Shown: positions 1 to 64,000 of the stretch, in pieces
Numbering within the stretch: the first letter of the stretch is position 1
How the letters are laid out: the number at the start of each line of letters is the position of its first letter
Origin: Ewingella americana ATCC 33852
Lineage (GTDB): Bacteria; Pseudomonadota; Gammaproteobacteria; Enterobacterales; Enterobacteriaceae
Length of the DNA stretch: 64,000 nucleotides
Assembly (NCBI RefSeq): GCF_000735345.1
Contig: NZ_JMPJ01000017.1
Coordinates: 1-64,000, forward strand
Direction: 5' to 3'
Position numbers and translations under genes: made by a program
The notes under the pieces: model-generated
Seen by the model: only the letters and a program-made list of their open reading frames with translations
The model's database searches: none
What the model was told of the DNA's origin: nothing

Positions 1-3
1 AAT

Positions 4-76
4 AGGGGAGGGAGTAAACCCAAAGCCCGACTGAGTATGGTTTTAGGTTTTATCCCTCCCCTTTCAGGAGGGGAGG
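4..76. repeat. overlapping G/C-rich inverted repeats at the window edge
   Basis: Bases 4-20 and 46-62 are near-perfect inverted copies of each other (an AGGGGAGGGA-type arm ending in TAAACC). The second arm can instead pair with 70-76 (CCTCCCC against GGGGAGG), so the two hairpins exclude each other. There is no clear U-run. The sequence resembles short dispersed intergenic repeats of enterobacteria more than a simple terminator. It lies beyond the 3' end of the aap operon. Confidence 0.5.
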
Positions 77-155
77 TTAGGTGGGGTGTGGGGTTAGCTG
101 CATCGAACGCGACCTACTGGCTTCTACACAGAGCCGTTTCAGGTGGTTTTGCTTT

Positions 156-184
156 ACTCCTTCTCCTCTGAGAGGAGAAGGAGT
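156..184. repeat. perfect 14-bp inverted repeat downstream of aapP
   Basis: ACTCCTTCTCCTCT at 156-169 and its exact reverse complement at 171-184 flank a single G. In RNA this makes a very stable hairpin 13 bases beyond the original aapP stop. No T-run follows on either strand, so it is more likely an RNA 3'-end stabiliser or a dispersed repeat than a classical terminator. Confidence 0.55.
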
Positions 185-196
185 TAAAACCCTAAA

Positions 197-957
197 TCAA
201 TGAATCACCTGAGATAAAAACTCCCTGGTCCTTGCTGATTTCGGTGCGGCGAAGAACTCCATCGGTGGCGCTTCTTCGACGATTTCCCCGCGATCCATAA
301 AATAACGCGGTCCGCGACGGTTCTTGCAAACCCCATCTCATGGGTCACGCACAGCATGGTCATGCCCTCCTCGGCGAGTCCGATCATGGTGTCTAACACC
401 TCTTTCACCATTTCCGGATCCAGTGCAGAAGTCGGTTCGTCGAACAGCATGATTTTCGGCTTCATGCAGAGTGAGCGTGCGATGGCGACGCGCTGCTGCT
501 GCCCGCCGGAAAGCTGGCCGGGGAACTTGTGTGCGTGCTCGGCGATGCGCACGCGTTTCAGGTAGTGCATGGCCAGCTCTTCGGCTTCCTTCTTCGGCAT
601 CTTGCGTACCCAGCATGGAGCCAATGTGCAGTTCTGCAACACCGTCAGATGTGGGAACAGGTTGAAATGCTGGAAAACCATGCCAACTTCGGTGCGAACG
701 CGTTCGATATTGCGCAGATCGTCGTTTAACTCGGTGCCGTCAACCACGATCCGGCCCTGTTGGTGTTCCTCCAGATGATTGATACAGCGGATGGTGGTGG
801 ATTTCCCCGATCCCGACGGGCCGCATAGCACGATGCGCTCGCCCGGCTTCACGCGCAGGTTGATGTTTTTCAAAACGTGGAACTGTCCGTACCACTTGTT
901 AACGTCTTCCAGGGTGATCATCATTTTTTTAGCATCAATAATGTGATGGTCGCTCAT
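197..957 (-). pseudogene. aapP: amino-acid ABC transporter ATPase AapP, frameshifted near its 3' end
   Basis: ATPase subunit of the general L-amino-acid importer, expected to act at the cytoplasmic face with AapQ and AapM. Residues 46-54 form Walker A (GPSGSGKST), [10 protein letters not shown] begins at 149, Walker [13 protein letters not shown] runs 169-180 and the switch histidine is H206. After about residue 219 (ADRVI) the frame leaves the family pattern. Adding one base to the A run at 299-302 restores [17 protein letters not shown] and a normal C terminus ending at the TGA at 197-199. As written, translation runs out of frame to a stop at 205-207, giving 250 aa with about 30 wrong C-terminal residues. 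All ATP-hydrolysis motifs lie upstream of the break, so partial function is possible. A homopolymer sequencing error is equally possible. It is last in the operon, 8 bases after aapM. Confidence 0.85.
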
Positions 958-965
958 GTTTTACC

Positions 966-2075
966 TCAGTGTGCGGAACGTCCGGTGTGAAAGCGTCTTT
1001 CCAAATGTTGGCTATAACGCGACATGCTGAAACAGAAAATCCAATAAACGGCGGCGGCGAAGACATAGCCTTCGGTCGACATGCCGAGCCACTCGGGATC
1101 AACGGTGGCTTGCTGCACGCTGCTGAACAGGTCAAACAGGCCGATGATGATCACCAGACTGGTGTCTTTGAACAGCGCGATAATGGTGTTGACCAAGCCG
1201 GGGATCACCATCTTTAGGGCCTGCGGCAAAATCACCAGCCCCTGCGTTTTCCAATACCCCAAGGCCAGCGACTCGGCGGCTTCGGTCTGGCCTTTCGGCA
1301 GCGCCTGCAAGCCGCCGCGCACCACTTCCGCGACATAGGCTGACTGGAACAAAATCACCCCAACCAGCGCGCGCACCAGTTTGTCGATGTTGGTCCCTTC
1401 GTGCATAAACAGCGGCAGCATCACCGAGGACATAAACAGCACGGTGATCAGCGGCACGCCGCGCCAGAACTCGATAAAAATCACCGACAGCACGCGGACA
1501 ATCGGCAGGCGAGAGCGACGAGCCAGCGCCAGCAGGATGCCGAGCGGCAAGGCTCCGGCGATACCCACTGCGGCGATGATCAGCGTCAGCGTCAGCCCGC
1601 CCCATTGGCGGGTTTCGACCACCGGCAGGCCGAAGAAGCCGCCATAGAGCATGAACCAGGTGAAAATCGGGAACAGCACCACCCAGACGGCGATGTATCG
1701 GCCACGGCGCGGCATGGCGCGAATGAACATCGGCACCAGCGTCATCAAGCCGACGATCAAGGTCAGATTGATGCGCCAGCGCTCTTCGAACGGGTAGAGG
1801 CCATACATGAACTGGCCGAAGCGGGCGTGGATAAACACCCAGCACGCGCCTTCTTTGGTGCAGTCCGAGCGAGCCGTGCCGACCCAGTTGGCCTGAAAAA
1901 TCACCCAGTTGAGCAGCGGAGGGATCACCAGCCACATCAGCCACAGGCAGAACAGTGTGAGTAAACTATTGAACCAGCTGGAAAACAGGTTTTTACGCAT
2001 CCACGTCAAGGCACCGCCGACCGAAGTCGCGCGCTTATTCGTGGGCATGGCAGAGGGGAGTATGCTCATCGTCAT
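966..2075 (-). CDS. aapM: general L-amino-acid ABC transporter permease AapM
   Basis: Inner-membrane permease of the polar amino-acid (HisM/GlnP) type, 369 aa. The N-terminal half has several hydrophobic segments and an extended periplasmic loop. The C-terminal part carries the EAA-type loop that contacts the ATPase (EVVRGGLQALPKGQTEAA). It would pair with AapQ to form the channel for L-amino acids delivered by AapJ. The length suits the long Aap permeases rather than the roughly 220-aa HisM class. It starts 9 bases after aapQ ends, so translation within one operon is likely. The alternative start at Met3 changes little. Confidence 0.9.
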   Translation of the reverse strand: MTMSILPSAMPTNKRATSVGGALTWMRKNLFSSWFNSLLTLFCLWLMWLVIPPLLNWVIFQANWVGTARSDCTKEGACWVFIHARFGQFMYGLYPFEERWRINLTLIVGLMTLVPMFIRAMPRRGRYIAVWVVLFPIFTWFMLYGGFFGLPVVETRQWGGLTLTLIIAAVGIAGALPLGILLALARRSRLPIVRVLSVIFIEFWRGVPLITVLFMSSVMLPLFMHEGTNIDKLVRALVGVILFQSAYVAEVVRGGLQALPKGQTEAAESLALGYWKTQGLVILPQALKMVIPGLVNTIIALFKDTSLVIIIGLFDLFSSVQQATVDPEWLGMSTEGYVFAAAVYWIFCFSMSRYSQHLERRFHTGRSAH

Positions 2076-2084
2076 TCGATTCCC

Positions 2085-3263
2085 TTAACGTTCGACCAGC
2101 GCGATACGCCGGTTGTAGATGTTCATTAAGAACGAAATCGCCAGACTGATGATCAAGTAGACGGACATGGTAATAGCAATAGTTTCAATGGCTTGACCGG
2201 TTTGGTTGAGCACCGTTCCGGCAAACAGCGACACCATGTCGGGATACCCGATGGCGGCCGCCAGTGAGGAGTTTTTGACGATATTCAGGTATTGGCTGGT
2301 CAGCGGCGGAATGATCACCCGCATCGCCTGCGGCAAAATCACCTGACGCAGGGTCACCGGATTCGGCAGGCCGAGGGAGCGCGCGGCTTCATGCTGGCCG
2401 TGGGAAACCGACTGAATGCCCGAGCGAATCACTTCCGCAATAAAGGTCGAGGTGTAAACCGACAGCGCCACCGTCAGCGAGGCCAGTTCAGGGATAAGCA
2501 CCATGCCGCCGCGGAAGTTAAATCCGCGCAGAGCCGGGATGTCCCAGTGAACCGCAGGCCCGAAGAACAGGTGCGCTAGCGCCGGGAAAATCACCAGCAT
2601 GGCTATCGCCCAAGGCCAAATACGCCATACCCGGCCAGTGTGGATCTGGCGGAAATGGTTGTAACGCTTTAACGCCCAGATGCCAAACAGCGCCAGCAGC
2701 AGGGCGATACCGCTCGCCAGACTGCCCGGAGCCAGCTCGGGAGAGGGCAGATACAGCCCGCGATTGCTGATAAAGGCCACGCCAAACGCTTCAAGGCTTT
2801 GACGAGGGCCGGGCAAGTTGCGCAAGACGGCGAAGTACCAGAAGAAGATTTGCAGCAGGGGCGGGATGTTGCGGAAGGTCTCGATATAAATAGTGGAAAC
2901 TTTGCGGATCAGCCAGTTTTCCGACAGGCGACCCAGCCCAATAATAAAACCGAGGATAGAAGCGAAAACGATACAGAGTGCCGAAACCAGCAGCGTGTTA
3001 AGCAGGCCAATCACGAACACGCGGCCGTAAGTGTCACCTTCCTGATAGTCGATAAGATGTTGAACGATACCAAAACCTGCGCCGCTATTGAGGAAAGCAA
3101 AGCCCGAGGTGATGCCTCGTGTTGTCAGGTTGGTGATGGTGTTGTGCAGCAGATAGCCGAGACAGGCAACCAGCAGGACGACGGCGATGATCTGATAGAT
3201 CCACGCGCGCACGGCTGGGTTGGTCAGCGATAACGCACCTTTTCTAGCTGGGCGTTGTGGCAT
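2085..3263 (-). CDS. aapQ: general L-amino-acid ABC transporter permease AapQ
   Basis: Inner-membrane permease, 392 aa, partner of AapM. It has an N-terminal membrane segment (about residues 20-42), further hydrophobic segments from residue 85 onward, and the ABC permease loop EVIRSGIQSVSHGQHEAA in the C-terminal third. That loop is typical of HisMQ-family importers. The gene lies between aapJ and aapM. A strong hairpin in the 114-base gap after aapJ probably lowers its expression relative to the binding protein, as in many binding-protein-dependent operons. Assignment rests on family resemblance and the complete J-Q-M-P order. Confidence 0.9.
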   Translation of the reverse strand: MPQRPARKGALSLTNPAVRAWIYQIIAVVLLVACLGYLLHNTITNLTTRGITSGFAFLNSGAGFGIVQHLIDYQEGDTYGRVFVIGLLNTLLVSALCIVFASILGFIIGLGRLSENWLIRKVSTIYIETFRNIPPLLQIFFWYFAVLRNLPGPRQSLEAFGVAFISNRGLYLPSPELAPGSLASGIALLLALFGIWALKRYNHFRQIHTGRVWRIWPWAIAMLVIFPALAHLFFGPAVHWDIPALRGFNFRGGMVLIPELASLTVALSVYTSTFIAEVIRSGIQSVSHGQHEAARSLGLPNPVTLRQVILPQAMRVIIPPLTSQYLNIVKNSSLAAAIGYPDMVSLFAGTVLNQTGQAIETIAITMSVYLIISLAISFLMNIYNRRIALVER

Positions 3264-3290
3264 AGAAAGTACCTCAAAGATGAAGCCTGA

Positions 3291-3328
3291 AAACGGCGCG
3301 CTGGGGAACGGCCAGCGCGCCGTTTTTT
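3291..3328. terminator. intercistronic hairpin between aapJ and aapQ
   Basis: A 12-bp G/C-rich stem (ACGGCGCGCTGG with CCAGCGCGCCGT) has TTTTTT on the plus strand and TTTT on the minus strand. In the direction of aap transcription it could act as a partial terminator or a 3' stabiliser. Either would give more aapJ than permease mRNA. Confidence 0.7.
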
Positions 3329-3377
3329 GTCATTACTTATTTAATTCAACTGCTTGGATTCCCAAGGATCAGGGGAA

Positions 3378-4403
3378 TTATCTGACTGGTGGTGCGTACT
3401 GGATCCCGCCCTGATTCCACAATGCGTTTTGCCCGCGTTTGATTTTCAGCTCGCTGCCTTCGCCGACGTTGCGGTCGAAGCTCTCGCCGTAGTTACCGAC
3501 TTGCTTAACGATTTTCACCACCCAGTCGTTAGGCAATTTTAGGTCTTCGCCATATTTGCCGGTTTTACCTAACAGGTTGCTCATGTCAGGCGTGGTCGGG
3601 TTGGCGGCCAGCTGGTCAACGTTTTTAGAAGTGATGCCCATCTCTTCGGCGTTCAGCATGGCGAACAGCGACCAGCGCACCACTTCCAGCCAGTCTTCGT
3701 CACCACGGCGAACTACCGGGCCTAAAGGCTCTTTGGAGATAACTTCTGGCAGCACGATGAAGTCATCTGGCTTGCCGAGTTTGATACGCAGGGCGTAGAG
3801 CTGGGACTGGTCAGAGGCCAGCGTGTCGCAGCGGCCGGAGTCCAGCGCCTTGGCGCTCTCGTCGGAACGGTCGAAGGTCACCGGGGTGTAGGTCATTTTG
3901 TTGGCTTTGAAGTAGTCGGCAACGTTCAACTCGGTGTCAGTACCGGCCTGAATGCAAACGGTTGCGCCGTCCAGCTCTTTAGCACTCTTCAAACCGGCTT
4001 TCTTGTGGGTGAGGAATCCAATGCCGTCGTAGTAGTTAACGCCAGCGAAGATCATGCCCATGCCTGCGTCACGTGATGAGGTCCAAGTGGTGTTACGGGA
4101 GAGGATGTCCACTTCGCCAGATTGCAGGGCGGTAAAGCGCTCTTTGGCAGTCAGCGGGGTGTATTTTACTTTTTCCGCATCACCAAAAACGGCGGCGGCG
4201 ATGGCACGACAGACGTCAACGTCGATACCGGTGAATTTCCCTTTTGAATCAGCGTAAGAGAAACCCGGTAAGCCGTCACTTATCCCACATTGAACAAAGC
4301 CTTTCTTCTTCACAGCGTCCAGAGTTGTGCCTGCGTGAGCCTGACCTGCCAGCGTCATCATGCTGGCAGCAGCAATAAGGGTAGAAAGCAGTATTTTTTT
4401 CAT
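3378..4403 (-). CDS. aapJ: periplasmic L-amino-acid binding protein AapJ
   Basis: Solute-binding protein of the general amino-acid importer, 341 aa. A Sec signal peptide (MKKILLSTLIAAASMMTLAG, cleaved near AQAHA-G) sends it to the periplasm. The mature part begins TTLDAVKKKGFVQCGIS and has the type-3 binding-protein signature GFSYADSKGKFTGIDVDVCR (about residues 47-66). It captures L-amino acids and delivers them to AapQ/AapM. It is the first gene of the operon. The ATG at 4403 follows an AGGA-like ribosome site. About 90 bases upstream is a sequence matching a sigma-54 promoter, with two NtrC-like sites beyond it, so nitrogen limitation probably induces the operon. Confidence 0.92.
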   Translation of the reverse strand: MKKILLSTLIAAASMMTLAGQAHAGTTLDAVKKKGFVQCGISDGLPGFSYADSKGKFTGIDVDVCRAIAAAVFGDAEKVKYTPLTAKERFTALQSGEVDILSRNTTWTSSRDAGMGMIFAGVNYYDGIGFLTHKKAGLKSAKELDGATVCIQAGTDTELNVADYFKANKMTYTPVTFDRSDESAKALDSGRCDTLASDQSQLYALRIKLGKPDDFIVLPEVISKEPLGPVVRRGDEDWLEVVRWSLFAMLNAEEMGITSKNVDQLAANPTTPDMSNLLGKTGKYGEDLKLPNDWVVKIVKQVGNYGESFDRNVGEGSELKIKRGQNALWNQGGIQYAPPVR

Positions 4404-4494
4404 AAGTCGTCCTGTGAGACATAACCAAAATTATTATTGTATGAATGCGCGAGGCACCCTGTCCGTTGCGGGGCATTGCCCTCTGCACGGGACA

Positions 4495-4511
4495 TTGCAA
4501 AGGCAATGCCA
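4495..4511 (-). promoter_or_regulatory. candidate sigma-54 (RpoN) promoter of aapJQMP
   Basis: The minus strand reads TGGCATTGCCTTTGCAA. This matches the sigma-54 consensus TGGCAC-N5-TTGCA at all but one base, with the required GG-N10-GC spacing. Transcription would start near 4485, leaving a leader of about 80 bases before the aapJ ATG. The GGCATTGCC element is also half of a perfect 9-bp inverted repeat (4472-4480 with 4502-4510). Agreement with the consensus is seen directly. Use of the site is inference. Confidence 0.7.
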
Positions 4512-4586
4512 ACATGCAAAAACGCTTATCTATTGGGTTGTGTGATTGTTTTGCCCAGTAACATTGATTTGCGTTATAGGATTTAT

Positions 4587-4603
4587 TGCCCCAATCCTGT
4601 GCG
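4587..4603 (-). promoter_or_regulatory. NtrC-like enhancer site, proximal
   Basis: The plus strand reads TGCCCCAATCCTGTGCG, a weaker match to the NtrC consensus TGCACC-N5-GGTGCA. Its centre is about 110 bp upstream of the predicted sigma-54 start and 30 bp (three helical turns) from the stronger distal site. Confidence 0.45.
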
Positions 4604-4616
4604 TGGTCAATATTGC

Positions 4617-4633
4617 TGCAACAAAGTGGTGCG
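4617..4633 (-). promoter_or_regulatory. NtrC-like enhancer site, distal
   Basis: The plus strand reads TGCAACAAAGTGGTGCG, which matches TGCACC-N5-GGTGCA with two mismatches. Its centre is about 140 bp upstream of the predicted start. The -110/-140 pairing resembles the NtrC enhancers of the glnA promoter. Confidence 0.6.
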
Positions 4634-4737
4634 GCTTATTTTACTATTTGGAACTGGATCTCACTCTGGTTCCGCTTAGTGGAGTCTGGCTAATCTTTAA
4701 GCGCTATATGGAAGGTCAAAAAGAGAGGAAAGTGGAA

Positions 4738-4766
4738 TTAAAAAACTCTCAAGCGGGCGCCTGAGA
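4738..4766 (-). terminator. terminator of the amidotransferase-like gene
   Basis: On the minus strand CTCTCA and TGAGAG pair around GGCGCCCGCT and are followed by TTTTTTAA, a standard intrinsic terminator 10 bases past the stop codon of the gene at 4776-5465. Confidence 0.85.
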
Positions 4767-4775
4767 GCCAGAGGA

Positions 4776-5465
4776 TTAAAGGGCTGCTTGAATCAATGCG
4801 CCAACCAGCGGCGGGAGATGGCCTTTCAGCGCGGCGCGTTCCGGCTGGAAGAGCGTGGCGACGAAGAACGGATGCTTTGGCAGCTCGATAACGCGAATTT
4901 CGCCCTGCTGGTCGTGGCCAGTCAGGCGCAGTGGCTGAGACTCCAGCGCTGCCTGAAACTCAGTGTTAATCCCGTAGCGGCAGTGATAGCCCTCTTCGAT
5001 ATCCAACTCACCGTAGGCGCGGCCCGCGATGCTGTCGGCAACCAGAGTGATGCCTCCCTTCTTCTCCACCATTTCGCAGGCCAGCGCGGCAATCACCAGC
5101 CGACCTTCGGTATCGGTTTCGCCATGGCCTGCGTCCTGCCAGCCCATCACATTGCGAGCATACTCGATGATCGCGTGCTGGAAGCCGCCACAGGTGCCGA
5201 GAAACGGCTTCTGCTGCTCGCGCGCATAGCGAATGGCGTGCAATGCCCCTTCGGTAGACTGGTAAGGGCTACCGGGCACGCACCAGAAAGCATCGAACTC
5301 TTCGAGTGAGCGCTGTGCGTCAATGGTGTCGGTGTTTAGCCAAGTGGTGTGGATGTCGAGGTCGAAAGTTTGTGCAGCGAGGTTTAATGCGAGGGGGATA
5401 GCTTGGTGGGCAACAATGGCGGGGTTGTGGTCGCCGATTATTGCCAAACGGACTTGCTGACTCAT
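4776..5465 (-). CDS. class I glutamine amidotransferase-like protein (CTP synthase C-terminal-related)
   Basis: 229-aa stand-alone protein resembling the glutaminase half of CTP synthase. It has the nucleophile-elbow motif FLGTCGGFQH (C92) and the C-terminal block HPFFVATLFQPERA. In active class I glutaminases that block reads FHPE and supplies the catalytic histidine. Here Q207 replaces it while E209 remains, so ordinary glutamine hydrolysis is doubtful. There is no synthetase domain and no obvious partner nearby. The start at 5465 (ATG) has AGGAGAG upstream and is preferred over the GTG one codon earlier. It is a single gene with its own terminator. The biological role is unknown to me. Confidence 0.8.
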   Translation of the reverse strand: MSQQVRLAIIGDHNPAIVAHQAIPLALNLAAQTFDLDIHTTWLNTDTIDAQRSLEEFDAFWCVPGSPYQSTEGALHAIRYAREQQKPFLGTCGGFQHAIIEYARNVMGWQDAGHGETDTEGRLVIAALACEMVEKKGGITLVADSIAGRAYGELDIEEGYHCRYGINTEFQAALESQPLRLTGHDQQGEIRVIELPKHPFFVATLFQPERAALKGHLPPLVGALIQAAL

Positions 5466-5540
5466 CACTTCTCTCCTGAGCAGGTAAAAGAGAATGTTAT
5501 AGAAAAGTTAACTTGTCGTCATGAGAATTATTTTCATCAA

Positions 5541-5571
5541 TAAAAAAGCCCGGCCATTGCTGGACGGGCTT
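5541..5571 (-). terminator. terminator of lpxP
   Basis: Minus strand: AAGCCCG, a 12-base loop region, CGGGCTT, then TTTTTATTG. It lies 21 bases beyond the lpxP stop codon. Confidence 0.88.
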
Positions 5572-5591
5572 AATGCACGGCGATTCACTGT

Positions 5592-6515
5592 TTAGAGATA
5601 GAGTGAAGGCGCTCCCGTTGGGCGGGTTTTAAAGCGGCGATGCAGCCAAAGATACTGGTCCGGCGCGCGCATAATCTCTTTTTCCACCACGCGATTCATG
5701 TAGGCCGCAGCCGCCATTTCATCATCGATTGGGTAATCTTGCAGAGCAGGCTGGATAACCAAGTCGTAGCCTTTGCCCTTATCTTTACGCACCAGAACCA
5801 CGGTGACCAGAGCCGGTTTCGCCAGACGCGCCAGCATGTAAGTGCCGCTGGTGGTGGCTGCTTGATCGACGGCGAACAGCGGGGCAAATACGCTGCCACG
5901 CGGACCGTAGTCTTGGTCCGGAGCGAACCACACGGCTTCGCCTTTCTTCAGCGCATGAACCATCCCACGCAGGTCTTTGCGATCCAGCATCGCTTTATTG
6001 GAGCGCATGCGGCCCCAAGTCTGCACGAATTCCATCGCTTTATTGTTGTGCGGGCGGTACATCGCCATCATCGGCTGACACAGGCCCATGGCACGGCCAC
6101 CCAGCTCCAGCGACATGAAATGCACGCCAATCACCAGTACGCCTTGCTTGTTCTGCTGCGCCATTTTCAGGTGATTCAGGCCGCTGACGTCAAACCAGCG
6201 TTTTACGCGGGCGTCGGACCAGAACCACGCCATTCCCGTCTCCAGCAGGCCCATGCCCAGCGATTCGAAATTGCTGAGAATACGGCGTTCAATCTGGGTT
6301 TCATCAAGGTTCGGGAAGCAGAGTTCTAAATTGCGGCGGGTAATAGACACACGGCGTTTGAGGAAACGCATCGAGGTGCGGCCAAGCCAGTTACCTAGGC
6401 GGTAAAGGACAGGGTAAGGCAGTTGAACGAGGAGGAATAACACGCCCAAGCCAAACCAGGTCAGCCAGTAACGCGGGTGTAGAAACGATTTGCGAAAGCA
6501 AGATGGTGAAGTCAT
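5592..6515 (-). CDS. lpxP: lipid A palmitoleoyltransferase LpxP
   Basis: Inner-membrane acyltransferase, 307 aa, that adds a secondary acyl chain to Kdo2-lipid IVA. In E. coli LpxP replaces laurate with palmitoleate at low temperature. One N-terminal membrane segment (about residues 18-36) precedes the HX4E acyltransferase motif in VGVHFMSLELGGR-like context. The blocks GLCQPMMAMYRPHNN and AVWFAPDQDYGPRGS match LpxP better than LpxL, which has HFLTLELGAR at the first block. The C terminus RRFKTRPTGAPSLYL is also LpxP-like. It is monocistronic. The 440-base upstream gap presumably holds its promoter. LpxL remains the alternative if substrate choice has drifted. Confidence 0.88.
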   Translation of the reverse strand: MTSPSCFRKSFLHPRYWLTWFGLGVLFLLVQLPYPVLYRLGNWLGRTSMRFLKRRVSITRRNLELCFPNLDETQIERRILSNFESLGMGLLETGMAWFWSDARVKRWFDVSGLNHLKMAQQNKQGVLVIGVHFMSLELGGRAMGLCQPMMAMYRPHNNKAMEFVQTWGRMRSNKAMLDRKDLRGMVHALKKGEAVWFAPDQDYGPRGSVFAPLFAVDQAATTSGTYMLARLAKPALVTVVLVRKDKGKGYDLVIQPALQDYPIDDEMAAAAYMNRVVEKEIMRAPDQYLWLHRRFKTRPTGAPSLYL

Positions 6516-6953
6516 ATAAGCTCAATCATCGGCATAAAAAATCTGAGGTACCGCGTTGGAAGTAGCTCGATCGCGATACGGAGTGTGTGTCAAAGATTGG
6601 GACAGCTAAAGTGGGCAAATGTTTTAAACAACGCCGAACTTGACGCAATCTTTACACTAAAAGACGGGATCGCAGGCTAAAAGGCTTTCCGTAGGCGATG
6701 AGCGGGGCGAATACGACTTTACTTGTGAAGTATATCACGCTCTGTTATCAATCTTGAGTGGGGAATCGTCCGATAAAGGCACTAATTCGTGTCTGGTTTT
6801 GTCTGGGTTCAAAACAGCCTTAGAATTAATGGCTTGGAGAATTGTAAGCTTTGTAAAAGTTGCAATAGGATTAGTCCGAAGGCGATATCACTGGGAAAAT
6901 ACACCTAACTCTGTAATATATTTCACATTCTTTTCCCACCGCATTAACTCTTT
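6516..6953. other. divergent intergenic region lpxP / yneE
   Basis: 438 A/T-richer bases between two divergent genes. It should contain both promoters, but I could not assign -35 and -10 elements with confidence. A 67-codon reading frame at 6754-6957 has no good ribosome site and no recognisable motifs, so I do not treat it as a gene. Confidence 0.5.
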
Positions 6954-7871
6954 ATGATCGTTCGTCCTCATCAACACTGGTTCCGCCGCCTGTTTGTTTG
7001 GCACGGTGCCGTGCTTTCAAACATTCTTTTCCGCCTCAGCCTGAACTTCGGCATGTCGATTGTCGCGGTGTTCAGCGTGCAGATTTACGAAGCATTGGGC
7101 ATCCGCCTGACGCTGGCTCCCTTCAGCTTATTGGGTATCGCCATCGCCATCTTCTTAGGCTTCAGAAATAGCGCCAGCTATGCGCGCTTTAACGAAGCTC
7201 GGCTGCTATGGGGAAGTTTGCTCATTACTCACCGTTCGCTGTTTCGACAGGTTAAAAGCCTGCTGGTTGACTCGCCGCAGGCCGTTGCCGCCTTCAGCCA
7301 GTTGCAAATTGCCTTTAGCTACGCGTTAAAGCACCAGCTGCGCGGTGAAGATGCCGCCAAGGATATGCAGCGCCTGCTGCCCGCCGATGTGGCGAAGGAA
7401 GTGTTGAGCAGCCCGTCTCCGGCCAACCGACTTTTGCTGTTGATGGGGAAATGGCTGGCCGAGCAGCGCGAGCAGGGGCGTCTGAGCGATATGCTGTTCC
7501 ACAGCATCGACCGCAACCTTAATGAGCTTTCCCACGTGCTGGGCGGCTGCGAGCGCATTGCCAACACGCCGATACCTTTCGCCTACAGCCTGATAGTCCA
7601 TCGCACGGTTTATCTGTTCTGCACCTTGCTGCCGTTCGCGCTGGCCCCGGCGCTGGGGTATATGACGATTCTGGTGTCGGTGTTTATCTCCTACACCTTT
7701 ATTTCGATTGATGCCTTGGCGGAAGAGTTGGAAGACCCGTTTGGCACGGCGGATAACGATTTGCCGCTGACGGCGATGTGCCAGAACATCGAGATCAATC
7801 TGTTAGAAATGAATGATGTGCATCCGCTGCCAGAGCACATTAAGCCGGACGAGCATTACCGACTGAGCTAA
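6954..7871 (+). CDS. yneE: bestrophin-family anion channel YneE
   Basis: 305-aa inner-membrane protein closely following E. coli YneE from MIVRPHQHWFRRLFVWHG to AEELEDPFGTADNDLPL. The AEELEDPFG block is the bestrophin acidic signature. Hydrophobic segments lie at about residues 20-45, 50-70, 205-225 and 228-250. Bestrophins form pentameric ion channels, and bacterial members are reported as cation- or anion-conducting, so the transported ion here is not certain. It stands alone between lpxP and the convergent fis gene, with a shared hairpin terminator. Confidence 0.88.
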   Translation: MIVRPHQHWFRRLFVWHGAVLSNILFRLSLNFGMSIVAVFSVQIYEALGIRLTLAPFSLLGIAIAIFLGFRNSASYARFNEARLLWGSLLITHRSLFRQVKSLLVDSPQAVAAFSQLQIAFSYALKHQLRGEDAAKDMQRLLPADVAKEVLSSPSPANRLLLLMGKWLAEQREQGRLSDMLFHSIDRNLNELSHVLGGCERIANTPIPFAYSLIVHRTVYLFCTLLPFALAPALGYMTILVSVFISYTFISIDALAEELEDPFGTADNDLPLTAMCQNIEINLLEMNDVHPLPEHIKPDEHYRLS

Positions 7872-7874
7872 AAC

Positions 7875-7908
7875 AAAAAGGCGCTCTCCTTGCGGAAAAG
7901 CGCCTTTT
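7875..7908. terminator. bidirectional terminator between yneE and fis
   Basis: AAAAAGGCGCT and AGCGCCTTTT form a stem around CTCCTTGCGGAAA, with A- and T-runs on the two sides. It can serve yneE (plus) and fis (minus), whose stop codons lie on either side. Confidence 0.9.
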
Positions 7909-7929
7909 ATCAACACCAACTGATTAGTA

Positions 7930-8226
7930 TCAGTTCATGCCGTATTTTTTCAATTTCTTACGCAGCGTACCGCGGTTGATACCCATCATCAGGGCCGCAC
8001 GAGTCTGGTTGCCACGGGTATATTGCATCACCATGTCTAACAGTGGCTGTTCAACTTCAGCCAATACCAACTCATACAGGTCATTCACGTCCTGACCATT
8101 CAATTGAGCAAAATAGCCCTTAAGTGCTTGTTTTACCGAGTCACGCAGGGGTTTTTGGGTTACCTGATCCTGAGAATTAACGGTAGAAACGGTCAGTACG
8201 TCAGAATTCACGCGTTGTTCGAACAT
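7930..8226 (-). CDS. fis: nucleoid-associated regulator Fis
   Basis: 98-aa dimeric DNA-bending protein that activates rRNA promoters and shapes the nucleoid in fast-growing cells. The length is exactly that of E. coli Fis. The C-terminal helix-turn-helix occupies about residues 73-95 ([20 protein letters not shown]). The gene is second in the dusB-fis operon, 21 bases after dusB, and ends the transcript at a hairpin terminator. Expression would follow the promoter upstream of dusB, whose G/C-rich discriminator fits growth-rate and ppGpp control as known in E. coli. Confidence 0.98.
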
Positions 8227-8247
8227 AGTTCTGTCAGCTCTTTTTTG

Positions 8248-9213
8248 TTACGCAAGATTTTCGAAATATGCTTCCAACGCCTCCAGCTGTTCGCTGGCAT
8301 CCTCTATGGCGTTGAAGGAGCGCCGAAACTGGTCATTCGGGGCATGCTCCTGGAGATACCAGGAAACATGCTTACGAGCGATACGGAATCCCTTGCCTTG
8401 ACCATAAAAGTCGTGCAATTCCCGTACGTGCCCTAATAACAAGTGCTGAACCTCCCCAAGTGGTGGCGGCGGTAACAGTTCCCCTGTGTCCAGATAATGC
8501 TGGATTTCCCGGAAGATCCAGGGTCTCCCCTGAGCGGCACGTCCAATCATCAGAGCATCAGCTCCGGTGTAGTCGAGTACCGCCCTGGCTTTATGCGGGT
8601 CAGTTATGTCGCCATTCGCGATAATCGGAATGGAAACACTCTGCTTAACTGTCCGAATGCTGTCGTACTCTGCCTCTCCATTGAAGAGACAAGCACGGGT
8701 TCGGCCATGAATCGTCAGGGCCTGAATTCCACAGTCTTCAGCCAATTGTGCAATTTGTACACAGTTACGGTGTTCCGGTGCCCAACCAGTACGAATTTTC
8801 AACGTGACTGGCACATCTACCGCATTCACAACGGCAGAGAGGATCTGTTTGACCAAATCCGGATACTGCAACAAGGCAGATCCTGCCAGTTTGCGGTTCA
8901 CTTTCTTGGCCGGGCAGCCCATATTGATGTCAATGATTTGCGCACCGCTGTCCACGTTAATTCGGGCAGCTGCCGCCATATCTTCGGGATCGCAACCGGC
9001 AATTTGCACGGCTCGGATTCCCGGTTCATCGCTATGTACCATACGCAAACGGGATTTATCCGTACGCCACACTTCCGGATTGGAAGAGAGCATTTCGGAA
9101 ACAGCCATCCCAGCACCCATCGCATGACATAAGGCACGAAACGGTCGGTCTGTTATACCGGCCATTGGGGCCGCAATCAGGCAATTTGTAAGTTGGTGGT
9201 GTCCGATGCGCAT
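8248..9213 (-). CDS. dusB: tRNA-dihydrouridine synthase DusB
   Basis: 321-aa FMN enzyme that reduces uridine to dihydrouridine in tRNA. The TIM-barrel start is [20 protein letters not shown]. The catalytic cysteine lies in [20 protein letters not shown]-like context, and the phosphate-binding block [16 protein letters not shown] follows. A C-terminal helical tRNA-binding domain begins near residue 245. The dusB-fis pairing is conserved in gamma-proteobacteria. The ATG at 9213 lies about 33 bases downstream of the predicted transcription start. Confidence 0.97.
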
Positions 9214-9252
9214 AGACTAGGAATGACCATACTGATGTCCGCAAGGGCGCGT

Positions 9253-9281
9253 ATATTACGCATTTTTGAATCCAGATGAAA
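9253..9281 (-). promoter_or_regulatory. dusB-fis promoter
   Basis: On the minus strand TTTCAT, 17 bases, then TAATAT. The following ACGCGCCCTTGCGG is a G/C-rich discriminator, the feature behind stringent control of the E. coli fis promoter. The start would be near 9246. Confidence 0.75.
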
Positions 9282-9610
9282 GGCCAAACTTTAACCAATA
9301 ACCTAAGAAAATGCTTGCATCCGGCCTAAGAAGTCAGCGTTATTGGTTTTTATTTATAGTTAACATAGGGTTAATGAATAACGGCTAAATTGTGCGCTTA
9401 TGAAAATTCCTTAAAACTCGCTGTATATGCAGGTTAAGCCAGTTGAATCTAAGGCTAAATTTGCTGTTTTAAGTAGCAATAACCGCAAAATTTCTGTGAC
9501 CCACCTCTCGCCGTGGTCAAAAAATGAGTCATTTTTAGTAAGAATCCATAACCCTTTGTTTGAGATAAAAAGCCAAGGGCGGGAGAGTCGAAAAAGCAGG
9601 GCGGGGAAGA

Positions 9611-9656
9611 AAACAGAAAAGCGCCGCCCGGTGAGCAATTAAGCCAGCGGGCGGCG
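9611..9656 (-). terminator. terminator of the prmA transcript
   Basis: A 9-bp stem (CGCCGCCCG at 9622-9630 with CGGGCGGCG at 9648-9656) is followed on the minus strand by CTTTTCTGTTTT, directly after the prmA stop codon. Confidence 0.82.
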
Positions 9657-9661
9657 GAGTA

Positions 9662-10546
9662 TTAGGCCTTCTTGACGCCGGTAATGCGGCACCATTCTTC
9701 TTTTTCAGCTACTGGGTCTAGCTCGAACAAGGCTTCATAGGCTTCGGCGACGCCCTGAGCCTGACTTGCCAGCACGCCAGACAGCCCCAGATGGCCGCCT
9801 GCTACCGGCAACACGCTAATAAGCGGAGCCAGCTCGCGCAGTGGGCCTGCAAGGATGTTAGCGACCACCACGTCGGCTGACAGGTTGTCCGGCTGGTCTT
9901 TCGGCAGATAGAGCGACAGACGCTCAGAGACGCCGTTACGCTGCGCGTTATCGCGGCTGGCCTGAATCGCCTGCGGGTCGATATCAATGCCGATAGCCTG
10001 CGCGGCACCCAGCTTCAAGGCGGCAATCGCCAGAATGCCGGAGCCACAGCCGAAGTCGATCACCGTTTTGCCCTGTAAATCCAAGCCGTCGAGCCACTCG
10101 AGGCACATGGCGGTGGTTGGGTGAGTGCCGGTGCCGAAGGCCAAACCGGGGTCGAGCATCACGTTGACGGCGGTTGGGTCCGGCACGTCGCGCCAGCTCG
10201 GGCAGATCCACAGACGCTGGCCGAAACGCATTGGGTGGAAGTTATCCATCCACTCGCGCTCCCAGTCTTTGTCTTCCAACTGCTCGATTTTATGCACAAA
10301 GCCTTTGCCGAGCAGCGGCTCGTTTTCCAGCATCGCTACCACTTCCGCCATGTCGGTTTCTGCGTCATACAGGCCGATAGCGTCGGTATCGCCCCACAGC
10401 AGGGTCTCGCCCGGCAGAGGTTCGAACACTGGGTTGTCATGGGTATCCTGGAAAGTCACGGATACCGCACCACTTTCGATAAGCGCGTCGCTCAGCGTTT
10501 CCGCGTCGTTACCGGTGGTGTTAATTTTTAATTGGATCCAAGGCAT
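9662..10546 (-). CDS. prmA: ribosomal protein L11 methyltransferase PrmA
   Basis: 294-aa S-adenosylmethionine enzyme that trimethylates lysines and the N terminus of ribosomal protein L11. The N-terminal substrate-recognition domain ([20 protein letters not shown]) is joined to a Rossmann methyltransferase domain with motif [19 protein letters not shown] and the block [10 protein letters not shown]. The length matches E. coli PrmA (293 aa). It follows panF by 42 bases in the same direction, as in E. coli, and a hairpin terminator lies after the stop. Confidence 0.97.
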
Positions 10547-10588
10547 AGCAATTCTCTTTTAAGCTTGCGGTAAATAATTTGCCGCCCC

Positions 10589-12034
10589 TCAGGACGGCTT
10601 GAGCGCGGCTTCTGCGCGCGTGTCGCCAAATTTATTGCCGATGTAAAACGCCAGCAGACTCAGGGTCAGCGACGGCACAATCGGGTGCAGACCGGCAAGA
10701 TGCAGGTCGAAACTGGCAAGCAGGGTATAACAAACCGCGCCAACAATCATTGAGCTCAACGCGCCGGTGGCATTGGCTCGCTCCCAGTACAGCCCCAGCA
10801 CCAGCGGCCACAGGAACACGGCTTCTAAGCCGCCGAAGGCAAGCAGGTTCAGCCAGATAATCATTTCTGGCGGACGCCACGCGGCCAGCAGCACCAGTAA
10901 ACCCAGCACGAAGGTCGCCCAGCTCGAGAAGCGTTTCAGACGTTTTTCATTGGTGATTTCTGCCGGGCGAATCCCGAGATAGAGATCTTTAACAATAGTC
11001 GCCGATGACTGAAGCAGCTGGGCATTGATGGTCGACATGATGGCGGCCATTGGCGCAGCAAGGAAGATCCCGGCGGCGTAAGGCGGCAGCACGGTGATCA
11101 TCAAGGTTGGGATCACTTGGTCAGGAATTTTAAGGTCAGGCAGGACCGCGCGGCCCAGTGCGCCAGACAGATGCATGCCGAACATCAAAATCGCCACCAC
11201 CAGCGTGCCGAGCACGATACCGCGATGCACCGCCTTGCTGTCTTTGTAGGAGATGCAGCGCACGGCGGTGTGCGGCAAACCAATCACGCCGAAGCAGACC
11301 AGGATCCAGAAGGAGGCCATAAACGGCAGCGAAAGCACATCGTCCGCGCCGCTGACCGACACCAGCTTAGGGTCAATCTGTTGCAGTTTATCGACCGCGC
11401 TGTGCAGCCCGCCCGCTGCGTGGATCACCGCGAACAGCAGCAAAATAGTGCCGAGCAGCATCACCAGACCCTGCATGGCGTCATTGAGCACGCTGGCGCG
11501 GAAGCCGCCGAAAGCCGTGTAGAGCGCGATACTGATGCCGAAAATCAGCAGGCCGGTGTCGTAAGGAATGCCCGCCGCGGTTTCCAGCAGGCGCGCGCCG
11601 CCGATGAACTGCACGGTCATGGCGCCGAGGAAGGCGACCAACAGGCTCAGGCTCGCCAACCAGACCAGCAGGCGGCTTTTGTAGCGGCCATACAGCATGT
11701 CGTTGAGCGTCACCGCGTTATAACGGCGCGCCAAAATAGCGAATTTCTTGCCTAAAATACCCAGAGAAAGCCACACGGCGGGTAGCTGAATCATCGCCAG
11801 CAGTACCCAGCCCAGCCCAAACTTGTAGGCCGCGCCCGGACCGCCAATAAACGAACTGGCGCTGATATAGGTCGCGGTCAGGGTCATGGCTAAGACGAAG
11901 CCACCCATAGAGCGGTTGCCGAGGAAGTATTCAGTGAGGAAGTTACCGGCCTGACGACGGGTATAGGCATACACCGAGAGGCCAAAAACCAGCAGCAGAT
12001 AGGCGATAAGGGGAAGTAAAACTTCAGTCTGCAT
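10589..12034 (-). CDS. panF: sodium/pantothenate symporter PanF
   Basis: 481-aa inner-membrane symporter of the SSS family that imports pantothenate with sodium for coenzyme A synthesis. The first helix starts at MQTEVLLPLIAYLLLVFG. The family stretch MTLTATYISASSFIGGPGAA and many further hydrophobic segments follow (about 13 in total). I chose the ATG at 12034 because it aligns with E. coli PanF; an in-frame start five codons earlier adds MRTLP. The start overlaps the end of yhdT, as in the conserved yhdT-panF-prmA set, which implies translational coupling. Confidence 0.96.
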   Translation of the reverse strand: MQTEVLLPLIAYLLLVFGLSVYAYTRRQAGNFLTEYFLGNRSMGGFVLAMTLTATYISASSFIGGPGAAYKFGLGWVLLAMIQLPAVWLSLGILGKKFAILARRYNAVTLNDMLYGRYKSRLLVWLASLSLLVAFLGAMTVQFIGGARLLETAAGIPYDTGLLIFGISIALYTAFGGFRASVLNDAMQGLVMLLGTILLLFAVIHAAGGLHSAVDKLQQIDPKLVSVSGADDVLSLPFMASFWILVCFGVIGLPHTAVRCISYKDSKAVHRGIVLGTLVVAILMFGMHLSGALGRAVLPDLKIPDQVIPTLMITVLPPYAAGIFLAAPMAAIMSTINAQLLQSSATIVKDLYLGIRPAEITNEKRLKRFSSWATFVLGLLVLLAAWRPPEMIIWLNLLAFGGLEAVFLWPLVLGLYWERANATGALSSMIVGAVCYTLLASFDLHLAGLHPIVPSLTLSLLAFYIGNKFGDTRAEAALKPS

Positions 12035-12287
12035 GGGGAGTGTCCTCAAGCGAAATGTCGCGATAAATCACCCGCACCATCAGCCAGCTTAGTAACACAA
12101 AAATCAGCGGAACCAGCAAACAGGCCATTTCGAACCAGTGCGGCAGGCCGGTTATCCCCTGTTTGTCGTCGGGCAAATAGGCCGCCAAACTCCATGCCAG
12201 TAAGTAGGCCAGCGTCAGCCCAAAGGCCCAGCGGGCTTCGCGATTGGCTTGTAGAAAACGTGAATCAGTCTCTTGAGTCTTCATCAT
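12024..12287 (-). CDS. yhdT: YhdT family membrane protein
   Basis: 87-aa protein with two hydrophobic segments (about residues 20-38 and 50-72) and short polar ends. It matches the YhdT family, which lies directly before panF in enterobacteria. Small subunits of this type sit beside SSS symporters, so a supporting role for PanF is plausible but unproven. It overlaps the panF start by 11 bases. The gap to accC contains the accC terminator, so its promoter probably lies between 12290 and 12350. Confidence 0.9.
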   Translation of the reverse strand: MMKTQETDSRFLQANREARWAFGLTLAYLLAWSLAAYLPDDKQGITGLPHWFEMACLLVPLIFVLLSWLMVRVIYRDISLEDTPHAD

Positions 12288-12301
12288 AAAAGTCCCAAAT
12301 G

Positions 12302-12326
12302 AAAAAAGGCCGGAATATCCGGCCTT
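12302..12326 (-). terminator. terminator of accBC
   Basis: Minus strand: AAGGCCGG, ATATT, CCGGCCTT, then a T-run. It lies 26 bases after the accC stop. Confidence 0.9.
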
Positions 12327-12352
12327 GGTAAGAAAGTACGCAAGGTACGGTC

Positions 12353-13702
12353 TTATTTTTCCTGCAATCCGAGCTTCTTCTCCAGATAGTGGATGTTGGT
12401 TCCACCGTGCTGGAAGTTCTCGTCGCTCATAATGCGCATTTGCAGATCAACGTTGGTTTTGATGCCATCGATGATCAGTTCAGCCAATGCGTTTTTCATG
12501 CGAGCAATCGCCACGTCACGGTTTTCGCCGTAAGTGATCAGTTTGCCGATCATGGAATCGTAGTACGGAGGCACGGTATAGCCAGCGTAGATGTGCGATT
12601 CCCAGCGCACGCCAAAGCCACCAGGAGCGTGGAAGCGGGTAATTTTACCCGGGCTTGGCAGGAAGGTATTTGGATCTTCAGCATTGATACGACATTCGAC
12701 CGCGTGGCCCTGAATGCGTACTTCATCCTGTTTGATCGACAGCGGCTGACCGGCAGCGATGCGCAGCTGCTCTTTGATCAAGTCAACGCCGGTGATCATT
12801 TCAGTAACCGGATGCTCAACCTGAATACGGGTGTTCATTTCGATGAAATAGAACTCGCCGTTTTCATACAGGAACTCGAAGGTACCCGCGCCGCGATAGT
12901 TAATGTCTACGCAAGCTTTAGCACAACGCTCGCCGATGTAACGACGCAGCTCAGGCGTGATGCCCGGTGCTGGCGCTTCTTCGACAACTTTCTGGTGACG
13001 ACGCTGCATGGAGCAGTCACGTTCTGCCAGATAAATCGCGTTGCCCTGACCGTCAGCCAAAATCTGAATTTCGATGTGGCGTGGGTTTTCCAGGTACTTC
13101 TCCATGTAAACCATGTCGTTGTTGAAAGCCGCTTTGGCTTCCGCACGAGTCATGTTGATGGATTGTTCCAGATCTTTGTCGCTGCGTACTACGCGCATAC
13201 CACGACCGCCGCCGCCGCCAGAGGCTTTGATGATGACCGGGTAACCGATGCGTTTTGCATAGGCGCGGTTTTGGTCCATATCTTCGCCCAGCGGGCCGTC
13301 AGAACCAGGTACGCAAGGAACACCGGCTTTTTTCATTGCGCCGATAGCAGAAACTTTGTCACCCATCAGGCGAATAGTTTCAGCTTTCGGGCCGATGAAG
13401 ATGAAGCCAGAGCGTTCAACTTGTTCAGCAAAGTCGGCATTCTCGGACAGGAAACCGTAGCCAGGGTGGATAGCCACCGCGCCAGTGATTTCAGCCGCAG
13501 AGATAATTGCCGGGATGTTCAGATAGCTTTTTACTGAAGGCGCAGGACCGATACAGACGGTTTCATCTGCCAGCAGTACGTGCTTCAGGTCGCGGTCGGC
13601 AGTCGAGTGAACGGCTACTGTTTTGATGCCCAGCTCTTTACAGGCACGCAAAATACGTAGCGCGATCTCGCCGCGGTTCGCGATAACAATTTTATCTACC
13701 AT
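12353..13702 (-). CDS. accC: biotin carboxylase AccC
   Basis: 449-aa ATP-grasp enzyme that carboxylates the biotin on AccB using bicarbonate and ATP, the first half-reaction of acetyl-CoA carboxylase. The N-terminal block [20 protein letters not shown], the glycine-rich ATP loop [14 protein letters not shown] and the catalytic block [20 protein letters not shown] are all present. The length is that of E. coli AccC. It follows accB by 11 bases and ends the transcript at a hairpin terminator. The essential pathway and high conservation leave little doubt. Confidence 0.99.
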
Positions 13703-13713
13703 GGTACGCCTCG

Positions 13714-14181
13714 TTATTCGATGACGACCAGCGGCTCGTCGAATTCAACCGGTTGGCCGCTTTCCACCAGAATGGCTTTAACCACGCCAGATTTGTCTGC
13801 TTCGATTTGGTTCATCATTTTCATTGCTTCAACGATGCACAGGGTATCACCTGCGTTAACTTTCTGGCCGACTTCCACGAAAGCTTTCGCGTCCGGGCTT
13901 GGCGTGCGGTAGAAAGTACCCACCATCGGTGAACGAACGATGTGTCCGCTGATCGCAGCCGGTGCAGCTTCAGCCGGAGCCGCCGCTGGTGCAACCGCAG
14001 CAGCCAGACCCGGTTGCTGTTGTGGCGCAGGCATTGCGTAAGCCTGTTGCATCATTGGGTAAGCTTGCGCAGGTGCTGCACGGCTGATGCGTACTGATTC
14101 TTCACCTTCAGAAATTTCCAGTTCAGAAATGCCTGACTCTTCAACCAGTTCGATCAGTTTCTTGATTTTACGAATATCCAT
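13714..14181 (-). CDS. accB: biotin carboxyl carrier protein AccB
   Basis: 155-aa carrier that shuttles carboxybiotin between AccC and the AccAD transferase. An N-terminal oligomerisation part ([18 protein letters not shown]) leads to a flexible Ala/Pro/Gln-rich linker (about residues 36-77) and the biotinyl domain with VEAMKMMN, where K121 carries biotin. The thumb typical of AccB ([18 protein letters not shown]) is present. It starts 32 bases after aroQ. In E. coli accB has its own long leader and is autoregulated, so a promoter inside aroQ is likely. Confidence 0.98.
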
Positions 14182-14213
14182 GGGTGTGATTCCGTACTCT
14201 TTTTGCGAAAAAA

Positions 14214-14666
14214 TTAATGGGTTTTAGACAAGCGGTTAACCGCTGCCTGTAAAGCAAAATGGTAGCCATCTGCGCCAAGTCCGCAGATAACGCCCACTGC
14301 GATATCAGATAGATAGGAGTGGTGCCGGAACGGTTCGCGGGCGTGTACGTTCGACAGGTGGATCTCGATAAACGGGATCTGCACTGCCAGCAACGCATCG
14401 CGTAGCGCTACGCTGGTATGGGTAAAGGCTGCGGGATTGATCAAAATAAAATCAGTGTTTCCGCGTGCCTGATGGATTCTCTCAATCAGGAGGTGCTCTG
14501 CGTTCGATTGCAGATGGCTAAGCGCGACGTCTGCGGCGGCGGCCTGCTGCTCCAAACCTTTAACAATATCGTTGAGCGTAGTGCTGCCGTAGGTTTCAGG
14601 CTCACGAGTCCCTAACAAATTCAGGTTAGGACCGTTCAGAAGCAAAATGTCAAACTTATGCGCCAT
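14214..14666 (-). CDS. aroQ: type II 3-dehydroquinate dehydratase AroQ
   Basis: 150-aa dodecameric enzyme of the shikimate pathway, converting 3-dehydroquinate to 3-dehydroshikimate. [17 protein letters not shown] carries the catalytic Tyr (Y26). [10 protein letters not shown] and the [19 protein letters not shown] lid-and-histidine region follow. E. coli itself uses the unrelated type I enzyme AroD, so the presence of AroQ upstream of accBC is a Yersinia/Serratia-like trait. A strong TATAAT on the minus strand at 14778-14783 could be the -10 of its promoter, but I found no convincing -35. Confidence 0.96.
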
Positions 14667-14837
14667 TGTGAGCCTATCTCCGGCAATTAGACAAAGATTG
14701 TAGAAAATACCCTGATGTCACCGATTTGTCACCTATTTCGCGGCAAATCTACCCTGCTCATCAGCATGAGGTCGGGCATTATAATGATATCGTGGCAATT
14801 CGCAGCTAAATACTGGTCTTATCAGCGAAGATAATCA

Positions 14838-14860
14838 ACCCTCAGAATGCTACTGAGGGT
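14838..14860 (-). terminator. possible terminator of msrPQ
   Basis: ACCCTCAG and CTGAGGGT form an 8-bp stem with a 7-base loop. On the minus strand it is followed by TGATTATC, a poor U-run, so termination may be weak. Confidence 0.5.
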
Positions 14861-14907
14861 TTAGACTGTGGGATTATGCGGGGTAGAACACAGAAAAGTT
14901 AAGCCCG

Positions 14908-15510
14908 TTAACGCAGCCATTGGCGGAATTTTTTGTAGCGTAATGCTAACAAGATCGCTGCAATTGTCGCGTAGATGATGGGTTGCGGCGAGATAATTTT
15001 TACTGACCACATGTAGTGAATTGGCGCCAAAATTGCGACAACATAAATTAAATTGTGCAATGTCTGCCATTTCGCCCCCAACTTACGCTGCGACCACAAT
15101 GTCGAGGTGCAGGTCAGCGCCAGCAGGATTATCCAGCTGATAATGCCCAAAGTTAGGTAAGGTCGCGAAATCAGTTCACTGCCCAGCAGCGCCAAATTGT
15201 TAATGCCCAACTCTAAGAACGAATAGCTGAGAAGGTGCAGCGTTCCCCACGCAAAACACCATAACCCCACCAATCTGCGCACGCGAATCAACAGCGGCTG
15301 TTTACCATAACGCGCAACCGGGGTGATAAGCAGCGTCGCCAGCAGCAATTTCAGAGTCATCCTACCGGTAAAATGTTGAATATCTTTTGATGGATCGGCG
15401 CTGAACCAACCCTGATTAATCGACAATATCAGCCAGATAAAGGGTAAGAACGCCGCCAGATGGATAACCACCTTCAGCCATTTAATTTGTGTCAGGCTCA
15501 AACGCCGCAT
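14908..15510 (-). CDS. msrQ: heme-binding membrane subunit MsrQ
   Basis: 200-aa inner-membrane cytochrome b-type protein that passes electrons to periplasmic MsrP. It has about six hydrophobic segments and the ferric-reductase-like histidines in [10 protein letters not shown] and [21 protein letters not shown] place the start at 15510 ([13 protein letters not shown]), 19 bases after the msrP stop. The longer reading with 25 extra residues would begin inside msrP and lacks family support. MsrPQ repairs oxidised methionine in envelope proteins. Confidence 0.94.
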
Positions 15511-15529
15511 TGCATTTCCCTCTGAATCA

Positions 15530-16531
15530 TCAATAGTTCGCGCGCAGATCGAGGCCGCGATACATCGAGGCAACCTGATCCGCATAGCCGTTAAACAGCA
15601 GCGTCGGCTGGCGTTTCACATCCAAAATCCCGCCGGAACCGATAAAGCGCTCCGTGGCCTGCGACCAGCGAGGATGGTCAACGTGCGGGTTCACGTTGGC
15701 GTAGAAACCGTATTCATTGGTGGCGATTTGGTTCCACGTGGTCGGCGGCTGGTTCTTGGTCAGGCTGATATTGACGATAGACTTAATGCCTTTAAAGCCA
15801 TATTTCCACGGCACGGTCAGGCGAATTGGCGCGCCGTTTTGCGGTGGCAGCGCCTTGCCGTAGACGCCGACGGTGAGCATGGTGAGCGGGTGCATGGCTT
15901 CATCCATCCGCAACCCTTCGACATAAGGGTAATCCAGCCCGCCGCCGATAAAGCGGTCTTTCTGGCCCGGCATGTGTTCCGGGTCATATAAGGTTTTAAA
16001 CGCCACAAAGCGCGCATTGCCGGTCGGCTCGGCCAGCTTAATAATGTTGCTCAGTTGGAAGCCAATCCACGGCACCACCATCGACCACGCCTCGACGCAG
16101 CGCATACGGTAGATGCGCTGCTCCAGCGGGAAGCGTTTCATGATGTCGTCCATGTCGAGGGTGATTGGCTTGCCGACTTCGCCATCAATCACGATTTTCC
16201 ACGGCGACGTCACCAGCTGGCCCGCATTGGCGGCCGGGTCGGCTTTATCCAGACCAAACTCATAAAAGTTGTTGTAGCCGGTGACTTTGTCTTCTGGCGT
16301 CAGCGTCAGGTCATTTTGATAGGCGGCAGGCTTGGTGAAATCCAAAGGTTTCCCCGGCGGGGCTTTTGGTCGGTCGTGGCCTTTGAACCAAGATGAAATG
16401 TCCGCCTTGGCGGTCTGGGGCAGAGCCAGCGCCGCCGCGCTCAGGCCCAATGCCTGCAATACTTTGCGACGGTCGTGAAAGATGCTTTCGGGGGTGACGT
16501 CTGCTTCAGTCAATTTGCGGGAATTGTTCAT
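15530..16531 (-). CDS. msrP: periplasmic methionine sulfoxide reductase catalytic subunit MsrP
   Basis: 333-aa molybdopterin enzyme that reduces protein methionine sulfoxide in the periplasm. A twin-arginine signal peptide is visible ([21 protein letters not shown] at 21-22), with cleavage near TAKA-D. The molybdenum-ligating cysteine is C145 in [15 protein letters not shown]. The length equals that of E. coli YedY/MsrP (334 aa). It is first in the two-gene msrPQ operon. In E. coli these genes are elsewhere on the chromosome (yedYZ) next to hprRS, which is not present here, so regulation may differ. Confidence 0.97.
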
Positions 16532-16657
16532 GGCGTACTCCAGAATTTCTTAATCATTATTGTTACTGAGGATTCTGGTTTAAGAATGGCTGTTAAATCG
16601 ATTTTTGGCGAGAGGGACGGGGAAAATACGAAATTTCAGAGGAGATGGGAACAAAGC

Positions 16658-16682
16658 AGCGCAGGAAGAGCTTCCCTGCGCT
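16658..16682 (-). terminator. terminator of acuI
   Basis: AGCGCAGG and CCTGCGCT pair around an inner AAG/CTT stem. On the minus strand GCTTTGTT follows. The hairpin lies 19 bases beyond the acuI stop codon. Confidence 0.65.
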
Positions 16683-16701
16683 AAGAATTGGCTTGGCGCT
16701 G

Positions 16702-17679
16702 TTAGCGCACCTTAACCAAAGTTCGGCCTGTAATGGTGTTGGCCATTATTGCGGCGGCCGCGGCTGGCGCTTGTTCAAGGCTGATTTCCGTGGCGGCTTG
16801 TTCATAGAATGAAGCAGGAAGAGTCTGCGTCAGGCGCTCCCACGCGTCCATCCGGCGATGCAGCGGACACATCACAGAATCCACCCCTTGCAGGCGGACG
16901 TTGCGCAGAATAAATGGCATTACCGTGGTTGGCAGCTGGTAGCCGCCCGCCAGACCGCAGGCCGCCACCGTGCCGCCGTAGACCGTTTGCGACAGCAAAG
17001 TCGCCAGCGTGTGGTCGCCCACGGTGTCGATGGCTCCGGCCCACAGCTGTTTATCCAAAGCCCGCCCCTCTTTGCTGAACTCTTCACGCGACAGCACGGT
17101 TTTTGCGCCGAGCTGCTCCAGATATTTGGTATTGCTGGCGCGCCCGCTGATCGCCACCACGTCGTAACCGAGGGTCGAAAGCAGGGTGATCGCCGTGCTG
17201 CCCACGCCGCCGCTGGCGCCGCTGACAATCACTTTGCCGCTGTCGGGCAGCACGCCGCCTTCCTCCAAAGCCATGACGCAGAGCATGGCGGTGAACCCGG
17301 CGGTGCCTATAATCATCGCGTGGCGTGAGTCCAGCCCTTCCGGCAGCGGCACCAGCCAGTCCGCTTTAACGCGTGCCTTTTCCGCCAGCCCGCCCCAGTG
17401 GTTTTCGCCCACGCCCCAGCCGGTGAGGATCACCTGCTGGCCGACGCTGAAGCGCGAGTCTTCACTGCTGCTGACGCGACCGGCGAAATCAATGCCCGGC
17501 ACCATTGGGAATTGGCGGATAATCTTACCGGTGCCGGTAATGGCCATCGCGTCTTTATAGTTGAGGCTCGACCAGTCAACGTCGACCACCACGTTGCCTT
17601 CCGGCAGGTCATCTGTGCTGATATCACTCACGCTGGAAAGGGTCTGGCCTGCGTCTTGCTGTAATAAAAGTGCGCGCAT
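16702..17679 (-). CDS. acuI: acrylyl-CoA reductase (NADPH) AcuI
   Basis: 325-aa medium-chain dehydrogenase/reductase without zinc. It reduces toxic acryloyl-CoA to propionyl-CoA with NADPH. The Rossmann motif lies in VSGASGGVGSTAITLL and the start MRALLLQQDAGQTLSSV aligns with E. coli YhdH/AcuI. I prefer the start at 17679; an in-frame start four codons earlier (MELRM) is less likely. The block SSLNYKDAMAITGTGKIIR is characteristic of the family. It is divergent from csrD, as in E. coli, and monocistronic. Confidence 0.95.
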   Translation of the reverse strand: MRALLLQQDAGQTLSSVSDISTDDLPEGNVVVDVDWSSLNYKDAMAITGTGKIIRQFPMVPGIDFAGRVSSSEDSRFSVGQQVILTGWGVGENHWGGLAEKARVKADWLVPLPEGLDSRHAMIIGTAGFTAMLCVMALEEGGVLPDSGKVIVSGASGGVGSTAITLLSTLGYDVVAISGRASNTKYLEQLGAKTVLSREEFSKEGRALDKQLWAGAIDTVGDHTLATLLSQTVYGGTVAACGLAGGYQLPTTVMPFILRNVRLQGVDSVMCPLHRRMDAWERLTQTLPASFYEQAATEISLEQAPAAAAAIMANTITGRTLVKVR

Positions 17680-17877
17680 TCTGAGCTCCATAAGATTTCT
17701 GAATTGATTGTTTATGCAGTTGCTATGCTATGAATATAACGCAATAGGGGGGATAGGGACTGATATGAGACAAAAACGGTGCCACTGAGTGCGAATTTAG
17801 GCACAAAATTGCATAAATCTTTACCGGATCTGACGCGCATCTGTTTTATGATAGCGGCGTTCAAACGGCGGCCTGAC

Positions 17878-17912
17878 AATGAAGGATTATTATCCGGCTT
17901 GCCTCCTTCATT
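17878..17912 (+). promoter_or_regulatory. inverted repeat in the csrD leader
   Basis: AATGAAGGA (17878-17886) and TCCTTCATT (17904-17912) are a perfect 9-bp inverted repeat ending 25 bases before the csrD start. It could fold as a leader hairpin. Because GGA triplets are the core of CsrA sites and one lies in this stem, direct CsrA control is conceivable. Confidence 0.4.
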
Positions 17913-17937
17913 TATAGGTTTCAGGTAAGGCACAAGG

Positions 17938-19875
17938 ATGCGATTTACTAACAGACTCACCGCGCTAATTTCCATGCTGGTTGCAGTAGCCATGTTGCTG
18001 ATGCTGCTCGGCGTGACGTTTAGCTTTGTCTATCTCAGCAAGCAGAATACCGAGCAGCATTTACGGGCGCTGGCGACCACTTTCGACCAATCTCTTCTGC
18101 AACACACTCCTGACGAAGCCCAGCGCTGGATGCCGACAGCAATGCGCATGCTGGATGTTTCAAGCATCACCCTGCTGGAAAATAAAAAGCCCTTTTTGCA
18201 ATACCGCGAGTCCGCCGATTTACACGCGGCGTGGGACAGCGGCTACCCTGATTATGCCGAGATAACTCTGCCGCTGATGCAGCACCCGTCGATGGCGCTG
18301 CACGTGGTGTATGTCGACCCGATCACCACCTATACCCACTCGCTGCGTTCGACCATCACCATTAGCTTCGCCATTATTTTGATGATTGTGGTGGTGCTGA
18401 TGAGTTTCCGCTGGCTGCGCAAAGAGACTGCCGGGCTGGAGAAGCTGGAGGAGCGCGCACAGCGTATTCTGCGCGGCGAGCGAGAGAATATCCGCCAAGG
18501 CGACGTGTCCGAATGGCCGCCTTTTGCCAGCAGCGCCATTGATTTACTGATGTCTGACTTGGCCGAAGCCCGTGAGCAGCGCAGCCGCGTGGACACCTTA
18601 ATCCGCGCATTCGCCCAGCAAGACGCTCAAACCGGCCTGAGTAATCGGCTATTTTTCGACAACCAATTGGCGACCCAGCTTGAAGAAGAGGGCGCGCACG
18701 GCGTGGTCATGCTGCTGCGCCTGCCTGACTTCGACACCCTGCGCGAAATCCACGGGCAGGGGCACGTTGAAGAGCTGCGTTCCGCGATGGTCAATCTGCT
18801 CTCGACCTTCGTCATGCGTTATTCCGACGCTTTGCTGGCGCGCTACTTCCACAGCGATTGCGCCGTCTTGCTGCCTCATCGCACCTTAAAAGAAGCCGAA
18901 GTGATGGCCGCCCAGTTGGTCAACGCGCTGGGTGCTCTGCCAACCTCTAACAACATTGATCGCGATGCTCTTCTTTATATAGGTATCAGCGCTTACCGTT
19001 TTGGTCAGCGAGCTGAAGAGGTGATGGATCACGCCGAACAGGCGACGCGCAACGCGGCGTTCCAAGGCAGCAACAGTTGGCTGGTGTATGACAGCAAAGT
19101 GCCGGAAAAAGGGCGCGGCAGCGTTAAGTGGCGCACATTGCTGGAAAATACCCTATCGCGCGGCGGGCCGCGTCTCTATCATAAGGCCGCTTTTACTAAA
19201 GACCGTAAGCTGGATCACCGCGAAATCCAGCGTCGCATCTTTGATGGTGAGCAAGAGCTGCTGGCCGCCGAGTTTATGCCGCTGGTGGTGCAATTCGGCA
19301 TGTCGCAAAGCTATGATCGGCAAATGCTTTCTCAGATAATTCCGTTACTGGCGCGTTGGCCGGACGAAACGTTGGCATTTCACCTGACGGTTGATTCATT
19401 ATTGCAGCGCTCTTTTGTCCGCTGGTTACGCGATACTTTGCTGCAATGCGAAAAAAAGCAGCGTAATCGCATTCTGATTGAACTTGCAGAGGCTGATCTC
19501 TGTCAACATACCGAGCGATTACGCCCCGTGGTCCGTTTGCTACAAGGAATGGGCTGCCGTCTGGCGGTTTCTCAAGCCGGGCTTACCGTAGTCAGCACCT
19601 CATATTTGAAAACTTTCCCGGTTGAACGAGTGAAACTGCATCCGGGATTGATTCGAGATATCGACAAAAGAATTGAAAATCAGCTGTTTGTACAAAGTCT
19701 GATTAGCGCCTGTGAAGGAACACAAGCTAAAGTTTTTGCTTCTGGCGTACGCTCTAAAGAAGAGTGGGCAGTATTGTTAGAGAAGGGCATTCATGGTGGG
19801 CAGGGTGATTTTTTTGCTATCCCGCAGGCCGTGGAGCCCGTCAGCAAAAAATATTCACACAACGGTGATGTTTAA
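17938..19875 (+). CDS. csrD: CsrD, regulator of CsrB/CsrC small-RNA decay
   Basis: 645-aa membrane-anchored protein with degenerate GGDEF and EAL domains. Two N-terminal membrane segments (about residues 10-35 and 135-155) enclose a periplasmic part. A HAMP-like linker and coiled coil follow. The GGDEF domain near residues 220-375 has HSD in place of GGDEF (RYFHSDCAVLLP), and the EAL-like domain begins EFMPLVVQFG instead of EALLRW. Both signatures are degenerate, as in E. coli CsrD, which does not make or break cyclic-di-GMP but directs RNase E to CsrB and CsrC. It lies between acuI and mreB, the conserved position. Confidence 0.95.
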   Translation: MRFTNRLTALISMLVAVAMLLMLLGVTFSFVYLSKQNTEQHLRALATTFDQSLLQHTPDEAQRWMPTAMRMLDVSSITLLENKKPFLQYRESADLHAAWDSGYPDYAEITLPLMQHPSMALHVVYVDPITTYTHSLRSTITISFAIILMIVVVLMSFRWLRKETAGLEKLEERAQRILRGERENIRQGDVSEWPPFASSAIDLLMSDLAEAREQRSRVDTLIRAFAQQDAQTGLSNRLFFDNQLATQLEEEGAHGVVMLLRLPDFDTLREIHGQGHVEELRSAMVNLLSTFVMRYSDALLARYFHSDCAVLLPHRTLKEAEVMAAQLVNALGALPTSNNIDRDALLYIGISAYRFGQRAEEVMDHAEQATRNAAFQGSNSWLVYDSKVPEKGRGSVKWRTLLENTLSRGGPRLYHKAAFTKDRKLDHREIQRRIFDGEQELLAAEFMPLVVQFGMSQSYDRQMLSQIIPLLARWPDETLAFHLTVDSLLQRSFVRWLRDTLLQCEKKQRNRILIELAEADLCQHTERLRPVVRLLQGMGCRLAVSQAGLTVVSTSYLKTFPVERVKLHPGLIRDIDKRIENQLFVQSLISACEGTQAKVFASGVRSKEEWAVLLEKGIHGGQGDFFAIPQAVEPVSKKYSHNGDV

Positions 19876-21289
<1,414 letters not shown>

Positions 21290-21544
21290 TTTTAGCGACG
21301 CGCGCCTTTGCGTAAGGCGTGCATAGCAAAGAATAAGTCTTGCCCGCGAAGGTGAATGTCCGTCTGGTGAAACCTGCTGCGTTAAAGTATGCAGTGTCAA
21401 ATTGGGGTCGTGCATCAAACTGCCTGAAACATTGCGTATTCAGGTAGTTTTCGCCCGATCCGCTTCGCTTGCTACTTTTCCTGCCTAGGCTATCTTTCAC
21501 TTGATTGGCTGAAACCTTCTGTTGCCGAGGAACTCGCATATTTT

Positions 21545-22552
21545 ATGAAGCCGATTTTTAGCAGGGGGCCTTCCCTGCAACTGCGACTTTTTTTGGCTAT
21601 TCTCACGGCCATTGTCCTGATTTTTGCCGACAGTAAAGTAGGTACGTTCGTTAAGATCCGCACCTATATGGACACTGCCGTCAGTCCTTTCTATTTCTTG
21701 TCGAATGCGCCACGTGAATTCCTCGATCAGGTTTCCGCCACGTTTGCTACCCGCCAGTCTCTTGAACTCGAAAACCGCGCACTGCGTCAGGAATTGCTGC
21801 TCAAAAACAGCGATTTGATGCTGCTTGGCCAATTCAAGCAGGAGAACGCCCGTCTGCGTGAACTGCTGGGCTCGCCGCTGCGTCAGGACGAGCACAAGAT
21901 GGTGGCTCAGGTTCTGTCGACCAGCAATGACCCGTACAGCGATCAGGTGGTCGTCGACAAAGGCAGCAACAATGGCGTTTACGTCGGCCAGCCGGTCATT
22001 AGTGACAAAGGCGTGGTTGGGCAGGTGGTCGCCGTGGGCGCCGTCACCAGCCGCGTATTGCTGATTTGTGACGCCTCCCACGCCTTGCCGATTCAGGTGC
22101 TGCGTAACGACATTCGCGTCATTGCCGCCGGTAGCGGCTGTGCGGACGACTTGCAATTGGAGCACTTGCCGAGCAACACCGACATCCGCGTGGGTGACGT
22201 GCTGGTGACCTCCGGCCTTGGCGGACGCTTCCCTGAAGGCTATCCGGTTGCCGTGGTCTCTTCGGTGAAAGTCGACAACCAGCGTGCTTACACCGTGATT
22301 CAGGCGCGCCCTACGGCGGGTCTGCAACGCCTGCGTTACCTGCTGCTGCTGTGGGGCTCTGACCGCAATGGCGATAAGCCACTGCCGCCGGACGAAGTGC
22401 ATCGCGTTGCCAATGAGCGCCTGATGCAAATGATGCCTCAGGTCCTGCCGCCTCCGGGCGAAATGGGCCCTCCTGCTCCTATTCCTCAACCTGCTACTGG
22501 CACCATTACCACGCCGGTTTCGCCGCGTCCTTCTAGCGGAGGCAGTCAATGA
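21545..22552 (+). CDS. mreC: rod-shape determining protein MreC
   Basis: 335-aa inner-membrane protein, with one membrane segment (about residues 13-33) and a periplasmic domain. It activates the PBP2-RodA wall synthase. A coiled coil occupies about residues 68-110 (rich in E, R, L and Q), and beta-barrel domains follow ([18 protein letters not shown] region). The C-terminal tail is proline-rich (about residues 300-335), as in enterobacterial MreC. Its end overlaps the mreD start by four bases (ATGA), so the two are translationally coupled. Confidence 0.97.
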
Positions 22553-23037
22553 ATCGCTACCGGAGCCACGGCCGCTGGATAATTTGGCTATCCTTTCTGA
22601 TAGCCATGTTATTGCAAGTGATGCCGTGGCCGGACGAGATCTACATGTTTCGGCCATCTTGGTTGATGCTGATCCTGATTTACTGGGTCATGGCGCTGCC
22701 GCACCGCGTTAACGTAGGTACCGGATTTATCGTCGGTTTTGTGATGGATTTGATTCTTGGCTCGACGCTGGGCGTGCGCGCGCTGGCTCTGGCACTGATT
22801 GCTTATCTGGTCGCCTTCAAGTTTCAGCTGTTCCGCAACATGGCGCTGTGGCAGCAAGCACTGATCGTCATGCTGCTGTCACTGGCTGTCGACGTGGTGG
22901 TGTTCTGGGCTGAGTTTCTGGTGGTTAATGTCTCGTTCCGTCCAGAAGTGTTCTGGAGCAGCGTGGTAGACGGCATTCTCTGGCCATGGTTATTCCTGCT
23001 GATGCGCAAAATTCGCCGTCAGTTCGCTGTGCAATGA
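22549..23037 (+). CDS. mreD: rod-shape determining protein MreD
   Basis: 162-aa polytopic inner-membrane protein of the elongasome with five or six hydrophobic segments (first about residues 10-25). The family stretch [20 protein letters not shown] appears about residues 64-83. The length equals E. coli MreD (162 aa). The start overlaps mreC, and maf follows within 7 bases, so the mre operon probably continues into maf and rng as in E. coli. Confidence 0.97.
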
Positions 23038-23044
23038 GGAAATG

Positions 23045-23638
23045 ATGACTGAACTTTATCTGGCTTCTGGTTCACCGCGCCGCCGCGAATTGCTGACGGT
23101 GCTGGAGTTGGCTTTCGAACGTCTGGTGACCGACGTTGCCGAGCAAAAGCAGCCAGATGAAGCACCAGCAGACTATGTTGTGCGTCTCGCCTGTGACAAA
23201 GCCTTGGCGGGCGTGGCCGTTGCGCCACAAGACCTCCCGGTGTTGGGTGCCGACACCATTGTGGTGCTCGACGGTCAGGTGTTGGAGAAGCCGCGCGACG
23301 AAGCTCATGCAGCTCAAATGTTAACCGCATTGTCTGGCCGCCAGCATCAAGTGATGACGGCCGTTGCTCTGGCGGACCGCCAGACGCATCGTAGTACGCT
23401 GGTTGTGACTGATGTCACCTTCCGCTCTCTATCCGCGGATGATATTCAGCACTATATTCTGAGCGGAGAACCCATGGATAAAGCGGGTGCATACGGTATT
23501 CAGGGAAAGGGCGGATGTTTCGTCCGTGAAATTCGCGGCAGCTACTACGCAGTGGTCGGGCTTCCTTTAGTGGAAACTCAAGAACTGTACAGTGAGTTTG
23601 CTGCATTACGCGAGCTTAGGAGAAAGCATGACAGCTGA
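23045..23638 (+). CDS. yhdE: dTTP/UTP pyrophosphatase (Maf family, YhdE)
   Basis: 197-aa nucleotide pyrophosphatase that hydrolyses dTTP, UTP and modified relatives to monophosphates. The Maf signature [10 protein letters not shown] lies at the N terminus, the metal-binding [16 protein letters not shown] in the middle and [20 protein letters not shown] after it. The start at 23045 (MTELYLASG) aligns with E. coli YhdE and has AGGA five bases upstream; one extra Met codon precedes it. The end overlaps rng by 11 bases. Confidence 0.95.
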
Positions 23639-25097
23639 ATTACTGGTCAATGTTACGCCGTCCGAGACGCGCGTGGCTTACATTGACGGTGGCATTTTGC
23701 AAGAGATCCATGTTGAGCGTGAAGCCAAGCGCGGCATTGCAGGCAATATTTACAAAGGTCGTGTCAGCCGGGTTCTGCCGGGCATGCAGGCAGCCTTTGT
23801 TGATATTGGTCTGGAGAAAGCGGCTTTTCTTCACGCCTCAGACATCATGCCGCACACCGAGTGTGTGGCCCGTGATGAGCAGAAGAATTTTAACGTTCGT
23901 GACATCGTAGAGCTGGTCCATCAGGGGCAGGATCTGATGGTGCAGGTGGTGAAAGATCCTTTGGGTACCAAAGGCGCGCGCCTGACCACGGACATTACTC
24001 TGCCTTCCCGCTATCTGGTCTTTATGCCCGGCGCTTCACACGTGGGTGTGTCACAGCGCATTGAGAGCGAAGCCGAGCGCGATCGCCTGAAAAATATCGT
24101 TCAGGAATATTGTGACGAGCAGGGCGGCTACATTATCCGCACCGCGGCAGAAGGCATTGGCGAAGAAGAACTTAAACAAGATGCCGCCTTCCTCAAGCGT
24201 TTGTGGACCAAGGTTATGGAGCGCAAACGTCGCAACAAGACCAAGTGCAAGCTTTACGGCGAGCTGGCGCTGGCGCACCGCGTGTTAAGAGACTTTGCGG
24301 GCGAAGCCTTGGACCGAATTCGCGTGGATTCGCGCCTGACCTATGAGCTGCTGGTGGAGTTTACCAGCGAATATATTCCCGAAATGACCGCCAAGCTTGA
24401 GCACTACTCGGGCAAGCAGCCTATTTTCGATCTCTTTGACGTTGAGAATGAGATCCAGCGCGCGCTGGAACGCAAAGTCGAGCTCAAGTCAGGGGGCTAC
24501 CTGATTATCGACCAGACCGAAGCCATGACCACCGTGGATATCAACACCGGTGCCTTCGTCGGCCATCGCAATCTGGAAGAGACGATTTTCAATACTAATA
24601 CCGAGGCGACTCAGGCGATCGCCCGCCAGCTGCGCCTGCGCAACCTCGGCGGCATCATCATTATCGACTTCATCGATATGGCGAATGAGGATCATCGTCG
24701 GCGGGTGCTGCACTCTCTGGAGCAGGCGCTGTCTAAGGATCGGGTCAAAACCGGCATTCACGGCTTCTCGGCTTTGGGTTTGGTCGAAATGACCCGCAAA
24801 CGGACCCGCGAAAGCGTCGAGCACGTGTTGTGCAGCGATTGCCCAACCTGTCACGGGCGCGGCACGGTGAAAACCGTCGAAACCGTCTGCTATGAAATCC
24901 TGCGTGAAATCGTTCGCGTTCACCATGCCTATGACGCCGACCGTTTCCTGGTCTATGCTTCTGCGGCAGTCGGCGAAGCTTTGAAAGGGGAAGAGTCCCA
25001 CGCGCTGGCTGAGGTGGAAATCTTCGTTGGCAAACAGGTAAAAGTGCAAATCGAGCCGCTCTACAACCAAGAGCAGTTCGACGTCGTCATGATGTGA
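23628..25097 (+). CDS. rng: ribonuclease G
   Basis: 489-aa endonuclease of the RNase E/G family that matures the 5' end of 16S rRNA and cleaves some mRNAs. An S1 domain (about residues 35-125) leads into the RNase-H-like and catalytic region with [11 protein letters not shown] and IIIDFIDM, whose aspartates bind magnesium. The zinc-link [11 protein letters not shown] supports dimerisation. The start at 23628 ([13 protein letters not shown]) has TTAGGAG upstream and overlaps maf; a longer reading from 23592 lies wholly inside maf and is unlikely. Confidence 0.98.
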
Positions 25098-25225
25098 TAA
25101 CCCGTCCGGCCTAGTGTTGCGGCGGCGTAGGCTGCAACATCAATCATGGATTGCGGGTAAATTTATTAAATTTCCATTGCGGTCCGCAGCGAACAAGTCT
25201 GCGGAATGGAAACAAGGAGAGAAGT

Positions 25226-28200
25226 TTGAGGCGACTGCCGGGGATACTGTTAACTACCTGCGCAACAATTATCGTAATTGTTGCGTTGGCAATCAGTGGC
25301 TTGCGTCTGGCTTTGCCTCAGCTTCACCGTTTTCAGGATCAACTGGTCAGCAAGATTGAATCCCTGACCGGCGTGCCTATCGAGTTGGACCAAATCAGCG
25401 GCAGTTGGAAAACCTTCGGCCCGACGCTCGAGTTAAAAGACCTCAGCGTAACCCTGCCAGACACCACGGTGAAAGCTGAGCGCGTGACCTTGGCGCTGGA
25501 TGTCTGGCAATCACTGCTGCATTTCCGTTGGCAGTTCCGCGACCTGACTTTCTATAATCTCGACCTCGATACCAACGCCACTTTTGGCAATAAAACCAAC
25601 GACGGCAAAGGTTTCGAAGCCAACCGCATCAGCGACATCTTCCTCTAACAGGTCGACCATTTCGATCTGCGCGACAGCCATATCTCCTTCATGACCCCAG
25701 CCGGGCAGCGCGCCGAAATCACCGTGCCGCAGCTGCGCTGGTTGAACAGCCGCAACCGCCACCGCGCCGAGGGGCTGATTAGCCTGTCGACCTTCAACGG
25801 CCAGCATGGCGTGGTGCAGGTGCGCATGGACCTCAACGACAACGACGGTCTGCTCAACAACGGCAAAATCTATCTTCAGGCCGATGATATCGACATGAAG
25901 CCTTGGTTTAGCCGCTGGCTGCGCAGCAACACCGGGCTGGAAAGCGCTGACTTCAGCCTTGCGGCTTGGCTGACCGTGCGCAGCGGCGATATCTACGCCG
26001 GTGACGCTTGGGTGAAAAACGGCGCGGCGACTTGGAGCAGCGCGGGGCAGGAGCATCGGTTAGACGTCGAAAACCTGACACTGCATGGCAGCCGACAGGG
26101 CAATGGCTGGCAGGTCGATGCCCAGCAGCTCAACTTGAAAACCGACGGCGTGGCGTGGCCGAAGGGCCAAATCAGCGCGCTGTATCTGCCGGAAAACAGC
26201 GAATTCTTAGGGGCATCGCAGGGGGATGAACTTCGCCTGAGAGCCACCAAGCTCCAGTTAGAGCGCCTTGGGCCGATTATCCCGACGTTCTCCTTCCTGA
26301 CGCCGGAACTGCTCGAGCGCTGGCAGGACATCCAGCCAAAAGGCTTAATTGACCAGTTGGCGTTAGATATTCCTCTTAAGCAGACTGACCACACGCGCTT
26401 TGCCGCCAAATGGCGCGACCTCAGTTGGGATCGCTGGGAGTTGCTGCCGGGCGTTAATCACTTTAGCGGCCAGTTGAGCGGCAGCGTGCAGCGCGGCCAA
26501 CTGACGGTGAACCTGCAAGACAGCCTGCTGCCGTATGGCGAAATGTTCCGCGCGCCGCTGGAGATCAGCGCAGCGCAGGGCACCTTCGACTGGAGCTATA
26601 ACCCAGAGGGCTGGGCGCTGTGGTCGAAAGGCGTGGATGTGAAAGCCAACGGCCTGTGGGCCAACGGCGACTTCCACTATAGCCAGCCAGAGCACGGCGA
26701 ACCGTGGCTCAAAATCCTCAGCGGCATCCGCCTTTATGACGCAGGGCAGGCGTGGCGCTACTTCCCAGAGCCGCTGATGGGCAAACATTTGACGGATTAC
26801 CTCAGCGAGGCGATTCAGGCCGGTCAGGTGGATAACGCCACGCTGACCTTCAACGGCAATCCGCACGACTTCCCGTTTAAGAAGCACGAAGGGCAGTTTG
26901 AAGTGTGGGTGCCGCTGCGCAACTCCACTTTCCAGTTCCAGCCTGAGTGGCCAGCCTTGACCAATTTGGATATCGACCTCGATTTCCTTAATGACGGGCT
27001 GTTTATGAAAGCCGCTCACACCAAGTTGGGCAATGCCGATGGCAACAACGTGGTCGCCAATATTCCTGATTACCTGAAAGAGAAGTTGTTCATCGACTCT
27101 GACGTTTCCGGGACCGGTAAAGACATTGGTGACTACTTCAAAGACACGCCGCTGAAGGATTCCCTCGGCGCGGCCCTAGAAGAGTTGCAGATTGGCGGGA
27201 ATGTGAGTGGTCGCTTACATCTGGATATTCCACTGGATGGCGAACTGGTTCGCGCCACCGGCGGCGTGACGCTCAATGACAACAGCCTGTTTATCAAACC
27301 GCTGGAGAGCACCATTGAACACCTCAGCGGCCAGTTCACCTATGACAACGGCAACTTGCAAAGTAACTTGCTCACCGCCAACTGGTTCGGTCAGCCGTTA
27401 AATGTCCAATTCAGCACCCATGAACTCACTGATAATTATACAATTAATGTCGGTCTGGACGGCAATTGGGAGCTGGGCAAAATCACCGGCATGCCGGACG
27501 CTATCGCCAGCAAACTCAGCGGCAGCGCGCCGTGGAAAGGCACGGTAGATATCTCGCTGCCGCACAAAGGCGAGCCAAATTACAGTATCGGCGTAACCAC
27601 CGACCTGAAGAGTGTAAGTAGTCACTTACCTAGCCCGCTAGATAAGAAGCCGGGTCGCAGTCTGCCGCTGGCGGTAAATGCCAAAGGCGGGCTGAAGAGT
27701 TTTGAGATGAACGGCGTGCTGGGTGGCAAAGACCGTTTCAATAGCCGCTGGCTGCTGGGCAAGCAGCTTCAGCTGGATCGCGCCTCGTGGCAGATGAATG
27801 CGCAGAAAACCCCGGCACTGCCAGCGACCAGCAGCCTGACGCTGCATCTGCCGGAGCTGGATGGCGAGAGCTGGCTGGAGCTGTTATCGCCGGATAACGC
27901 CCCGAAAGCGCCAGTGCAGAAGAGTGCCAAAGGCGCGAAGAAAGCCGCCAACGCCGCCGCCTCGTTTGGCTTCCCACATGAAGTGACGCTAACCACGCCG
28001 AAGCTCGACCTCGGCGGTCAGGTGTGGAATGACCTGACAATTAGTTCCACGCAGGGCAGTAATGGCATGAACATCACGGCGAAAGGCAAAGAGATCAACG
28101 GCACCCTGGCGATGAACGAGCGCGGCCCGTGGCAGGCCAATATTCATTATCTCTACTTCAACCCGCAGTGGACCGTAGCCGACGCGGCTACCGGCGGGAA

Positions 28201-29083
28201 GTCGGGCCAGAATCCCTTCGCCAATGACAAAATCTCCTTCGCCAACTGGCCTGCGGTGCAGCTGCGCTGCGAAGACTGTTGGTTCCTCGGCCAGAGCTTC
28301 CGCAAGGTCAATGCCGATATCACGCCAAGTGGCGATCAGCTGGCGCTGCGCAACGGCATGATTGATACCGGCGCGGTGCGTTTAGACGTGCAGGGCGACT
28401 GGAAGCAGAACTCAACCGGCGAGTCTACCGGCCTGAAAGGCAAGCTTTCCGGCAAAGATGTTGAAGCCGCGACCTCGTTCTTCGGCGTGACCACACCACT
28501 GCGCGGCGCGCCTTTCAACATCGACTTCGATTTGCACTGGAAATCTATCCCGTGGAAGCCAGATTTGAAAACCCTCAACGGCACGCTGAAAACCGATCTT
28601 GGGAAGGGTGAAATTGTCGATTTGGGCGGCGGCCGCGCCGGGCAGTTGCTGCGTCTGGTCAGCTTCGACGCCTTGCTGCGTAAGCTGCAACTCGACTTCA
28701 GCGACACCTTCGGCAAAGGCTTCTACTTTGACTCTATTCGCTCCACGGCGTGGATCAAAGACGGTACCTTGCACACCGACGACCTGCTGGTTGACGGGCT
28801 GGCGGCGGATATCGCCATGAACGGCAGCGTCGATTTAGTTAATCAGCGGCTGAATATGGAAGCGGTGATCGCCCCTGAAATCTCCGCCACGGTAGGCGTC
28901 GCGACGGCCTTTGCGATCAACCCAATCGTCGGCGCGGCGGTGTTTGCTGCCAGTAAGGTCTTGGCGCCGCTGTGGAATAAGATTTCGTTAATCCGTTACC
29001 ACATCGACGGCACCATCGCGGATCCAAAAATTAATGAAGTGCTGCGCCAGCCGCGGCCTGCAAAAGAGCCAGCCGCACCTTGA
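25226..29083 (+). pseudogene. yhdP: AsmA-like envelope lipid transporter YhdP, interrupted by an in-frame stop
   Basis: YhdP is a very large inner-membrane-anchored AsmA-like protein that bridges the periplasm and carries phospholipids to the outer membrane, partly redundant with TamB and YdbH. The frame opens with TTG at 25226 (aggaga upstream; MRRLPGILLTT aligns with E. coli YhdP) and would encode about 1285 aa, the normal length. TAA at 25646-25648 stops it after 140 residues. Translation of the same frame continues without a gap (QVDHFDLRDSHISF) to a normal C terminus ending at 29083. One base change (for example AAA or CAA to TAA) would explain it. A restart at ATG 25691 would give 1130 aa but lacks the membrane anchor. 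It may be a real loss or a sequencing error. Confidence 0.88.
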
Positions 29084-29129
29084 GTGCTGAACGCGCTGTG
29101 TTAGGCTGGTTAAAACCCGTGTTACGATA

Positions 29130-29175
29130 GAATTGTTTGGCGGCTAATGAATCACCGTTCATGCCGCGACAATTC
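29130..29175 (+). repeat. long imperfect hairpin upstream of tldD
   Basis: Three successive paired blocks share one axis: GAATTGT with ACAATTC, GCGGC with GCCGC and ATGAA with TTCAT, separated by small unpaired bases and closed by a 6-base loop. That gives 17 base pairs in 46 bases, ending 23 bases before the tldD start. No T-run follows. It may be a leader structure or a short dispersed repeat. Confidence 0.55.
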
Positions 29176-29198
29176 ATCCCCAAAGAGAGTGAGAATCT

Positions 29199-30644
29199 AT
29201 GAGTCTGGCATTAGTCAGTGAGCGGTTACTAACCGCTAACAATCTGAGTCATCAAGACCTGTTCGCTGTATTAGGTCAACTGTCTGAACGCCGTCTCGAC
29301 TACGCCGACCTCTTTTTCCAGTCCAGCTTCCACGAAGCGTGGGTGATTGAAGACAGCATCATTAAAGATGGCTCTTACAATATCGATCAGGGTGTTGGCG
29401 TGCGCGCGGTGAGTGGTGAGAAGACCGGCTTTGCCTACGCAGACCAAATCACCCTGAATGCCTTGCAGCAGAGCGCCACCGCCGCGCGCAGCATCGTGCG
29501 TGAGCAGGGCAACGGCAAAACCCACACGCTGGGTGAAATTGGTTATCAGGCGCTGTACCCAATCCTCGACCCATTACAGAGCCTGTCTCGCGAAGAGAAA
29601 ATTGAGTTATTACATCGTGTTGACCGCGTTGCCCGCGCCACCGATAAGCGCGTGCAGGAAGTCAGCGCCAGCATCACCGGCGTTTACGAAAGCGTCTTAG
29701 TCGCTGCTACTGATGGCACTCTGGCGGCAGACATTCGCCCGCTGGTGCGTTTGTCGGTCAGTGTACTGGTTGAAGATGACGGGCGTCGTGAGCGCGGCTC
29801 TAGCGGCGGCGGCGGTCGTTTTGGTTATGACTACTTCCTCGAAACCGTAGATGGCGAAGTGCGCGCCGAAGCCTACGCTCGCGACGCGGTGCGCATGGCG
29901 CTGCTGAACCTTAATGCAGTCGCTGCGCCTGCTGGCGGAATGCCGGTGGTGCTGGGCGCAGGTTGGCCGGGCGTGCTGTTGCATGAAGCCGTCGGCCACG
30001 GCTTAGAGGGCGACTTCAACCGTCGCGGCACTTCTATGTTCAGCGGGCAAATGGGCCAACTGGTGGCGTCTGAACTCTGTACCGTGGTGGATGACGGCAC
30101 CATGCCGGGCCGCCGTGGTTCACTGGCGATTGATGACGAAGGCGTGCCGGGCCAGTACAACGTATTGATCGAAAATGGCGTGCTGAAAGGCTACATGCAG
30201 GACAAGCTGAATGCGCGCCTGATGGGCGTTGCGCCAACCGGCAACGGCCGCCGTGAGTCTTATGCTCACCTGCCGATGCCGCGCATGACCAACACTTACC
30301 TGCTCGGCGGCAAGTCTACGCCGGAAGAGATCATCAGCAGCGTGGAGTTCGGCCTGTATGCACCTAACTTTGGCGGCGGTCAGGTGGATATCACCTCGGG
30401 CAAATTCGTCTTCTCCACCACCGAAGCTTACCTGATTGAAAAAGGCCGTATCACCAAGCCGGTGAAAGGCGCGACGCTGATTGGTTCAGGTATTGAAGCG
30501 ATGCAGCAGATCTCCATGGTCGGCAACGATCTGGCGCTGGATAAAGGCGTCGGCGTCTGTGGCAAAGAGGGCCAGAGTCTGCCAGTCGGCGTAGGCCAGC
30601 CGACTCTGAAGCTCGACAACATCACTGTCGGCGGCAGTGCTTAA
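29199..30644 (+). CDS. tldD: metalloprotease subunit TldD
   Basis: 481-aa catalytic subunit of the TldD/TldE (PmbA) heterodimeric protease, which degrades unfolded peptides and matures microcin B17. The zinc motif is in [18 protein letters not shown] (HExxxH). The N-terminal half forms the paired beta-domain typical of the family, and the C terminus ends in the [18 protein letters not shown] block. It follows yhdP, the conserved position. Its partner pmbA lies at 38331-39671 on the same strand. A strong terminator follows. Confidence 0.98.
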
Positions 30645-30664
30645 GTTTTCAACTCAATAATAGA

Positions 30665-30690
30665 AAGGGAACCCTAGGGTTCCCTTTTTT
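30665..30690 (+). terminator. terminator of tldD
   Basis: AAGGGAACCC and GGGTTCCCTT pair across a minimal loop, followed by TTTTTT on the plus strand. It also faces the 3' end of aaeR, which ends 5 bases away on the minus strand. Confidence 0.93.
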
Positions 30691-30694
30691 CATG

Positions 30695-31627
30695 CTATTT
30701 CGGCCCCAGCTTGCCTTGCCGATAGCCCTGATAGACTTTCCCCACCTCTTTGAAGTACTCGGTCAGGTAGTTGATACACACCTGAACTTTCAGCGGCATT
30801 TTGTCCTTTTCAGTGTACAGCGCGTAGACCGGGCGCGGGTCTGACTGATAATTGCCGAAGAGGATCTCCAGCTCGCCGGAGTTGATCTCATTGATCACCC
30901 ACATCAGCGGCACATAGGCGATGCCCACTCCGGCTTTCAGCCAGCGGGTGAGGGTTTGCGAGTCATTGGTGACGAAGCGCCCCTGCGGGTTGATACGCGT
31001 GGTGATGCCTTCTGGCGCAATCAGCTCAAACTCGCTGTCGGGCCGCACGCTGTATTCAATCCATGAGAAATTCACCATGTCCGCCGGTTTCTCGGGCTTA
31101 CCGTGCTGACTGAGATAGCTGCGTGCGGCGCAGACAATCATCGGCATGGAGCCGAGGCGTTTGGAGAACAGGCTGGAGTCCTGCAACTTCCCTACGCGGA
31201 TCACCACGTCGAGGCCGTCGGCAATCAAGTCAGGGGCCGGAATGCCGGTGACCAGATTAACCTTCAAGCCGGGGTACTCAATCAGCATCTCGGCGGTCAT
31301 GGCGGCAAGAACGTTTTGTGCCATTGTCGACGAGCTGCCGATACGCAATGTGCCGGTTGGCGTGTTGTTAAAGGCATATAATTGCTCGTGCACTTCGCGT
31401 ACATCCAGCAGCATTTTCATACAGCCTTGATAGTAAATTTTACCGGCTTCGGTTAAGCTAAGGCTGCGGGTACTTCTATTCAACAGTTTGACTTGTAAGT
31501 CGTTTTCTAGTTTTGAGATCGTCTGGCTGATCGCGGAAACACTCATCTCAAGGCGGCGTGCGGCGGCGGTAAACGAACCGCTTTCGACCACTTGAGCATA
31601 AACCGACATTCTTTTTAATCGTTCCAT
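30695..31627 (-). CDS. aaeR: LysR-type regulator AaeR
   Basis: 310-codon LysR-family regulator (about 309 aa, as in E. coli) that activates the divergent aaeXAB efflux operon in response to aromatic carboxylic acids. The N-terminal winged helix-turn-helix lies in FTAAARRLEMSVSAISQTIS (about residues 18-37), and the effector-binding domain covers about residues 90-300. I place the start at 31627 (MERLKRMSVYAQVVESG). An upstream in-frame extension of 50 codons would run through the aaeR-aaeX control region and has no family match. A CRP-like site lies just upstream of the start. Confidence 0.93.
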   Translation of the reverse strand: MERLKRMSVYAQVVESGSFTAAARRLEMSVSAISQTISKLENDLQVKLLNRSTRSLSLTEAGKIYYQGCMKMLLDVREVHEQLYAFNNTPTGTLRIGSSSTMAQNVLAAMTAEMLIEYPGLKVNLVTGIPAPDLIADGLDVVIRVGKLQDSSLFSKRLGSMPMIVCAARSYLSQHGKPEKPADMVNFSWIEYSVRPDSEFELIAPEGITTRINPQGRFVTNDSQTLTRWLKAGVGIAYVPLMWVINEINSGELEILFGNYQSDPRPVYALYTEKDKMPLKVQVCINYLTEYFKEVGKVYQGYRQGKLGPK

Positions 31628-31642
31628 TGTTAACTCTGGCTT

Positions 31643-31664
31643 AAAAGTGATTGTGATCACAGAA
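31643..31664. promoter_or_regulatory. CRP-like site between aaeR and aaeX
   Basis: AAAAGTGATTGTGATCACAGAA matches the CRP consensus with half-sites AGTGA and TCACA separated by six bases. Only the first base of one half-site departs from TGTGA. It lies 15 bases upstream of the aaeR start codon and about 50 bp upstream of the predicted aaeX start. Confidence 0.55.
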
Positions 31665-31666
31665 CG

Positions 31667-31696
31667 TTGATAACTTGATAATAAGCAGGCTAATAT
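31667..31696 (+). promoter_or_regulatory. candidate aaeXAB promoter
   Basis: TTGATA (31667-31672), an 18-base spacer and TAATAT (31691-31696) form a good sigma-70 promoter facing aaeX. The start would be near 31703, giving a leader of about 220 bases that could contain AaeR control elements. Confidence 0.5.
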
Positions 31697-31922
31697 AGTT
31701 ACTCGGGTGAATACCTCGGGTTCGGCGCTCGCTGGCAACATAATGCTTACCTTCGCACACTTTTCTGGCAAACCCATTGTCTCTTTTTAACTCATTCTGG
31801 CTCTCGGAATGCGGTTGTATTGCCTAAAATAATGAAAAAGCTCGGGCGTGTTGCGACGGGGCCTTCTGGTGAGAGTAACGCCACGAGACTAAAGCCCGTG
31901 ACTATAAACTAAGGATTTTTGA

Positions 31923-32126
31923 ATGAGTTTGCTTCCGGTAATGGTGATTTTCGGATTGTCGTTTCCTCCGGTGTTCTTCGAAGTACTGCTGGCGTTGGTG
32001 CTGTTTTTCCTGCTACGACGCCTATTACAGCCCACCGGAATTTATGACTTTGTCTGGCATCCGGCGTTATTTAACACAGCGATGTACTGCTGTCTGTTCT
32101 ACCTGATTTCCTGCTTCTTCATCTGA
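31923..32126 (+). CDS. aaeX: AaeX family small membrane protein
   Basis: 67-aa hydrophobic protein with two membrane segments (about residues 5-30 and 45-65) and the family core [18 protein letters not shown]. It is the first gene of the aaeXAB efflux operon in enterobacteria, and its role is still unclear. Spacing to aaeA is 7 bases. A ribosome site (AAGGA) lies before the ATG. Confidence 0.95.
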
Positions 32127-32133
32127 GGGTGTC

Positions 32134-33069
32134 GTGAAAAATTTCTCTATAAAAATAATACGTTACTTAATAACGTTAATTCTTGTGGTTCTTGCTGCCA
32201 TCGCAATTTTCCGGGCATGGGCGTTCTATACCGAATCGCCTTGGACTCGTGACGCCAAATTTACCGCCGACGTGGTTTCTATCGCGCCGGACGTCACCGG
32301 CTTGGTGACGGATGTCCCTGTCGTGGATAACCAGTTAGTCCTCAAGGGCCAAACCCTGTTCAAGATTGACCAGCCGCGTTACCAACAGGCGCTGGACGAA
32401 GCCAATGCCGACGTTGCCTACTATCAGGCGCTGGTCGCAGAGAAAAAACGCGAAGCAGGCCGCCGTGTGAAACTGGGCGTGCAGGCGATGTCGCAAGAAG
32501 AGATCGATCAGGCCAATAACGTCCTGCAAACGGCGCAACACCAGTTGGCGAAATCACAGGCCGCGCGCGACCTCGCGGTGTTGGATTTACAGCGTACCGT
32601 GGTGACCGCCCCGGCTGACGGCTGGGTGACCAACCTCAATGTGCATCCGGGCAACTATATCAATCGCGGTTCGACCGCCGTCGCGCTGGTGAAGAAAAAC
32701 ACCTTCTATATTCTGGCGTATCTGGAAGAAACCAAGCTGTCCGGCCTGAAAAAGGGCGACCGGGTTGAAATTACCCCGTTGGGCAGCAATCGCATTATGC
32801 ATGGCTCGGTGGACAGTGTCGCTGCGGCGGTGACCAACAGCTCTTCGTCTGCGGCGGCCAACGGGCTGGCGACGGTCGACAGTAATCTGGAATGGGTACG
32901 TCTGGCGCAACGCGTGCCGGTGAAAATCGTGCTGGATGACGTTGACCAGCAGCACCCGTACCCGGCAGGGACTACCGCGACGGTGGTGATCACCGGCGAT
33001 CACGATATCAAACATGAGCACCAGTCGCCATTCTCCAAGCTGTTACACCGCCTGCGTGAGTTCGGTTAA
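32134..33069 (+). CDS. aaeA: p-hydroxybenzoate efflux membrane-fusion subunit AaeA
   Basis: 311-aa HlyD-type periplasmic adaptor that works with AaeB to expel aromatic carboxylic acids. One N-terminal membrane anchor (about residues 8-28) leads to the biotinyl-like domain ([20 protein letters not shown]), an alpha-helical hairpin (about residues 85-155) and a barrel domain ([19 protein letters not shown]). The start is GTG at 32134 with GAGGGTG upstream. It is tightly spaced between aaeX and aaeB. Confidence 0.96.
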
Positions 33070-33075
33070 GCCGCG

Positions 33076-35031
33076 ATGAATAGCATACTGATACCGCGCA
33101 TCAGGTTCGCCTGCAAGCTGACTTTCGCCATTCTCGGCGCGCTGGTTCTCGGCTTCTATATGCAGCTGGAAACCCCGCGCTGGGCGGCGATGACGGCGGC
33201 TATCGTCACCTCCGGCCCGGCAATGGCGGCGGGTGGTGAACCCTTCGCCGGTGCCATTCGTCACCGCGGGTTCTTGCGCGTTATCGGTACTTTTGTCGGC
33301 TGTATCGCGGCGTTGGTGATTGTTATCGCCACGGCGCGTGCTCCGGTAGTGATGCTGCTTTTGTGCTGCATCTGGGCCGGGGTCTGCACTTGGTGGTCGT
33401 CGCTGGTTCGCGTCGAGAACTCTTATGCGCTCGGGCTGGCGGGCTACACCGCGCTGATCATCGTGGTGACCTCGGCGACTACGCCTTTGCAAACGCCGCA
33501 GTTTGCCGTCGAGCGCTGTAGCGAAATCGTGATTGGTATCTGCTGCGCTATCGTGGCTGACCTGCTGTTTTCGCCGCGTTCGATCAAAACTGACATTGAC
33601 CGCGCGGTTAGCCAACTGATGCTAGACCAGTTTGCGCTGATGCGGCTGTGCATCAATCGCGCCGAGAAAGAGGATATCGACAAGTCTTGGAGCAACCTCA
33701 TCAAGAGCACTACCGCGCTTAACGGCATGCGTAACAGCTTGATGATGGAGTCTTCCCGCTGGCAGCGTTGCAACCGGCGGTTGAAGGCGCTGCACAGCAC
33801 TTCGCTGAGCATGATAACCCAGGCCTGCGAAACCTATCTTATTCTGCAAAACTCCCCCGAGCGGGTGACGCCAGAGATCAAAGCGCTATTTGCCGAACCG
33901 GCAGAGACGGCGATCGAGGTGCGGCGGCGGATGAAACAGCTGCGTCTGGCGGTCTCCTCCTCGCACAGCGAAGACATCTTGCTCACCGTCACCAGCTGGA
34001 TTGGCGCGGGAACCCGCGCGCTGCTGCTGATTAAGGGCGTTCACACCAACAGCAGCATCAGCTATTTGGAAGCGGATTTGCTCAACACCGAGGTGCAGGT
34101 CAGACCGGCCTCCGCCGAGCGCCACCACGCGCTGATTAACGGCATTCGTACCTTCGTGGCAAGTGCGGCGGGCTGCTTGCTGTGGCTGTGGACCGGCTGG
34201 ACCTCGGCCAGCGGCTGCGTGGTGATCATTGCGGTGGTGACCTCGCTGGCTATGCGTACCCCGAACCCGAAAGGCATGGCGATAGACTTCGTGGTCGGCA
34301 TGCTGCTGGCAATCCCGGTCGGCTCGATTTACTTCATGCTGATCATGCCCGCCACCCAGCAGAGCCTGTTCCTGCTCTGCCTGTGTCTGGGGATTTTGAC
34401 CTTCTTCATTGGGATTGAAGTGCAGAAGCGCCGCTTGGGGATGCTCGGGCTATTAGCCGGGACGATTAACGTGCTGGTGCTCAGTAACCCAATGAAATTT
34501 AACGTAACCGCATTTCTCGACAATGCAACGGGTCAGGCGATTGGTACCATTATTGCGTTGGTGGTGCTGCTGCTTATCCGCGATAAGTCGCGCGACAAAA
34601 CCGGGCGCACCTTGCTGAACCGCTTTATGAGCAGCGCGGTGTCGGCCTTAACCACCAAAGCGTACCGCCGTCGCGAGAACCACCTTCCGGCGCTCTATCA
34701 TCAGTTGAATCAGCTGTTGGTGATGTTCCCGAATGATATTGATAAGTACCGTCTGGCGCTGATGCTGATCATCGCGCACCAGCGGATGAAAATGGCGGAG
34801 ATCCCAGTCAGCGAAGAGCTGTCGGCCTTCCACAAGAAAATCCGTAATACCGCCGACCACGTGGTGTCGTCGGGGGAAGGCAAGCGGACTTACTACTATC
34901 AGCGCCTGTTGTCCGAGCTGAATGAGTATCAGCAAAAGCTGGTGGAGCATCACGCGCCGCTCAAGGTGACGGAGCCGGTCAAACGACTCGCCGATATGCT
35001 GCACAAGTACCAACACGCCTTCTTGGCCTGA
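33076..35031 (+). CDS. aaeB: p-hydroxybenzoate efflux pump subunit AaeB
   Basis: 651-aa inner-membrane transporter of the FUSC/aromatic acid exporter family. Two clusters of membrane helices (about residues 12-165 and 355-495) each precede a cytoplasmic domain, the usual duplicated layout. The N-terminal block [20 protein letters not shown] is typical. It exports p-hydroxybenzoate and similar compounds as a relief valve. It is last in aaeXAB and is followed by a terminator. Confidence 0.96.
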
Positions 35032-35053
35032 CGGTCAAACTCGCGTAAATCAT

Positions 35054-35085
35054 GCCGGGGCCACAGTTGCTCCGGCTTTTTTTTT
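35054..35085 (+). terminator. terminator of aaeXAB
   Basis: GCCGG and CCGGC pair around GGCCACAGTTGCT and are followed by nine T residues, 23 bases past the aaeB stop. Confidence 0.92.
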
Positions 35086-35178
35086 CCTTCTGCCGCATGG
35101 ACATGACGTGCGGTCTGAAGCCCGCAGTCCGTATTAGCCGCTATACTTAAGCTATTGAAGACTGAAACTTACATTCTT

Positions 35179-35201
35179 ACATCGTTGTTTTTAAACGATG
35201 T
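35179..35201 (+). promoter_or_regulatory. inverted repeat upstream of the aldehyde dehydrogenase gene
   Basis: ACATCGTT (35179-35186) and AACGATGT (35194-35201) are a perfect 8-bp inverted repeat with a 7-base spacer. They lie 25 bases before the start codon and downstream of a TATACT (35142-35147) that could be a -10 box. It may be an operator or a leader hairpin; nearby genes do not name a repressor. Confidence 0.4.
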
Positions 35202-35225
35202 TTATCAGCAGGAGAGACAACCTTT

Positions 35226-36686
35226 ATGTCAGCCAATCAACAGAAACTCACTTCTCACCAACTGTTTAAAACCGGGTTTTACGTGGGCGGCAAATGGCAA
35301 GAAGCCAAAGAAACTTTTGATGTGTTAAACCCCGCCACCGGCGAAGTGGTGGCGAAAGTCGCCAAAGCTGGCAAAGCAGAAACCAACGCGGCGATCAAAG
35401 CAGCCAGCGACGCCCTCCCGGCTTGGCGCAAAAAAACCGGCAAGGCGCGCTCTGAGATTTTGCACCGCTGGTATGAACTGATGATTGAAAACAAACAGTT
35501 CCTCGGCGAGCTGATGGTGGCCGAGCAGGGCAAGCCGCTGAAAGAGGCGCTGGGCGAAGTCGAGTACGCCGCCAGCTACCTGCAATGGTTTAGCGAAGAG
35601 GCCAAACGCGCCAATGGCGAAATCATCCCGCCGGTGAAAGAAGGTTCACGCATCTTTGCAACCCGTGAACCGATTGGCGTGGTTGCGGCCATTACGCCGT
35701 GGAACTTCCCGCTGGCGATGCTGACCCGCAAACTCGGCCCGGCGTTGGCCGCAGGCTGTACTGGCCTGATTAAGCCTGCCAACAACACGCCTCTTTCTGC
35801 CTTTGCGCTGCTTGAACTGGCTCATCTGGCGGGCGTTCCTGACGGCGTTATCAACGGCGTGGCCGGTGATACTCATGCTATCAGTGACGCCATCATGGCC
35901 AGCAACGAGGTGCGTAAAATCTCCTTTACCGGCTCGACCGAAGTGGGTAAAACGCTGGTGCGCAACAGCGCCGACACCATGAAGAAAGTGTCGATGGAGC
36001 TGGGCGGTAACGCGCCTTATATCGTGTTTGACGACGCCGACCTTGATGTCGCGGTGAAAGGCGCGGTGAGCTGCAAATTCCGCAACAGCGGGCAGGTTTG
36101 CGTGTGCATCAACCGTATCTACGTGCAGGACGGCGTCTACGACAAGTTCGTCACCGCGCTGGCAGAAGAAGTGCGCAAGCTGAAAGTCGGTAACGGCATG
36201 GACGACGGCGTGATTGTCGGCCCGCTGATTGATATCAAAGGGTTAGAGAAAGTGGAAGACCACGTCAAAGACGCGCTAGAGAAGGGCGGTCGTCTGGTGG
36301 CCGGTGGTCAGCGCCACGAGTTGGGCGGAAACTTCTACCAGCCAACGGTAATTGCCGACGCTAACGACGACATGAAAGTGGCGGCAGATGAGACTTTCGG
36401 TCCGCTGGCAGCCTGTTTCCGCTTCAAAACCGAAGAAGAAGTTATCGAACGCGCCAACGCGACGCCGTTTGGTCTGGCCGCTTACTTCTATACTCAAAAC
36501 TTGCAGCGCGTATTCCGGGTTGCCGAAGCGATTGAAAGTGGCATGATTGGCATTAACGAATCCGCACTTTCTACCGAAGTCGCGCCGTTTGGCGGGGTGA
36601 AAGAGTCTGGGCTGGGCCGCGAAGGTTCGGTGTTAGGTCTGGAAGAATATTTGCAGGTGAAAACCTTACATTTAGGTAACCTGTAG
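35226..36686 (+). CDS. NAD(P)-dependent succinate-semialdehyde dehydrogenase (GabD-like)
   Basis: 486-aa cytoplasmic aldehyde dehydrogenase most like E. coli GabD, which oxidises succinate semialdehyde to succinate in GABA breakdown. Catalytic C292 lies in FRNSGQVCVCINR, the base E258 in SMELGGNAP, and PWNFPLAMLTRKLGPALAAG begins near residue 158. After KPA, position 186 is Asn, where strictly NAD-dependent relatives have Glu. GabD itself has Ser there, so NADP use is possible. There is no gabT or gabP beside it, so the substrate could be another semialdehyde. It appears monocistronic, with GGAGAG before the ATG. Confidence 0.85.
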   Translation: MSANQQKLTSHQLFKTGFYVGGKWQEAKETFDVLNPATGEVVAKVAKAGKAETNAAIKAASDALPAWRKKTGKARSEILHRWYELMIENKQFLGELMVAEQGKPLKEALGEVEYAASYLQWFSEEAKRANGEIIPPVKEGSRIFATREPIGVVAAITPWNFPLAMLTRKLGPALAAGCTGLIKPANNTPLSAFALLELAHLAGVPDGVINGVAGDTHAISDAIMASNEVRKISFTGSTEVGKTLVRNSADTMKKVSMELGGNAPYIVFDDADLDVAVKGAVSCKFRNSGQVCVCINRIYVQDGVYDKFVTALAEEVRKLKVGNGMDDGVIVGPLIDIKGLEKVEDHVKDALEKGGRLVAGGQRHELGGNFYQPTVIADANDDMKVAADETFGPLAACFRFKTEEEVIERANATPFGLAAYFYTQNLQRVFRVAEAIESGMIGINESALSTEVAPFGGVKESGLGREGSVLGLEEYLQVKTLHLGNL

Positions 36687-36718
36687 AGACATACTAAAAC
36701 TCTGAATCAGTAATCTGA

Positions 36719-37183
36719 ATGAGTAAAAACAGGGCAATGATGAATCGATTGAAAGGGCTGCGTCAGCGCAGCGTTTGGATAAGTTTGTGCCTCGGGCTGT
36801 TGGCGGGGCAGTTCTCGTCTGTCGTTTTGGCGAAACAATCTTCTGATACGCTGGCTGGGCTGACCTCGGAGCAAACCGTGGTGAGCTATTTGCGGCAGAA
36901 TCATCGGTTGCCCGATTATTACGTGACCAAAAGGCAGGCACGCGACGCGGGATGGGACGCCCGCGCGGGCAATCTGTGTCAGGTCTTACCGGGTAAGGCA
37001 ATAGGCGGCGACAGGTTCTCAAACCGCGAAGGGCGCTTGCCTAATGCCTACAAACGCGTGTGGCGCGAGGCTGATATCAACTATCGCTGTGGGCGGCGCG
37101 GCGCTGATCGCGTGCTGTTCGCCAGCGATGGCCTGATTTACGTCAGCCGCGATCACTATAAACAATTTGTTCGGGTGGAGTGA
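36719..37183 (+). CDS. secreted barnase-type ribonuclease
   Basis: 154-aa precursor of a guanyl-specific ribonuclease. A signal peptide (about residues 1-38, hydrophobic core ISLCLGLLAG, ending VVLA) exports it. The mature part follows barnase closely (IGGDRFSNREGRLP, WREADINY), with catalytic E117, R127, R131 and H146 (RDHY) all present. C87 and C124, absent from Bacillus barnase, could form a disulfide outside the cytoplasm. The start at 36719 has a weak ribosome site; Met7 or Met8 (36737, 36740), after AGGG, are alternatives. The barstar gene begins 5 bases after the stop, so enzyme and inhibitor are co-produced. Confidence 0.92.
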   Translation: MSKNRAMMNRLKGLRQRSVWISLCLGLLAGQFSSVVLAKQSSDTLAGLTSEQTVVSYLRQNHRLPDYYVTKRQARDAGWDARAGNLCQVLPGKAIGGDRFSNREGRLPNAYKRVWREADINYRCGRRGADRVLFASDGLIYVSRDHYKQFVRVE

Positions 37184-37188
37184 CATCG

Positions 37189-37491
37189 ATGAATAAAGTG
37201 GTCTTCGATTTTAATCATATCCCCGATTTGCCCGCGTTTTATGGCGAGTTTGCCCGTCAGTTTGGTCTGAGCGAGAGCTTTGGTGCCAATCTTGACGCAC
37301 TCTGGGATGAGGTGACGGGAGGCATTAAGCTGCCCGTTGAAATAGATTTTGCCCATTTGAATGTCAGCCGCAAACGGCGCTTCGGCGCGCTGATCCTGCT
37401 GTTTGAAGAGGCGGAAGAAGAGCTGGAAGGCGAGCTGCGTTTTAACGTCCACGAGAAAGCGGCGGCGGCGACGGGTAAAGCTAAAGAGTAA
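37189..37491 (+). CDS. yhcO: barstar-family ribonuclease inhibitor
   Basis: 100-aa cytoplasmic inhibitor expected to block any barnase that fails to leave the cell. The binding segment SFGANLDALWDEVTG contains the aspartates (D36, D40) that in barstar fill the enzyme active site. The C terminus has a low-complexity Ala/Lys tail. I place the start at ATG 37189 (MNKVVFDF), with GGTGGAG upstream; an in-frame GTG three codons earlier overlaps the barnase stop and is unlikely. It corresponds to E. coli YhcO, where the ribonuclease partner is absent. Confidence 0.93.
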   Translation: MNKVVFDFNHIPDLPAFYGEFARQFGLSESFGANLDALWDEVTGGIKLPVEIDFAHLNVSRKRRFGALILLFEEAEEELEGELRFNVHEKAAAATGKAKE

Positions 37492-37525
37492 ACGAAAGAG
37501 TAGGCGGGAGAGTCGCTAGAGTAGC

Positions 37526-37550
37526 AGCCACCCAGAGATCCTCGGTGGCT
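37526..37550. terminator. hairpin between convergent barstar and darP genes
   Basis: AGCCACC and GGTGGCT form a 7-bp stem with an 11-base loop between the two stop codons. Neither strand has a proper T-run, so its terminator function is uncertain. Confidence 0.4.
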
Positions 37551-37571
37551 ACTGCTGATAGCTGAAGAGAC

Positions 37572-38126
37572 TTACAGGTCTTTGGCTTCGGCCAGCTCGC
37601 GCAGATATTGGAAAATCTGGCGGTAAGATTTAGGCGGCTTATTGGCTGCCTTTTCTTTTTGCGCGTTGCGGATAAGCGCGCGCAGCTGCTGGCGATCGGC
37701 TTCTGGATACAGCTCCAGTACCGGTGGGATCGCGTCATCGCCTTCTTCCACCAGACGGTCACGCAGCTGCTCCAGTTTGTGGAACAGGGAAACCTGCTGG
37801 TTGTGGCGGTTTTTCAGCTTATCCAACGCGGTGGTGATAGGCTCGACGTCGCGAGAACGCAGCATTTTACCAATCAGCTGAAGCTGACGGCGGCGGCCTT
37901 CCTTCTTGATCTTCTGCGCCAAATCGATGGCTGCGCGCAGATCATCATCCAGCGGCAGCTTATCCAGCGAGTTCTTGCCTAAATCGACCATCTCCTGACC
38001 CAAATCTTTCAGGGCTTCGGCGTCGCGTTTGATTTCACTTTTGCTGACCCAGATGATTTCATCATCTTCTTCGTTCTCGTTGCTCTCGGGAACGTCATCC
38101 AGCCAGTCGTCAATTTTCTTTGTCAT
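37572..38126 (-). CDS. darP: ribosome biogenesis factor DarP (YjgA)
   Basis: 184-aa highly charged helical protein of the DUF615 family that associates with late 50S assembly intermediates. The acidic N terminus ([20 protein letters not shown]) precedes long helices with [13 protein letters not shown] near residue 75, typical of YjgA. The start at 38126 has AGGAGG upstream; an 11-codon longer reading has no support. It is divergent from pmbA, the same arrangement as in E. coli. Confidence 0.94.
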
Positions 38127-38330
38127 GAGTGCTTCCTCCTTGGGAGGTTTTCCTATCATTTTTCATTGTGCTTTATTGCGTGGCGGCATTATGCATGGTT
38201 ATGGGGTTTACCTCCACGTTCTGTTGCATATTAAGCCGCTTCCTAGCGTGTCGGGTGCGAAATAATGGGGCGTCTCTGTTAGACTCAAAGGCAACGTAAC
38301 CTCTTTTTTCTCATAAGTGATGGCAGACTG

Positions 38331-39671
38331 ATGAACGTAGTCAATCAAGTTGCAGAACAGCGTAAGACACTGGAACAGGCCGTAGCTCAGGCCCTCGAAT
38401 TAGCGAAAGCCGGTTCAGACGGTGCTGAAGTCGCGGTCAGCAAGACCACCGGCATTGGGGTAAGCACCCGCTTTGGTGATGTTGAGAACGTCGAATTCAA
38501 CAGCGACGGCGCGTTAGGCATTACCGTCTATTATCAGAACCGTAAAGGCAGCGCGTCATCTACCGATCTTAGCTCAGATGCCATTTCTCGCACCGTACAG
38601 GCCGCGCTGGACATCGCCCGCTTCACCTCTCCTGACCCCTTCGCGGGCGTCGCGGACCCAGAGATGCTGGCTTTTGATGCCCCGGATTTGGACCTATTCC
38701 ACCCAACTGAGTTAGACGCCGATCGCGGCATCGAGCTGGCAGCCCGCGCCGAGCAGGCCGCGTTAGCCGCCGATAAGCGCATCACCAATAGCGAAGGTGG
38801 CAGCTTCAACAGCCATTACGGCATTCGCGTCTTCGGCAACAGCCACGGCATGTTGCAGAGCTACTGCTCGACGCGCCATTCGATTTCCGCCTCGGTGATT
38901 GCCGAGCACGACGGCGATATGGAGCGCGACTACGCCTACACCATCGCCCGTAAAATGAGTGACTTGGCGAATCCTGAGTGGGTGGGTGCCGAGTGCGCAC
39001 GCCGCACGCTGTCTCGCCTCTCTCCGCGTAAATTGCCAACCATGAAAGCGCCGGTGCTGTTCGCCTCTGAAGTGGCGACCGGCCTGTTCGGCCACTTGGT
39101 TGGCGCTATCAGCGGCGGCAGCATCTACCGTAAGTCCTCTTTCTTGCTCGACAGCCTTGGCAAGCAGATCCTTCCCGAGTGGCTGACTATTGAAGAGCAT
39201 CCGCACCTGCTGCAAGGTTTGGCTTCTACGCCATTCGACAGCGAAGGTGTGCGCACTCAGCGCCGTGACATCGTCAAAGACGGCGTGCTGCAAAGCTGGC
39301 TGATGACCTGCTACTCGGCGCGCAAGCTGGGCCTGCAAACCACCGGCCACGCGGGCGGCATCCACAACTGGCGCATTGCTGGTCAGGGCGATGACTTCGC
39401 CGCTATGCTGCGCAAAATGGGCAAAGGCTTGGTGGTAACCGAGCTGATGGGGCAGGGCGTCAGCGGCGTCACCGGCGACTATTCACGCGGTGCGGCAGGC
39501 TTCTGGGTGGAAAACGGCGAAATTCAGTATCCGGTCAGTGAGATAACCATCGCTGGCAACCTGAAAGACATGTGGCGCAACATGGTGAGTATTGGCAGCG
39601 ACATCGAAACTCGCAGCAATATTCAGTGTGGCTCCGTGCTGCTGCCAGAGATGAAAATCGCTGGCGAATAA
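38331..39671 (+). CDS. pmbA: metalloprotease subunit PmbA (TldE)
   Basis: 446-aa non-catalytic partner of TldD. Together they form a cage that digests unfolded peptides and, where present, matures microcin B17. The sequence shares the TldD fold but lacks the HExxxH zinc motif, as expected of TldE. The C-terminal block [20 protein letters not shown] is typical. It is a single gene between darP (divergent) and cybC and is followed by a strong terminator. Confidence 0.97.
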
Positions 39672-39692
39672 TCCCTACTTTCGTGTTCTCTG

Positions 39693-39724
39693 CGCAGCGA
39701 TCGCCCGATCGCTGCGTTTTTTTT
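39693..39724 (+). terminator. terminator of pmbA
   Basis: GCAGCGATCG and CGATCGCTGC pair around CC and are followed by eight T residues, 22 bases after the pmbA stop. Confidence 0.93.
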
Positions 39725-39890
39725 ATCCTCTTCAGCTCTAATTCCACCCCAATTCCACTCAGACATTACTTATTTACAAAAAAGCTCTGCCACTTTTTCC
39801 TGCGCCCATTTATTTTGTTATTGCTGAATAAGTAATGTCGTTTTTTAACAAAATTATAAATCTCTATTAACCTAGATGGATGACACGAAA

Positions 39891-40280
39891 ATGCGTAAAC
39901 ATTTGATAGCAATGGTTGCCGTTGCCCTACTTGGAAGCAGTTCTATGGTCGCTTTGGCGGCTGACGTCGGTACTAACATGGACACCATCGCCGACAACTA
40001 TGGCAAAGCGCTGAAAGCGGGCAATGCCCAAGATTTCGAAGCGAGCCTGGCGAACATGAAAGCCGCCGCGCTGGACGCTAAAAACGCAACCCCGCCAAAA
40101 CTGGAAGGGAAAGCGGCTAACAGCCCAGAGATTCAGGATTACAAAAAAGGCATGGATGAGCTGGTAGCAGGTATCGACAAAGCATCTGCGTTGGCGAAAG
40201 CTGGCAAACTGGATGATGCGAAGAAAGAAGCTCAAGGCTTCAAAGCGATTCGTGACGAGAACCACAAGAAGTTCAGATAA
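39891..40280 (+). CDS. cybC: soluble cytochrome b562
   Basis: 129-aa precursor of a periplasmic four-helix heme protein. The signal peptide (MRKHLIAMVAVALLGSSSMV, cleaved at ALA-AD) leaves a 106-aa mature protein. The axial heme ligands fall at the expected places: M7 (ADVGTNM) and H102 (ENHKKFR). The block AALDAKNATPPKLEGKAA is characteristic. The start at 39891 gives a normal signal length; ATG 39876 would add five residues. Function in electron transfer is assumed, and no clear partner is known. Confidence 0.94.
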   Translation: MRKHLIAMVAVALLGSSSMVALAADVGTNMDTIADNYGKALKAGNAQDFEASLANMKAAALDAKNATPPKLEGKAANSPEIQDYKKGMDELVAGIDKASALAKAGKLDDAKKEAQGFKAIRDENHKKFR

Positions 40281-40287
40281 GATTTAT

Positions 40288-40314
40288 ACGCCCTCCCGGC
40301 CATCGGGAGGGCGT
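40288..40314. terminator. hairpin between convergent cybC and rnk
   Basis: ACGCCCTCCCG and CGGGAGGGCGT form an 11-bp stem with a 5-base loop. T-runs are poor on both sides, but the strength and position between two stop codons support a shared terminator. Confidence 0.7.
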
Positions 40315-40319
40315 GACTG

Positions 40320-40730
40320 CTACAGGCGGTACTCTCCGGCCGCTTCCGGCTGATACAATAACTCTAACACCTTAACCAGACTCTCTTTGCCATTCGGCAT
40401 GGTCCAGGTGATGCTGCTACCCACGCGCAGGCCCAGCAGAGCGGCACCTAGCGGAGCCATCACTGACAGCTGCTCATCGGTATCTTTCAACGCCGCCGGG
40501 TAAACCAGCGTGCGCACATGTTCTTCGCCTTCGTTGCCTTCCGTGAAGCGTACCTTACTGTTCATCGTCACGACGTCGGCAGGTATCTCCTGCGGCGGCA
40601 GGATTTCAGCGCGATCCAGTTCATCGTTCAATGCCTCAGCCACCGGGCCGCTGGCGTAAGCCGCCTGCGCCAGTAAGGTATCTAAACGTTCTGCATCAAG
40701 CTCGTTGATGGTCAGGGTCGGTTTGCTCAT
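40320..40730 (-). CDS. rnk: nucleoside diphosphate kinase regulator Rnk
   Basis: 136-aa GreA/GreB-related protein that binds RNA polymerase and, in E. coli, influences nucleoside diphosphate kinase levels. A short N-terminal coiled coil (about residues 1-45) leads to the FKBP-like GreA C-terminal domain, including [21 protein letters not shown]. The start at 40730 ([12 protein letters not shown]) matches E. coli Rnk; a 19-codon longer reading is unlikely. It converges with cybC. Confidence 0.95.
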
Positions 40731-40807
40731 AGCATTTTTCCTATTTCCTTCTGAGTCGCCATCGCAAGCGATGGTGTAGGGTGGCATGGTTGCCGATTGT
40801 CAAAAAG

Positions 40808-40847
40808 CAACACCCCCGCGCAAAAGCGCAGGGGTGTTGGCGTTTTT
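40808..40847 (+). terminator. strong terminator isolating the accessory cluster
   Basis: CAACACCCC pairs with GGGGTGTTG around an inner CGCGC/GCGC stem and AAAA loop, and GCGTTTTTT follows on the plus strand. On the minus strand CTTTTTG also follows. It would stop any transcript coming from cybC before the gene at 41141. Confidence 0.85.
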
Positions 40848-41020
40848 TAAATTTCTCATCTGATACTAGGCAGAGATAGCGCAAAATGGAAGGGCTAACC
40901 TTTCATTCGTCACTACTAAAACGCCTAAAGGCAGTGAAATACCCTGAACCCTCGCCGTCTGATAGCGGTATCCCCAGATTAATCCCAGTTTTGAGAATGT
41001 GATCCGCTTAGGTCACTGCA

Positions 41021-41040
41021 TTTCCACTTTGAACTGGAAA
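41021..41040 (+). promoter_or_regulatory. inverted repeat, possible operator of the accessory operon
   Basis: TTTCCA and TGGAAA are perfect inverted copies with an 8-base spacer, 100 bases upstream of the first gene. It is a candidate binding site for the PRD regulator at 48272-50191, a guess based only on position and symmetry. Confidence 0.35.
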
Positions 41041-41140
41041 AAAACCGTCTACACAGGAAATGCCCACGGGGTTAGGGTAAAGACAGATGAAATAAACGCG
41101 CTTTTTTAGCATTGCACGGCAAGGAGAGGGGTAACCGCGA

Positions 41141-41488
41141 GTGAATAACGGAACCGCATCTGTTAATACGGCAGGGCAAATTGGTTTGGAAGACGCAGAA
41201 GCAACCACAGAGAAAGTGTTAAAAGATATTCAGGTGATGTTGAATGCCGAAAATATCTATACCAATGATGTCCAGCAGCAGATGTTAGCCTCGCACGTTA
41301 AGGCAATGGTATTACGCTCAATTACTGGCGAACCATTACCCGAGGTTGAAAAAGAGCTGTTTGACGAAATCTCTGCGGAGTCAATGCGAATGGCGGAGCG
41401 AGTTGTCGACCTGTTCGGCAATTTACCTATCGAAGAGGCTTATTTACTCTCGGTACATTTTGAAGTCGCAAAAGACAACAATTCTTAA
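41141..41488 (+). CDS. stand-alone PRD domain protein
   Basis: 115-aa soluble protein made of a single PTS regulation domain with no DNA- or RNA-binding part. The two phosphorylatable histidines of a PRD are present: H52 in LASHVKAMVLRS and H106 in EEAYLLSVHFEVAK. It starts with GTG at 41141 after GGAGAGGGG. It is first in the accessory operon, 39 bases before the SFCGS gene. I recall TIGRFAM/Pfam families naming this neighbourhood after Enterococcus faecalis EF_0829-EF_0839, with this protein as the EF_0829 type. It may sense PTS phosphorylation and act on the transporter or regulator; no function is established. Confidence 0.85.
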   Translation: MNNGTASVNTAGQIGLEDAEATTEKVLKDIQVMLNAENIYTNDVQQQMLASHVKAMVLRSITGEPLPEVEKELFDEISAESMRMAERVVDLFGNLPIEEAYLLSVHFEVAKDNNS

Positions 41489-41527
41489 CGATTTATATTT
41501 CACACAATTTATCTGGAGAAAGAACTC

Positions 41528-41893
41528 ATGGGACAAATTACCGTTGTTATCGGCGACCGTTTAGGGAAAGGCCAGAAAGTTGCAGCAGGCGTAGAAGCCG
41601 CAGGTGGCAAGGCTATCGTTGTGCCGGGTGTGGCCGCTGACATGAAATTAGGCGACGTGATGAAAGCAGAAAATGCCACCTTCGGCATCTCTTTCTGCGG
41701 CAGTGGCGGCGCGGGCGCAATTACTGCGCAAACCAAATACGGATATAAAGCAAAATATGGAATGCGCTCTGTGGATGAAGGCGTAACTGCAATTAACGAA
41801 GGTTGTAATGTATTAGGTTTCGGATTTATGGATAAAGAAGAGCTGGGTCAACGTCTGGTTGAAGCTTATATCAAGAAATTCGGCCAGCCGTAA
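41528..41893 (+). CDS. glycine-rich SFCGS family protein
   Basis: 121-aa soluble alpha/beta protein of the SFCGS family, named for FGISFCGSGGAGAI (C57). Function is unknown. The pattern resembles RpiB/LacAB sugar-phosphate isomerases: an N-terminal IGD after the first strand, CGSG at the catalytic-cysteine loop, and CNVLGFG exactly 43 residues from C57 to the last Gly, the same spacing as CGTG to NVLAFG in E. coli RpiB as I recall it. The ring-opening His99 of RpiB would align with N90, so classical isomerase activity is unlikely. RBS GGAGAAA precedes the ATG. It is translationally coupled to DUF4312 (TAATG overlap). Confidence 0.88.
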   Translation: MGQITVVIGDRLGKGQKVAAGVEAAGGKAIVVPGVAADMKLGDVMKAENATFGISFCGSGGAGAITAQTKYGYKAKYGMRSVDEGVTAINEGCNVLGFGFMDKEELGQRLVEAYIKKFGQP

Positions 41894-42189
41894 TGAAACA
41901 ACAATTAACCACCACCGTTCGGGTTGAAGGAAAAGGCGAAAATAAGGCCGCCGCCTTTTCTGCCGCGCTGAGTCAGGTGCAAAGAACCGTTCTTAAATCT
42001 ACGAATAATATCTTGCTGCGAATTGAACCGCAGGACGTCAAGGTGATCACCGCAGAAGAGACGGTAAGAAAGGAAAAGTTCCTGTTCTTTTTTCTGGCCA
42101 GAGAAAGGAAGAGTTATTACTTAGTGCTCGATATTACCGTCAATATGACTGTAATTGAGACTGACAAGGTAGTTTTTGTCACTAAATAA
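41893..42189 (+). CDS. DUF4312 family protein
   Basis: 98-aa protein without signal peptide or clear membrane segment. It starts in the TAATG overlap with the SFCGS gene, so the two are made in a fixed ratio. The N-terminal half is a polar helix region (ENKAAAFSAALSQVQR). The C-terminal half is strand-rich with an aromatic patch KEKFLFFFLARERKSYYLVL. The family occurs only in this kind of neighbourhood to my knowledge, and no activity is known. The consistent linkage to DUF4311 and DUF4310 suggests a cytoplasmic component of one transport complex. Confidence 0.85.
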   Translation: MKQQLTTTVRVEGKGENKAAAFSAALSQVQRTVLKSTNNILLRIEPQDVKVITAEETVRKEKFLFFFLARERKSYYLVLDITVNMTVIETDKVVFVTK

Positions 42190-42190
42190 G

Positions 42191-42231
42191 GAGCCGCTGA
42201 GTCAGGAATTAATATTCCTGATAAAAGGCTC
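42191..42231 (+). promoter_or_regulatory. two-tier intercistronic hairpin (DUF4312 / DUF4311)
   Basis: TCAGGAAT and ATTCCTGA pair around TAAT. An outer pair, GAGCC with GGCTC, encloses it. There is no T-run, so an mRNA-processing or stability element between the soluble and membrane genes is more likely than a terminator. Confidence 0.55.
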
Positions 42232-42266
42232 TAAAAACGTTAGCTATAAATGACAAGGATATACTG

Positions 42267-43043
42267 ATGTTTTTAATTATCTTATTTAAGTCGCTTATTA
42301 TCGGCGGATTGGTCGGCGTGGGCGTAGGTGCAGGTGCTGCACGTATGTTTCACGCGCCAAGCGTGCAAGGGATGGGGGCTTTTCGTACTCTTGGGGAATT
42401 AAATTCCTGTGAAGGCGATCCAGCTTCGCATTTCTCTTTCGGTTTAGGCTTCTTCTTCAACGCCTGGGCGTCTTCTGTCGCAGCAGGTTCCTTCACACAA
42501 GACGTCGACCACCGCATTATTCCTCACTGGGCCGCAGCCTCGTTGATGGTGAAAAACCGCAACGTGTCTGAAACCCTGCACGATCCGCGCAAGATGGCCA
42601 TCGCCGGTGCTGTTATCGGCATGATTGTCGTCGCGTTCCTCAACACCACCGCCTCCGCCGTACCGGCAGCCTTGCAGGTTACCGCGGTCAAAGTGCTGGT
42701 GCCTGCCGCTAACCTGTTGGTTAACACCGTCATGCCGGTGATTTTCTGGCTGGCAGCGATTGACGCAGGCCGCCGCTCCGGCTTCTGGGCCACCATCTTC
42801 GGTGGTTTGGCACAGATGATCATGGGTAACGCCGTGCCGGGTCTGGTACTGGGTATCTTGATTGGTAAAGGCGTCGAAGAGGGCGGCTGGAACCATGTGA
42901 CCAAGGTGATGATGGCGGCAATTATTGCGCTGTTCGTGCTCAGCGGGTTCTTCCGCGGTTTCGATGTGAAATTGCTTCAGTCCTTCATGTTGGATGTTCC
43001 GGCATGGTTGAACGGCATTCACAACTCTCTTAGCGGCAAGTAA
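42267..43043 (+). CDS. DUF4311 family integral membrane protein
   Basis: 258-aa polytopic protein. Hydrophobic segments lie near residues 2-24, 55-75, 109-128, 140-164, 172-200 and 212-230. A conserved-looking polar stretch, GELNSCEGDPASHFSFGLG (residues 43-61), and TQDVDHRIIPHW (78-89) could line a substrate site. The gene lies just before DUF4310, and the pair looks like the two membrane subunits of a transporter. It has none of the EIIC signatures I know, and no ABC ATPase is present. Function unknown; a role in sugar-acid uptake is inferred only from the neighbouring enzymes. Confidence 0.87.
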   Translation: MFLIILFKSLIIGGLVGVGVGAGAARMFHAPSVQGMGAFRTLGELNSCEGDPASHFSFGLGFFFNAWASSVAAGSFTQDVDHRIIPHWAAASLMVKNRNVSETLHDPRKMAIAGAVIGMIVVAFLNTTASAVPAALQVTAVKVLVPAANLLVNTVMPVIFWLAAIDAGRRSGFWATIFGGLAQMIMGNAVPGLVLGILIGKGVEEGGWNHVTKVMMAAIIALFVLSGFFRGFDVKLLQSFMLDVPAWLNGIHNSLSGK

Positions 43044-43052
43044 CAGGGGATT

Positions 43053-43706
43053 ATGACAATGGAAGAACAAGCCAAAAGTGGTTTTTGGTACGCCGAGTGG
43101 TCGTTCCCGATCTTCGTCGGATTACTCTCCTCCGGGGTATTTGCCGGTACGCACATGTACTACCTGTACGGCATCGGTGCCTTTAACGAAGTCGCCTTCG
43201 TGTCAATGCTGCGTTCCGGCATGGATACCGGGGTGTATGGCGCAGTAGCCGCCTTCGGCGCGAGCTTCTTGTTCGCCCGTATTATCGAAGGCTCGCTGGT
43301 CGGTATTCTTGATATCGGCGGCGCTATCCAGACGGGTATCGGGTTAGGGGTTCCGGCGATTCTGCTGGGCGCTGGCATCGTGTTCCCGGTGGCCAACTTC
43401 GCGGCGTCTCTGGTGACTGGCCTGATTCTGGGGCTGGCGGTGGGTTACATCATCATTCTGGCGCGTAAATTTACCATCAACCAGAGTAACTCGACCTACG
43501 GCGCAGACGTCATGATGGGCGCGGGTAACGCCTCAGGCCGCTTCCTCGGCCCGTTGATTATCCTCTCCGCAATGGCGGCTTCAATTCCAATCGGTCTGGG
43601 TTCATTGCTCGGCGCGCTGGTGTTCTACATCTGGCAGAAACCGATCACCGGCGGCGCTATTTTGGGCGCGATGATCCTCGGGGCAATTTTCCCGGTATCA
43701 CTGTAA
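43053..43706 (+). CDS. DUF4310 family integral membrane protein
   Basis: 217-aa very hydrophobic protein with about six membrane segments (near residues 16-40, 60-80, 86-110, 113-137, 163-190 and 197-216). A polar loop TINQSNSTYGADVMMGAGNA (141-160) separates the halves. It follows DUF4311 by 9 bases, with ATG at 43053 or, two codons later, 43059. The glycine-rich repeats resemble channel or carrier cores, but I cannot place it in a known transporter family. It is expected to form the membrane complex with DUF4311. Confidence 0.87.
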   Translation: MTMEEQAKSGFWYAEWSFPIFVGLLSSGVFAGTHMYYLYGIGAFNEVAFVSMLRSGMDTGVYGAVAAFGASFLFARIIEGSLVGILDIGGAIQTGIGLGVPAILLGAGIVFPVANFAASLVTGLILGLAVGYIIILARKFTINQSNSTYGADVMMGAGNASGRFLGPLIILSAMAASIPIGLGSLLGALVFYIWQKPITGGAILGAMILGAIFPVSL

Positions 43707-43747
43707 AGAGTATCGCTGTAGTAGAAAGCAATAAAACGAGTTAAATC

Positions 43748-43775
43748 AGGCGTCGGCGGCTCGCCGCTGACGCCT
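43748..43775 (+). promoter_or_regulatory. strong intercistronic hairpin (transport genes / enzyme genes)
   Basis: AGGCGTCGGCGGC and GCCGCTGACGCCT form a 13-bp stem with one wobble pair and a 2-base loop region. It is followed by AAAAG, not by T residues. It marks the border between the membrane genes and the amidohydrolase gene. Confidence 0.6.
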
Positions 43776-43838
43776 AAAAGCAGGACAGAACGGGTCGGGT
43801 GGCCACTGTAACTGCCCTGCGTTAACGGAGAATGGCGT

Positions 43839-44975
43839 ATGTTGTATGACCTGATAATCCGACAGGCAAAAAGCTCAGACGGCAGCTTGACGGATATTGC
43901 AATTCACGACGGTAAAATCGCCGCCATCGGCCAGCTGGATCCCAGCGTCAGCGCCAAACAGATCCTCGAGCTACAGGGCAAGGTTTTCGCCAGCGCCGGG
44001 TGGATCGACTCTCATGTTCACTGTTATAGCAAATCGCCGATTTATCACGACGAGCCGGACTTAGTCGGCGTCGCCAGCGGCGTCACCACGGTTATTGATG
44101 CAGGCAGCACCGGCGCGAACGACGTCGATGACTTCTACCAGTTGACCCGTCAGGCCAAAACCAACGTCTTTGCTTTCCTCAATATCGCCCGCACCGGCAT
44201 CGTGACCCAAAACGAGCTGGCGGACATGGAGCAAATCGACAAAGTGGGCGTGCGCGAATCTATCGCCCGCAACCCCGGCTTTATCATCGGTATCAAAGCT
44301 CGCATGAGCAGCAGCGTGGTGGGCAAAAATGGCATTAAGCCGCTGAACCGCGCCAAAGAGATCCAGCAGGAAAACGACGACCTGCCGCTGATGGTGCACA
44401 TTGGCAATAACCCGCCAAATCTGGATGAAATCGCCGATCTACTGACTTCCGGCGACATCATCACCCACTGCTACAACGGCAAACCCAACCGCATTTTATC
44501 GCCTGAGGGCGTGCTGCGTGATTCGATTAAACGCGCTCTGAGCCGCGGCGTGCGCCTCGACGTCGGCCACGGCAGCGCCAGCTTTAGCTTTGAAGTGGCC
44601 CAGTTGGCCATTCAGCAAGGCATTTTGCCGCACACCATCAGCTCCGATATTTACTGCCGCAACCGCGTCAACGGCCCGGTCCACAGTCTGGCGGCGGTGA
44701 TGTCTAAATTCTTTACCGTCGGCATGACGTTAGAACAGGTGATTGATTGCGTCACCGCTAACGCCGCCGACGCGCTTCGCCTGCCGTCAAAAGGACGCCT
44801 CGAAGTCGGTGCCGACGCTGACCTGACGCTGTTTGAGATCCAACACGCGCCGAAAGTCTTCCTCGACTCCGAAGGCCAGTCAGTGACCGGCGAACACCAT
44901 CTGATCCCACTGGCCGCCGTGGTCGCTGGCGTCACCCTATTAACTGATGAAGGGAAATCAAATCATGTCTTCTAA
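43839..44975 (+). CDS. amidohydrolase/deacetylase family metallohydrolase
   Basis: 378-aa cytoplasmic enzyme of the amidohydrolase superfamily. Metal ligands are visible: H59 and H61 (WIDSHVHCY), K153 (IGIKARMSSS, probably carboxylated), H187 (LMVHIGNN), H210 (IITHCYNG) and D270 (TISSDIYCRN), the binuclear pattern of dihydroorotase/isoaspartyl dipeptidase relatives. In this neighbourhood it probably removes an N-acyl group from an amino-sugar acid before deamination, or opens a cyclic amide. Start at 43839 ATG after GGAGAATGG. Its last 11 bases overlap the next gene. Confidence 0.88.
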   Translation: MLYDLIIRQAKSSDGSLTDIAIHDGKIAAIGQLDPSVSAKQILELQGKVFASAGWIDSHVHCYSKSPIYHDEPDLVGVASGVTTVIDAGSTGANDVDDFYQLTRQAKTNVFAFLNIARTGIVTQNELADMEQIDKVGVRESIARNPGFIIGIKARMSSSVVGKNGIKPLNRAKEIQQENDDLPLMVHIGNNPPNLDEIADLLTSGDIITHCYNGKPNRILSPEGVLRDSIKRALSRGVRLDVGHGSASFSFEVAQLAIQQGILPHTISSDIYCRNRVNGPVHSLAAVMSKFFTVGMTLEQVIDCVTANAADALRLPSKGRLEVGADADLTLFEIQHAPKVFLDSEGQSVTGEHHLIPLAAVVAGVTLLTDEGKSNHVF

Positions 44976-46092
44976 TGCCGATCTCTACGAAAAATATAAA
45001 TTAAAACAAGTTATTAACGCTTCAGGCCGTATGACCGCACTGGGCGTGTCTACCCCGCGCCCGGAAGTGGCTGACGTGGTGAATACGGGCCTGAATCACT
45101 ACTTCGAAATGAAGGATTTGGTCAATAAAACCGGGGCTTACATCGCCAAGCTGCTGAATGTCGAAAACGCCGTGGTGGTTTCCTGCGCCTCGGCGGGGAT
45201 TGCTCAGTCAGTCGCCGCCGTGATCATCAAAGACAACGCCTGGCTGCTGGAAAACCTGCACGCCGCGCCGCTGGAAGTGCCGCACGACATCGTGCTGCCG
45301 AAAGGCCACAACGTGAACTTCGGCGCGCCGGTCGGCACCATGGTCACCATGGGGGGCGGCAAAATTGTTGAAGCCGGTTATGCCAACGAATGCTCCGCTG
45401 CCCAGCTGGCTGCCTGCATTACACCGCGCACCGCCGCCATTCTGTACATCAAATCGCACCACTCGGTACAAAAAAGCATTCTCTCGGTGGAAGAAGCCGC
45501 CGCCGTGGCGCAGCAGCACAACCTGCCGCTGATAGTCGATGCCGCCGCCGAAGAGGACCTGACCTGCTACTACAACATGGGCGCAACGCTGGTGATTTAC
45601 AGCGGCGCGAAGGCCATCGAAGGGCCAACCAGCGGCTTGGTGCTGGGCAAACACCAGTACGTCGAGTGGGTGAAGCAGCAGTCCGGCGGTATTGGCCGCG
45701 CGATGAAAGTCGGCAAAGAGGGCATTCTTGGCTTAACGCAGGCGATTGAAAGCTACATCACCCAGCCGAAAACCACTGGGCAGGAGATGGTGGACAAGAT
45801 GACGCCATTCATCGAAAGCTTGAACCAAATCAACGGCGTGAGTGGCCGCGTGGTGTGGGACAGCGCCGGGCGCGACATTGCGCGCACCGAAATCACCTTC
45901 GACGAAGCCGTGCTGGGCTGGAAAACCAAAGCCATTGTGGAAGCGATGAAAGAGGGCGATATCGCGGTGTACTTCCGTGGTTACCGCGCCAACGAAGGCA
46001 AGATTGAAGTCGACGTGCGCAGCGTGACCCCGCCGCAGTTAGCCATCGTCGCCGAACGTTTCAAACAAATTTTTGATGGAGCAAAAGCATGA
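44965..46092 (+). CDS. dgaE: DgaE-type pyridoxal-phosphate ammonia lyase
   Basis: 375-aa PLP enzyme of the SelA-like fold I family. The cofactor lysine is K216 in VIYSGAKAIEGPTSG, and IVDAAAEED (190-198) carries the pyridine-ring aspartate. Salmonella DgaE removes ammonia from D-glucosaminate-6-phosphate to give 2-keto-3-deoxygluconate-6-phosphate, and this protein is likely to catalyse the same type of step. I chose ATG 44965 with AAGGGA upstream; six extra codons precede it in frame. It overlaps the amidohydrolase gene by 11 bases and dgaF by 4. Exact substrate stereochemistry is uncertain. Confidence 0.88.
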   Translation: MSSNADLYEKYKLKQVINASGRMTALGVSTPRPEVADVVNTGLNHYFEMKDLVNKTGAYIAKLLNVENAVVVSCASAGIAQSVAAVIIKDNAWLLENLHAAPLEVPHDIVLPKGHNVNFGAPVGTMVTMGGGKIVEAGYANECSAAQLAACITPRTAAILYIKSHHSVQKSILSVEEAAAVAQQHNLPLIVDAAAEEDLTCYYNMGATLVIYSGAKAIEGPTSGLVLGKHQYVEWVKQQSGGIGRAMKVGKEGILGLTQAIESYITQPKTTGQEMVDKMTPFIESLNQINGVSGRVVWDSAGRDIARTEITFDEAVLGWKTKAIVEAMKEGDIAVYFRGYRANEGKIEVDVRSVTPPQLAIVAERFKQIFDGAKA

Positions 46093-46829
46093 ACCTGACC
46101 CCGAACTTCTATCGCGATCGCGTGTGTCTGAACGTGCTGGCTGGCTCCAAAGACAATGCCCGCGACATCTACGACGCGGCGCAGGGCCACGTGCTGGTTG
46201 GCGTGCTGTCCAAGAACTATGCCGATGTGCCTTCTGCCGTAGCGGATATGAAAGAGTACGCGTCGCTGATTGAAAACGCCCTGTCCGTCGGGCTTGGCGC
46301 AGGCGACCCGCGCCAGTCGCTGATGGTCAGCCTGATTTCACAGCAGGTTCAGCCTCAGCACGTCAATCAGGTGTTCACCGGCGTCGGCACCAGCCGCGCG
46401 TTGCTGGGCCAGAATGACAGCGTGGTTAACGGCCTTATCTCCCCAACCGGCAAAGTGGGCTGGGTTAAAATCAATACCGGGCCACTGAGCGCCTCGCAGC
46501 CCGACGCCATCGTGCCGGTCGAAACCGCGATTGCGCTGCTCAAAGACATGGGCGGCAGCTCGGTGAAATACTTCCCAATGGGCGGCCTGAAGACCCGTGA
46601 TGAGTTCGCCGCCGTGGCGCGCGCCTGCGCCGAGCACGACTTCTGGCTGGAGCCGACCGGCGGTATCGATCTGGAAAACTTCGAGCCGATCATGGAGATC
46701 GCCCTCGAAGCCGGGGTGAGCAAAGTCATCCCGCACATCTACAGCTCTATTATCGACAGCGCCAGCGGCGACACCCGTCCGGCCGATGTCAGAACCCTGC
46801 TGGCGAGCGTCAAAAAGCTCGTAAGCTGA
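46089..46829 (+). CDS. dgaF: DgaF-type KDGP aldolase
   Basis: 246-aa TIM-barrel aldolase that splits 2-keto-3-deoxy-6-phosphogluconate-like substrates to pyruvate and glyceraldehyde 3-phosphate. K160 in SSVKYFPMGGLK is the probable Schiff-base lysine, at the place of the lysine in KDPG aldolases (KFFP). WLEPTGGIDLENF supplies the phosphate loop. Translation is coupled to dgaE (ATGA overlap). Together with DgaE it completes the conversion of an amino-aldonate phosphate to central metabolites. Confidence 0.9.
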   Translation: MNLTPNFYRDRVCLNVLAGSKDNARDIYDAAQGHVLVGVLSKNYADVPSAVADMKEYASLIENALSVGLGAGDPRQSLMVSLISQQVQPQHVNQVFTGVGTSRALLGQNDSVVNGLISPTGKVGWVKINTGPLSASQPDAIVPVETAIALLKDMGGSSVKYFPMGGLKTRDEFAAVARACAEHDFWLEPTGGIDLENFEPIMEIALEAGVSKVIPHIYSSIIDSASGDTRPADVRTLLASVKKLVS

Positions 46830-46881
46830 GGTTTCTTCTCGTATTCCAATCCGCGCCGTCAGTTCGCTGCACTGTTAAACA

Positions 46882-46909
46882 CCCTGCGTCGCCGTTTTAT
46901 GGCGCAGGG
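46882..46909 (+). promoter_or_regulatory. intercistronic hairpin (dgaF / lactonase)
   Basis: CCCTGC pairs with GCAGGG and, after a three-base bulge, GCC with GGC around GTTTTAT. No T-run follows. It may attenuate or process the message before the lactonase gene. Confidence 0.5.
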
Positions 46910-46951
46910 ATCCCGCGTTTGTCTGGCAATCCCTTTGATTTGAGGAAATGT

Positions 46952-48148
46952 ATGAGAAACTGGTTACTGATTGCAGGTTTAACATCCGCGATGGTGGCGA
47001 TGTCTGCCACACCGCTCTACGCAGCAGAAAAAGCTATGGCCCAAACTTCACACTATGCCTATGTCGGGACTTACAATCCCAATGGCGAAGGCGTCTATCG
47101 TTTCAAATTTGATAGCAAAACCGGCGCGCTGACTGACCGCGTGTTGGCCAGCCAGTTGCCGAATCAGGCACAGATGGTGGTGAGCCACGACGGCAAAACC
47201 CTGTTCATCGGCAGTGAAATCGATAACTACAATGGCGGCAAAAATGGCGCGATTGCGGCTTATAAAATCAACCCGCAGGACGGCAGCTTAACGCTGATTA
47301 ATCAGGTAGATTCACAGGGCGCAGGCCCGGTTTACCTGTCGCTGACGCCAAAAGGCGACCATCTGCTGGTGGCTAACTACATCAGCGGCGTGGTGGCGAC
47401 CTTCCCGGTTGATGCCAGTGGCAAACTGGGTGAAGCCAGCGATCATCAGCAAGACTCAGGCCCGGCCGGTGCCGCCAAACCTGAAGGTGCGGCGCCGGGC
47501 AGCTTTGCCGCCAGCGACCACAATGGCCCGCACGCGCATATGATCGCCACCGATCCGAGCGGCAAGTTTGTCTTCTCAACCGATCTTGGTCTGGACCGGA
47601 TCTACCAGTGGAAGCTGGACAGCGCCAGCGGCAAGCTGGAAGCCAACGATCCGCCGTTTATCAACGCTTCTTCCGCCGGGGCCGGACCGCGCCATTTCGT
47701 GTTCCACCCGAACGGTAAAGTGGTATTCCTGATCAACGAAGAAGCTTCGACCCTGACCAGCTACCGCTTCGACAGCGCCAAAGGCACGCTGACCCAACTG
47801 CACGTGCTCTCTTCGTTACCGGCTAACTTTAAAGGCACTAACTTTGCCGCCGGTATCGTGCTGAGCAAGGATGGGCATCACCTGTACGTGGCGAACCGCC
47901 TGCACAACAGCATCGCGCAAATCAACGTGACGGGCGAGGGTGCAATGACCTTCGCTGAGGAAGCTTGGACCCGTGGGGACTACCCGCGCACGCTGACCTT
48001 GTCGCCGGATGGAAAATACATTTACGCGATGAATCAACGAAGCGATAACATCACTCGATTCAAGATTGCTGTCGAGAGCGGTAAACTGACTTTTGTGGAT
48101 GATTACACGCCAGTGGGCAGCCCATCGCAGATGGTGATTGTTCCTTAA
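46952..48148 (+). CDS. secreted beta-propeller lactonase (6-phosphogluconolactonase-like family)
   Basis: 398-aa protein with a Sec signal peptide (MRNWLLIAGLTSAMVAMSAT, cleavage near LYA-AEK). The mature part is a seven-bladed propeller of the lactonase family with repeated blade ends such as VFSTDLGLDRIYQWKLD and YVANRLHNSIAQINV. Export rules out the usual cytoplasmic pentose-phosphate role. It probably opens an aldono-lactone in the periplasm. I place the start at 46952 (GAGGAAA upstream). It lies in line with the operon, 122 bases after dgaF, which suggests that the imported substrate can arise from a sugar lactone. Confidence 0.85.
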   Translation: MRNWLLIAGLTSAMVAMSATPLYAAEKAMAQTSHYAYVGTYNPNGEGVYRFKFDSKTGALTDRVLASQLPNQAQMVVSHDGKTLFIGSEIDNYNGGKNGAIAAYKINPQDGSLTLINQVDSQGAGPVYLSLTPKGDHLLVANYISGVVATFPVDASGKLGEASDHQQDSGPAGAAKPEGAAPGSFAASDHNGPHAHMIATDPSGKFVFSTDLGLDRIYQWKLDSASGKLEANDPPFINASSAGAGPRHFVFHPNGKVVFLINEEASTLTSYRFDSAKGTLTQLHVLSSLPANFKGTNFAAGIVLSKDGHHLYVANRLHNSIAQINVTGEGAMTFAEEAWTRGDYPRTLTLSPDGKYIYAMNQRSDNITRFKIAVESGKLTFVDDYTPVGSPSQMVIVP

Positions 48149-48154
48149 GCGCGT

Positions 48155-48211
48155 TACCTCGCGAGGTAGGCGGAAAAAACGGGTGCGGGGTGACGCAGTG
48201 GGTCATCCCGC
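48155..48211 (+). terminator. paired hairpins after the lactonase gene
   Basis: TACCTCGCGAGGTA (48155-48168) is a perfect palindrome. A second stem, GCGGGGTGAC with GTCATCCCGC (48185-48211), has one wobble pair and is followed by CTTGTCATTT. They separate the catabolic genes from the regulator gene. Partial termination is likely. Confidence 0.55.
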
Positions 48212-48271
48212 CTTGTCATTTCAAGTGGCAGTAGAATTGATGTTTCACAGCAACAACCAACTGGAAGGATT

Positions 48272-50191
48272 ATGGTGAGATTTCCCTATCAACGACTGGC
48301 CCATCTGTTTGATGCATTACAGGCCGAAACGCTGCCTCAGGACGAGCTGGCGAAGCGCCTTGACGTCTCCACTCGCACCGTGCGCGCTGACATTACCGCG
48401 CTAAATGAAATCATGGCCCAGTACGGCGCCTCCTTTGTGCATAACCGCGGCAGTGGTTATCAGCTAAAAATCGACGACCAGACGCTGTTCTCTGCGTTGC
48501 AGGAAACCAACAATCGCCGGGTCAGCCCAACGCCGCGCACCGCGCCGGAGCGGGTGAATTATCTGCTTATACGCTTTTTGACCTCAGCTTTCTCGCTCAA
48601 GCTGGAAGATCTGGCCGATGAATGGTTTGTCAGCCGGGGAACCCTGCAAAATGATATGGCTGAGGTCAGAGAACATCTGGCACGTTACCACCTGAGCATT
48701 GAAACCAAGCCGCGCTACGGTATGAAGCTGTTTGGCGCGGAGTTGGCGATCCGCTCCTGCCTGACAGATTTGTTGTTCCAGCTGGAAAGCGACGAACAGA
48801 GCCATCCGCTGCTGAAAACCGAGAGTCTGGCGCTTGAGGCGCTGGGGCCGTTAACCGATTTTATGCACCAGTCGCTGGCGCAGTCTTCCATTCAGCTGAC
48901 CGATGAAGGCGAGCAGTACCTGATTTTGTACTGCGCGGTGGCGATTAAGCGCATTAGCGGCGGCTATCCGTTGACAGATTTTGATGCCGAAGAGGGCGAC
49001 CCGGCAGTGAAGCAGGTCTCCACGCGTCTGGCGGCCGAGCTTAAAGCACTGGTGGGTAAGGAGATCCCGGCGGCGGAAGAAGCTTATTTGCGGGTGAACA
49101 TCGCAGCGCGGCGGGTACAGAACATTTTGCCGACGGACATTAACGCTGACGACGATGAGTCGCTGGTGGATTACATTCTGTCCTATATCAACGCGCACTA
49201 TAACTATGATTTGCAAGGGGATAAGCAGCTGCGCGCTGACCTTCTCACCCATATCAAGACCATGATCACCCGGGTGAAGTATCAGATTAATATCCCCAAC
49301 CCGCTGCTGAGCAACATCAAGCAGCACTACCCGATGGCCTATGACGTCACGCTGGCCGCAGTCTCCAGCTGGGGTAAATACACGCCGTATTCGCTCAGTG
49401 AGAACGAAATCGGCTTTCTGGTGCTGCATATCGGCGTCGGGCTGGAGCGCCACTACAACATCGGCTACCAGCGCCATCCGCAGGTGATGCTGGTGTGCGA
49501 TACCGGCAACTCGACCATTCGCATGATTCAGGCGCAGATCAGCCGCAAATACCCGCAGCTGGTGGTGACGCAGGTGGTGTCGCTGCGCGATTACGAGAAG
49601 CTGGAGCACATCGACGAAGACTTCATCATCTCCAACGCGCGTATCAATGAGAAGAACAAGCCGGTGGTGGTGCTGTCGCCATTCCCGACCGAATACCAGA
49701 TGGAGCAGCTCGGCAAGCTGGTGCTGGTCGACCGCACGCGGCCCTACATGCTGGAGAAGTTCTTCGACGAGCGCCATTTCATGATAATTAATGAGCCGAT
49801 GACCCAGGCCGAGCTGTTCCACAAAGTGTGCAGCCAGCTGGAAGAAGAGGGCTATGTTGACGCGGAGTTCTATCCGTCAGTGGTCGAGCGCGAAGAGATT
49901 GTCTCGACCATGCTGGGCGAAGGCATTGCGCTCCCGCACTCGCTGGGGCTGCTGGCAAAGAAAACCGTGGTGATCACGCTGCTCTCTCCACAAGGCATCG
50001 AGTGGGGCGATGGCGAAACCGCGCACGTGATCTTCCTGCTGGCGATCAGCAAAGCGGACTATGAAGAGGCGATGGCGATTTACGACTTATTCGTGACCTT
50101 TGTGCGGGAAAGGTCGATGAGCCGTTTGCTGAGCAGTGAGAGTTTTGATTCTTTTAAAGCGATAGCGATAGATTGCTTGAGTAGGATTTAA
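48272..50191 (+). CDS. PRD-containing transcription regulator with EIIB- and EIIA-like domains
   Basis: 639-aa regulator of the BglG/MtlR class. Domains in order: helix-turn-helix (about 8-45, DELAKRLDVSTRTVRADIT), second winged helix (about 95-150), PRD1 (about 190-285), PRD2 (about 295-395), EIIB-like (about 404-490, C409 in VMLVCDTGNS) and fructose-type EIIA (about 500-637, H556 in GIALPHSLG). PRD2 keeps both histidines (H327, H386). PRD1 appears to have lost them (YCAVAIKR and N276). PTS phosphorylation would therefore act through PRD2 and the EII domains. There is no AAA+ domain, so it is not a sigma-54 activator. It is the likely regulator of the operon at 41141-48148. Confidence 0.9.
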   Translation: MVRFPYQRLAHLFDALQAETLPQDELAKRLDVSTRTVRADITALNEIMAQYGASFVHNRGSGYQLKIDDQTLFSALQETNNRRVSPTPRTAPERVNYLLIRFLTSAFSLKLEDLADEWFVSRGTLQNDMAEVREHLARYHLSIETKPRYGMKLFGAELAIRSCLTDLLFQLESDEQSHPLLKTESLALEALGPLTDFMHQSLAQSSIQLTDEGEQYLILYCAVAIKRISGGYPLTDFDAEEGDPAVKQVSTRLAAELKALVGKEIPAAEEAYLRVNIAARRVQNILPTDINADDDESLVDYILSYINAHYNYDLQGDKQLRADLLTHIKTMITRVKYQINIPNPLLSNIKQHYPMAYDVTLAAVSSWGKYTPYSLSENEIGFLVLHIGVGLERHYNIGYQRHPQVMLVCDTGNSTIRMIQAQISRKYPQLVVTQVVSLRDYEKLEHIDEDFIISNARINEKNKPVVVLSPFPTEYQMEQLGKLVLVDRTRPYMLEKFFDERHFMIINEPMTQAELFHKVCSQLEEEGYVDAEFYPSVVEREEIVSTMLGEGIALPHSLGLLAKKTVVITLLSPQGIEWGDGETAHVIFLLAISKADYEEAMAIYDLFVTFVRERSMSRLLSSESFDSFKAIAIDCLSRI

Positions 50192-50216
50192 ACGCGCATT
50201 GGCGCGTTTAAATCCT
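50183..50216. terminator. bidirectional terminator with a perfect 15-bp stem
   Basis: AGGATTTAAACGCGC (50183-50197) and its exact reverse complement (50202-50216) flank ATTG. The regulator stop codon lies inside the first arm. The A/T part of the stem supplies T residues at the end on either strand, so it can serve both the regulator and npr. Confidence 0.8.
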
Positions 50217-50229
50217 TATGACGGGTAAA

Positions 50230-50502
50230 TTAATCTTCGTCGAAGCCGGAATTAATAAGATTAATCACGGCTTCCAAAGCTTGAACCTCATCGGAGCCAG
50301 TGGCTTCGATTTCAATCTGCTGGCCCTTCGGCGAGTCCAGCATCAGCAGCGCGATCACGCTGCTGGCCTCGGCTTCAATGCCTGCGTCGTTACGCAGCAT
50401 CACTTCTGACTCAAAGCTCTGCACCAGTTCAAACAACTTCATTGCCGGGCGGGCGTGCATGCCCAGCCGGTTTTTGATTTCTACCGTTTGTTTAACCGTC
50501 AT
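50230..50502 (-). CDS. npr: nitrogen-PTS phosphocarrier NPr
   Basis: 90-aa HPr-like protein of the nitrogen PTS. It passes phosphate from PtsP to PtsN. The active histidine is H16 in [12 protein letters not shown]. The length equals E. coli NPr. Its start overlaps the rapZ stop (ATGA), the conserved arrangement of the rpoN operon. It is last in that operon and is followed by the shared terminator. Confidence 0.97.
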
Positions 50503-51353
50503 GATTTGCGTTTTTCCAGCGTGCGATGGCGGGATTGCACATTCTTCCCGCGAGAACGGAAGTAGTCAGCCAGTTGTTCAGCGATGTAAACCGAGCGATG
50601 TTTCCCGCCGGTACAGCCAATGGCGACGGTCAGATAACTGCGATTGTTGGTTTCCAGCATCGGTAGCCACTGTTCAAGGTAGCTGCGAGTCTGGTAAATG
50701 AAGTTATGCACATCGGTATGGCGGTCGAGGAACGCGGCGACGGGTTTATCCAGGCCGGTCATCGGGCGCAGTTTCGGGTCCCAGTGCGGGTTCGGCAAGA
50801 AGCGCACGTCAAACACGTAGTCGGCATCGATAGGAATACCGTGCTTGAAGCCAAAGGACTCAAACACCATGGTCAGTTCGCGCTCGCGCTTGCCCAGTAG
50901 GCGGGTACGCAGCATTTCAGCCAGTTCGTGAACTGACATCTCTGAGGTGTCGATGATCAGGTCTGCCGAGGAGCGCAGCGGCTCCAGCAGGTCAGCTTCT
51001 TCATCAATCGCACTTTCGAGCGACAGGTTTTTGCTGGAAAGCGGGTGTAGGCGACGGGTGTCGCTATAACGGCGGATCAGCGTGTTGCGATCGGCGTCGA
51101 GAAACAGCAGCTGTGGCGAGAAGCTCGCAGGCAGCTGTTTCATTGCATGTTCGTAAACTTCCGGAGTTTCCGGCATGTTGCGCACGTCGATACTGACCGC
51201 GGCGGAGGTATTACGTTCAGCAAGGGTCTGCGCGAGCTGCGGCAGTAACACCACCGGCAGGTTATCGACACAGTAAAACCCCATATCTTCCAGTGCCCGC
51301 AAAGCAACCGACTTCCCTGAACCGGAACGGCCGCTGACAATCATCAGCACCAT
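50499..51353 (-). CDS. rapZ: RNase adapter protein RapZ
   Basis: 284-aa RNA-binding adapter that brings the small RNA GlmZ to RNase E and so controls GlmS and amino-sugar synthesis. Walker A lies at the N terminus ([16 protein letters not shown]), Walker B-like [14 protein letters not shown] follows, and the C-terminal RNA-binding part contains [17 protein letters not shown]. The start at 51353 (MVLMIVSG) matches E. coli; six upstream codons are unlikely. It overlaps npr by four bases. Confidence 0.97.
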
Positions 51354-51491
51354 GTTGTCACTCCCCTGCAATCAGTGTTCAGAATTCACTTTCCCGGAAC
51401 ACTATCCGGGAACCGTCATTGGCAAAATCGTGCCGGAAAATAAGATCCGGCTGAACATCAATCAAATGGGTCTTAGACCCTATTGTTCTTA

Positions 51492-51974
51492 TTATTCACT
51501 TTCGGTCATGATTTGGAACAGTTCTTCGTCACTTTGCGCGCCGCGCAGGCGACGGCACACGGCCTTGTCAGCGAGCTTTTTCGCCACTAAAGACAAGGTG
51601 TGTAGATGGGTTTTACATTGATCAGCAGGGACCAGCAAGGCAAAAAGCAGGTCGACAGGTTGATTATCGATAGCGTCGAAAGCGATAGGTTGTTCCAGTT
51701 GAATGAACACCCCTACGGCGCGCAGCGTATCCTCTTCCAATTTGCCGTGAGGAATGGCGATACCTGCACCGATGCCGGTGCTGCCCATTCTCTCGCGAGT
51801 CAAAATAGCGTCAAAAATGACCTGTGGCGCCAGATTGAGCTGTTTGGCGGCGAGTTCGCTGATGATTTCCAGCGCGCGTTTCTTACTGGCGCAGTGAACG
51901 CCGCTTTTGGTGCACTCGGCATTAAGGACCGACGTTAACTGCATGGCTATATCGTTAATCATTTCATCATTCAC
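51492..51974 (-). CDS. ptsN: nitrogen-PTS enzyme IIA PtsN
   Basis: 160-aa EIIA protein that links PTS phosphorylation to nitrogen and potassium balance. The phosphorylated histidine is H76 in GAGIAIPHGKLEED. It is three residues shorter than E. coli PtsN, mostly at the C terminus. It follows hpf by 113 bases and precedes rapZ by 138 bases, as in the conserved rpoN-hpf-ptsN-rapZ-npr order. Confidence 0.97.
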   Translation of the reverse strand: MNDEMINDIAMQLTSVLNAECTKSGVHCASKKRALEIISELAAKQLNLAPQVIFDAILTRERMGSTGIGAGIAIPHGKLEEDTLRAVGVFIQLEQPIAFDAIDNQPVDLLFALLVPADQCKTHLHTLSLVAKKLADKAVCRRLRGAQSDEELFQIMTESE

Positions 51975-52087
51975 TTTTTCGCTCTGACACCGGACAGGCT
52001 CTTTTACCCTAAATGACAGTTCGGCTCGCTGCCAGAAGGTCGCGAGCCGATACTCAAGGTCCGTAGTGCACAGAGACTATGTGGGTG

Positions 52088-52375
52088 CTAGTGCTGTTTC
52101 AGTTTATCTTTGTGCTTGTTTAGCTGGCGAGCCAGCTTATCAATCAGGAGATCGACGGCTGCATACATATCCTGATGATCCGAGGTGGCGTGCAACTCGC
52201 CTCCATTCACATGCAGCGTGGCTTCCGCCTTTTTCTGCACTTTTTCAACGCTCAACACCACGTATACCTGATTTATTCGATCAAAATATTGCTCAAGTTT
52301 GGCAAATTTTGTCGTAACAAATTCTCTGATAGGTTCCGTGATCTCGATGTGGTGTCCGGTAATGTTGAGCTGCAT
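52088..52375 (-). CDS. hpf: ribosome hibernation promoting factor HPF
   Basis: 95-aa short-form HPF that, with RMF, turns 70S ribosomes into inactive 100S dimers in stationary phase. The sequence MQLNITGHHIEITEPIREFV and the C-terminal LARQLNKHKDKLKQH match E. coli HPF (95 aa). I place the start at 52375; nine upstream in-frame codons are unlikely. It is 23 bases downstream of rpoN. Confidence 0.97.
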   Translation of the reverse strand: MQLNITGHHIEITEPIREFVTTKFAKLEQYFDRINQVYVVLSVEKVQKKAEATLHVNGGELHATSDHQDMYAAVDLLIDKLARQLNKHKDKLKQH

Positions 52376-52398
52376 AATGTCTTCCTTCTCTGTTGAGG

Positions 52399-53832
52399 TC
52401 AAACTAACTGTTTACGTTGGTTTGAAGGCGGGATGGACAAAGACTCTCGGTATTTCGCTACTGTGCGGCGTGCGACCATGATCCCTTGATCAGAGAGCAT
52501 GGTGGCTAACTTGCTGTCACTTAACGGTTTGACAGGGTTTTCCGCCGCGATTAATTTCTTCACCAGCGCCCTAATGGCGGTAGATGATGCCTCGCCTCCG
52601 CTGTCAGTACTGACATGGCTGGAGAAGAAATATTTTAGTTCGAAGATGCCGCGCGGGCTGTGCAGGAACTTCTGCGTGGTCACGCGCGATATGGTCGATT
52701 CGTGCATATCCACGGCGCTGGCGATGTCGGCCAACACCATAGGTTTCATAAATTCTTCGCCTGACTCAAAGAACGCCTGCTGCTGCTCGACAATGCAGCG
52801 CGTCACTTTCAGCAGCGTGTCGTTACGACTCTCAAGGCTCTTAATCAGCCACTTGGCTTCCTGCAAATTACTGCGAATAAACTGCCCGTCGCTGTCACTA
52901 CGCGTTGAGTTGCCCATCGCGGCATACTGCTGGTTAATCTTCAGGCGTGGAATGCTGTCTGAGTTCAACTCGACGGTCCAGACGTTCGACACTTTACGCA
53001 CCAGCACATCGGGGATCACATACTCAGATTCGCCAGTGTTGATCGACTGCCCGGGGCGCGGATCCAGCGACTGAATCAGCTGCATCGCACATTTAAGTGT
53101 ATCTTCTTTTAAGCGGGTCGAACGCATCAGTGCGCGAAAATCATGATTGGCGAGCAGATCCAGATGTTCGCTGACAATCAATTTAGCTTCGGCCAAAAAT
53201 GGCGTTTCCGCCACATATTGCGAAAGTTGGATCAGCAGACAATCGCGCAGGTCACGCGCCGCAACCCCTACCGGATCAAAGCGTTGAACGCGTTTGAGCA
53301 CGGCTTCAACCTCTTCCATGCTGACCTCTTCATCGCCCATGCTTTCAAGGATATCTTGCAGCGAGACGGTGAGGTAGCCGGTTTCGTCAACGGCGTCGAC
53401 GATAGAAGTGGCAATGGCGGCGTCGGTATCAGTAAACGGGGTCAGTTCGACCTGCCACATGAGGTAATCTTGCAGCGTTTGGGTGGTTTCGCCCTGATAG
53501 ATTGGCAACTCGTCATCACTGTAGTCATTACCAGTGCCTGACGGCGTTCCTGCGGTGTAAATCTCATCCCACGTGGCGTCGAGCGGCAGCTCCTCGGGCA
53601 TGTCTTTCTGCTCAAGGGCTTCACGCGTATCTAGGCCTTCACTGGCCGTGGCTTCGACGGAATCAATTTCATCATGCAGATCGGTTTGCTCCAACAGCGG
53701 GTTGCTTTCCAGCGCCAGTTGGATCTCCTGTTGGAGCTCAAGCGTCGATAGCTGCAACAGGCGAATAGCCTGCTGTAGCTGAGGTGTCATGGCCAATTGC
53801 TGGCTAAATCTGAGCTGCAAACCTTGCTTCAT
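52399..53832 (-). CDS. rpoN: RNA polymerase sigma-54 factor RpoN
   Basis: 477-aa sigma factor for nitrogen-regulated and other enhancer-dependent promoters. Region I at the N terminus is Gln/Leu-rich ([20 protein letters not shown]), followed by an acidic region II. The C-terminal helix-turn-helix and the RpoN box [10 protein letters not shown], which reads the -24 element, are intact. Length equals E. coli RpoN (477 aa). It lies 72 bases downstream of lptB. The presence of a complete sigma-54 is consistent with the predicted promoter of aapJQMP. Confidence 0.99.
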
Positions 53833-53904
53833 ATCTTGGCTTTACTTCCTGAACTGAATTACCCGCCGTCACTCAACGCGAATGAAAGCGGGCAAAATCG
53901 ATGA

Positions 53905-54630
53905 TTACAGACGGAACTCATTGCCGAGATAAACGCGTTTCACTTGTTCATCTTCCAGAATATCTGTCGGAGTGCCGTGAGCAATTAGCTTGCCCTGACT
54001 TACGATGTAAGCGCGCTCACAGACATCCAGCGTTTCACGCACGTTGTGGTCGGTGATTAATACGCCGAGGCCGCTGTCGCGCAGATGTTCGATGATTTTT
54101 TTGATGTCGATAACTGAAATTGGGTCAACGCCGGCAAAAGGTTCATCAAGCAGAATAAATTTCGGGTTAGCGGCCAGCGCGCGGGCGATTTCCACACGGC
54201 GGCGTTCACCACCAGACAGCGATTGACCCAAGTTATCGCGCAGATGGGAGATATGGAACTCCTCCATCAGCTCGTTGGCGCGGTCATTGCGCTGCTCTTT
54301 GGTCAGGTCGTCGCGAATCTCCAGCACGGCCATCAGGTTGTTGAAAACGCTGAGGCGGCGGAAGATCGAAGCTTCCTGCGGCAGATAGCCAATCCCGCGA
54401 CGGGCGCGGGTGTGCAGCGGCAGCAGGCTGATGTCTTCATCGTCAACCACAATACGGCCCGCGTCGCGCTGAACGATGCCCACGACCATATAGAAGGTGG
54501 TGGTCTTACCGGCACCGTTTGGCCCCAGCAACCCAACGATTTCGCCGGAGTTGACGGCCAGGCTGACATCCTCGACCACTTTGCGGCCTTTGTAAGCCTT
54601 AGCCAGATTTTCTGCGATTAACGTTGCCAT
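53905..54630 (-). CDS. lptB: LPS export ATPase LptB
   Basis: 241-aa ABC ATPase that powers LPS extraction from the inner membrane together with LptFG and LptC. Walker A is in [16 protein letters not shown], the signature is [15 protein letters not shown] and Walker B is [13 protein letters not shown]. It follows lptA by 6 bases in the lptCAB block. Essential in E. coli; all motifs are intact. Confidence 0.98.
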
Positions 54631-54636
54631 AAATTA

Positions 54637-55197
54637 TCACTTACTCTTTTTGGTCGGAGTTGTCGCCGGTTGCTGGCCTTTGTCTTGCAATTGCGAAGGT
54701 ACCAGCACGGTGGTCACACGGCCGCCTTTGTTGTCACTGAAGGCCTGCATCTGCTGTTTTTGCACCAGATAAGTAATCTTGTCGCCTTTCACGTTGCTAT
54801 CTTGTTGTTCCAGATAAGCATTGCCGGTCAGCGTCACCAAGTCATTCGCCACTTCATAGCGCACTTTCAAGGCGTGGCCGCTGATTGGCTTACCGTTATC
54901 CTGCATCTGATAGAAGGTCACAGGGTTACCATAGCCTTCCACCACTTCTTGGCCGGAAACGCCGTTAGGGCGGATAACCACGACTTTATCAGCTTTAACC
55001 TGAATAGAGCCTTGATTCACTACCACGTTGCCGGTGAAGGTCGCAGTATTGGTGTTTACGTCCAGCGCCTGATTAGCAGAGTCGATGGTGATCGGCTTTG
55101 TGGTGTCATCTTTCAGCGCAAACGCCGGAATGCTGACGGCTAACAGAGAGCTGGTGATCAGGAGATTACGGATTCTGTTTTTTGTTTTGAATTTCAT
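54637..55197 (-). CDS. lptA: LPS transport periplasmic bridge protein LptA
   Basis: 186-aa periplasmic protein whose beta-jellyroll units stack to form the bridge carrying LPS from LptC to LptD. The signal peptide (MKFKTKNRIRNLLITSSLLA, cleavage after AFA) precedes the OstA domain (TATFTGNVVVNQGSIQVKAD, VTFYQMQDNGKPISGHA). Its start lies 31 bases inside lptC, the same overlap as in E. coli. The C terminus is Lys/Pro-rich. Confidence 0.97.
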   Translation of the reverse strand: MKFKTKNRIRNLLITSSLLAVSIPAFALKDDTTKPITIDSANQALDVNTNTATFTGNVVVNQGSIQVKADKVVVIRPNGVSGQEVVEGYGNPVTFYQMQDNGKPISGHALKVRYEVANDLVTLTGNAYLEQQDSNVKGDKITYLVQKQQMQAFSDNKGGRVTTVLVPSQLQDKGQQPATTPTKKSK

Positions 55198-55744
55198 AAG
55201 AGGTATTTACCTTATCGATCAGCTCTGCGGTTTTGTTACGCAGATTTCCACGCATTTTCATGCCGTTAGATGTAAAGCCTGTGCCATAAAGCGTCACTTC
55301 ATCATCAGAGGCAACATCTTGCGTTACCAAATTGACTGAAGCGTTGTCGGTTCTAATACGCTGCAATTGCGAGGTATCAGGTGTCAGACTGTCGACCTGA
55401 ACATGACCATACAAATAGAGCATCTTGTCATCGGTCATCTTGGCGCGATCTGAACGAACCGTCCACACAGGAATTTTGTCTTTGTCATACATGGTCATTA
55501 CCGGGTTGGTAAACCATGTTAATTGAGTCGTAGTGTAATATTTGACTTCGTCAGAGACTAGCTTGTAATTCAAGGCACCCAGCGGGTTATAAACCACGGT
55601 CACCGTGTGCTGGCTCTGATAAGTCGGGTCCTGATCGTTTACTGCGACAGGCGCCGCATTGTCTGAGTCAGACAAATTCCAGCCAATCAGGGCTAATACC
55701 ACGATGGCCAGAACGATAGTTATCCAAAGCTTTGGTTTGTTCAT
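55166..55744 (-). CDS. lptC: LPS export protein LptC
   Basis: 192-aa inner-membrane protein with one N-terminal anchor (about residues 7-23) and a periplasmic jellyroll that receives LPS from LptBFG and hands it to LptA. The block TVVYNPLGALNYKLVSDEVKY and the C-terminal VTLYGTGFTSNGMKMRGNLR are typical. It overlaps kdsC upstream (ATGA) and lptA downstream, showing tight operon coupling. Confidence 0.96.
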   Translation of the reverse strand: MNKPKLWITIVLAIVVLALIGWNLSDSDNAAPVAVNDQDPTYQSQHTVTVVYNPLGALNYKLVSDEVKYYTTTQLTWFTNPVMTMYDKDKIPVWTVRSDRAKMTDDKMLYLYGHVQVDSLTPDTSQLQRIRTDNASVNLVTQDVASDDEVTLYGTGFTSNGMKMRGNLRNKTAELIDKVNTSYEIQNKKQNP

Positions 55745-56307
55745 ATTGACAGCCCTTTGGCGTCCTCCAGCTTGCCCTGTGCCAGCAGAATTAGGTCACA
55801 TATTTCGCGTACTGCGCCACGCCCACCGGGGATTTGGGTTACATAATGCGCCTTAGGAAGCAGGATTGGGTGCGCATCTTTTACGGCAACAGACAGACCT
55901 ACTTCAGCCATCACCGGCCAGTCAATCAGGTCATCACCAATATAGGCAACTTCATCAGCCTGTAGGGACAGTGTATCTAACAGTTCGCGGAAGGCCAAAA
56001 GCTTATCTGACTGCCCCTGATAAAGGTGGCGAATTCCCAGCGTCTTGGCGCGGTCTTCCAGCAATTTTGCATTTCTGCCGGTAATGATCGCCACTTCGAT
56101 ATCGGACGTCAGCAGGCAGCGAATGCCGTAGCCGTCGCGTACGTTGAAGGTTTTCAGCTCTTCGCCTTGGTTGCCCATATAAATCAGGCCGTCAGACATC
56201 ACGCCGTCCACATCACAAATCAGCAGGCGAATGGACTTGGCTCGCTCCAGCACATTAGCGCTGACCGGGCCGTAACAAGTATCCACCGTAGCTGCTTTAA
56301 TACTCAT
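55741..56307 (-). CDS. kdsC: 3-deoxy-D-manno-octulosonate 8-phosphate phosphatase KdsC
   Basis: 188-aa HAD-family phosphatase that releases Kdo from Kdo-8-phosphate, for the LPS inner core. Motif I is LLICDVDGVMSDGL with the nucleophile aspartate; VAIITGRNAK and VAYIGDDLIDWPVM supply motifs II and IV. It is a C0-type HAD without a cap domain, active as a tetramer. It follows kdsD by 16 bases and is four-base coupled to lptC. Confidence 0.97.
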   Translation of the reverse strand: MSIKAATVDTCYGPVSANVLERAKSIRLLICDVDGVMSDGLIYMGNQGEELKTFNVRDGYGIRCLLTSDIEVAIITGRNAKLLEDRAKTLGIRHLYQGQSDKLLAFRELLDTLSLQADEVAYIGDDLIDWPVMAEVGLSVAVKDAHPILLPKAHYVTQIPGGRGAVREICDLILLAQGKLEDAKGLSI

Positions 56308-56323
56308 TCAGGGCATTCCTCAA

Positions 56324-57310
56324 TTAAACTACGCCAGCGCGCAGCATGTCGTGCATATGTAACACACCCAACAAATGGTCGCCATCGGCAACCATCACGC
56401 AGGTAATGTGTCGGTCCTGCATCAAGTTTAGGGCATCAACGGCCAGTAAATTCGGGCGAACGCGAATTCCACCCGGGGTCATGACATCAGCAATAGACGC
56501 CTCACTGATGTTGACGCCCATATCGAAGATGCGTCGCAAGTCGCCATCCGTGAAGATGCCTTCGATTTTCATCAGGTCATCGCAAATGATGGTCATGCCG
56601 AGATTTTTGCGGGTGATCTCCAGCAGGGCGTCGCGCAGAGAAGCGTCGCGGCTGACATGGGGGATTTCGCTCCCAGTGTGCATGATATCGCTGACGCGCA
56701 GCAGAAGCTTACGGCCAAGTGCTCCGCCGGGGTGCGACATGGCGAAGTCTTCCTCCGTGAAGCCGCGAGCCTGCAATAGCGCCACGGCCAGCGCGTCGCC
56801 CATTACCATCACCGCGGTGGTGCTGGAGGTCGGCGCGAGTCCGAGCGGGCAAGCTTCTTCAGGGACGCGCACGCAGATATGCACATCGGCGGCTTTGCCC
56901 ATCGAGCTTTCCGGGTTGGCTGTCATGCAAATCAGGGGGATAGAAAGGCGCTTCAGCACTGGGATCAGCGCCAGTATTTCGTGCGACTCGCCGGAGTTGG
57001 AAATCAGGATAACGATGTCTTGTTTCGACACCATGCCCAAATCGCCATGGCTGGCCTCGCCCGGATGGACGAAGAATGCTGGCGTGCCGGTGCTGGCGAA
57101 GGTTGCCGCCATTTTGCGCCCGACGTGGCCTGATTTGCCCATGCCCATCACCACTATTTTACCGGCGCAGGCGAACATCTTTTCACACGCGCGGGTAAAA
57201 TCGTCATTGATGTATTGGTCGAGTTGCTCCAGTCCTTCGCGTTCCGTCTTCAGCACTGCTTTTCCTGCGGACTGATAATCAAACCCGCGTTCTGGCTCGA
57301 AATTTCCCAT
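56324..57310 (-). CDS. kdsD: D-arabinose 5-phosphate isomerase KdsD
   Basis: 328-aa isomerase turning ribulose 5-phosphate into arabinose 5-phosphate, the first step to Kdo. An SIS domain (VVMGMGKSGHVGRKMAATF, ISNSGESHEI) is joined to two CBS domains (about residues 205-325, ending LLGVLHMHDMLRAGVV). Start at 57310 (MGNFEPERGFDY) gives the length of E. coli KdsD; a TTG seven codons earlier overlaps the yrbG stop and is less likely. It lies between yrbG and kdsC, the usual place. Confidence 0.97.
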   Translation of the reverse strand: MGNFEPERGFDYQSAGKAVLKTEREGLEQLDQYINDDFTRACEKMFACAGKIVVMGMGKSGHVGRKMAATFASTGTPAFFVHPGEASHGDLGMVSKQDIVILISNSGESHEILALIPVLKRLSIPLICMTANPESSMGKAADVHICVRVPEEACPLGLAPTSSTTAVMVMGDALAVALLQARGFTEEDFAMSHPGGALGRKLLLRVSDIMHTGSEIPHVSRDASLRDALLEITRKNLGMTIICDDLMKIEGIFTDGDLRRIFDMGVNISEASIADVMTPGGIRVRPNLLAVDALNLMQDRHITCVMVADGDHLLGVLHMHDMLRAGVV

Positions 57311-57327
57311 TTTTTCTTCCTGATGGG

Positions 57328-58305
57328 TCAAAAATCAACGCTGCCCGGCACAAAGTAGAGCAACGCGAGGTAGGCGACAAAGCCACATAATAACAAGGTT
57401 CCCGCCAGATGACCGATGCGATGTTTGCGCATCAGGCACAGGCCGGTTAGCACCACGCTGACGGCTAACATCACCCAGTAATCGCGGTGGAACGCCTCCG
57501 GGCTAAACGACCCGGGCGCAACCAGCGCCGGTAGGCCTAGCACCAAGCAGGTGTTAAAGATGTTGGCACCAATAATATTACCCAGCGCGATGTCGTCTTC
57601 GCCTTTCACCGCGCCCGCAATAAAGGTCGCCAGCTCAGGCAGGCTGGTGCCGATAGCCACCACCGTCAAACCAATGATCAGTTCGCTGACGCCAAAGTAG
57701 CGGGCGATCACCGTCGAGTTATCAACAATCATGCTCGACGCCAGCGGCATAATAATGAAGCCCAGCGCCAGCCATAGGAAAGCCACCGTATTGCTGCTGT
57801 CCTGCGGAAGTTCCGCCATCTGTTCATAAGTCAAGGTGTCCAACCCTTGCTTCTCTGCGGCGCGGGCGATTTTTATCATTAAGATGACAAAAATCGCGGC
57901 ACTCGCTAGTAATAGCAAGCCGTCGGTTCTGCTCAGTTCACCATCACTAAGCAGAAAACCACAGAGCACGGTGACCAGTAACAATAAAGGGAGTTCGCGA
58001 CGCAAGATATCAGAACGAACGGAAAGTGGATGAATTAGGGCCGCTCCGCCCAAAATCAGAAGAATATTAATGATATTTGAACCAATGGCATTACCCACGG
58101 CTAAATCCATCTGGTCATTAATCGCGGCAGTGGTAGAGACCACGAGCTCTGGCAGGGAGATGCCGATACCTACGACGGTCATACCAATAATTAATGGCGG
58201 GATGCCAATTGAGCGGGCGAGAACGGCGGCTCCGTACACTAATCGATCGGCGGCATAAACCAGAAGCAGTAGGCCGACAACCATGAGTACGATAGCGAGA
58301 AGCAT
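57328..58305 (-). CDS. yrbG: calcium/sodium antiporter YrbG
   Basis: 325-aa inner-membrane exchanger of the CaCA family. The two inverted alpha-repeats are seen as GNAIGSNIINILLILGGA (first half) and GNIIGANIFNTCLVLGLP (second half), with acidic GISLPELVVST and GTSLPELATF motifs for cation binding. About ten membrane helices. It is first in the yrbG-kdsD-kdsC-lptCAB order on the minus strand, divergent from mlaFEDCB. Confidence 0.95.
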   Translation of the reverse strand: MLLAIVLMVVGLLLLVYAADRLVYGAAVLARSIGIPPLIIGMTVVGIGISLPELVVSTTAAINDQMDLAVGNAIGSNIINILLILGGAALIHPLSVRSDILRRELPLLLLVTVLCGFLLSDGELSRTDGLLLLASAAIFVILMIKIARAAEKQGLDTLTYEQMAELPQDSSNTVAFLWLALGFIIMPLASSMIVDNSTVIARYFGVSELIIGLTVVAIGTSLPELATFIAGAVKGEDDIALGNIIGANIFNTCLVLGLPALVAPGSFSPEAFHRDYWVMLAVSVVLTGLCLMRKHRIGHLAGTLLLCGFVAYLALLYFVPGSVDF

Positions 58306-58615
58306 GAAAAGTCCTTTAATTAGGTATAATGCGAGGTTCGTAACTCGAACAGGCGACCAAAATGGAAGTCAAAAATGATCAACATGCTACTAACGGCCTA
58401 AATACAGCCAGTCAAAGCTGCTATATGTTAGACGAATTGTTGATTTGTTTTAATCGGGTTTTCGAAGATTTTGACCCTCTGCCATAGAAAAGTAAATCAA
58501 TGGCAACTTTGGTGACGCAAACGCGGTAAGTTTTTGTAAAAATACCGGAGTTATGCGCCGATCCCTCTAACATCAGGGGTATCGTAAGCTGAAACAGTCC
58601 GAAGGGATAAACTGA
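58306..58615. other. divergent region yrbG / mlaF
   Basis: 310 bases between divergent essential-envelope operons. TATAAT on the plus strand at 58325-58330 is a possible -10, but I see no well-spaced -35. No gene is evident; a 69-codon frame on the minus strand (58421-58630) crosses the mlaF start and is rejected. Confidence 0.5.
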
Positions 58616-59419
58616 ATGAGTCAGAGCCAATCGAATCTGGTCGAGATCAAAGGCATGAGCTTCATGCGCGGCGATCGTCCCATTTTCGAAGAGATAAACA
58701 TGACGGTGCCACGCGGCAAAGTCACTGCCATCATGGGGCCATCAGGGATCGGTAAAACCACCTTGTTGCGTCTCATTGGCGGCCAGTTAGCACCAGACAG
58801 TGGTGAAATCTGGTTCGATGGGGAAAATATCCCTGCCTTATCACGCAGTAAGCTCTACGAATCACGTAAAAAAATGAGCATGCTGTTTCAGTCCGGTGCA
58901 TTGTTCACCGACCTCAATGTGTTTGAAAATGTCGCCTTCCCGCTGCGTGAACACAGCAAGCTGCCTGAAGAGCTGCTGCGTAGCACTGTGACCATGAAGC
59001 TCGAGGCCGTAGGCCTGCGCGGAGCCGGGGAACTGATGCCCGCGGAGCTGTCCGGCGGTATGGCGCGTCGCGTCGCCTTGGCTCGTGCCATTGCGCTTGA
59101 TCCCGAACTCATCATGTTCGACGAACCTTTTGTCGGCCAAGACCCCATCACCATGGGCGTCTTGGTGAAGCTTATTGATGAGCTTAATCATGCACTTGGC
59201 GTTACCTGTATCGTCGTATCGCACGACGTTCCCGAAGTCCTGAGCATCGCCGACTATGCTTATATTGTGGCGGCTCAGCACGTTATTGCGGAAGGAACGA
59301 CAGAGGAATTGCAGAACAATCCTGACCCACGCGTCCGCCAGTTCTTGGACGGCATCGCGGATGGTCCGGTGCCTTTCCGGTTCCCAGCGGGTGATTATAA
59401 AACCGAGCTGCTTGGATGA
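58616..59419 (+). CDS. mlaF: phospholipid transport ATPase MlaF
   Basis: 267-aa ABC ATPase of the Mla complex that keeps phospholipids out of the outer leaflet. Walker A is AIMGPSGIGKTTLLRL, signature LSGGMARRVALARA and Walker B LIMFDEPFVGQDP. A C-terminal extension (from about residue 245) wraps the partner subunit, as in E. coli MlaF. First gene of mlaFEDCB. Confidence 0.98.
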   Translation: MSQSQSNLVEIKGMSFMRGDRPIFEEINMTVPRGKVTAIMGPSGIGKTTLLRLIGGQLAPDSGEIWFDGENIPALSRSKLYESRKKMSMLFQSGALFTDLNVFENVAFPLREHSKLPEELLRSTVTMKLEAVGLRGAGELMPAELSGGMARRVALARAIALDPELIMFDEPFVGQDPITMGVLVKLIDELNHALGVTCIVVSHDVPEVLSIADYAYIVAAQHVIAEGTTEELQNNPDPRVRQFLDGIADGPVPFRFPAGDYKTELLG

Positions 59420-59434
59420 TGGAGTTGTATATCA

Positions 59435-60217
59435 ATGTTAATTAAGGCATTAGCCTCAACGGGCCGCCGTGGCATTCAAACTTGCGCCTCTTTTGGTCGC
59501 GCCGGTTTGATGCTGTTCCGCGCCTTGGTCGGTAAGCCACAGTTTGCCAAGCAGTGGCCGTTGCTGCTCAAACAGCTGTACAGCGTGGGCGTGCTGTCAC
59601 TGCTGATCATTTTGGTTTCAGGCCTGTTTATCGGCATGGTGCTGGGACTGCAAGGTTACATCGTTCTGACCACCTACAGTGCTGAAGCCAGTCTGGGCAT
59701 GATGGTGGCGCTCTCTTTGCTTCGCGAATTGGGTCCGGTGGTCACGGCTCTGCTGTTTGCCGGGCGCGCGGGTTCAGCCTTGACGGCTGAAATCGGCCTG
59801 ATGAAAGCCACAGAGCAGATCTCAAGCTTAGAGATGATGGCGATTGACCCGCTGCGTCGCGTCGTCGCGCCACGTTTCTGGGCCGGGATGATCTCCATGC
59901 CACTGCTTACCGCCATTTTTGTCGCGGTGGGGATTTGGGGCGGCTCTCTGGTCGGCGTGAACTGGAAAGGTATCGACAGCGGCTTCTTCTGGTCGGCGAT
60001 GCAAAGTGCAGTAGAATGGCGTCATGACCTGCTCAACTGCTTGATTAAAAGCGTAGTTTTCGCCATCACCGTGACCTGGATTGCGCTTTTCAATGGTTAT
60101 GATGCTATCCCAACTTCGGAAGGGATTAGCCGGGCAACGACTCGTACCGTGGTGCATTCGTCTTTGGCGGTGCTGGGATTAGATTTTGTGCTGACAGCAC
60201 TGATGTTTGGGAATTAA
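59435..60217 (+). CDS. mlaE: phospholipid transport permease MlaE
   Basis: 260-aa inner-membrane permease, the core of the MlaFEDB complex. It has about five membrane helices; the block [20 protein letters not shown] and the coupling helix region [20 protein letters not shown] are family signatures. It lies 15 bases after mlaF and 3 bases before mlaD, so stoichiometric expression is expected. Confidence 0.98.
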
Positions 60218-60220
60218 TCG

Positions 60221-60769
60221 ATGCAAACGAAAAAGAGTGAAATTTGGGTTGGCGCATTTTTGATAATCGCCCTGTGCGCCGTGTTATTCCTTTGCCTCAA
60301 AGTGGCTGATATTCGTTCGCTCGGTTCAGAACCGACTTACCGTATCTCTGCCACCTTTGACAACATCGGTGGCCTGAAAGCGGGCTCTCCGGTCAAAGTG
60401 GGCGGCGTGGTGATTGGCCGCGTGAGCGCCATTACCCTCGATAAAAACTACTCGCCTAAAGTTGAGATGGATATCGAGCAGAAATACAACCAGATCCCGA
60501 GCACCAGTACCTTGGCGATTCGCACATCTGGCCTGTTGGGCGAGCAGTTCTTGGCCCTGAACATAGGTTTTGAAGACCCAGAGATGGGAACGACTATCCT
60601 TAAAGATGGCGGTTCAATTCAGGACACCAAATCAGCTTTAGTTCTGGAAGACCTTATCGGCCAATTCCTGTACAAGAGCGGTAACGATGGTAAAGATGCG
60701 AAATCTGGTGACGCGCAAGCCGCGCCAGATGCTGTATCAGCCCCACAACCTGCGGCCCCAAGTCATTAA
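60221..60769 (+). CDS. mlaD: phospholipid transport MCE-domain protein MlaD
   Basis: 182-aa protein with one N-terminal membrane anchor (about residues 8-28) and one MCE domain (YRISATFDNIGGLKAGSPVK, GVVIGRVSAITLD). Six copies form a hydrophobic ring through which lipids pass to MlaC. The C-terminal tail is Ala/Pro-rich. It corresponds to E. coli MlaD (183 aa). Confidence 0.97.
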   Translation: MQTKKSEIWVGAFLIIALCAVLFLCLKVADIRSLGSEPTYRISATFDNIGGLKAGSPVKVGGVVIGRVSAITLDKNYSPKVEMDIEQKYNQIPSTSTLAIRTSGLLGEQFLALNIGFEDPEMGTTILKDGGSIQDTKSALVLEDLIGQFLYKSGNDGKDAKSGDAQAAPDAVSAPQPAAPSH

Positions 60770-60808
60770 GTAGTTTCCATCGCAAAGCTTTATTAAGAGG
60801 AGCAAGGC

Positions 60809-61441
60809 ATGTTTAAACGTATTATTTTAGCCACTCTGCTGGTGGTAATGGCACCCCTTGCCAATGCGGCAGTTGACCAGACCAACCCTTATAGCGTGAT
60901 GAACGAAGCGGCGAAGAATACCTTCACCCGCCTCAAAACCGATCAGCCGAAAATTAAGCAGGATCCCAACTATCTGCGCACCATCGTGCGTGAAGAACTG
61001 CTGCCTTTCGTGCAGGTGAAATACGCGGGCGCACTGGTGCTGGGCCGTTACTACAAAGACGCTACCCCTGCTCAGCGTGATGCTTACTTCAAAGCTTTCG
61101 GCGACTACCTGCAACAGGCTTACGGTCAGGCTCTGGCGTTGTACCGCGACCAGACTTATCAGGTGCAACCTGAGCAGTCCTATGCCGGTCAGGACATTAT
61201 CGCCATCCGCGTAACCATCATCGACCAGCACGGTCGCCCGCCGGTTCGCCTCGATTTCCAATGGCGTAAAAACAGCCAGAGTGGCAACTGGCAGGCGTAT
61301 GACATGATTGCCGAAGGCGTCAGCATGATCTCTACCAAGCAGAACGAGTGGGCAGACATCTTGCGCCAGAAAGGCATTGATGGCCTGACTGAGCGTCTGA
61401 AACAAGCCGCTGCGCAGCCAATCACTCTGGATCAAAAATGA
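60809..61441 (+). CDS. mlaC: periplasmic phospholipid-binding protein MlaC
   Basis: 210-aa periplasmic carrier that shuttles phospholipid between the outer-membrane MlaA complex and MlaD. The signal peptide ([20 protein letters not shown]) ends at ANA-AVDQ. The Tgt2/MlaC fold block [21 protein letters not shown] follows. Its last bases overlap the mlaB start (ATGA). Confidence 0.97.
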
Positions 61442-61731
61442 AAGGCCAACTGAGCTGGGAACATCAACCGCCGCGCCTGATTTTGCGCGGTGAGTTGGAT
61501 CGCGAAACCCTGCTGCCCTTATGGAACCAACGCCTGACTTTGATGACCGGCGTTAACACCGTGGATGTTGCTGGCCTTGAGCGCGTGGATTCTGCCGGAT
61601 TGGCGATGCTGGTTCACCTGCGTGAACTGGCGGAGCAGGGCGGAGGCTCGCTCAGCGTCACCGGCATGACCGATCGTTTGAGCACTTTGATCGCACTCTA
61701 CAATTTGCAGGACATTATTCCTGTTAACTAA
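61438..61731 (+). CDS. mlaB: STAS-domain subunit MlaB
   Basis: 97-aa cytoplasmic STAS-domain protein that binds MlaF and is needed for complex assembly. The core [21 protein letters not shown] carries the conserved VDSAG turn with the key serine. Length equals E. coli MlaB. Last gene of the operon, followed by an intrinsic terminator. Confidence 0.96.
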
Positions 61732-61815
61732 ATGTGCTTTCTATGCCGGATAAAATAAGGCAATAGATACCGTGAGTTAGCCTGAAGTCATGGCAAAAGC
61801 GGCATCCAGACCGAC

Positions 61816-61852
61816 AAGCCCCTGCGCGAAACTCTCGAACAGGGGCTTTTTC
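61816..61852 (+). terminator. terminator of mlaFEDCB
   Basis: AAGCCCCTG and CAGGGGCTT pair around a 15-base loop and are followed by TTTT, 85 bases past the mlaB stop. Confidence 0.9.
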
Positions 61853-61923
61853 ATGGTTTAAGAGTTGGCCGGATCTCTATAAGATGTTCGGCTGTTATGA
61901 TCTCTTCAGAAGAATCGATTCCT

Positions 61924-62178
61924 ATGGACACTAACGAAATTAAAGACGTGCTGATGAACGCATTGGCATTGGATGAAGCTCACATCACTGGCGACGGTAG
62001 CCATTTTCAGGCCATCGTGGTCGGCGCAATGTTTGACGGCATGAGCCGCGTCAAGAAGCAGCAAACCGTGTACGCCCCGCTGATGGAATACATCGCTGAT
62101 AACCGTATCCACGCGCTTTCTATCAAGGCTTATACCCCTGAAGAATGGCAGCGCGATCGCAAACTGAACGGTTTTTAA
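61924..62178 (+). CDS. ibaG: BolA-family iron-sulfur protein IbaG
   Basis: 84-aa BolA-like protein, linked to acid resistance and iron-sulfur cluster handling with monothiol glutaredoxins. The block [20 protein letters not shown] carries the conserved histidine, and the C-terminal [15 protein letters not shown] is IbaG-specific. I use ATG 61924; an in-frame start nine codons earlier (61897) is possible, since E. coli IbaG is 89 aa. It lies directly upstream of murA, the conserved pair. Confidence 0.95.
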
Positions 62179-62201
62179 GCTGACAGTTGCGCAATATTTG
62201 A

Positions 62202-63494
<1,293 letters not shown>

Positions 63495-63534
63495 TTCAGC
63501 CTAAAAGCCCGCTGCATCTTGGCGGGCCACGTAT

Positions 63535-63569
63535 AAAAAAGCCGGAAGAGTGAATCTTCCGGCTTTTTT
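63535..63569. terminator. bidirectional terminator between murA and degS
   Basis: AAAAAAGCCGGAAGA and TCTTCCGGCTTTTTT form a 15-bp stem with a 5-base loop, with T-runs on both strands. Confidence 0.93.
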
Positions 63570-63611
63570 ATCTGCGCGATTTCATCGCCAGAGAAGGCTA
63601 AACCCGCCCGC

Positions 63612-64000
63612 TTAGTGTGTCGGGTATTCCTGAATCGTGACCTGTAGAGCAATCTTCTTACCGTCGCGCATGATCTCAACCGGGATAACCGTGCCGGGGC
63701 GAATCTCCGCCACTTGGTCCATGGTCTCAATGGCTGACACCGCCGGTTTGCCGTTAACGCTGACAATCACGTCGCTGACCACGATACCCGCATTGGCCGC
63801 CGGACCGTTTGGCGTCACTTCATTAACGATAATGCCCTGAATTCTATCCAAACCGGTATTCGGCCCGTGCAGAGGAGAAGCCTCGCGCCCGCCAATGCCG
63901 ATATAACCACGGATAACCCGACCATCGCGGATAAGCTTGCCCATCACCTTGGTCGCCAAGGCAGTCGGAATGGCGAAGCCGATACCTTCTGGCGTCGCGC
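63612..64000 (-). CDS. degS: envelope-stress protease DegS, 3' part only
   Basis: The C-terminal 129 residues or so of DegS, which senses misfolded outer-membrane proteins and cuts RseA to release sigma-E. The frame enters from the window edge in the middle of the protease domain (ATPEGIGFAIPTALATKVMG) and continues through the PDZ domain (GYIGIGGREAS, VNEVTPNGPAANAGIVVSD). The end VTIQEYPTH is DegS-like. The catalytic triad lies outside the window, so it cannot be checked here. Confidence 0.96.
   Translation of the reverse strand, partial: ATPEGIGFAIPTALATKVMGKLIRDGRVIRGYIGIGGREASPLHGPNTGLDRIQGIIVNEVTPNGPAANAGIVVSDVIVSVNGKPAVSAIETMDQVAEIRPGTVIPVEIMRDGKKIALQVTIQEYPTH

Follow-up and report, generated by a model that had tools for sequence, protein, structure and literature searches.

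What substrate is served by the cluster at positions 41141 to 50191, and how does that substrate enter the cell? The window analysed here is a stretch of 64,000 nucleotides from Ewingella americana ATCC 33852 (contig NZ_JMPJ01000017.1, positions 1 to 64,000, forward strand). The cluster is widely conserved but unstudied, and it probably imports and degrades an N-acylated amino-sugar acid. Its features, in window positions, are as follows.

41021–41040, no strand assigned: palindromic operator TTTCC-N10-GGAAA, the probable site of the PRD/EIIA regulator, binding presumed
41141–41488, + strand: small stand-alone PRD protein (TIGR03582), GTG start; 135.1 bits, cut-off 69.35
41528–41893, + strand: SFCGS glycine-rich protein (TIGR03577), RpiB/LacAB-like by profile matches, with Cys57; proposed EIIB-like phosphocarrier
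41893–42189, + strand: DUF4312 small soluble protein (TIGR03578); 121.5 bits, cut-off 89.65
42267–43043, + strand: DUF4311 membrane protein (TIGR03580), proposed permease subunit; 497.1 bits, cut-off 301.1
43053–43706, + strand: DUF4310 membrane protein (TIGR03579), proposed permease subunit; 392.8 bits, cut-off 215.45
43839–44975, + strand: amidohydrolase/deacetylase (TIGR03583; relatives 8WZY, 2ICS and 2OGJ); above cut-off
44947–46092, + strand: DgaE-family PLP ammonia lyase (TIGR01437); 580.6 bits, cut-off 385.3
46089–46829, + strand: DgaF-family KDGP aldolase (TIGR03581, NF047796); 383.8 bits for NF047796 (cut-off 300)
46919–48148, + strand: lactonase-like seven-bladed propeller, TTG start, accessory; Pfam Lactonase, 332.9 bits
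48272–50191, + strand: HTH_11-Mga-PRD-EIIA regulator (Pfam)

The open reading frame listing of the window places all ten genes on the + strand at the coordinates of the preliminary description, which had reported nine same-strand genes and a regulator, with short or overlapping junctions among the enzyme genes; overlaps of 1 nt (SFCGS/DUF4312), 29 nt (deacetylase/DgaE) and 4 nt (DgaE/DgaF) were measured. Eight of the proteins exceed the cut-offs of NCBIfam TIGR03582, 03577, 03578, 03580, 03579, 03583, 01437 and 03581, which makes them direct, colinear members of the EF_0829–EF_0839/AHA_3910–3917 set (TIGR03577–TIGR03583), where most families are named only after loci, and the Pfam matches in the cluster are SFCGS, DUF4312, DUF4311, DUF4310, KDGP_aldolase and Lactonase. 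The eight core genes keep their order in 79 of the 80 related loci, and the 80th is interrupted by a contig end, in keeping with the earlier view of one coherent module tied to DgaE and DgaF. Whether DUF431x genes are common without dgaE and dgaF had been set as a test beforehand, and they are not: the DgaE family is present in each of the 79 loci that show the complete core, which are close relatives throughout, and also in all 20 SFCGS-bearing genomes among 197 of the order; the exceptions seen to the pairing are a strain bearing an internal deletion (L003) and a decayed copy (L149). The lactonase gene, previously counted as a member of the module, is accessory and lies outside the conserved core, with a match in 35 (one a fragment of 32 residues) and none in 43 of the 78 loci that have the regulator.

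At least 498 loci encode a DUF4311 relative. Its description as inserted between rnk and npr suggests a recent arrival, but a similar neighbourhood surrounds the cluster in numerous loci of Rahnella, Rouxiella, Serratia and Yersinia. As the preliminary description had it, the cluster also recurs in Enterococcus and Aeromonas. No mobility gene was noticed when the window's listed open reading frames were read by eye, no Rfam family matched, no cluster relatives were found in viral contigs and no match to E. coli genomes was obtained at the DNA level; in a broad sample of the class, the only one of 274 genomes with a match was the window's own. Predicted promoters and terminators were about as numerous as chance alone would give (6 against 5.8 expected, and 13 against 11.4, respectively). 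By title, nothing relevant in the papers searched was found on DUF4310, DUF4311, DUF4312 or the EF_083x and AHA_391x tags, and the cluster is unmentioned in the available portion of PMC8262876. Literature mentions exist for dgaE, the DgaE family, KDGP aldolase and cog3964.

An N-acyl-amino-aldonate is a candidate substrate that fits the succession of an intact metallohydrolase and DgaE. Of the deacetylase's presumed metal ligands, H59, H61, K153, H187 and D270 are conserved at all 91 loci, while H210 is conserved in 90, all except the decayed copy. The preliminary assignment of DgaE stands for the broad family and fails for the D-glucosaminate-6-phosphate lyase equivalog (353 bits, below the cut-off of 600). 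The available text of PMC9529869 models three arginines of DGL as binding the substrate phosphate and proposes a contact of His162 to O6 or phosphate. Equivalents of DGL H163, the PLP lysine, R301, R332 and R346 are present in 91 of 91 loci and that of H162 in 89, both Bartonella copies having Ala instead; the window's DgaE has the complete catalytic histidine pair and the phosphate-binding arginine cluster. DGL binds the carboxylate through Arg226, for which the window's protein has Lys (K in 53 and R in 38 of the 91 loci), and the substrate may therefore differ from glucosaminate. DgaF has the relatives 3M0Z and 3LM7, and the N-terminus of the lactonase appears signal-peptide-like by eye. 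The DUF431x and SFCGS proteins had been proposed as a new uptake system for an N-acylated amino-aldonate; the uncharacterised membrane pair is there, and the substrate fits but is unproven.

For the pathway as a whole, PTS-energised, phosphorylating uptake of an N-acyl-amino-aldonate followed by deacetylation, deamination and aldol cleavage is tentatively favoured, at somewhat less than an even chance. The substrate would be an N-acylated 2-amino-aldonate of the glucosaminate or a related series. EI and HPr would relay phosphoryl groups from PEP to the regulator's EIIA domain, the small PRD protein or both, and from there the groups would reach Cys57 of SFCGS, acting as an EIIB-like carrier, while the DUF4311/DUF4310 pair, helped by DUF4312, would import the substrate, which would appear inside as the 6-phosphate. 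The metallohydrolase would strip the N-acyl group, elimination of water and ammonia by DgaE would yield a 2-keto-3-deoxy-aldonate 6-phosphate, which DgaF would cleave to pyruvate and glyceraldehyde 3-phosphate; the lactonase, where present, probably opens a lactone outside the cytoplasm. The main alternative, only slightly less likely, is that DUF4311 and DUF4310, together with DUF4312, form a non-phosphorylating permease, either ion-coupled or of the DUF2232 kind, with a kinase elsewhere, the PTS in a regulatory role only and SFCGS as a substrate-sensing or coupling protein. The phosphate arginines of DgaE are kept throughout, yet NCBIfam and Pfam reveal no kinase among the open reading frames of the window's cluster, which argues for phosphorylating uptake and against this alternative. 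The Lys at the Arg226 position and the Ala for His162 in the Bartonella copies weigh against the PTS-energised pathway.

The palindrome at 41021–41040 is the probable site of the PRD/EIIA regulator. Its arms occur in the 400 bases preceding the PRD gene at 84 of 85 loci, E. faecalis being the exception, and upstream of six other cluster genes in none of 83–85 loci; the best 20-mer match reaches at least 15 of 20 positions in 84 of 87 rows, against a maximum of 13 in a control of one composition shuffle per row, and the degenerate form TTTCCRNTTYGAANYGGAAA has a single exact place in its own genome. The regulator combines HTH_11, Mga, PRD and PTS_EIIA_2 domains in one chain, as in regulators of the MtlR/LicR type, and it would sense the phosphorylation state and act at this palindrome. 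Over 90 loci, a set without E. faecalis and without two loci truncated where their contigs end, EIIA H556 and PRD H386 are invariant, PRD H327 is found in 89 and an IIB-like Cys409 in 82. The only PTS EII domain of the window's cluster detected with Pfam is the EIIA of this regulator, an operon-encoded phosphohistidine domain with a putative role in transport. That only the regulator carries both PRD and EIIA domains favours a purely regulatory PTS beside a non-phosphorylating permease.

The Salmonella dgaABCDEF operon serves D-glucosaminate use according to the available text of PMC9529869. It shares with the window the chemistry of DgaE and DgaF, the phosphate-site arginines, the catalytic histidines and an order of permease genes followed by E and F, but it has the Man-family PTS permease DgaABCD in place of PRD-SFCGS-DUF4312-DUF4311-DUF4310, and the window's cluster type adds the deacetylase and sometimes the lactonase. 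A canonical dga operon (in L183) adjoins a regulator of the sigma54-activator type, in contrast to the Mga/HTH_11-containing PRD/EIIA protein of the window. One genome, G351, has both a cluster of the present type and a classical dga operon, its second DgaE gene being preceded by genes for a sigma54-activator/PRD regulator, EIIA-man, PTSIIB_sorb, EII-Sor and EIID-AGA (Pfam). The DUF431x module thus appears to take the place of a PTS permease, which supports PTS-energised uptake and counts against a non-phosphorylating permease.

Plasmids of Bartonella sp. HY406 and HY761 carry PRD-SFCGS-DUF4312-DUF4311-DUF4310-deacetylase-DgaE-DgaF-regulator followed by a gene for an HPr-EI fusion, with an HPr domain, an EI domain and both histidine motifs. 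In the incomplete gene table of the HY406 plasmid, no other PTS component is named among 39 features in bases 1–45000. The best-scoring relative of the fusion outside Bartonella (55%) adjoins ptsG IIBC, and in a search without a positive control DUF4311 was found in 0 of 347 genomes of the order of G445, guessed to be that of Bartonella. Alphaproteobacteria are described as lacking PTS permeases in the available part of PMC2937029. Plasmids with their own complete HPr-EI and no other PTS client among the listed features favour PTS-energised uptake over a non-phosphorylating permease, although the fusion could serve the PRD/EIIA regulator alone. The E. faecalis version (L007) points the other way, with a PfkB kinase and a separate EIIC in the cluster and no EIIA match in the regulator. 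This version also has MupG and lacks the operator.

By profile similarity, SFCGS is distantly related to RpiB/LacAB, and one of its cysteines is invariant. The kinship covers residues 40–117, with the cysteine loops aligned; hhalign gave E 1.6e-4, probability 51% and a score of 30.2, whereas none of 100 column shuffles scored above 22.5, and NCBIfam models of RpiB and LacB match in as many as 26 of the 27 members, with a best E of 3.9e-5. The match to PF02502 is weak in 23 of 27 members, the window protein scoring 15.5 bits, below the cut-off of 24.7. Cys57 is invariant in the 92 loci with a match, of 93 searched, and the RpiB cysteine belongs to the active-site loop. This conserved cysteine, together with the model matches, could also indicate that SFCGS is an isomerase of the RpiB/LacAB type, not a phosphocarrier, in a pathway that starts from an aldose or ketose derivative instead of an aldonate; this is distinctly improbable in view of the sub-threshold scores and, by eye, the replacement of the His of the N-terminal DH motif by Arg and the missing RpiB C-terminal region, which leave part of the isomerase active site absent. 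For the PTS-energised pathway, the invariant Cys57 in the aligned loop is a gain, but we know of no RpiB-fold EIIB, which is a loss.

The small PRD protein, at 20.1 bits just under the Pfam PRD cut-off of 23, keeps H52 and H106 in 93 of 93 loci. A similar protein occurs in the E. coli yhf operon (yhfZYXW-php-yhfUTS), where YhfY matches the window-type PRD profile at E 4.5e-4. In that operon YhfU (DUF2620) is a cysteine protein resembling RpiB, YhfT is a polytopic membrane protein, and php encodes a putative hydrolase. The enzymes differ, however, and YhfT has no significant similarity to DUF4311 or DUF4310. Both SFCGS and YhfU are weakly RpiB-similar, but direct profile tests between SFCGS and YhfU/DUF2620 were not significant; DUF2620 matches 7 of 27 SFCGS members (best E 0.0024), and unrelated families also match weakly (DUF1685 in 15, best 0.0061). 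A bolder and rather unlikely proposal is that SFCGS-DUF4312-DUF4311-DUF4310 with the PRD protein constitute a new PTS permease class that would both import and phosphorylate its substrate, having an RpiB/LacAB-fold phosphocysteine carrier and a membrane subunit unrelated to known EIIC; YhfY-YhfU-YhfT may be a second branch of it. Searches of PDB sequences with the SFCGS, DUF4311, DUF4310 and DUF4312 profiles gave nothing usable, and a DUF4312–RecA match was rejected because it reflects one short helix that an artificial chain repeats.

As the preliminary description had it, the cluster has two membrane proteins: DUF4311 and DUF4310 are hydrophobic with five strong segments each by a simple hydropathy count, which finds none in DUF4312, SFCGS or the PRD protein. 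H29, H55 and H82 of DUF4311 and H34 of DUF4310 are invariant in 92 of 92 loci. The two show no significant similarity to each other, and EIIC and EIID are absent from their Pfam matches at E up to 10, a search in which most matches above 0.1 were lost to filters; comparing profiles directly with the Man IIC and IID of G351 reveals no relationship either. DUF4311 weakly resembles DUF2232: all 27 members match (best E 5e-4), and hhalign gave E 8.9e-4 and a probability of 23% over 131 columns, with none of 40 shuffles as high, while the window protein scores 12 bits against PF09991, far below the cut-off of 27.8. We take DUF2232, a family of predicted membrane proteins, to be related to the substrate-binding subunits of ECF transporters, and this resemblance would therefore point to a non-PTS permease; with the missing EIIC/EIID similarity, it tells against PTS-energised uptake. 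AlphaFold models are poor (pLDDT 54.1 for DUF4311 and 51.1 for DUF4310), probably because the homologues used were close relatives (30 rows at ≥81% and 23 rows at ≥76% identity), and no fold is claimed; Foldseek with the DUF4311 model gave 62 matches at E up to 10, none at or below 0.001. A Man-family-like nature of the two subunits was unsupported by Pfam, the profile tests and Foldseek, and an Mtr-like one by Foldseek of the DUF4311 model. No transport family of known function in NCBIfam or Pfam matched either protein above cut-off, as would suit an exporter or a membrane enzyme with uptake left to another permease, but this is very improbable, since the membrane genes accompany the catabolic genes in all 79 fully visible loci and no other permease lies within the window's cluster.

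The conserved palindrome, the SFCGS–RpiB/LacAB kinship, the DgaE phosphate arginines without a cluster kinase, the Bartonella HPr-EI and the genome with both systems are new, and the preliminary description had missed the PTS link, that kinship, the operator and the lactonase's status as an optional member. PTS permeases fall into few superfamilies, and, if PTS-energised uptake is true, a permease group without a detectable EIIC/EIID relative would add another mechanism by which PEP drives sugar uptake. Should the permease turn out to be of a conventional kind, four orphan families still gain a testable substrate class and a probable operator, and dependence on EI/HPr offers a single yes/no genetic test for their system.

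The operon is real, conserved and uncharacterised. The ten open reading frames of the preliminary description were confirmed exactly at their coordinates, and in the window the core is followed by a lactonase and then by a regulator:

41141-46829, + strand, eight core genes: PRD, SFCGS, DUF4312, DUF4311, DUF4310, deacetylase (metallohydrolase), DgaE, DgaF
46919-48148, + strand, lactonase
48272-50191, + strand, HTH_11-Mga-PRD-EIIA regulator

The core products score above the curated cut-offs of PRD EF_0829, SFCGS EF_0830, DUF4312, DUF4311, DUF4310, the EF_0837 metallohydrolase, the DgaE family and the EF_0839/DgaF aldolase; the families of the cluster are already known to curators, mostly without a function. 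The G+C content is about 46% in the first genes (window 41000-42000) versus about 56-59% in the later ones. A terminator-like hairpin lies between lactonase and regulator (48185-48211), such sites overall occurring at chance level.

A scan of genome contigs found at least 498 places encoding a DUF4311 relative, of which the best 80 were kept; these are close relatives and not independent, and judging from their titles all are Enterobacterales except one Xenophilus locus (L039; L numbers denote loci and G numbers genomes). Among these best 80 of at least 498 loci, 79 carry all eight core genes in colinear order, the contig of the 80th (L064) stopping after DUF4310, and the regulator was found in 78 of the 79 loci with the full core. 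The lactonase is accessory, because no match to it was found in 43 of these 78 regulator-bearing loci; it was matched in the other 35, in L011 by a 32-residue fragment. Gene order is also kept, without the lactonase, at greater distance: in one family of 2.2-2.7 Mb genomes within Enterobacterales (L145, L146, L147, L150), in Aeromonas-like loci (L148, L151, L152), on a pair of near-identical Bartonella plasmids (L005, L006) and, with extra genes added, in E. faecalis (L007). The E. faecalis extras (L007, 10620-18454) encode PTS_EIIC, a small hydrophobic protein, MupG (6-phospho-N-acetylmuramidase) and a PfkB kinase, a gene content that hints at a disaccharide substrate in that species. Two departures from the core order were seen. 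L003 (7011-9346, A. caviae KAM479) has a natural internal deletion: the matches break off early in DUF4310 and resume within DgaF, and those to deacetylase and DgaE are absent. The decayed L149 (genome G319) retains a PRD match, a 36-residue SFCGS piece, a partial deacetylase, DgaF, the regulator and a still open DgaE frame, with no match to DUF4310, DUF4311 or DUF4312. In K. pneumoniae (L004, 16669-17185), a RelB/RelE-type toxin-antitoxin pair lies directly 3' of the regulator.

SFCGS occurs in 20 of 197 genomes of Enterobacterales, once (G319) as a below-cut-off remnant. The DgaE family, surveyed in 197 genomes that judging from their handles are the same ones, occurs in 21 of them (22 genes), including all 20 SFCGS genomes; the 21st (75% complete) carries DUF4311-DUF4310-deacetylase-DgaE-DgaF on a 4.3 kb contig, as read by eye. 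One of the 22 genes, the second DgaE copy of genome G351, sits in a Pfam-confirmed classical dga arrangement, in which a 946-aa sigma54-activator/PRD regulator, EIIA-man, PTSIIB_sorb, EII-Sor and EIID-AGA precede DgaE and a KDGP aldolase, and no deacetylase gene separates the permease genes from DgaE. The neighbourhoods of these 22 genes therefore indicate that DgaE here accompanies either a Man-family PTS permease or the DUF431x module.

In an unrooted FastTree of six concatenated proteins, the Bartonella pair groups with the Xenophilus locus (support 0.96), and E. faecalis joins the family of small genomes (support 0.76), which is consistent with horizontal spread of the cluster outside Enterobacterales. 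A similar rnk, npr or pmbA-cybC neighbourhood recurs in Rahnella, Rouxiella, Serratia and Yersinia, consistent with long residence there; the K. pneumoniae match carries annotations for yjgA, pmbA and cybC, and the names rnk, npr and rapZ follow the preliminary description or are presumed. A type VI secretion set accompanies the catabolic cluster on the Bartonella plasmids (L005, L006 and L088; 55-56 kb, bat-faeces Bartonella), whose rep/ParA/RelE region is also duplicated in mirror image. Two plasmid-labelled records, NZ_AP026896.1 (4.9 Mb) and CP125156.1 (5.4 Mb), are most likely chromosomes, given their size.

In the metallohydrolase, closest to 8WZY and 2ICS, five of six presumed metal-site residues, assigned by analogy with the superfamily, are kept in 91 of 91 loci, and the sixth is kept everywhere but in the decayed L149 (90 of 91). 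EF0837 and a relative reportedly hydrolyse acetyl-(R)-mandelate; a literature search returned no paper naming EF0837 or this relative. D-glucosaminate-6-phosphate lyase (7LC0) aligns with the DgaE of the window. In PMC9529869, on this lyase, His162/His163 are active-site residues, Arg301/332/346 form the modelled phosphate site, Arg226 is the carboxylate partner, and the PLP lysine is named Lys-217 (counted at 213 in the aligned chain here). The window protein keeps His162, His163, Arg301, Arg332 and Arg346 and has Lys for Arg226. A DgaE match was found in 91 of 93 loci searched. In these 91, His163, the PLP lysine and the three arginines are invariant, His162 is kept in 89 (Ala in the two Bartonella copies), and residue 226 is Lys at 53 loci and Arg at 38. 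Because the phosphate-site arginines are kept, the substrate reaching DgaE is expected to be a 6-phosphate. No kinase was found among the ORFs of the window's cluster.

SFCGS remotely resembles RpiB. PF02502 (LacAB_rpiB) is weakly matched by 23 of 27 SFCGS proteins (best E 0.0012) and two NCBIfam RpiB models by 26 of 27 (best E 3.9e-5), over the same stretch in the window protein; a few unrelated models also matched, at weaker E. Alignment of 21 SFCGS with 30 RpiB sequences by hhalign gave E 1.6e-4, probability 51% and score 30.2; the highest of 100 column shuffles reached 22.5, and reversing the alignment gave 13.7. The SFCGS cysteine falls on the RpiB cysteine loop; Cys57 is invariant in 92 of 92 loci, its RpiB counterpart is taken to be the catalytic cysteine, and a phosphocysteine role of Cys57 is putative. 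YhfU (DUF2620) of the E. coli yhf operon is likewise similar to RpiB around this cysteine loop (E 5.2e-4 over 27 columns), its direct comparison with SFCGS not being significant. That operon likewise has a small PRD protein (YhfY) and a membrane protein (YhfT), and the three stay together in three further genomes, which suggests a parallel design; YhfT showed no detectable kinship to DUF4311 or DUF4310. At L184, L185, L186 and L090, yhfY-yhfU-yhfT is conserved with php, yhfW, yhfX and yhfZ, and a yhf-type operon of PRD, RpiB-like and membrane proteins also occurs in the window's own genome.

Neither DUF4311 nor DUF4310 matched EIIC or EIID in Pfam, and when their profiles were compared directly with those of Man IIC and IID of G351 the scores fell within the range of 40 shuffles or were equalled by at least one. 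DUF4311 (window 42267-43043) is closer to DUF2232 membrane proteins than to any PTS membrane subunit, albeit weakly: 27 of 27 members match (best E 5e-4; window protein E 0.11, Pfam), and hhalign gave E 8.9e-4, probability 23% and score 32.6 over 131 columns, where 40 column shuffles scored at most 19.4, a lenient control because shuffling also destroys membrane-helix rhythm. DUF2232 is presumably a relative of ECF substrate-binding subunits; if this kinship holds, DUF4311 would be a membrane subunit that binds substrate more probably than an EIIC. For DUF4310 no similarity emerged. The AlphaFold models of both proteins were too poor for use, and Foldseek with that of DUF4311 returned no match.

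The link to the PTS is seen in the regulator, where PRD H386 and EIIA H556 are kept in 90 of 90 loci and PRD H327 in 89, leaving out E. faecalis and the contig-end-cut L032 and L064. A palindrome, TTTCC-N10-GGAAA (TTTCCACTTTGAACTGGAAA, 41021-41040), precedes the PRD gene and is found upstream of that gene in 84 of 85 loci, Bartonella plasmids included; the exception is E. faecalis, whose regulator is divergent too (22% identity, no EIIA match). Upstream of six other cluster genes it was found in none of 83-85 loci each. The fuller pattern TTTCCRNTTYGAANYGGAAA, counted genome-wide, has one exact place in its own genome and three others at two mismatches, versus two control matches. The simplest reading of these sequences is one candidate operator for one operon.

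On both Bartonella plasmids, the last gene of the cluster encodes a 671-aa HPr-EI fusion, taken to bear the usual histidine motifs of HPr and EI. The incomplete gene table of plasmid HY406 lists 39 features in bases 1-45000 and names no PTS gene among them. The best-scoring relatives of the fusion outside Bartonella are in Caballeronia and Paraburkholderia, and in C. grimmiae, the one annotated case of three examined, its gene adjoins ptsG IIBC. The presence of a private HPr-EI is best explained by a need for phosphoryl flux through the cluster; alternatively, it may serve the regulator alone. Alphaproteobacteria are described, in PMC2937029, as using the PTS for regulation and as being without PTS permeases. 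The leading mechanism, held tentatively, is uptake with PTS-driven phosphorylation through a new permease. The main rival, rated only slightly lower, is non-phosphorylating uptake with the PTS reserved for regulation, and the best-supported function of the cluster is catabolism of an N-acyl-amino-aldonate 6-phosphate.
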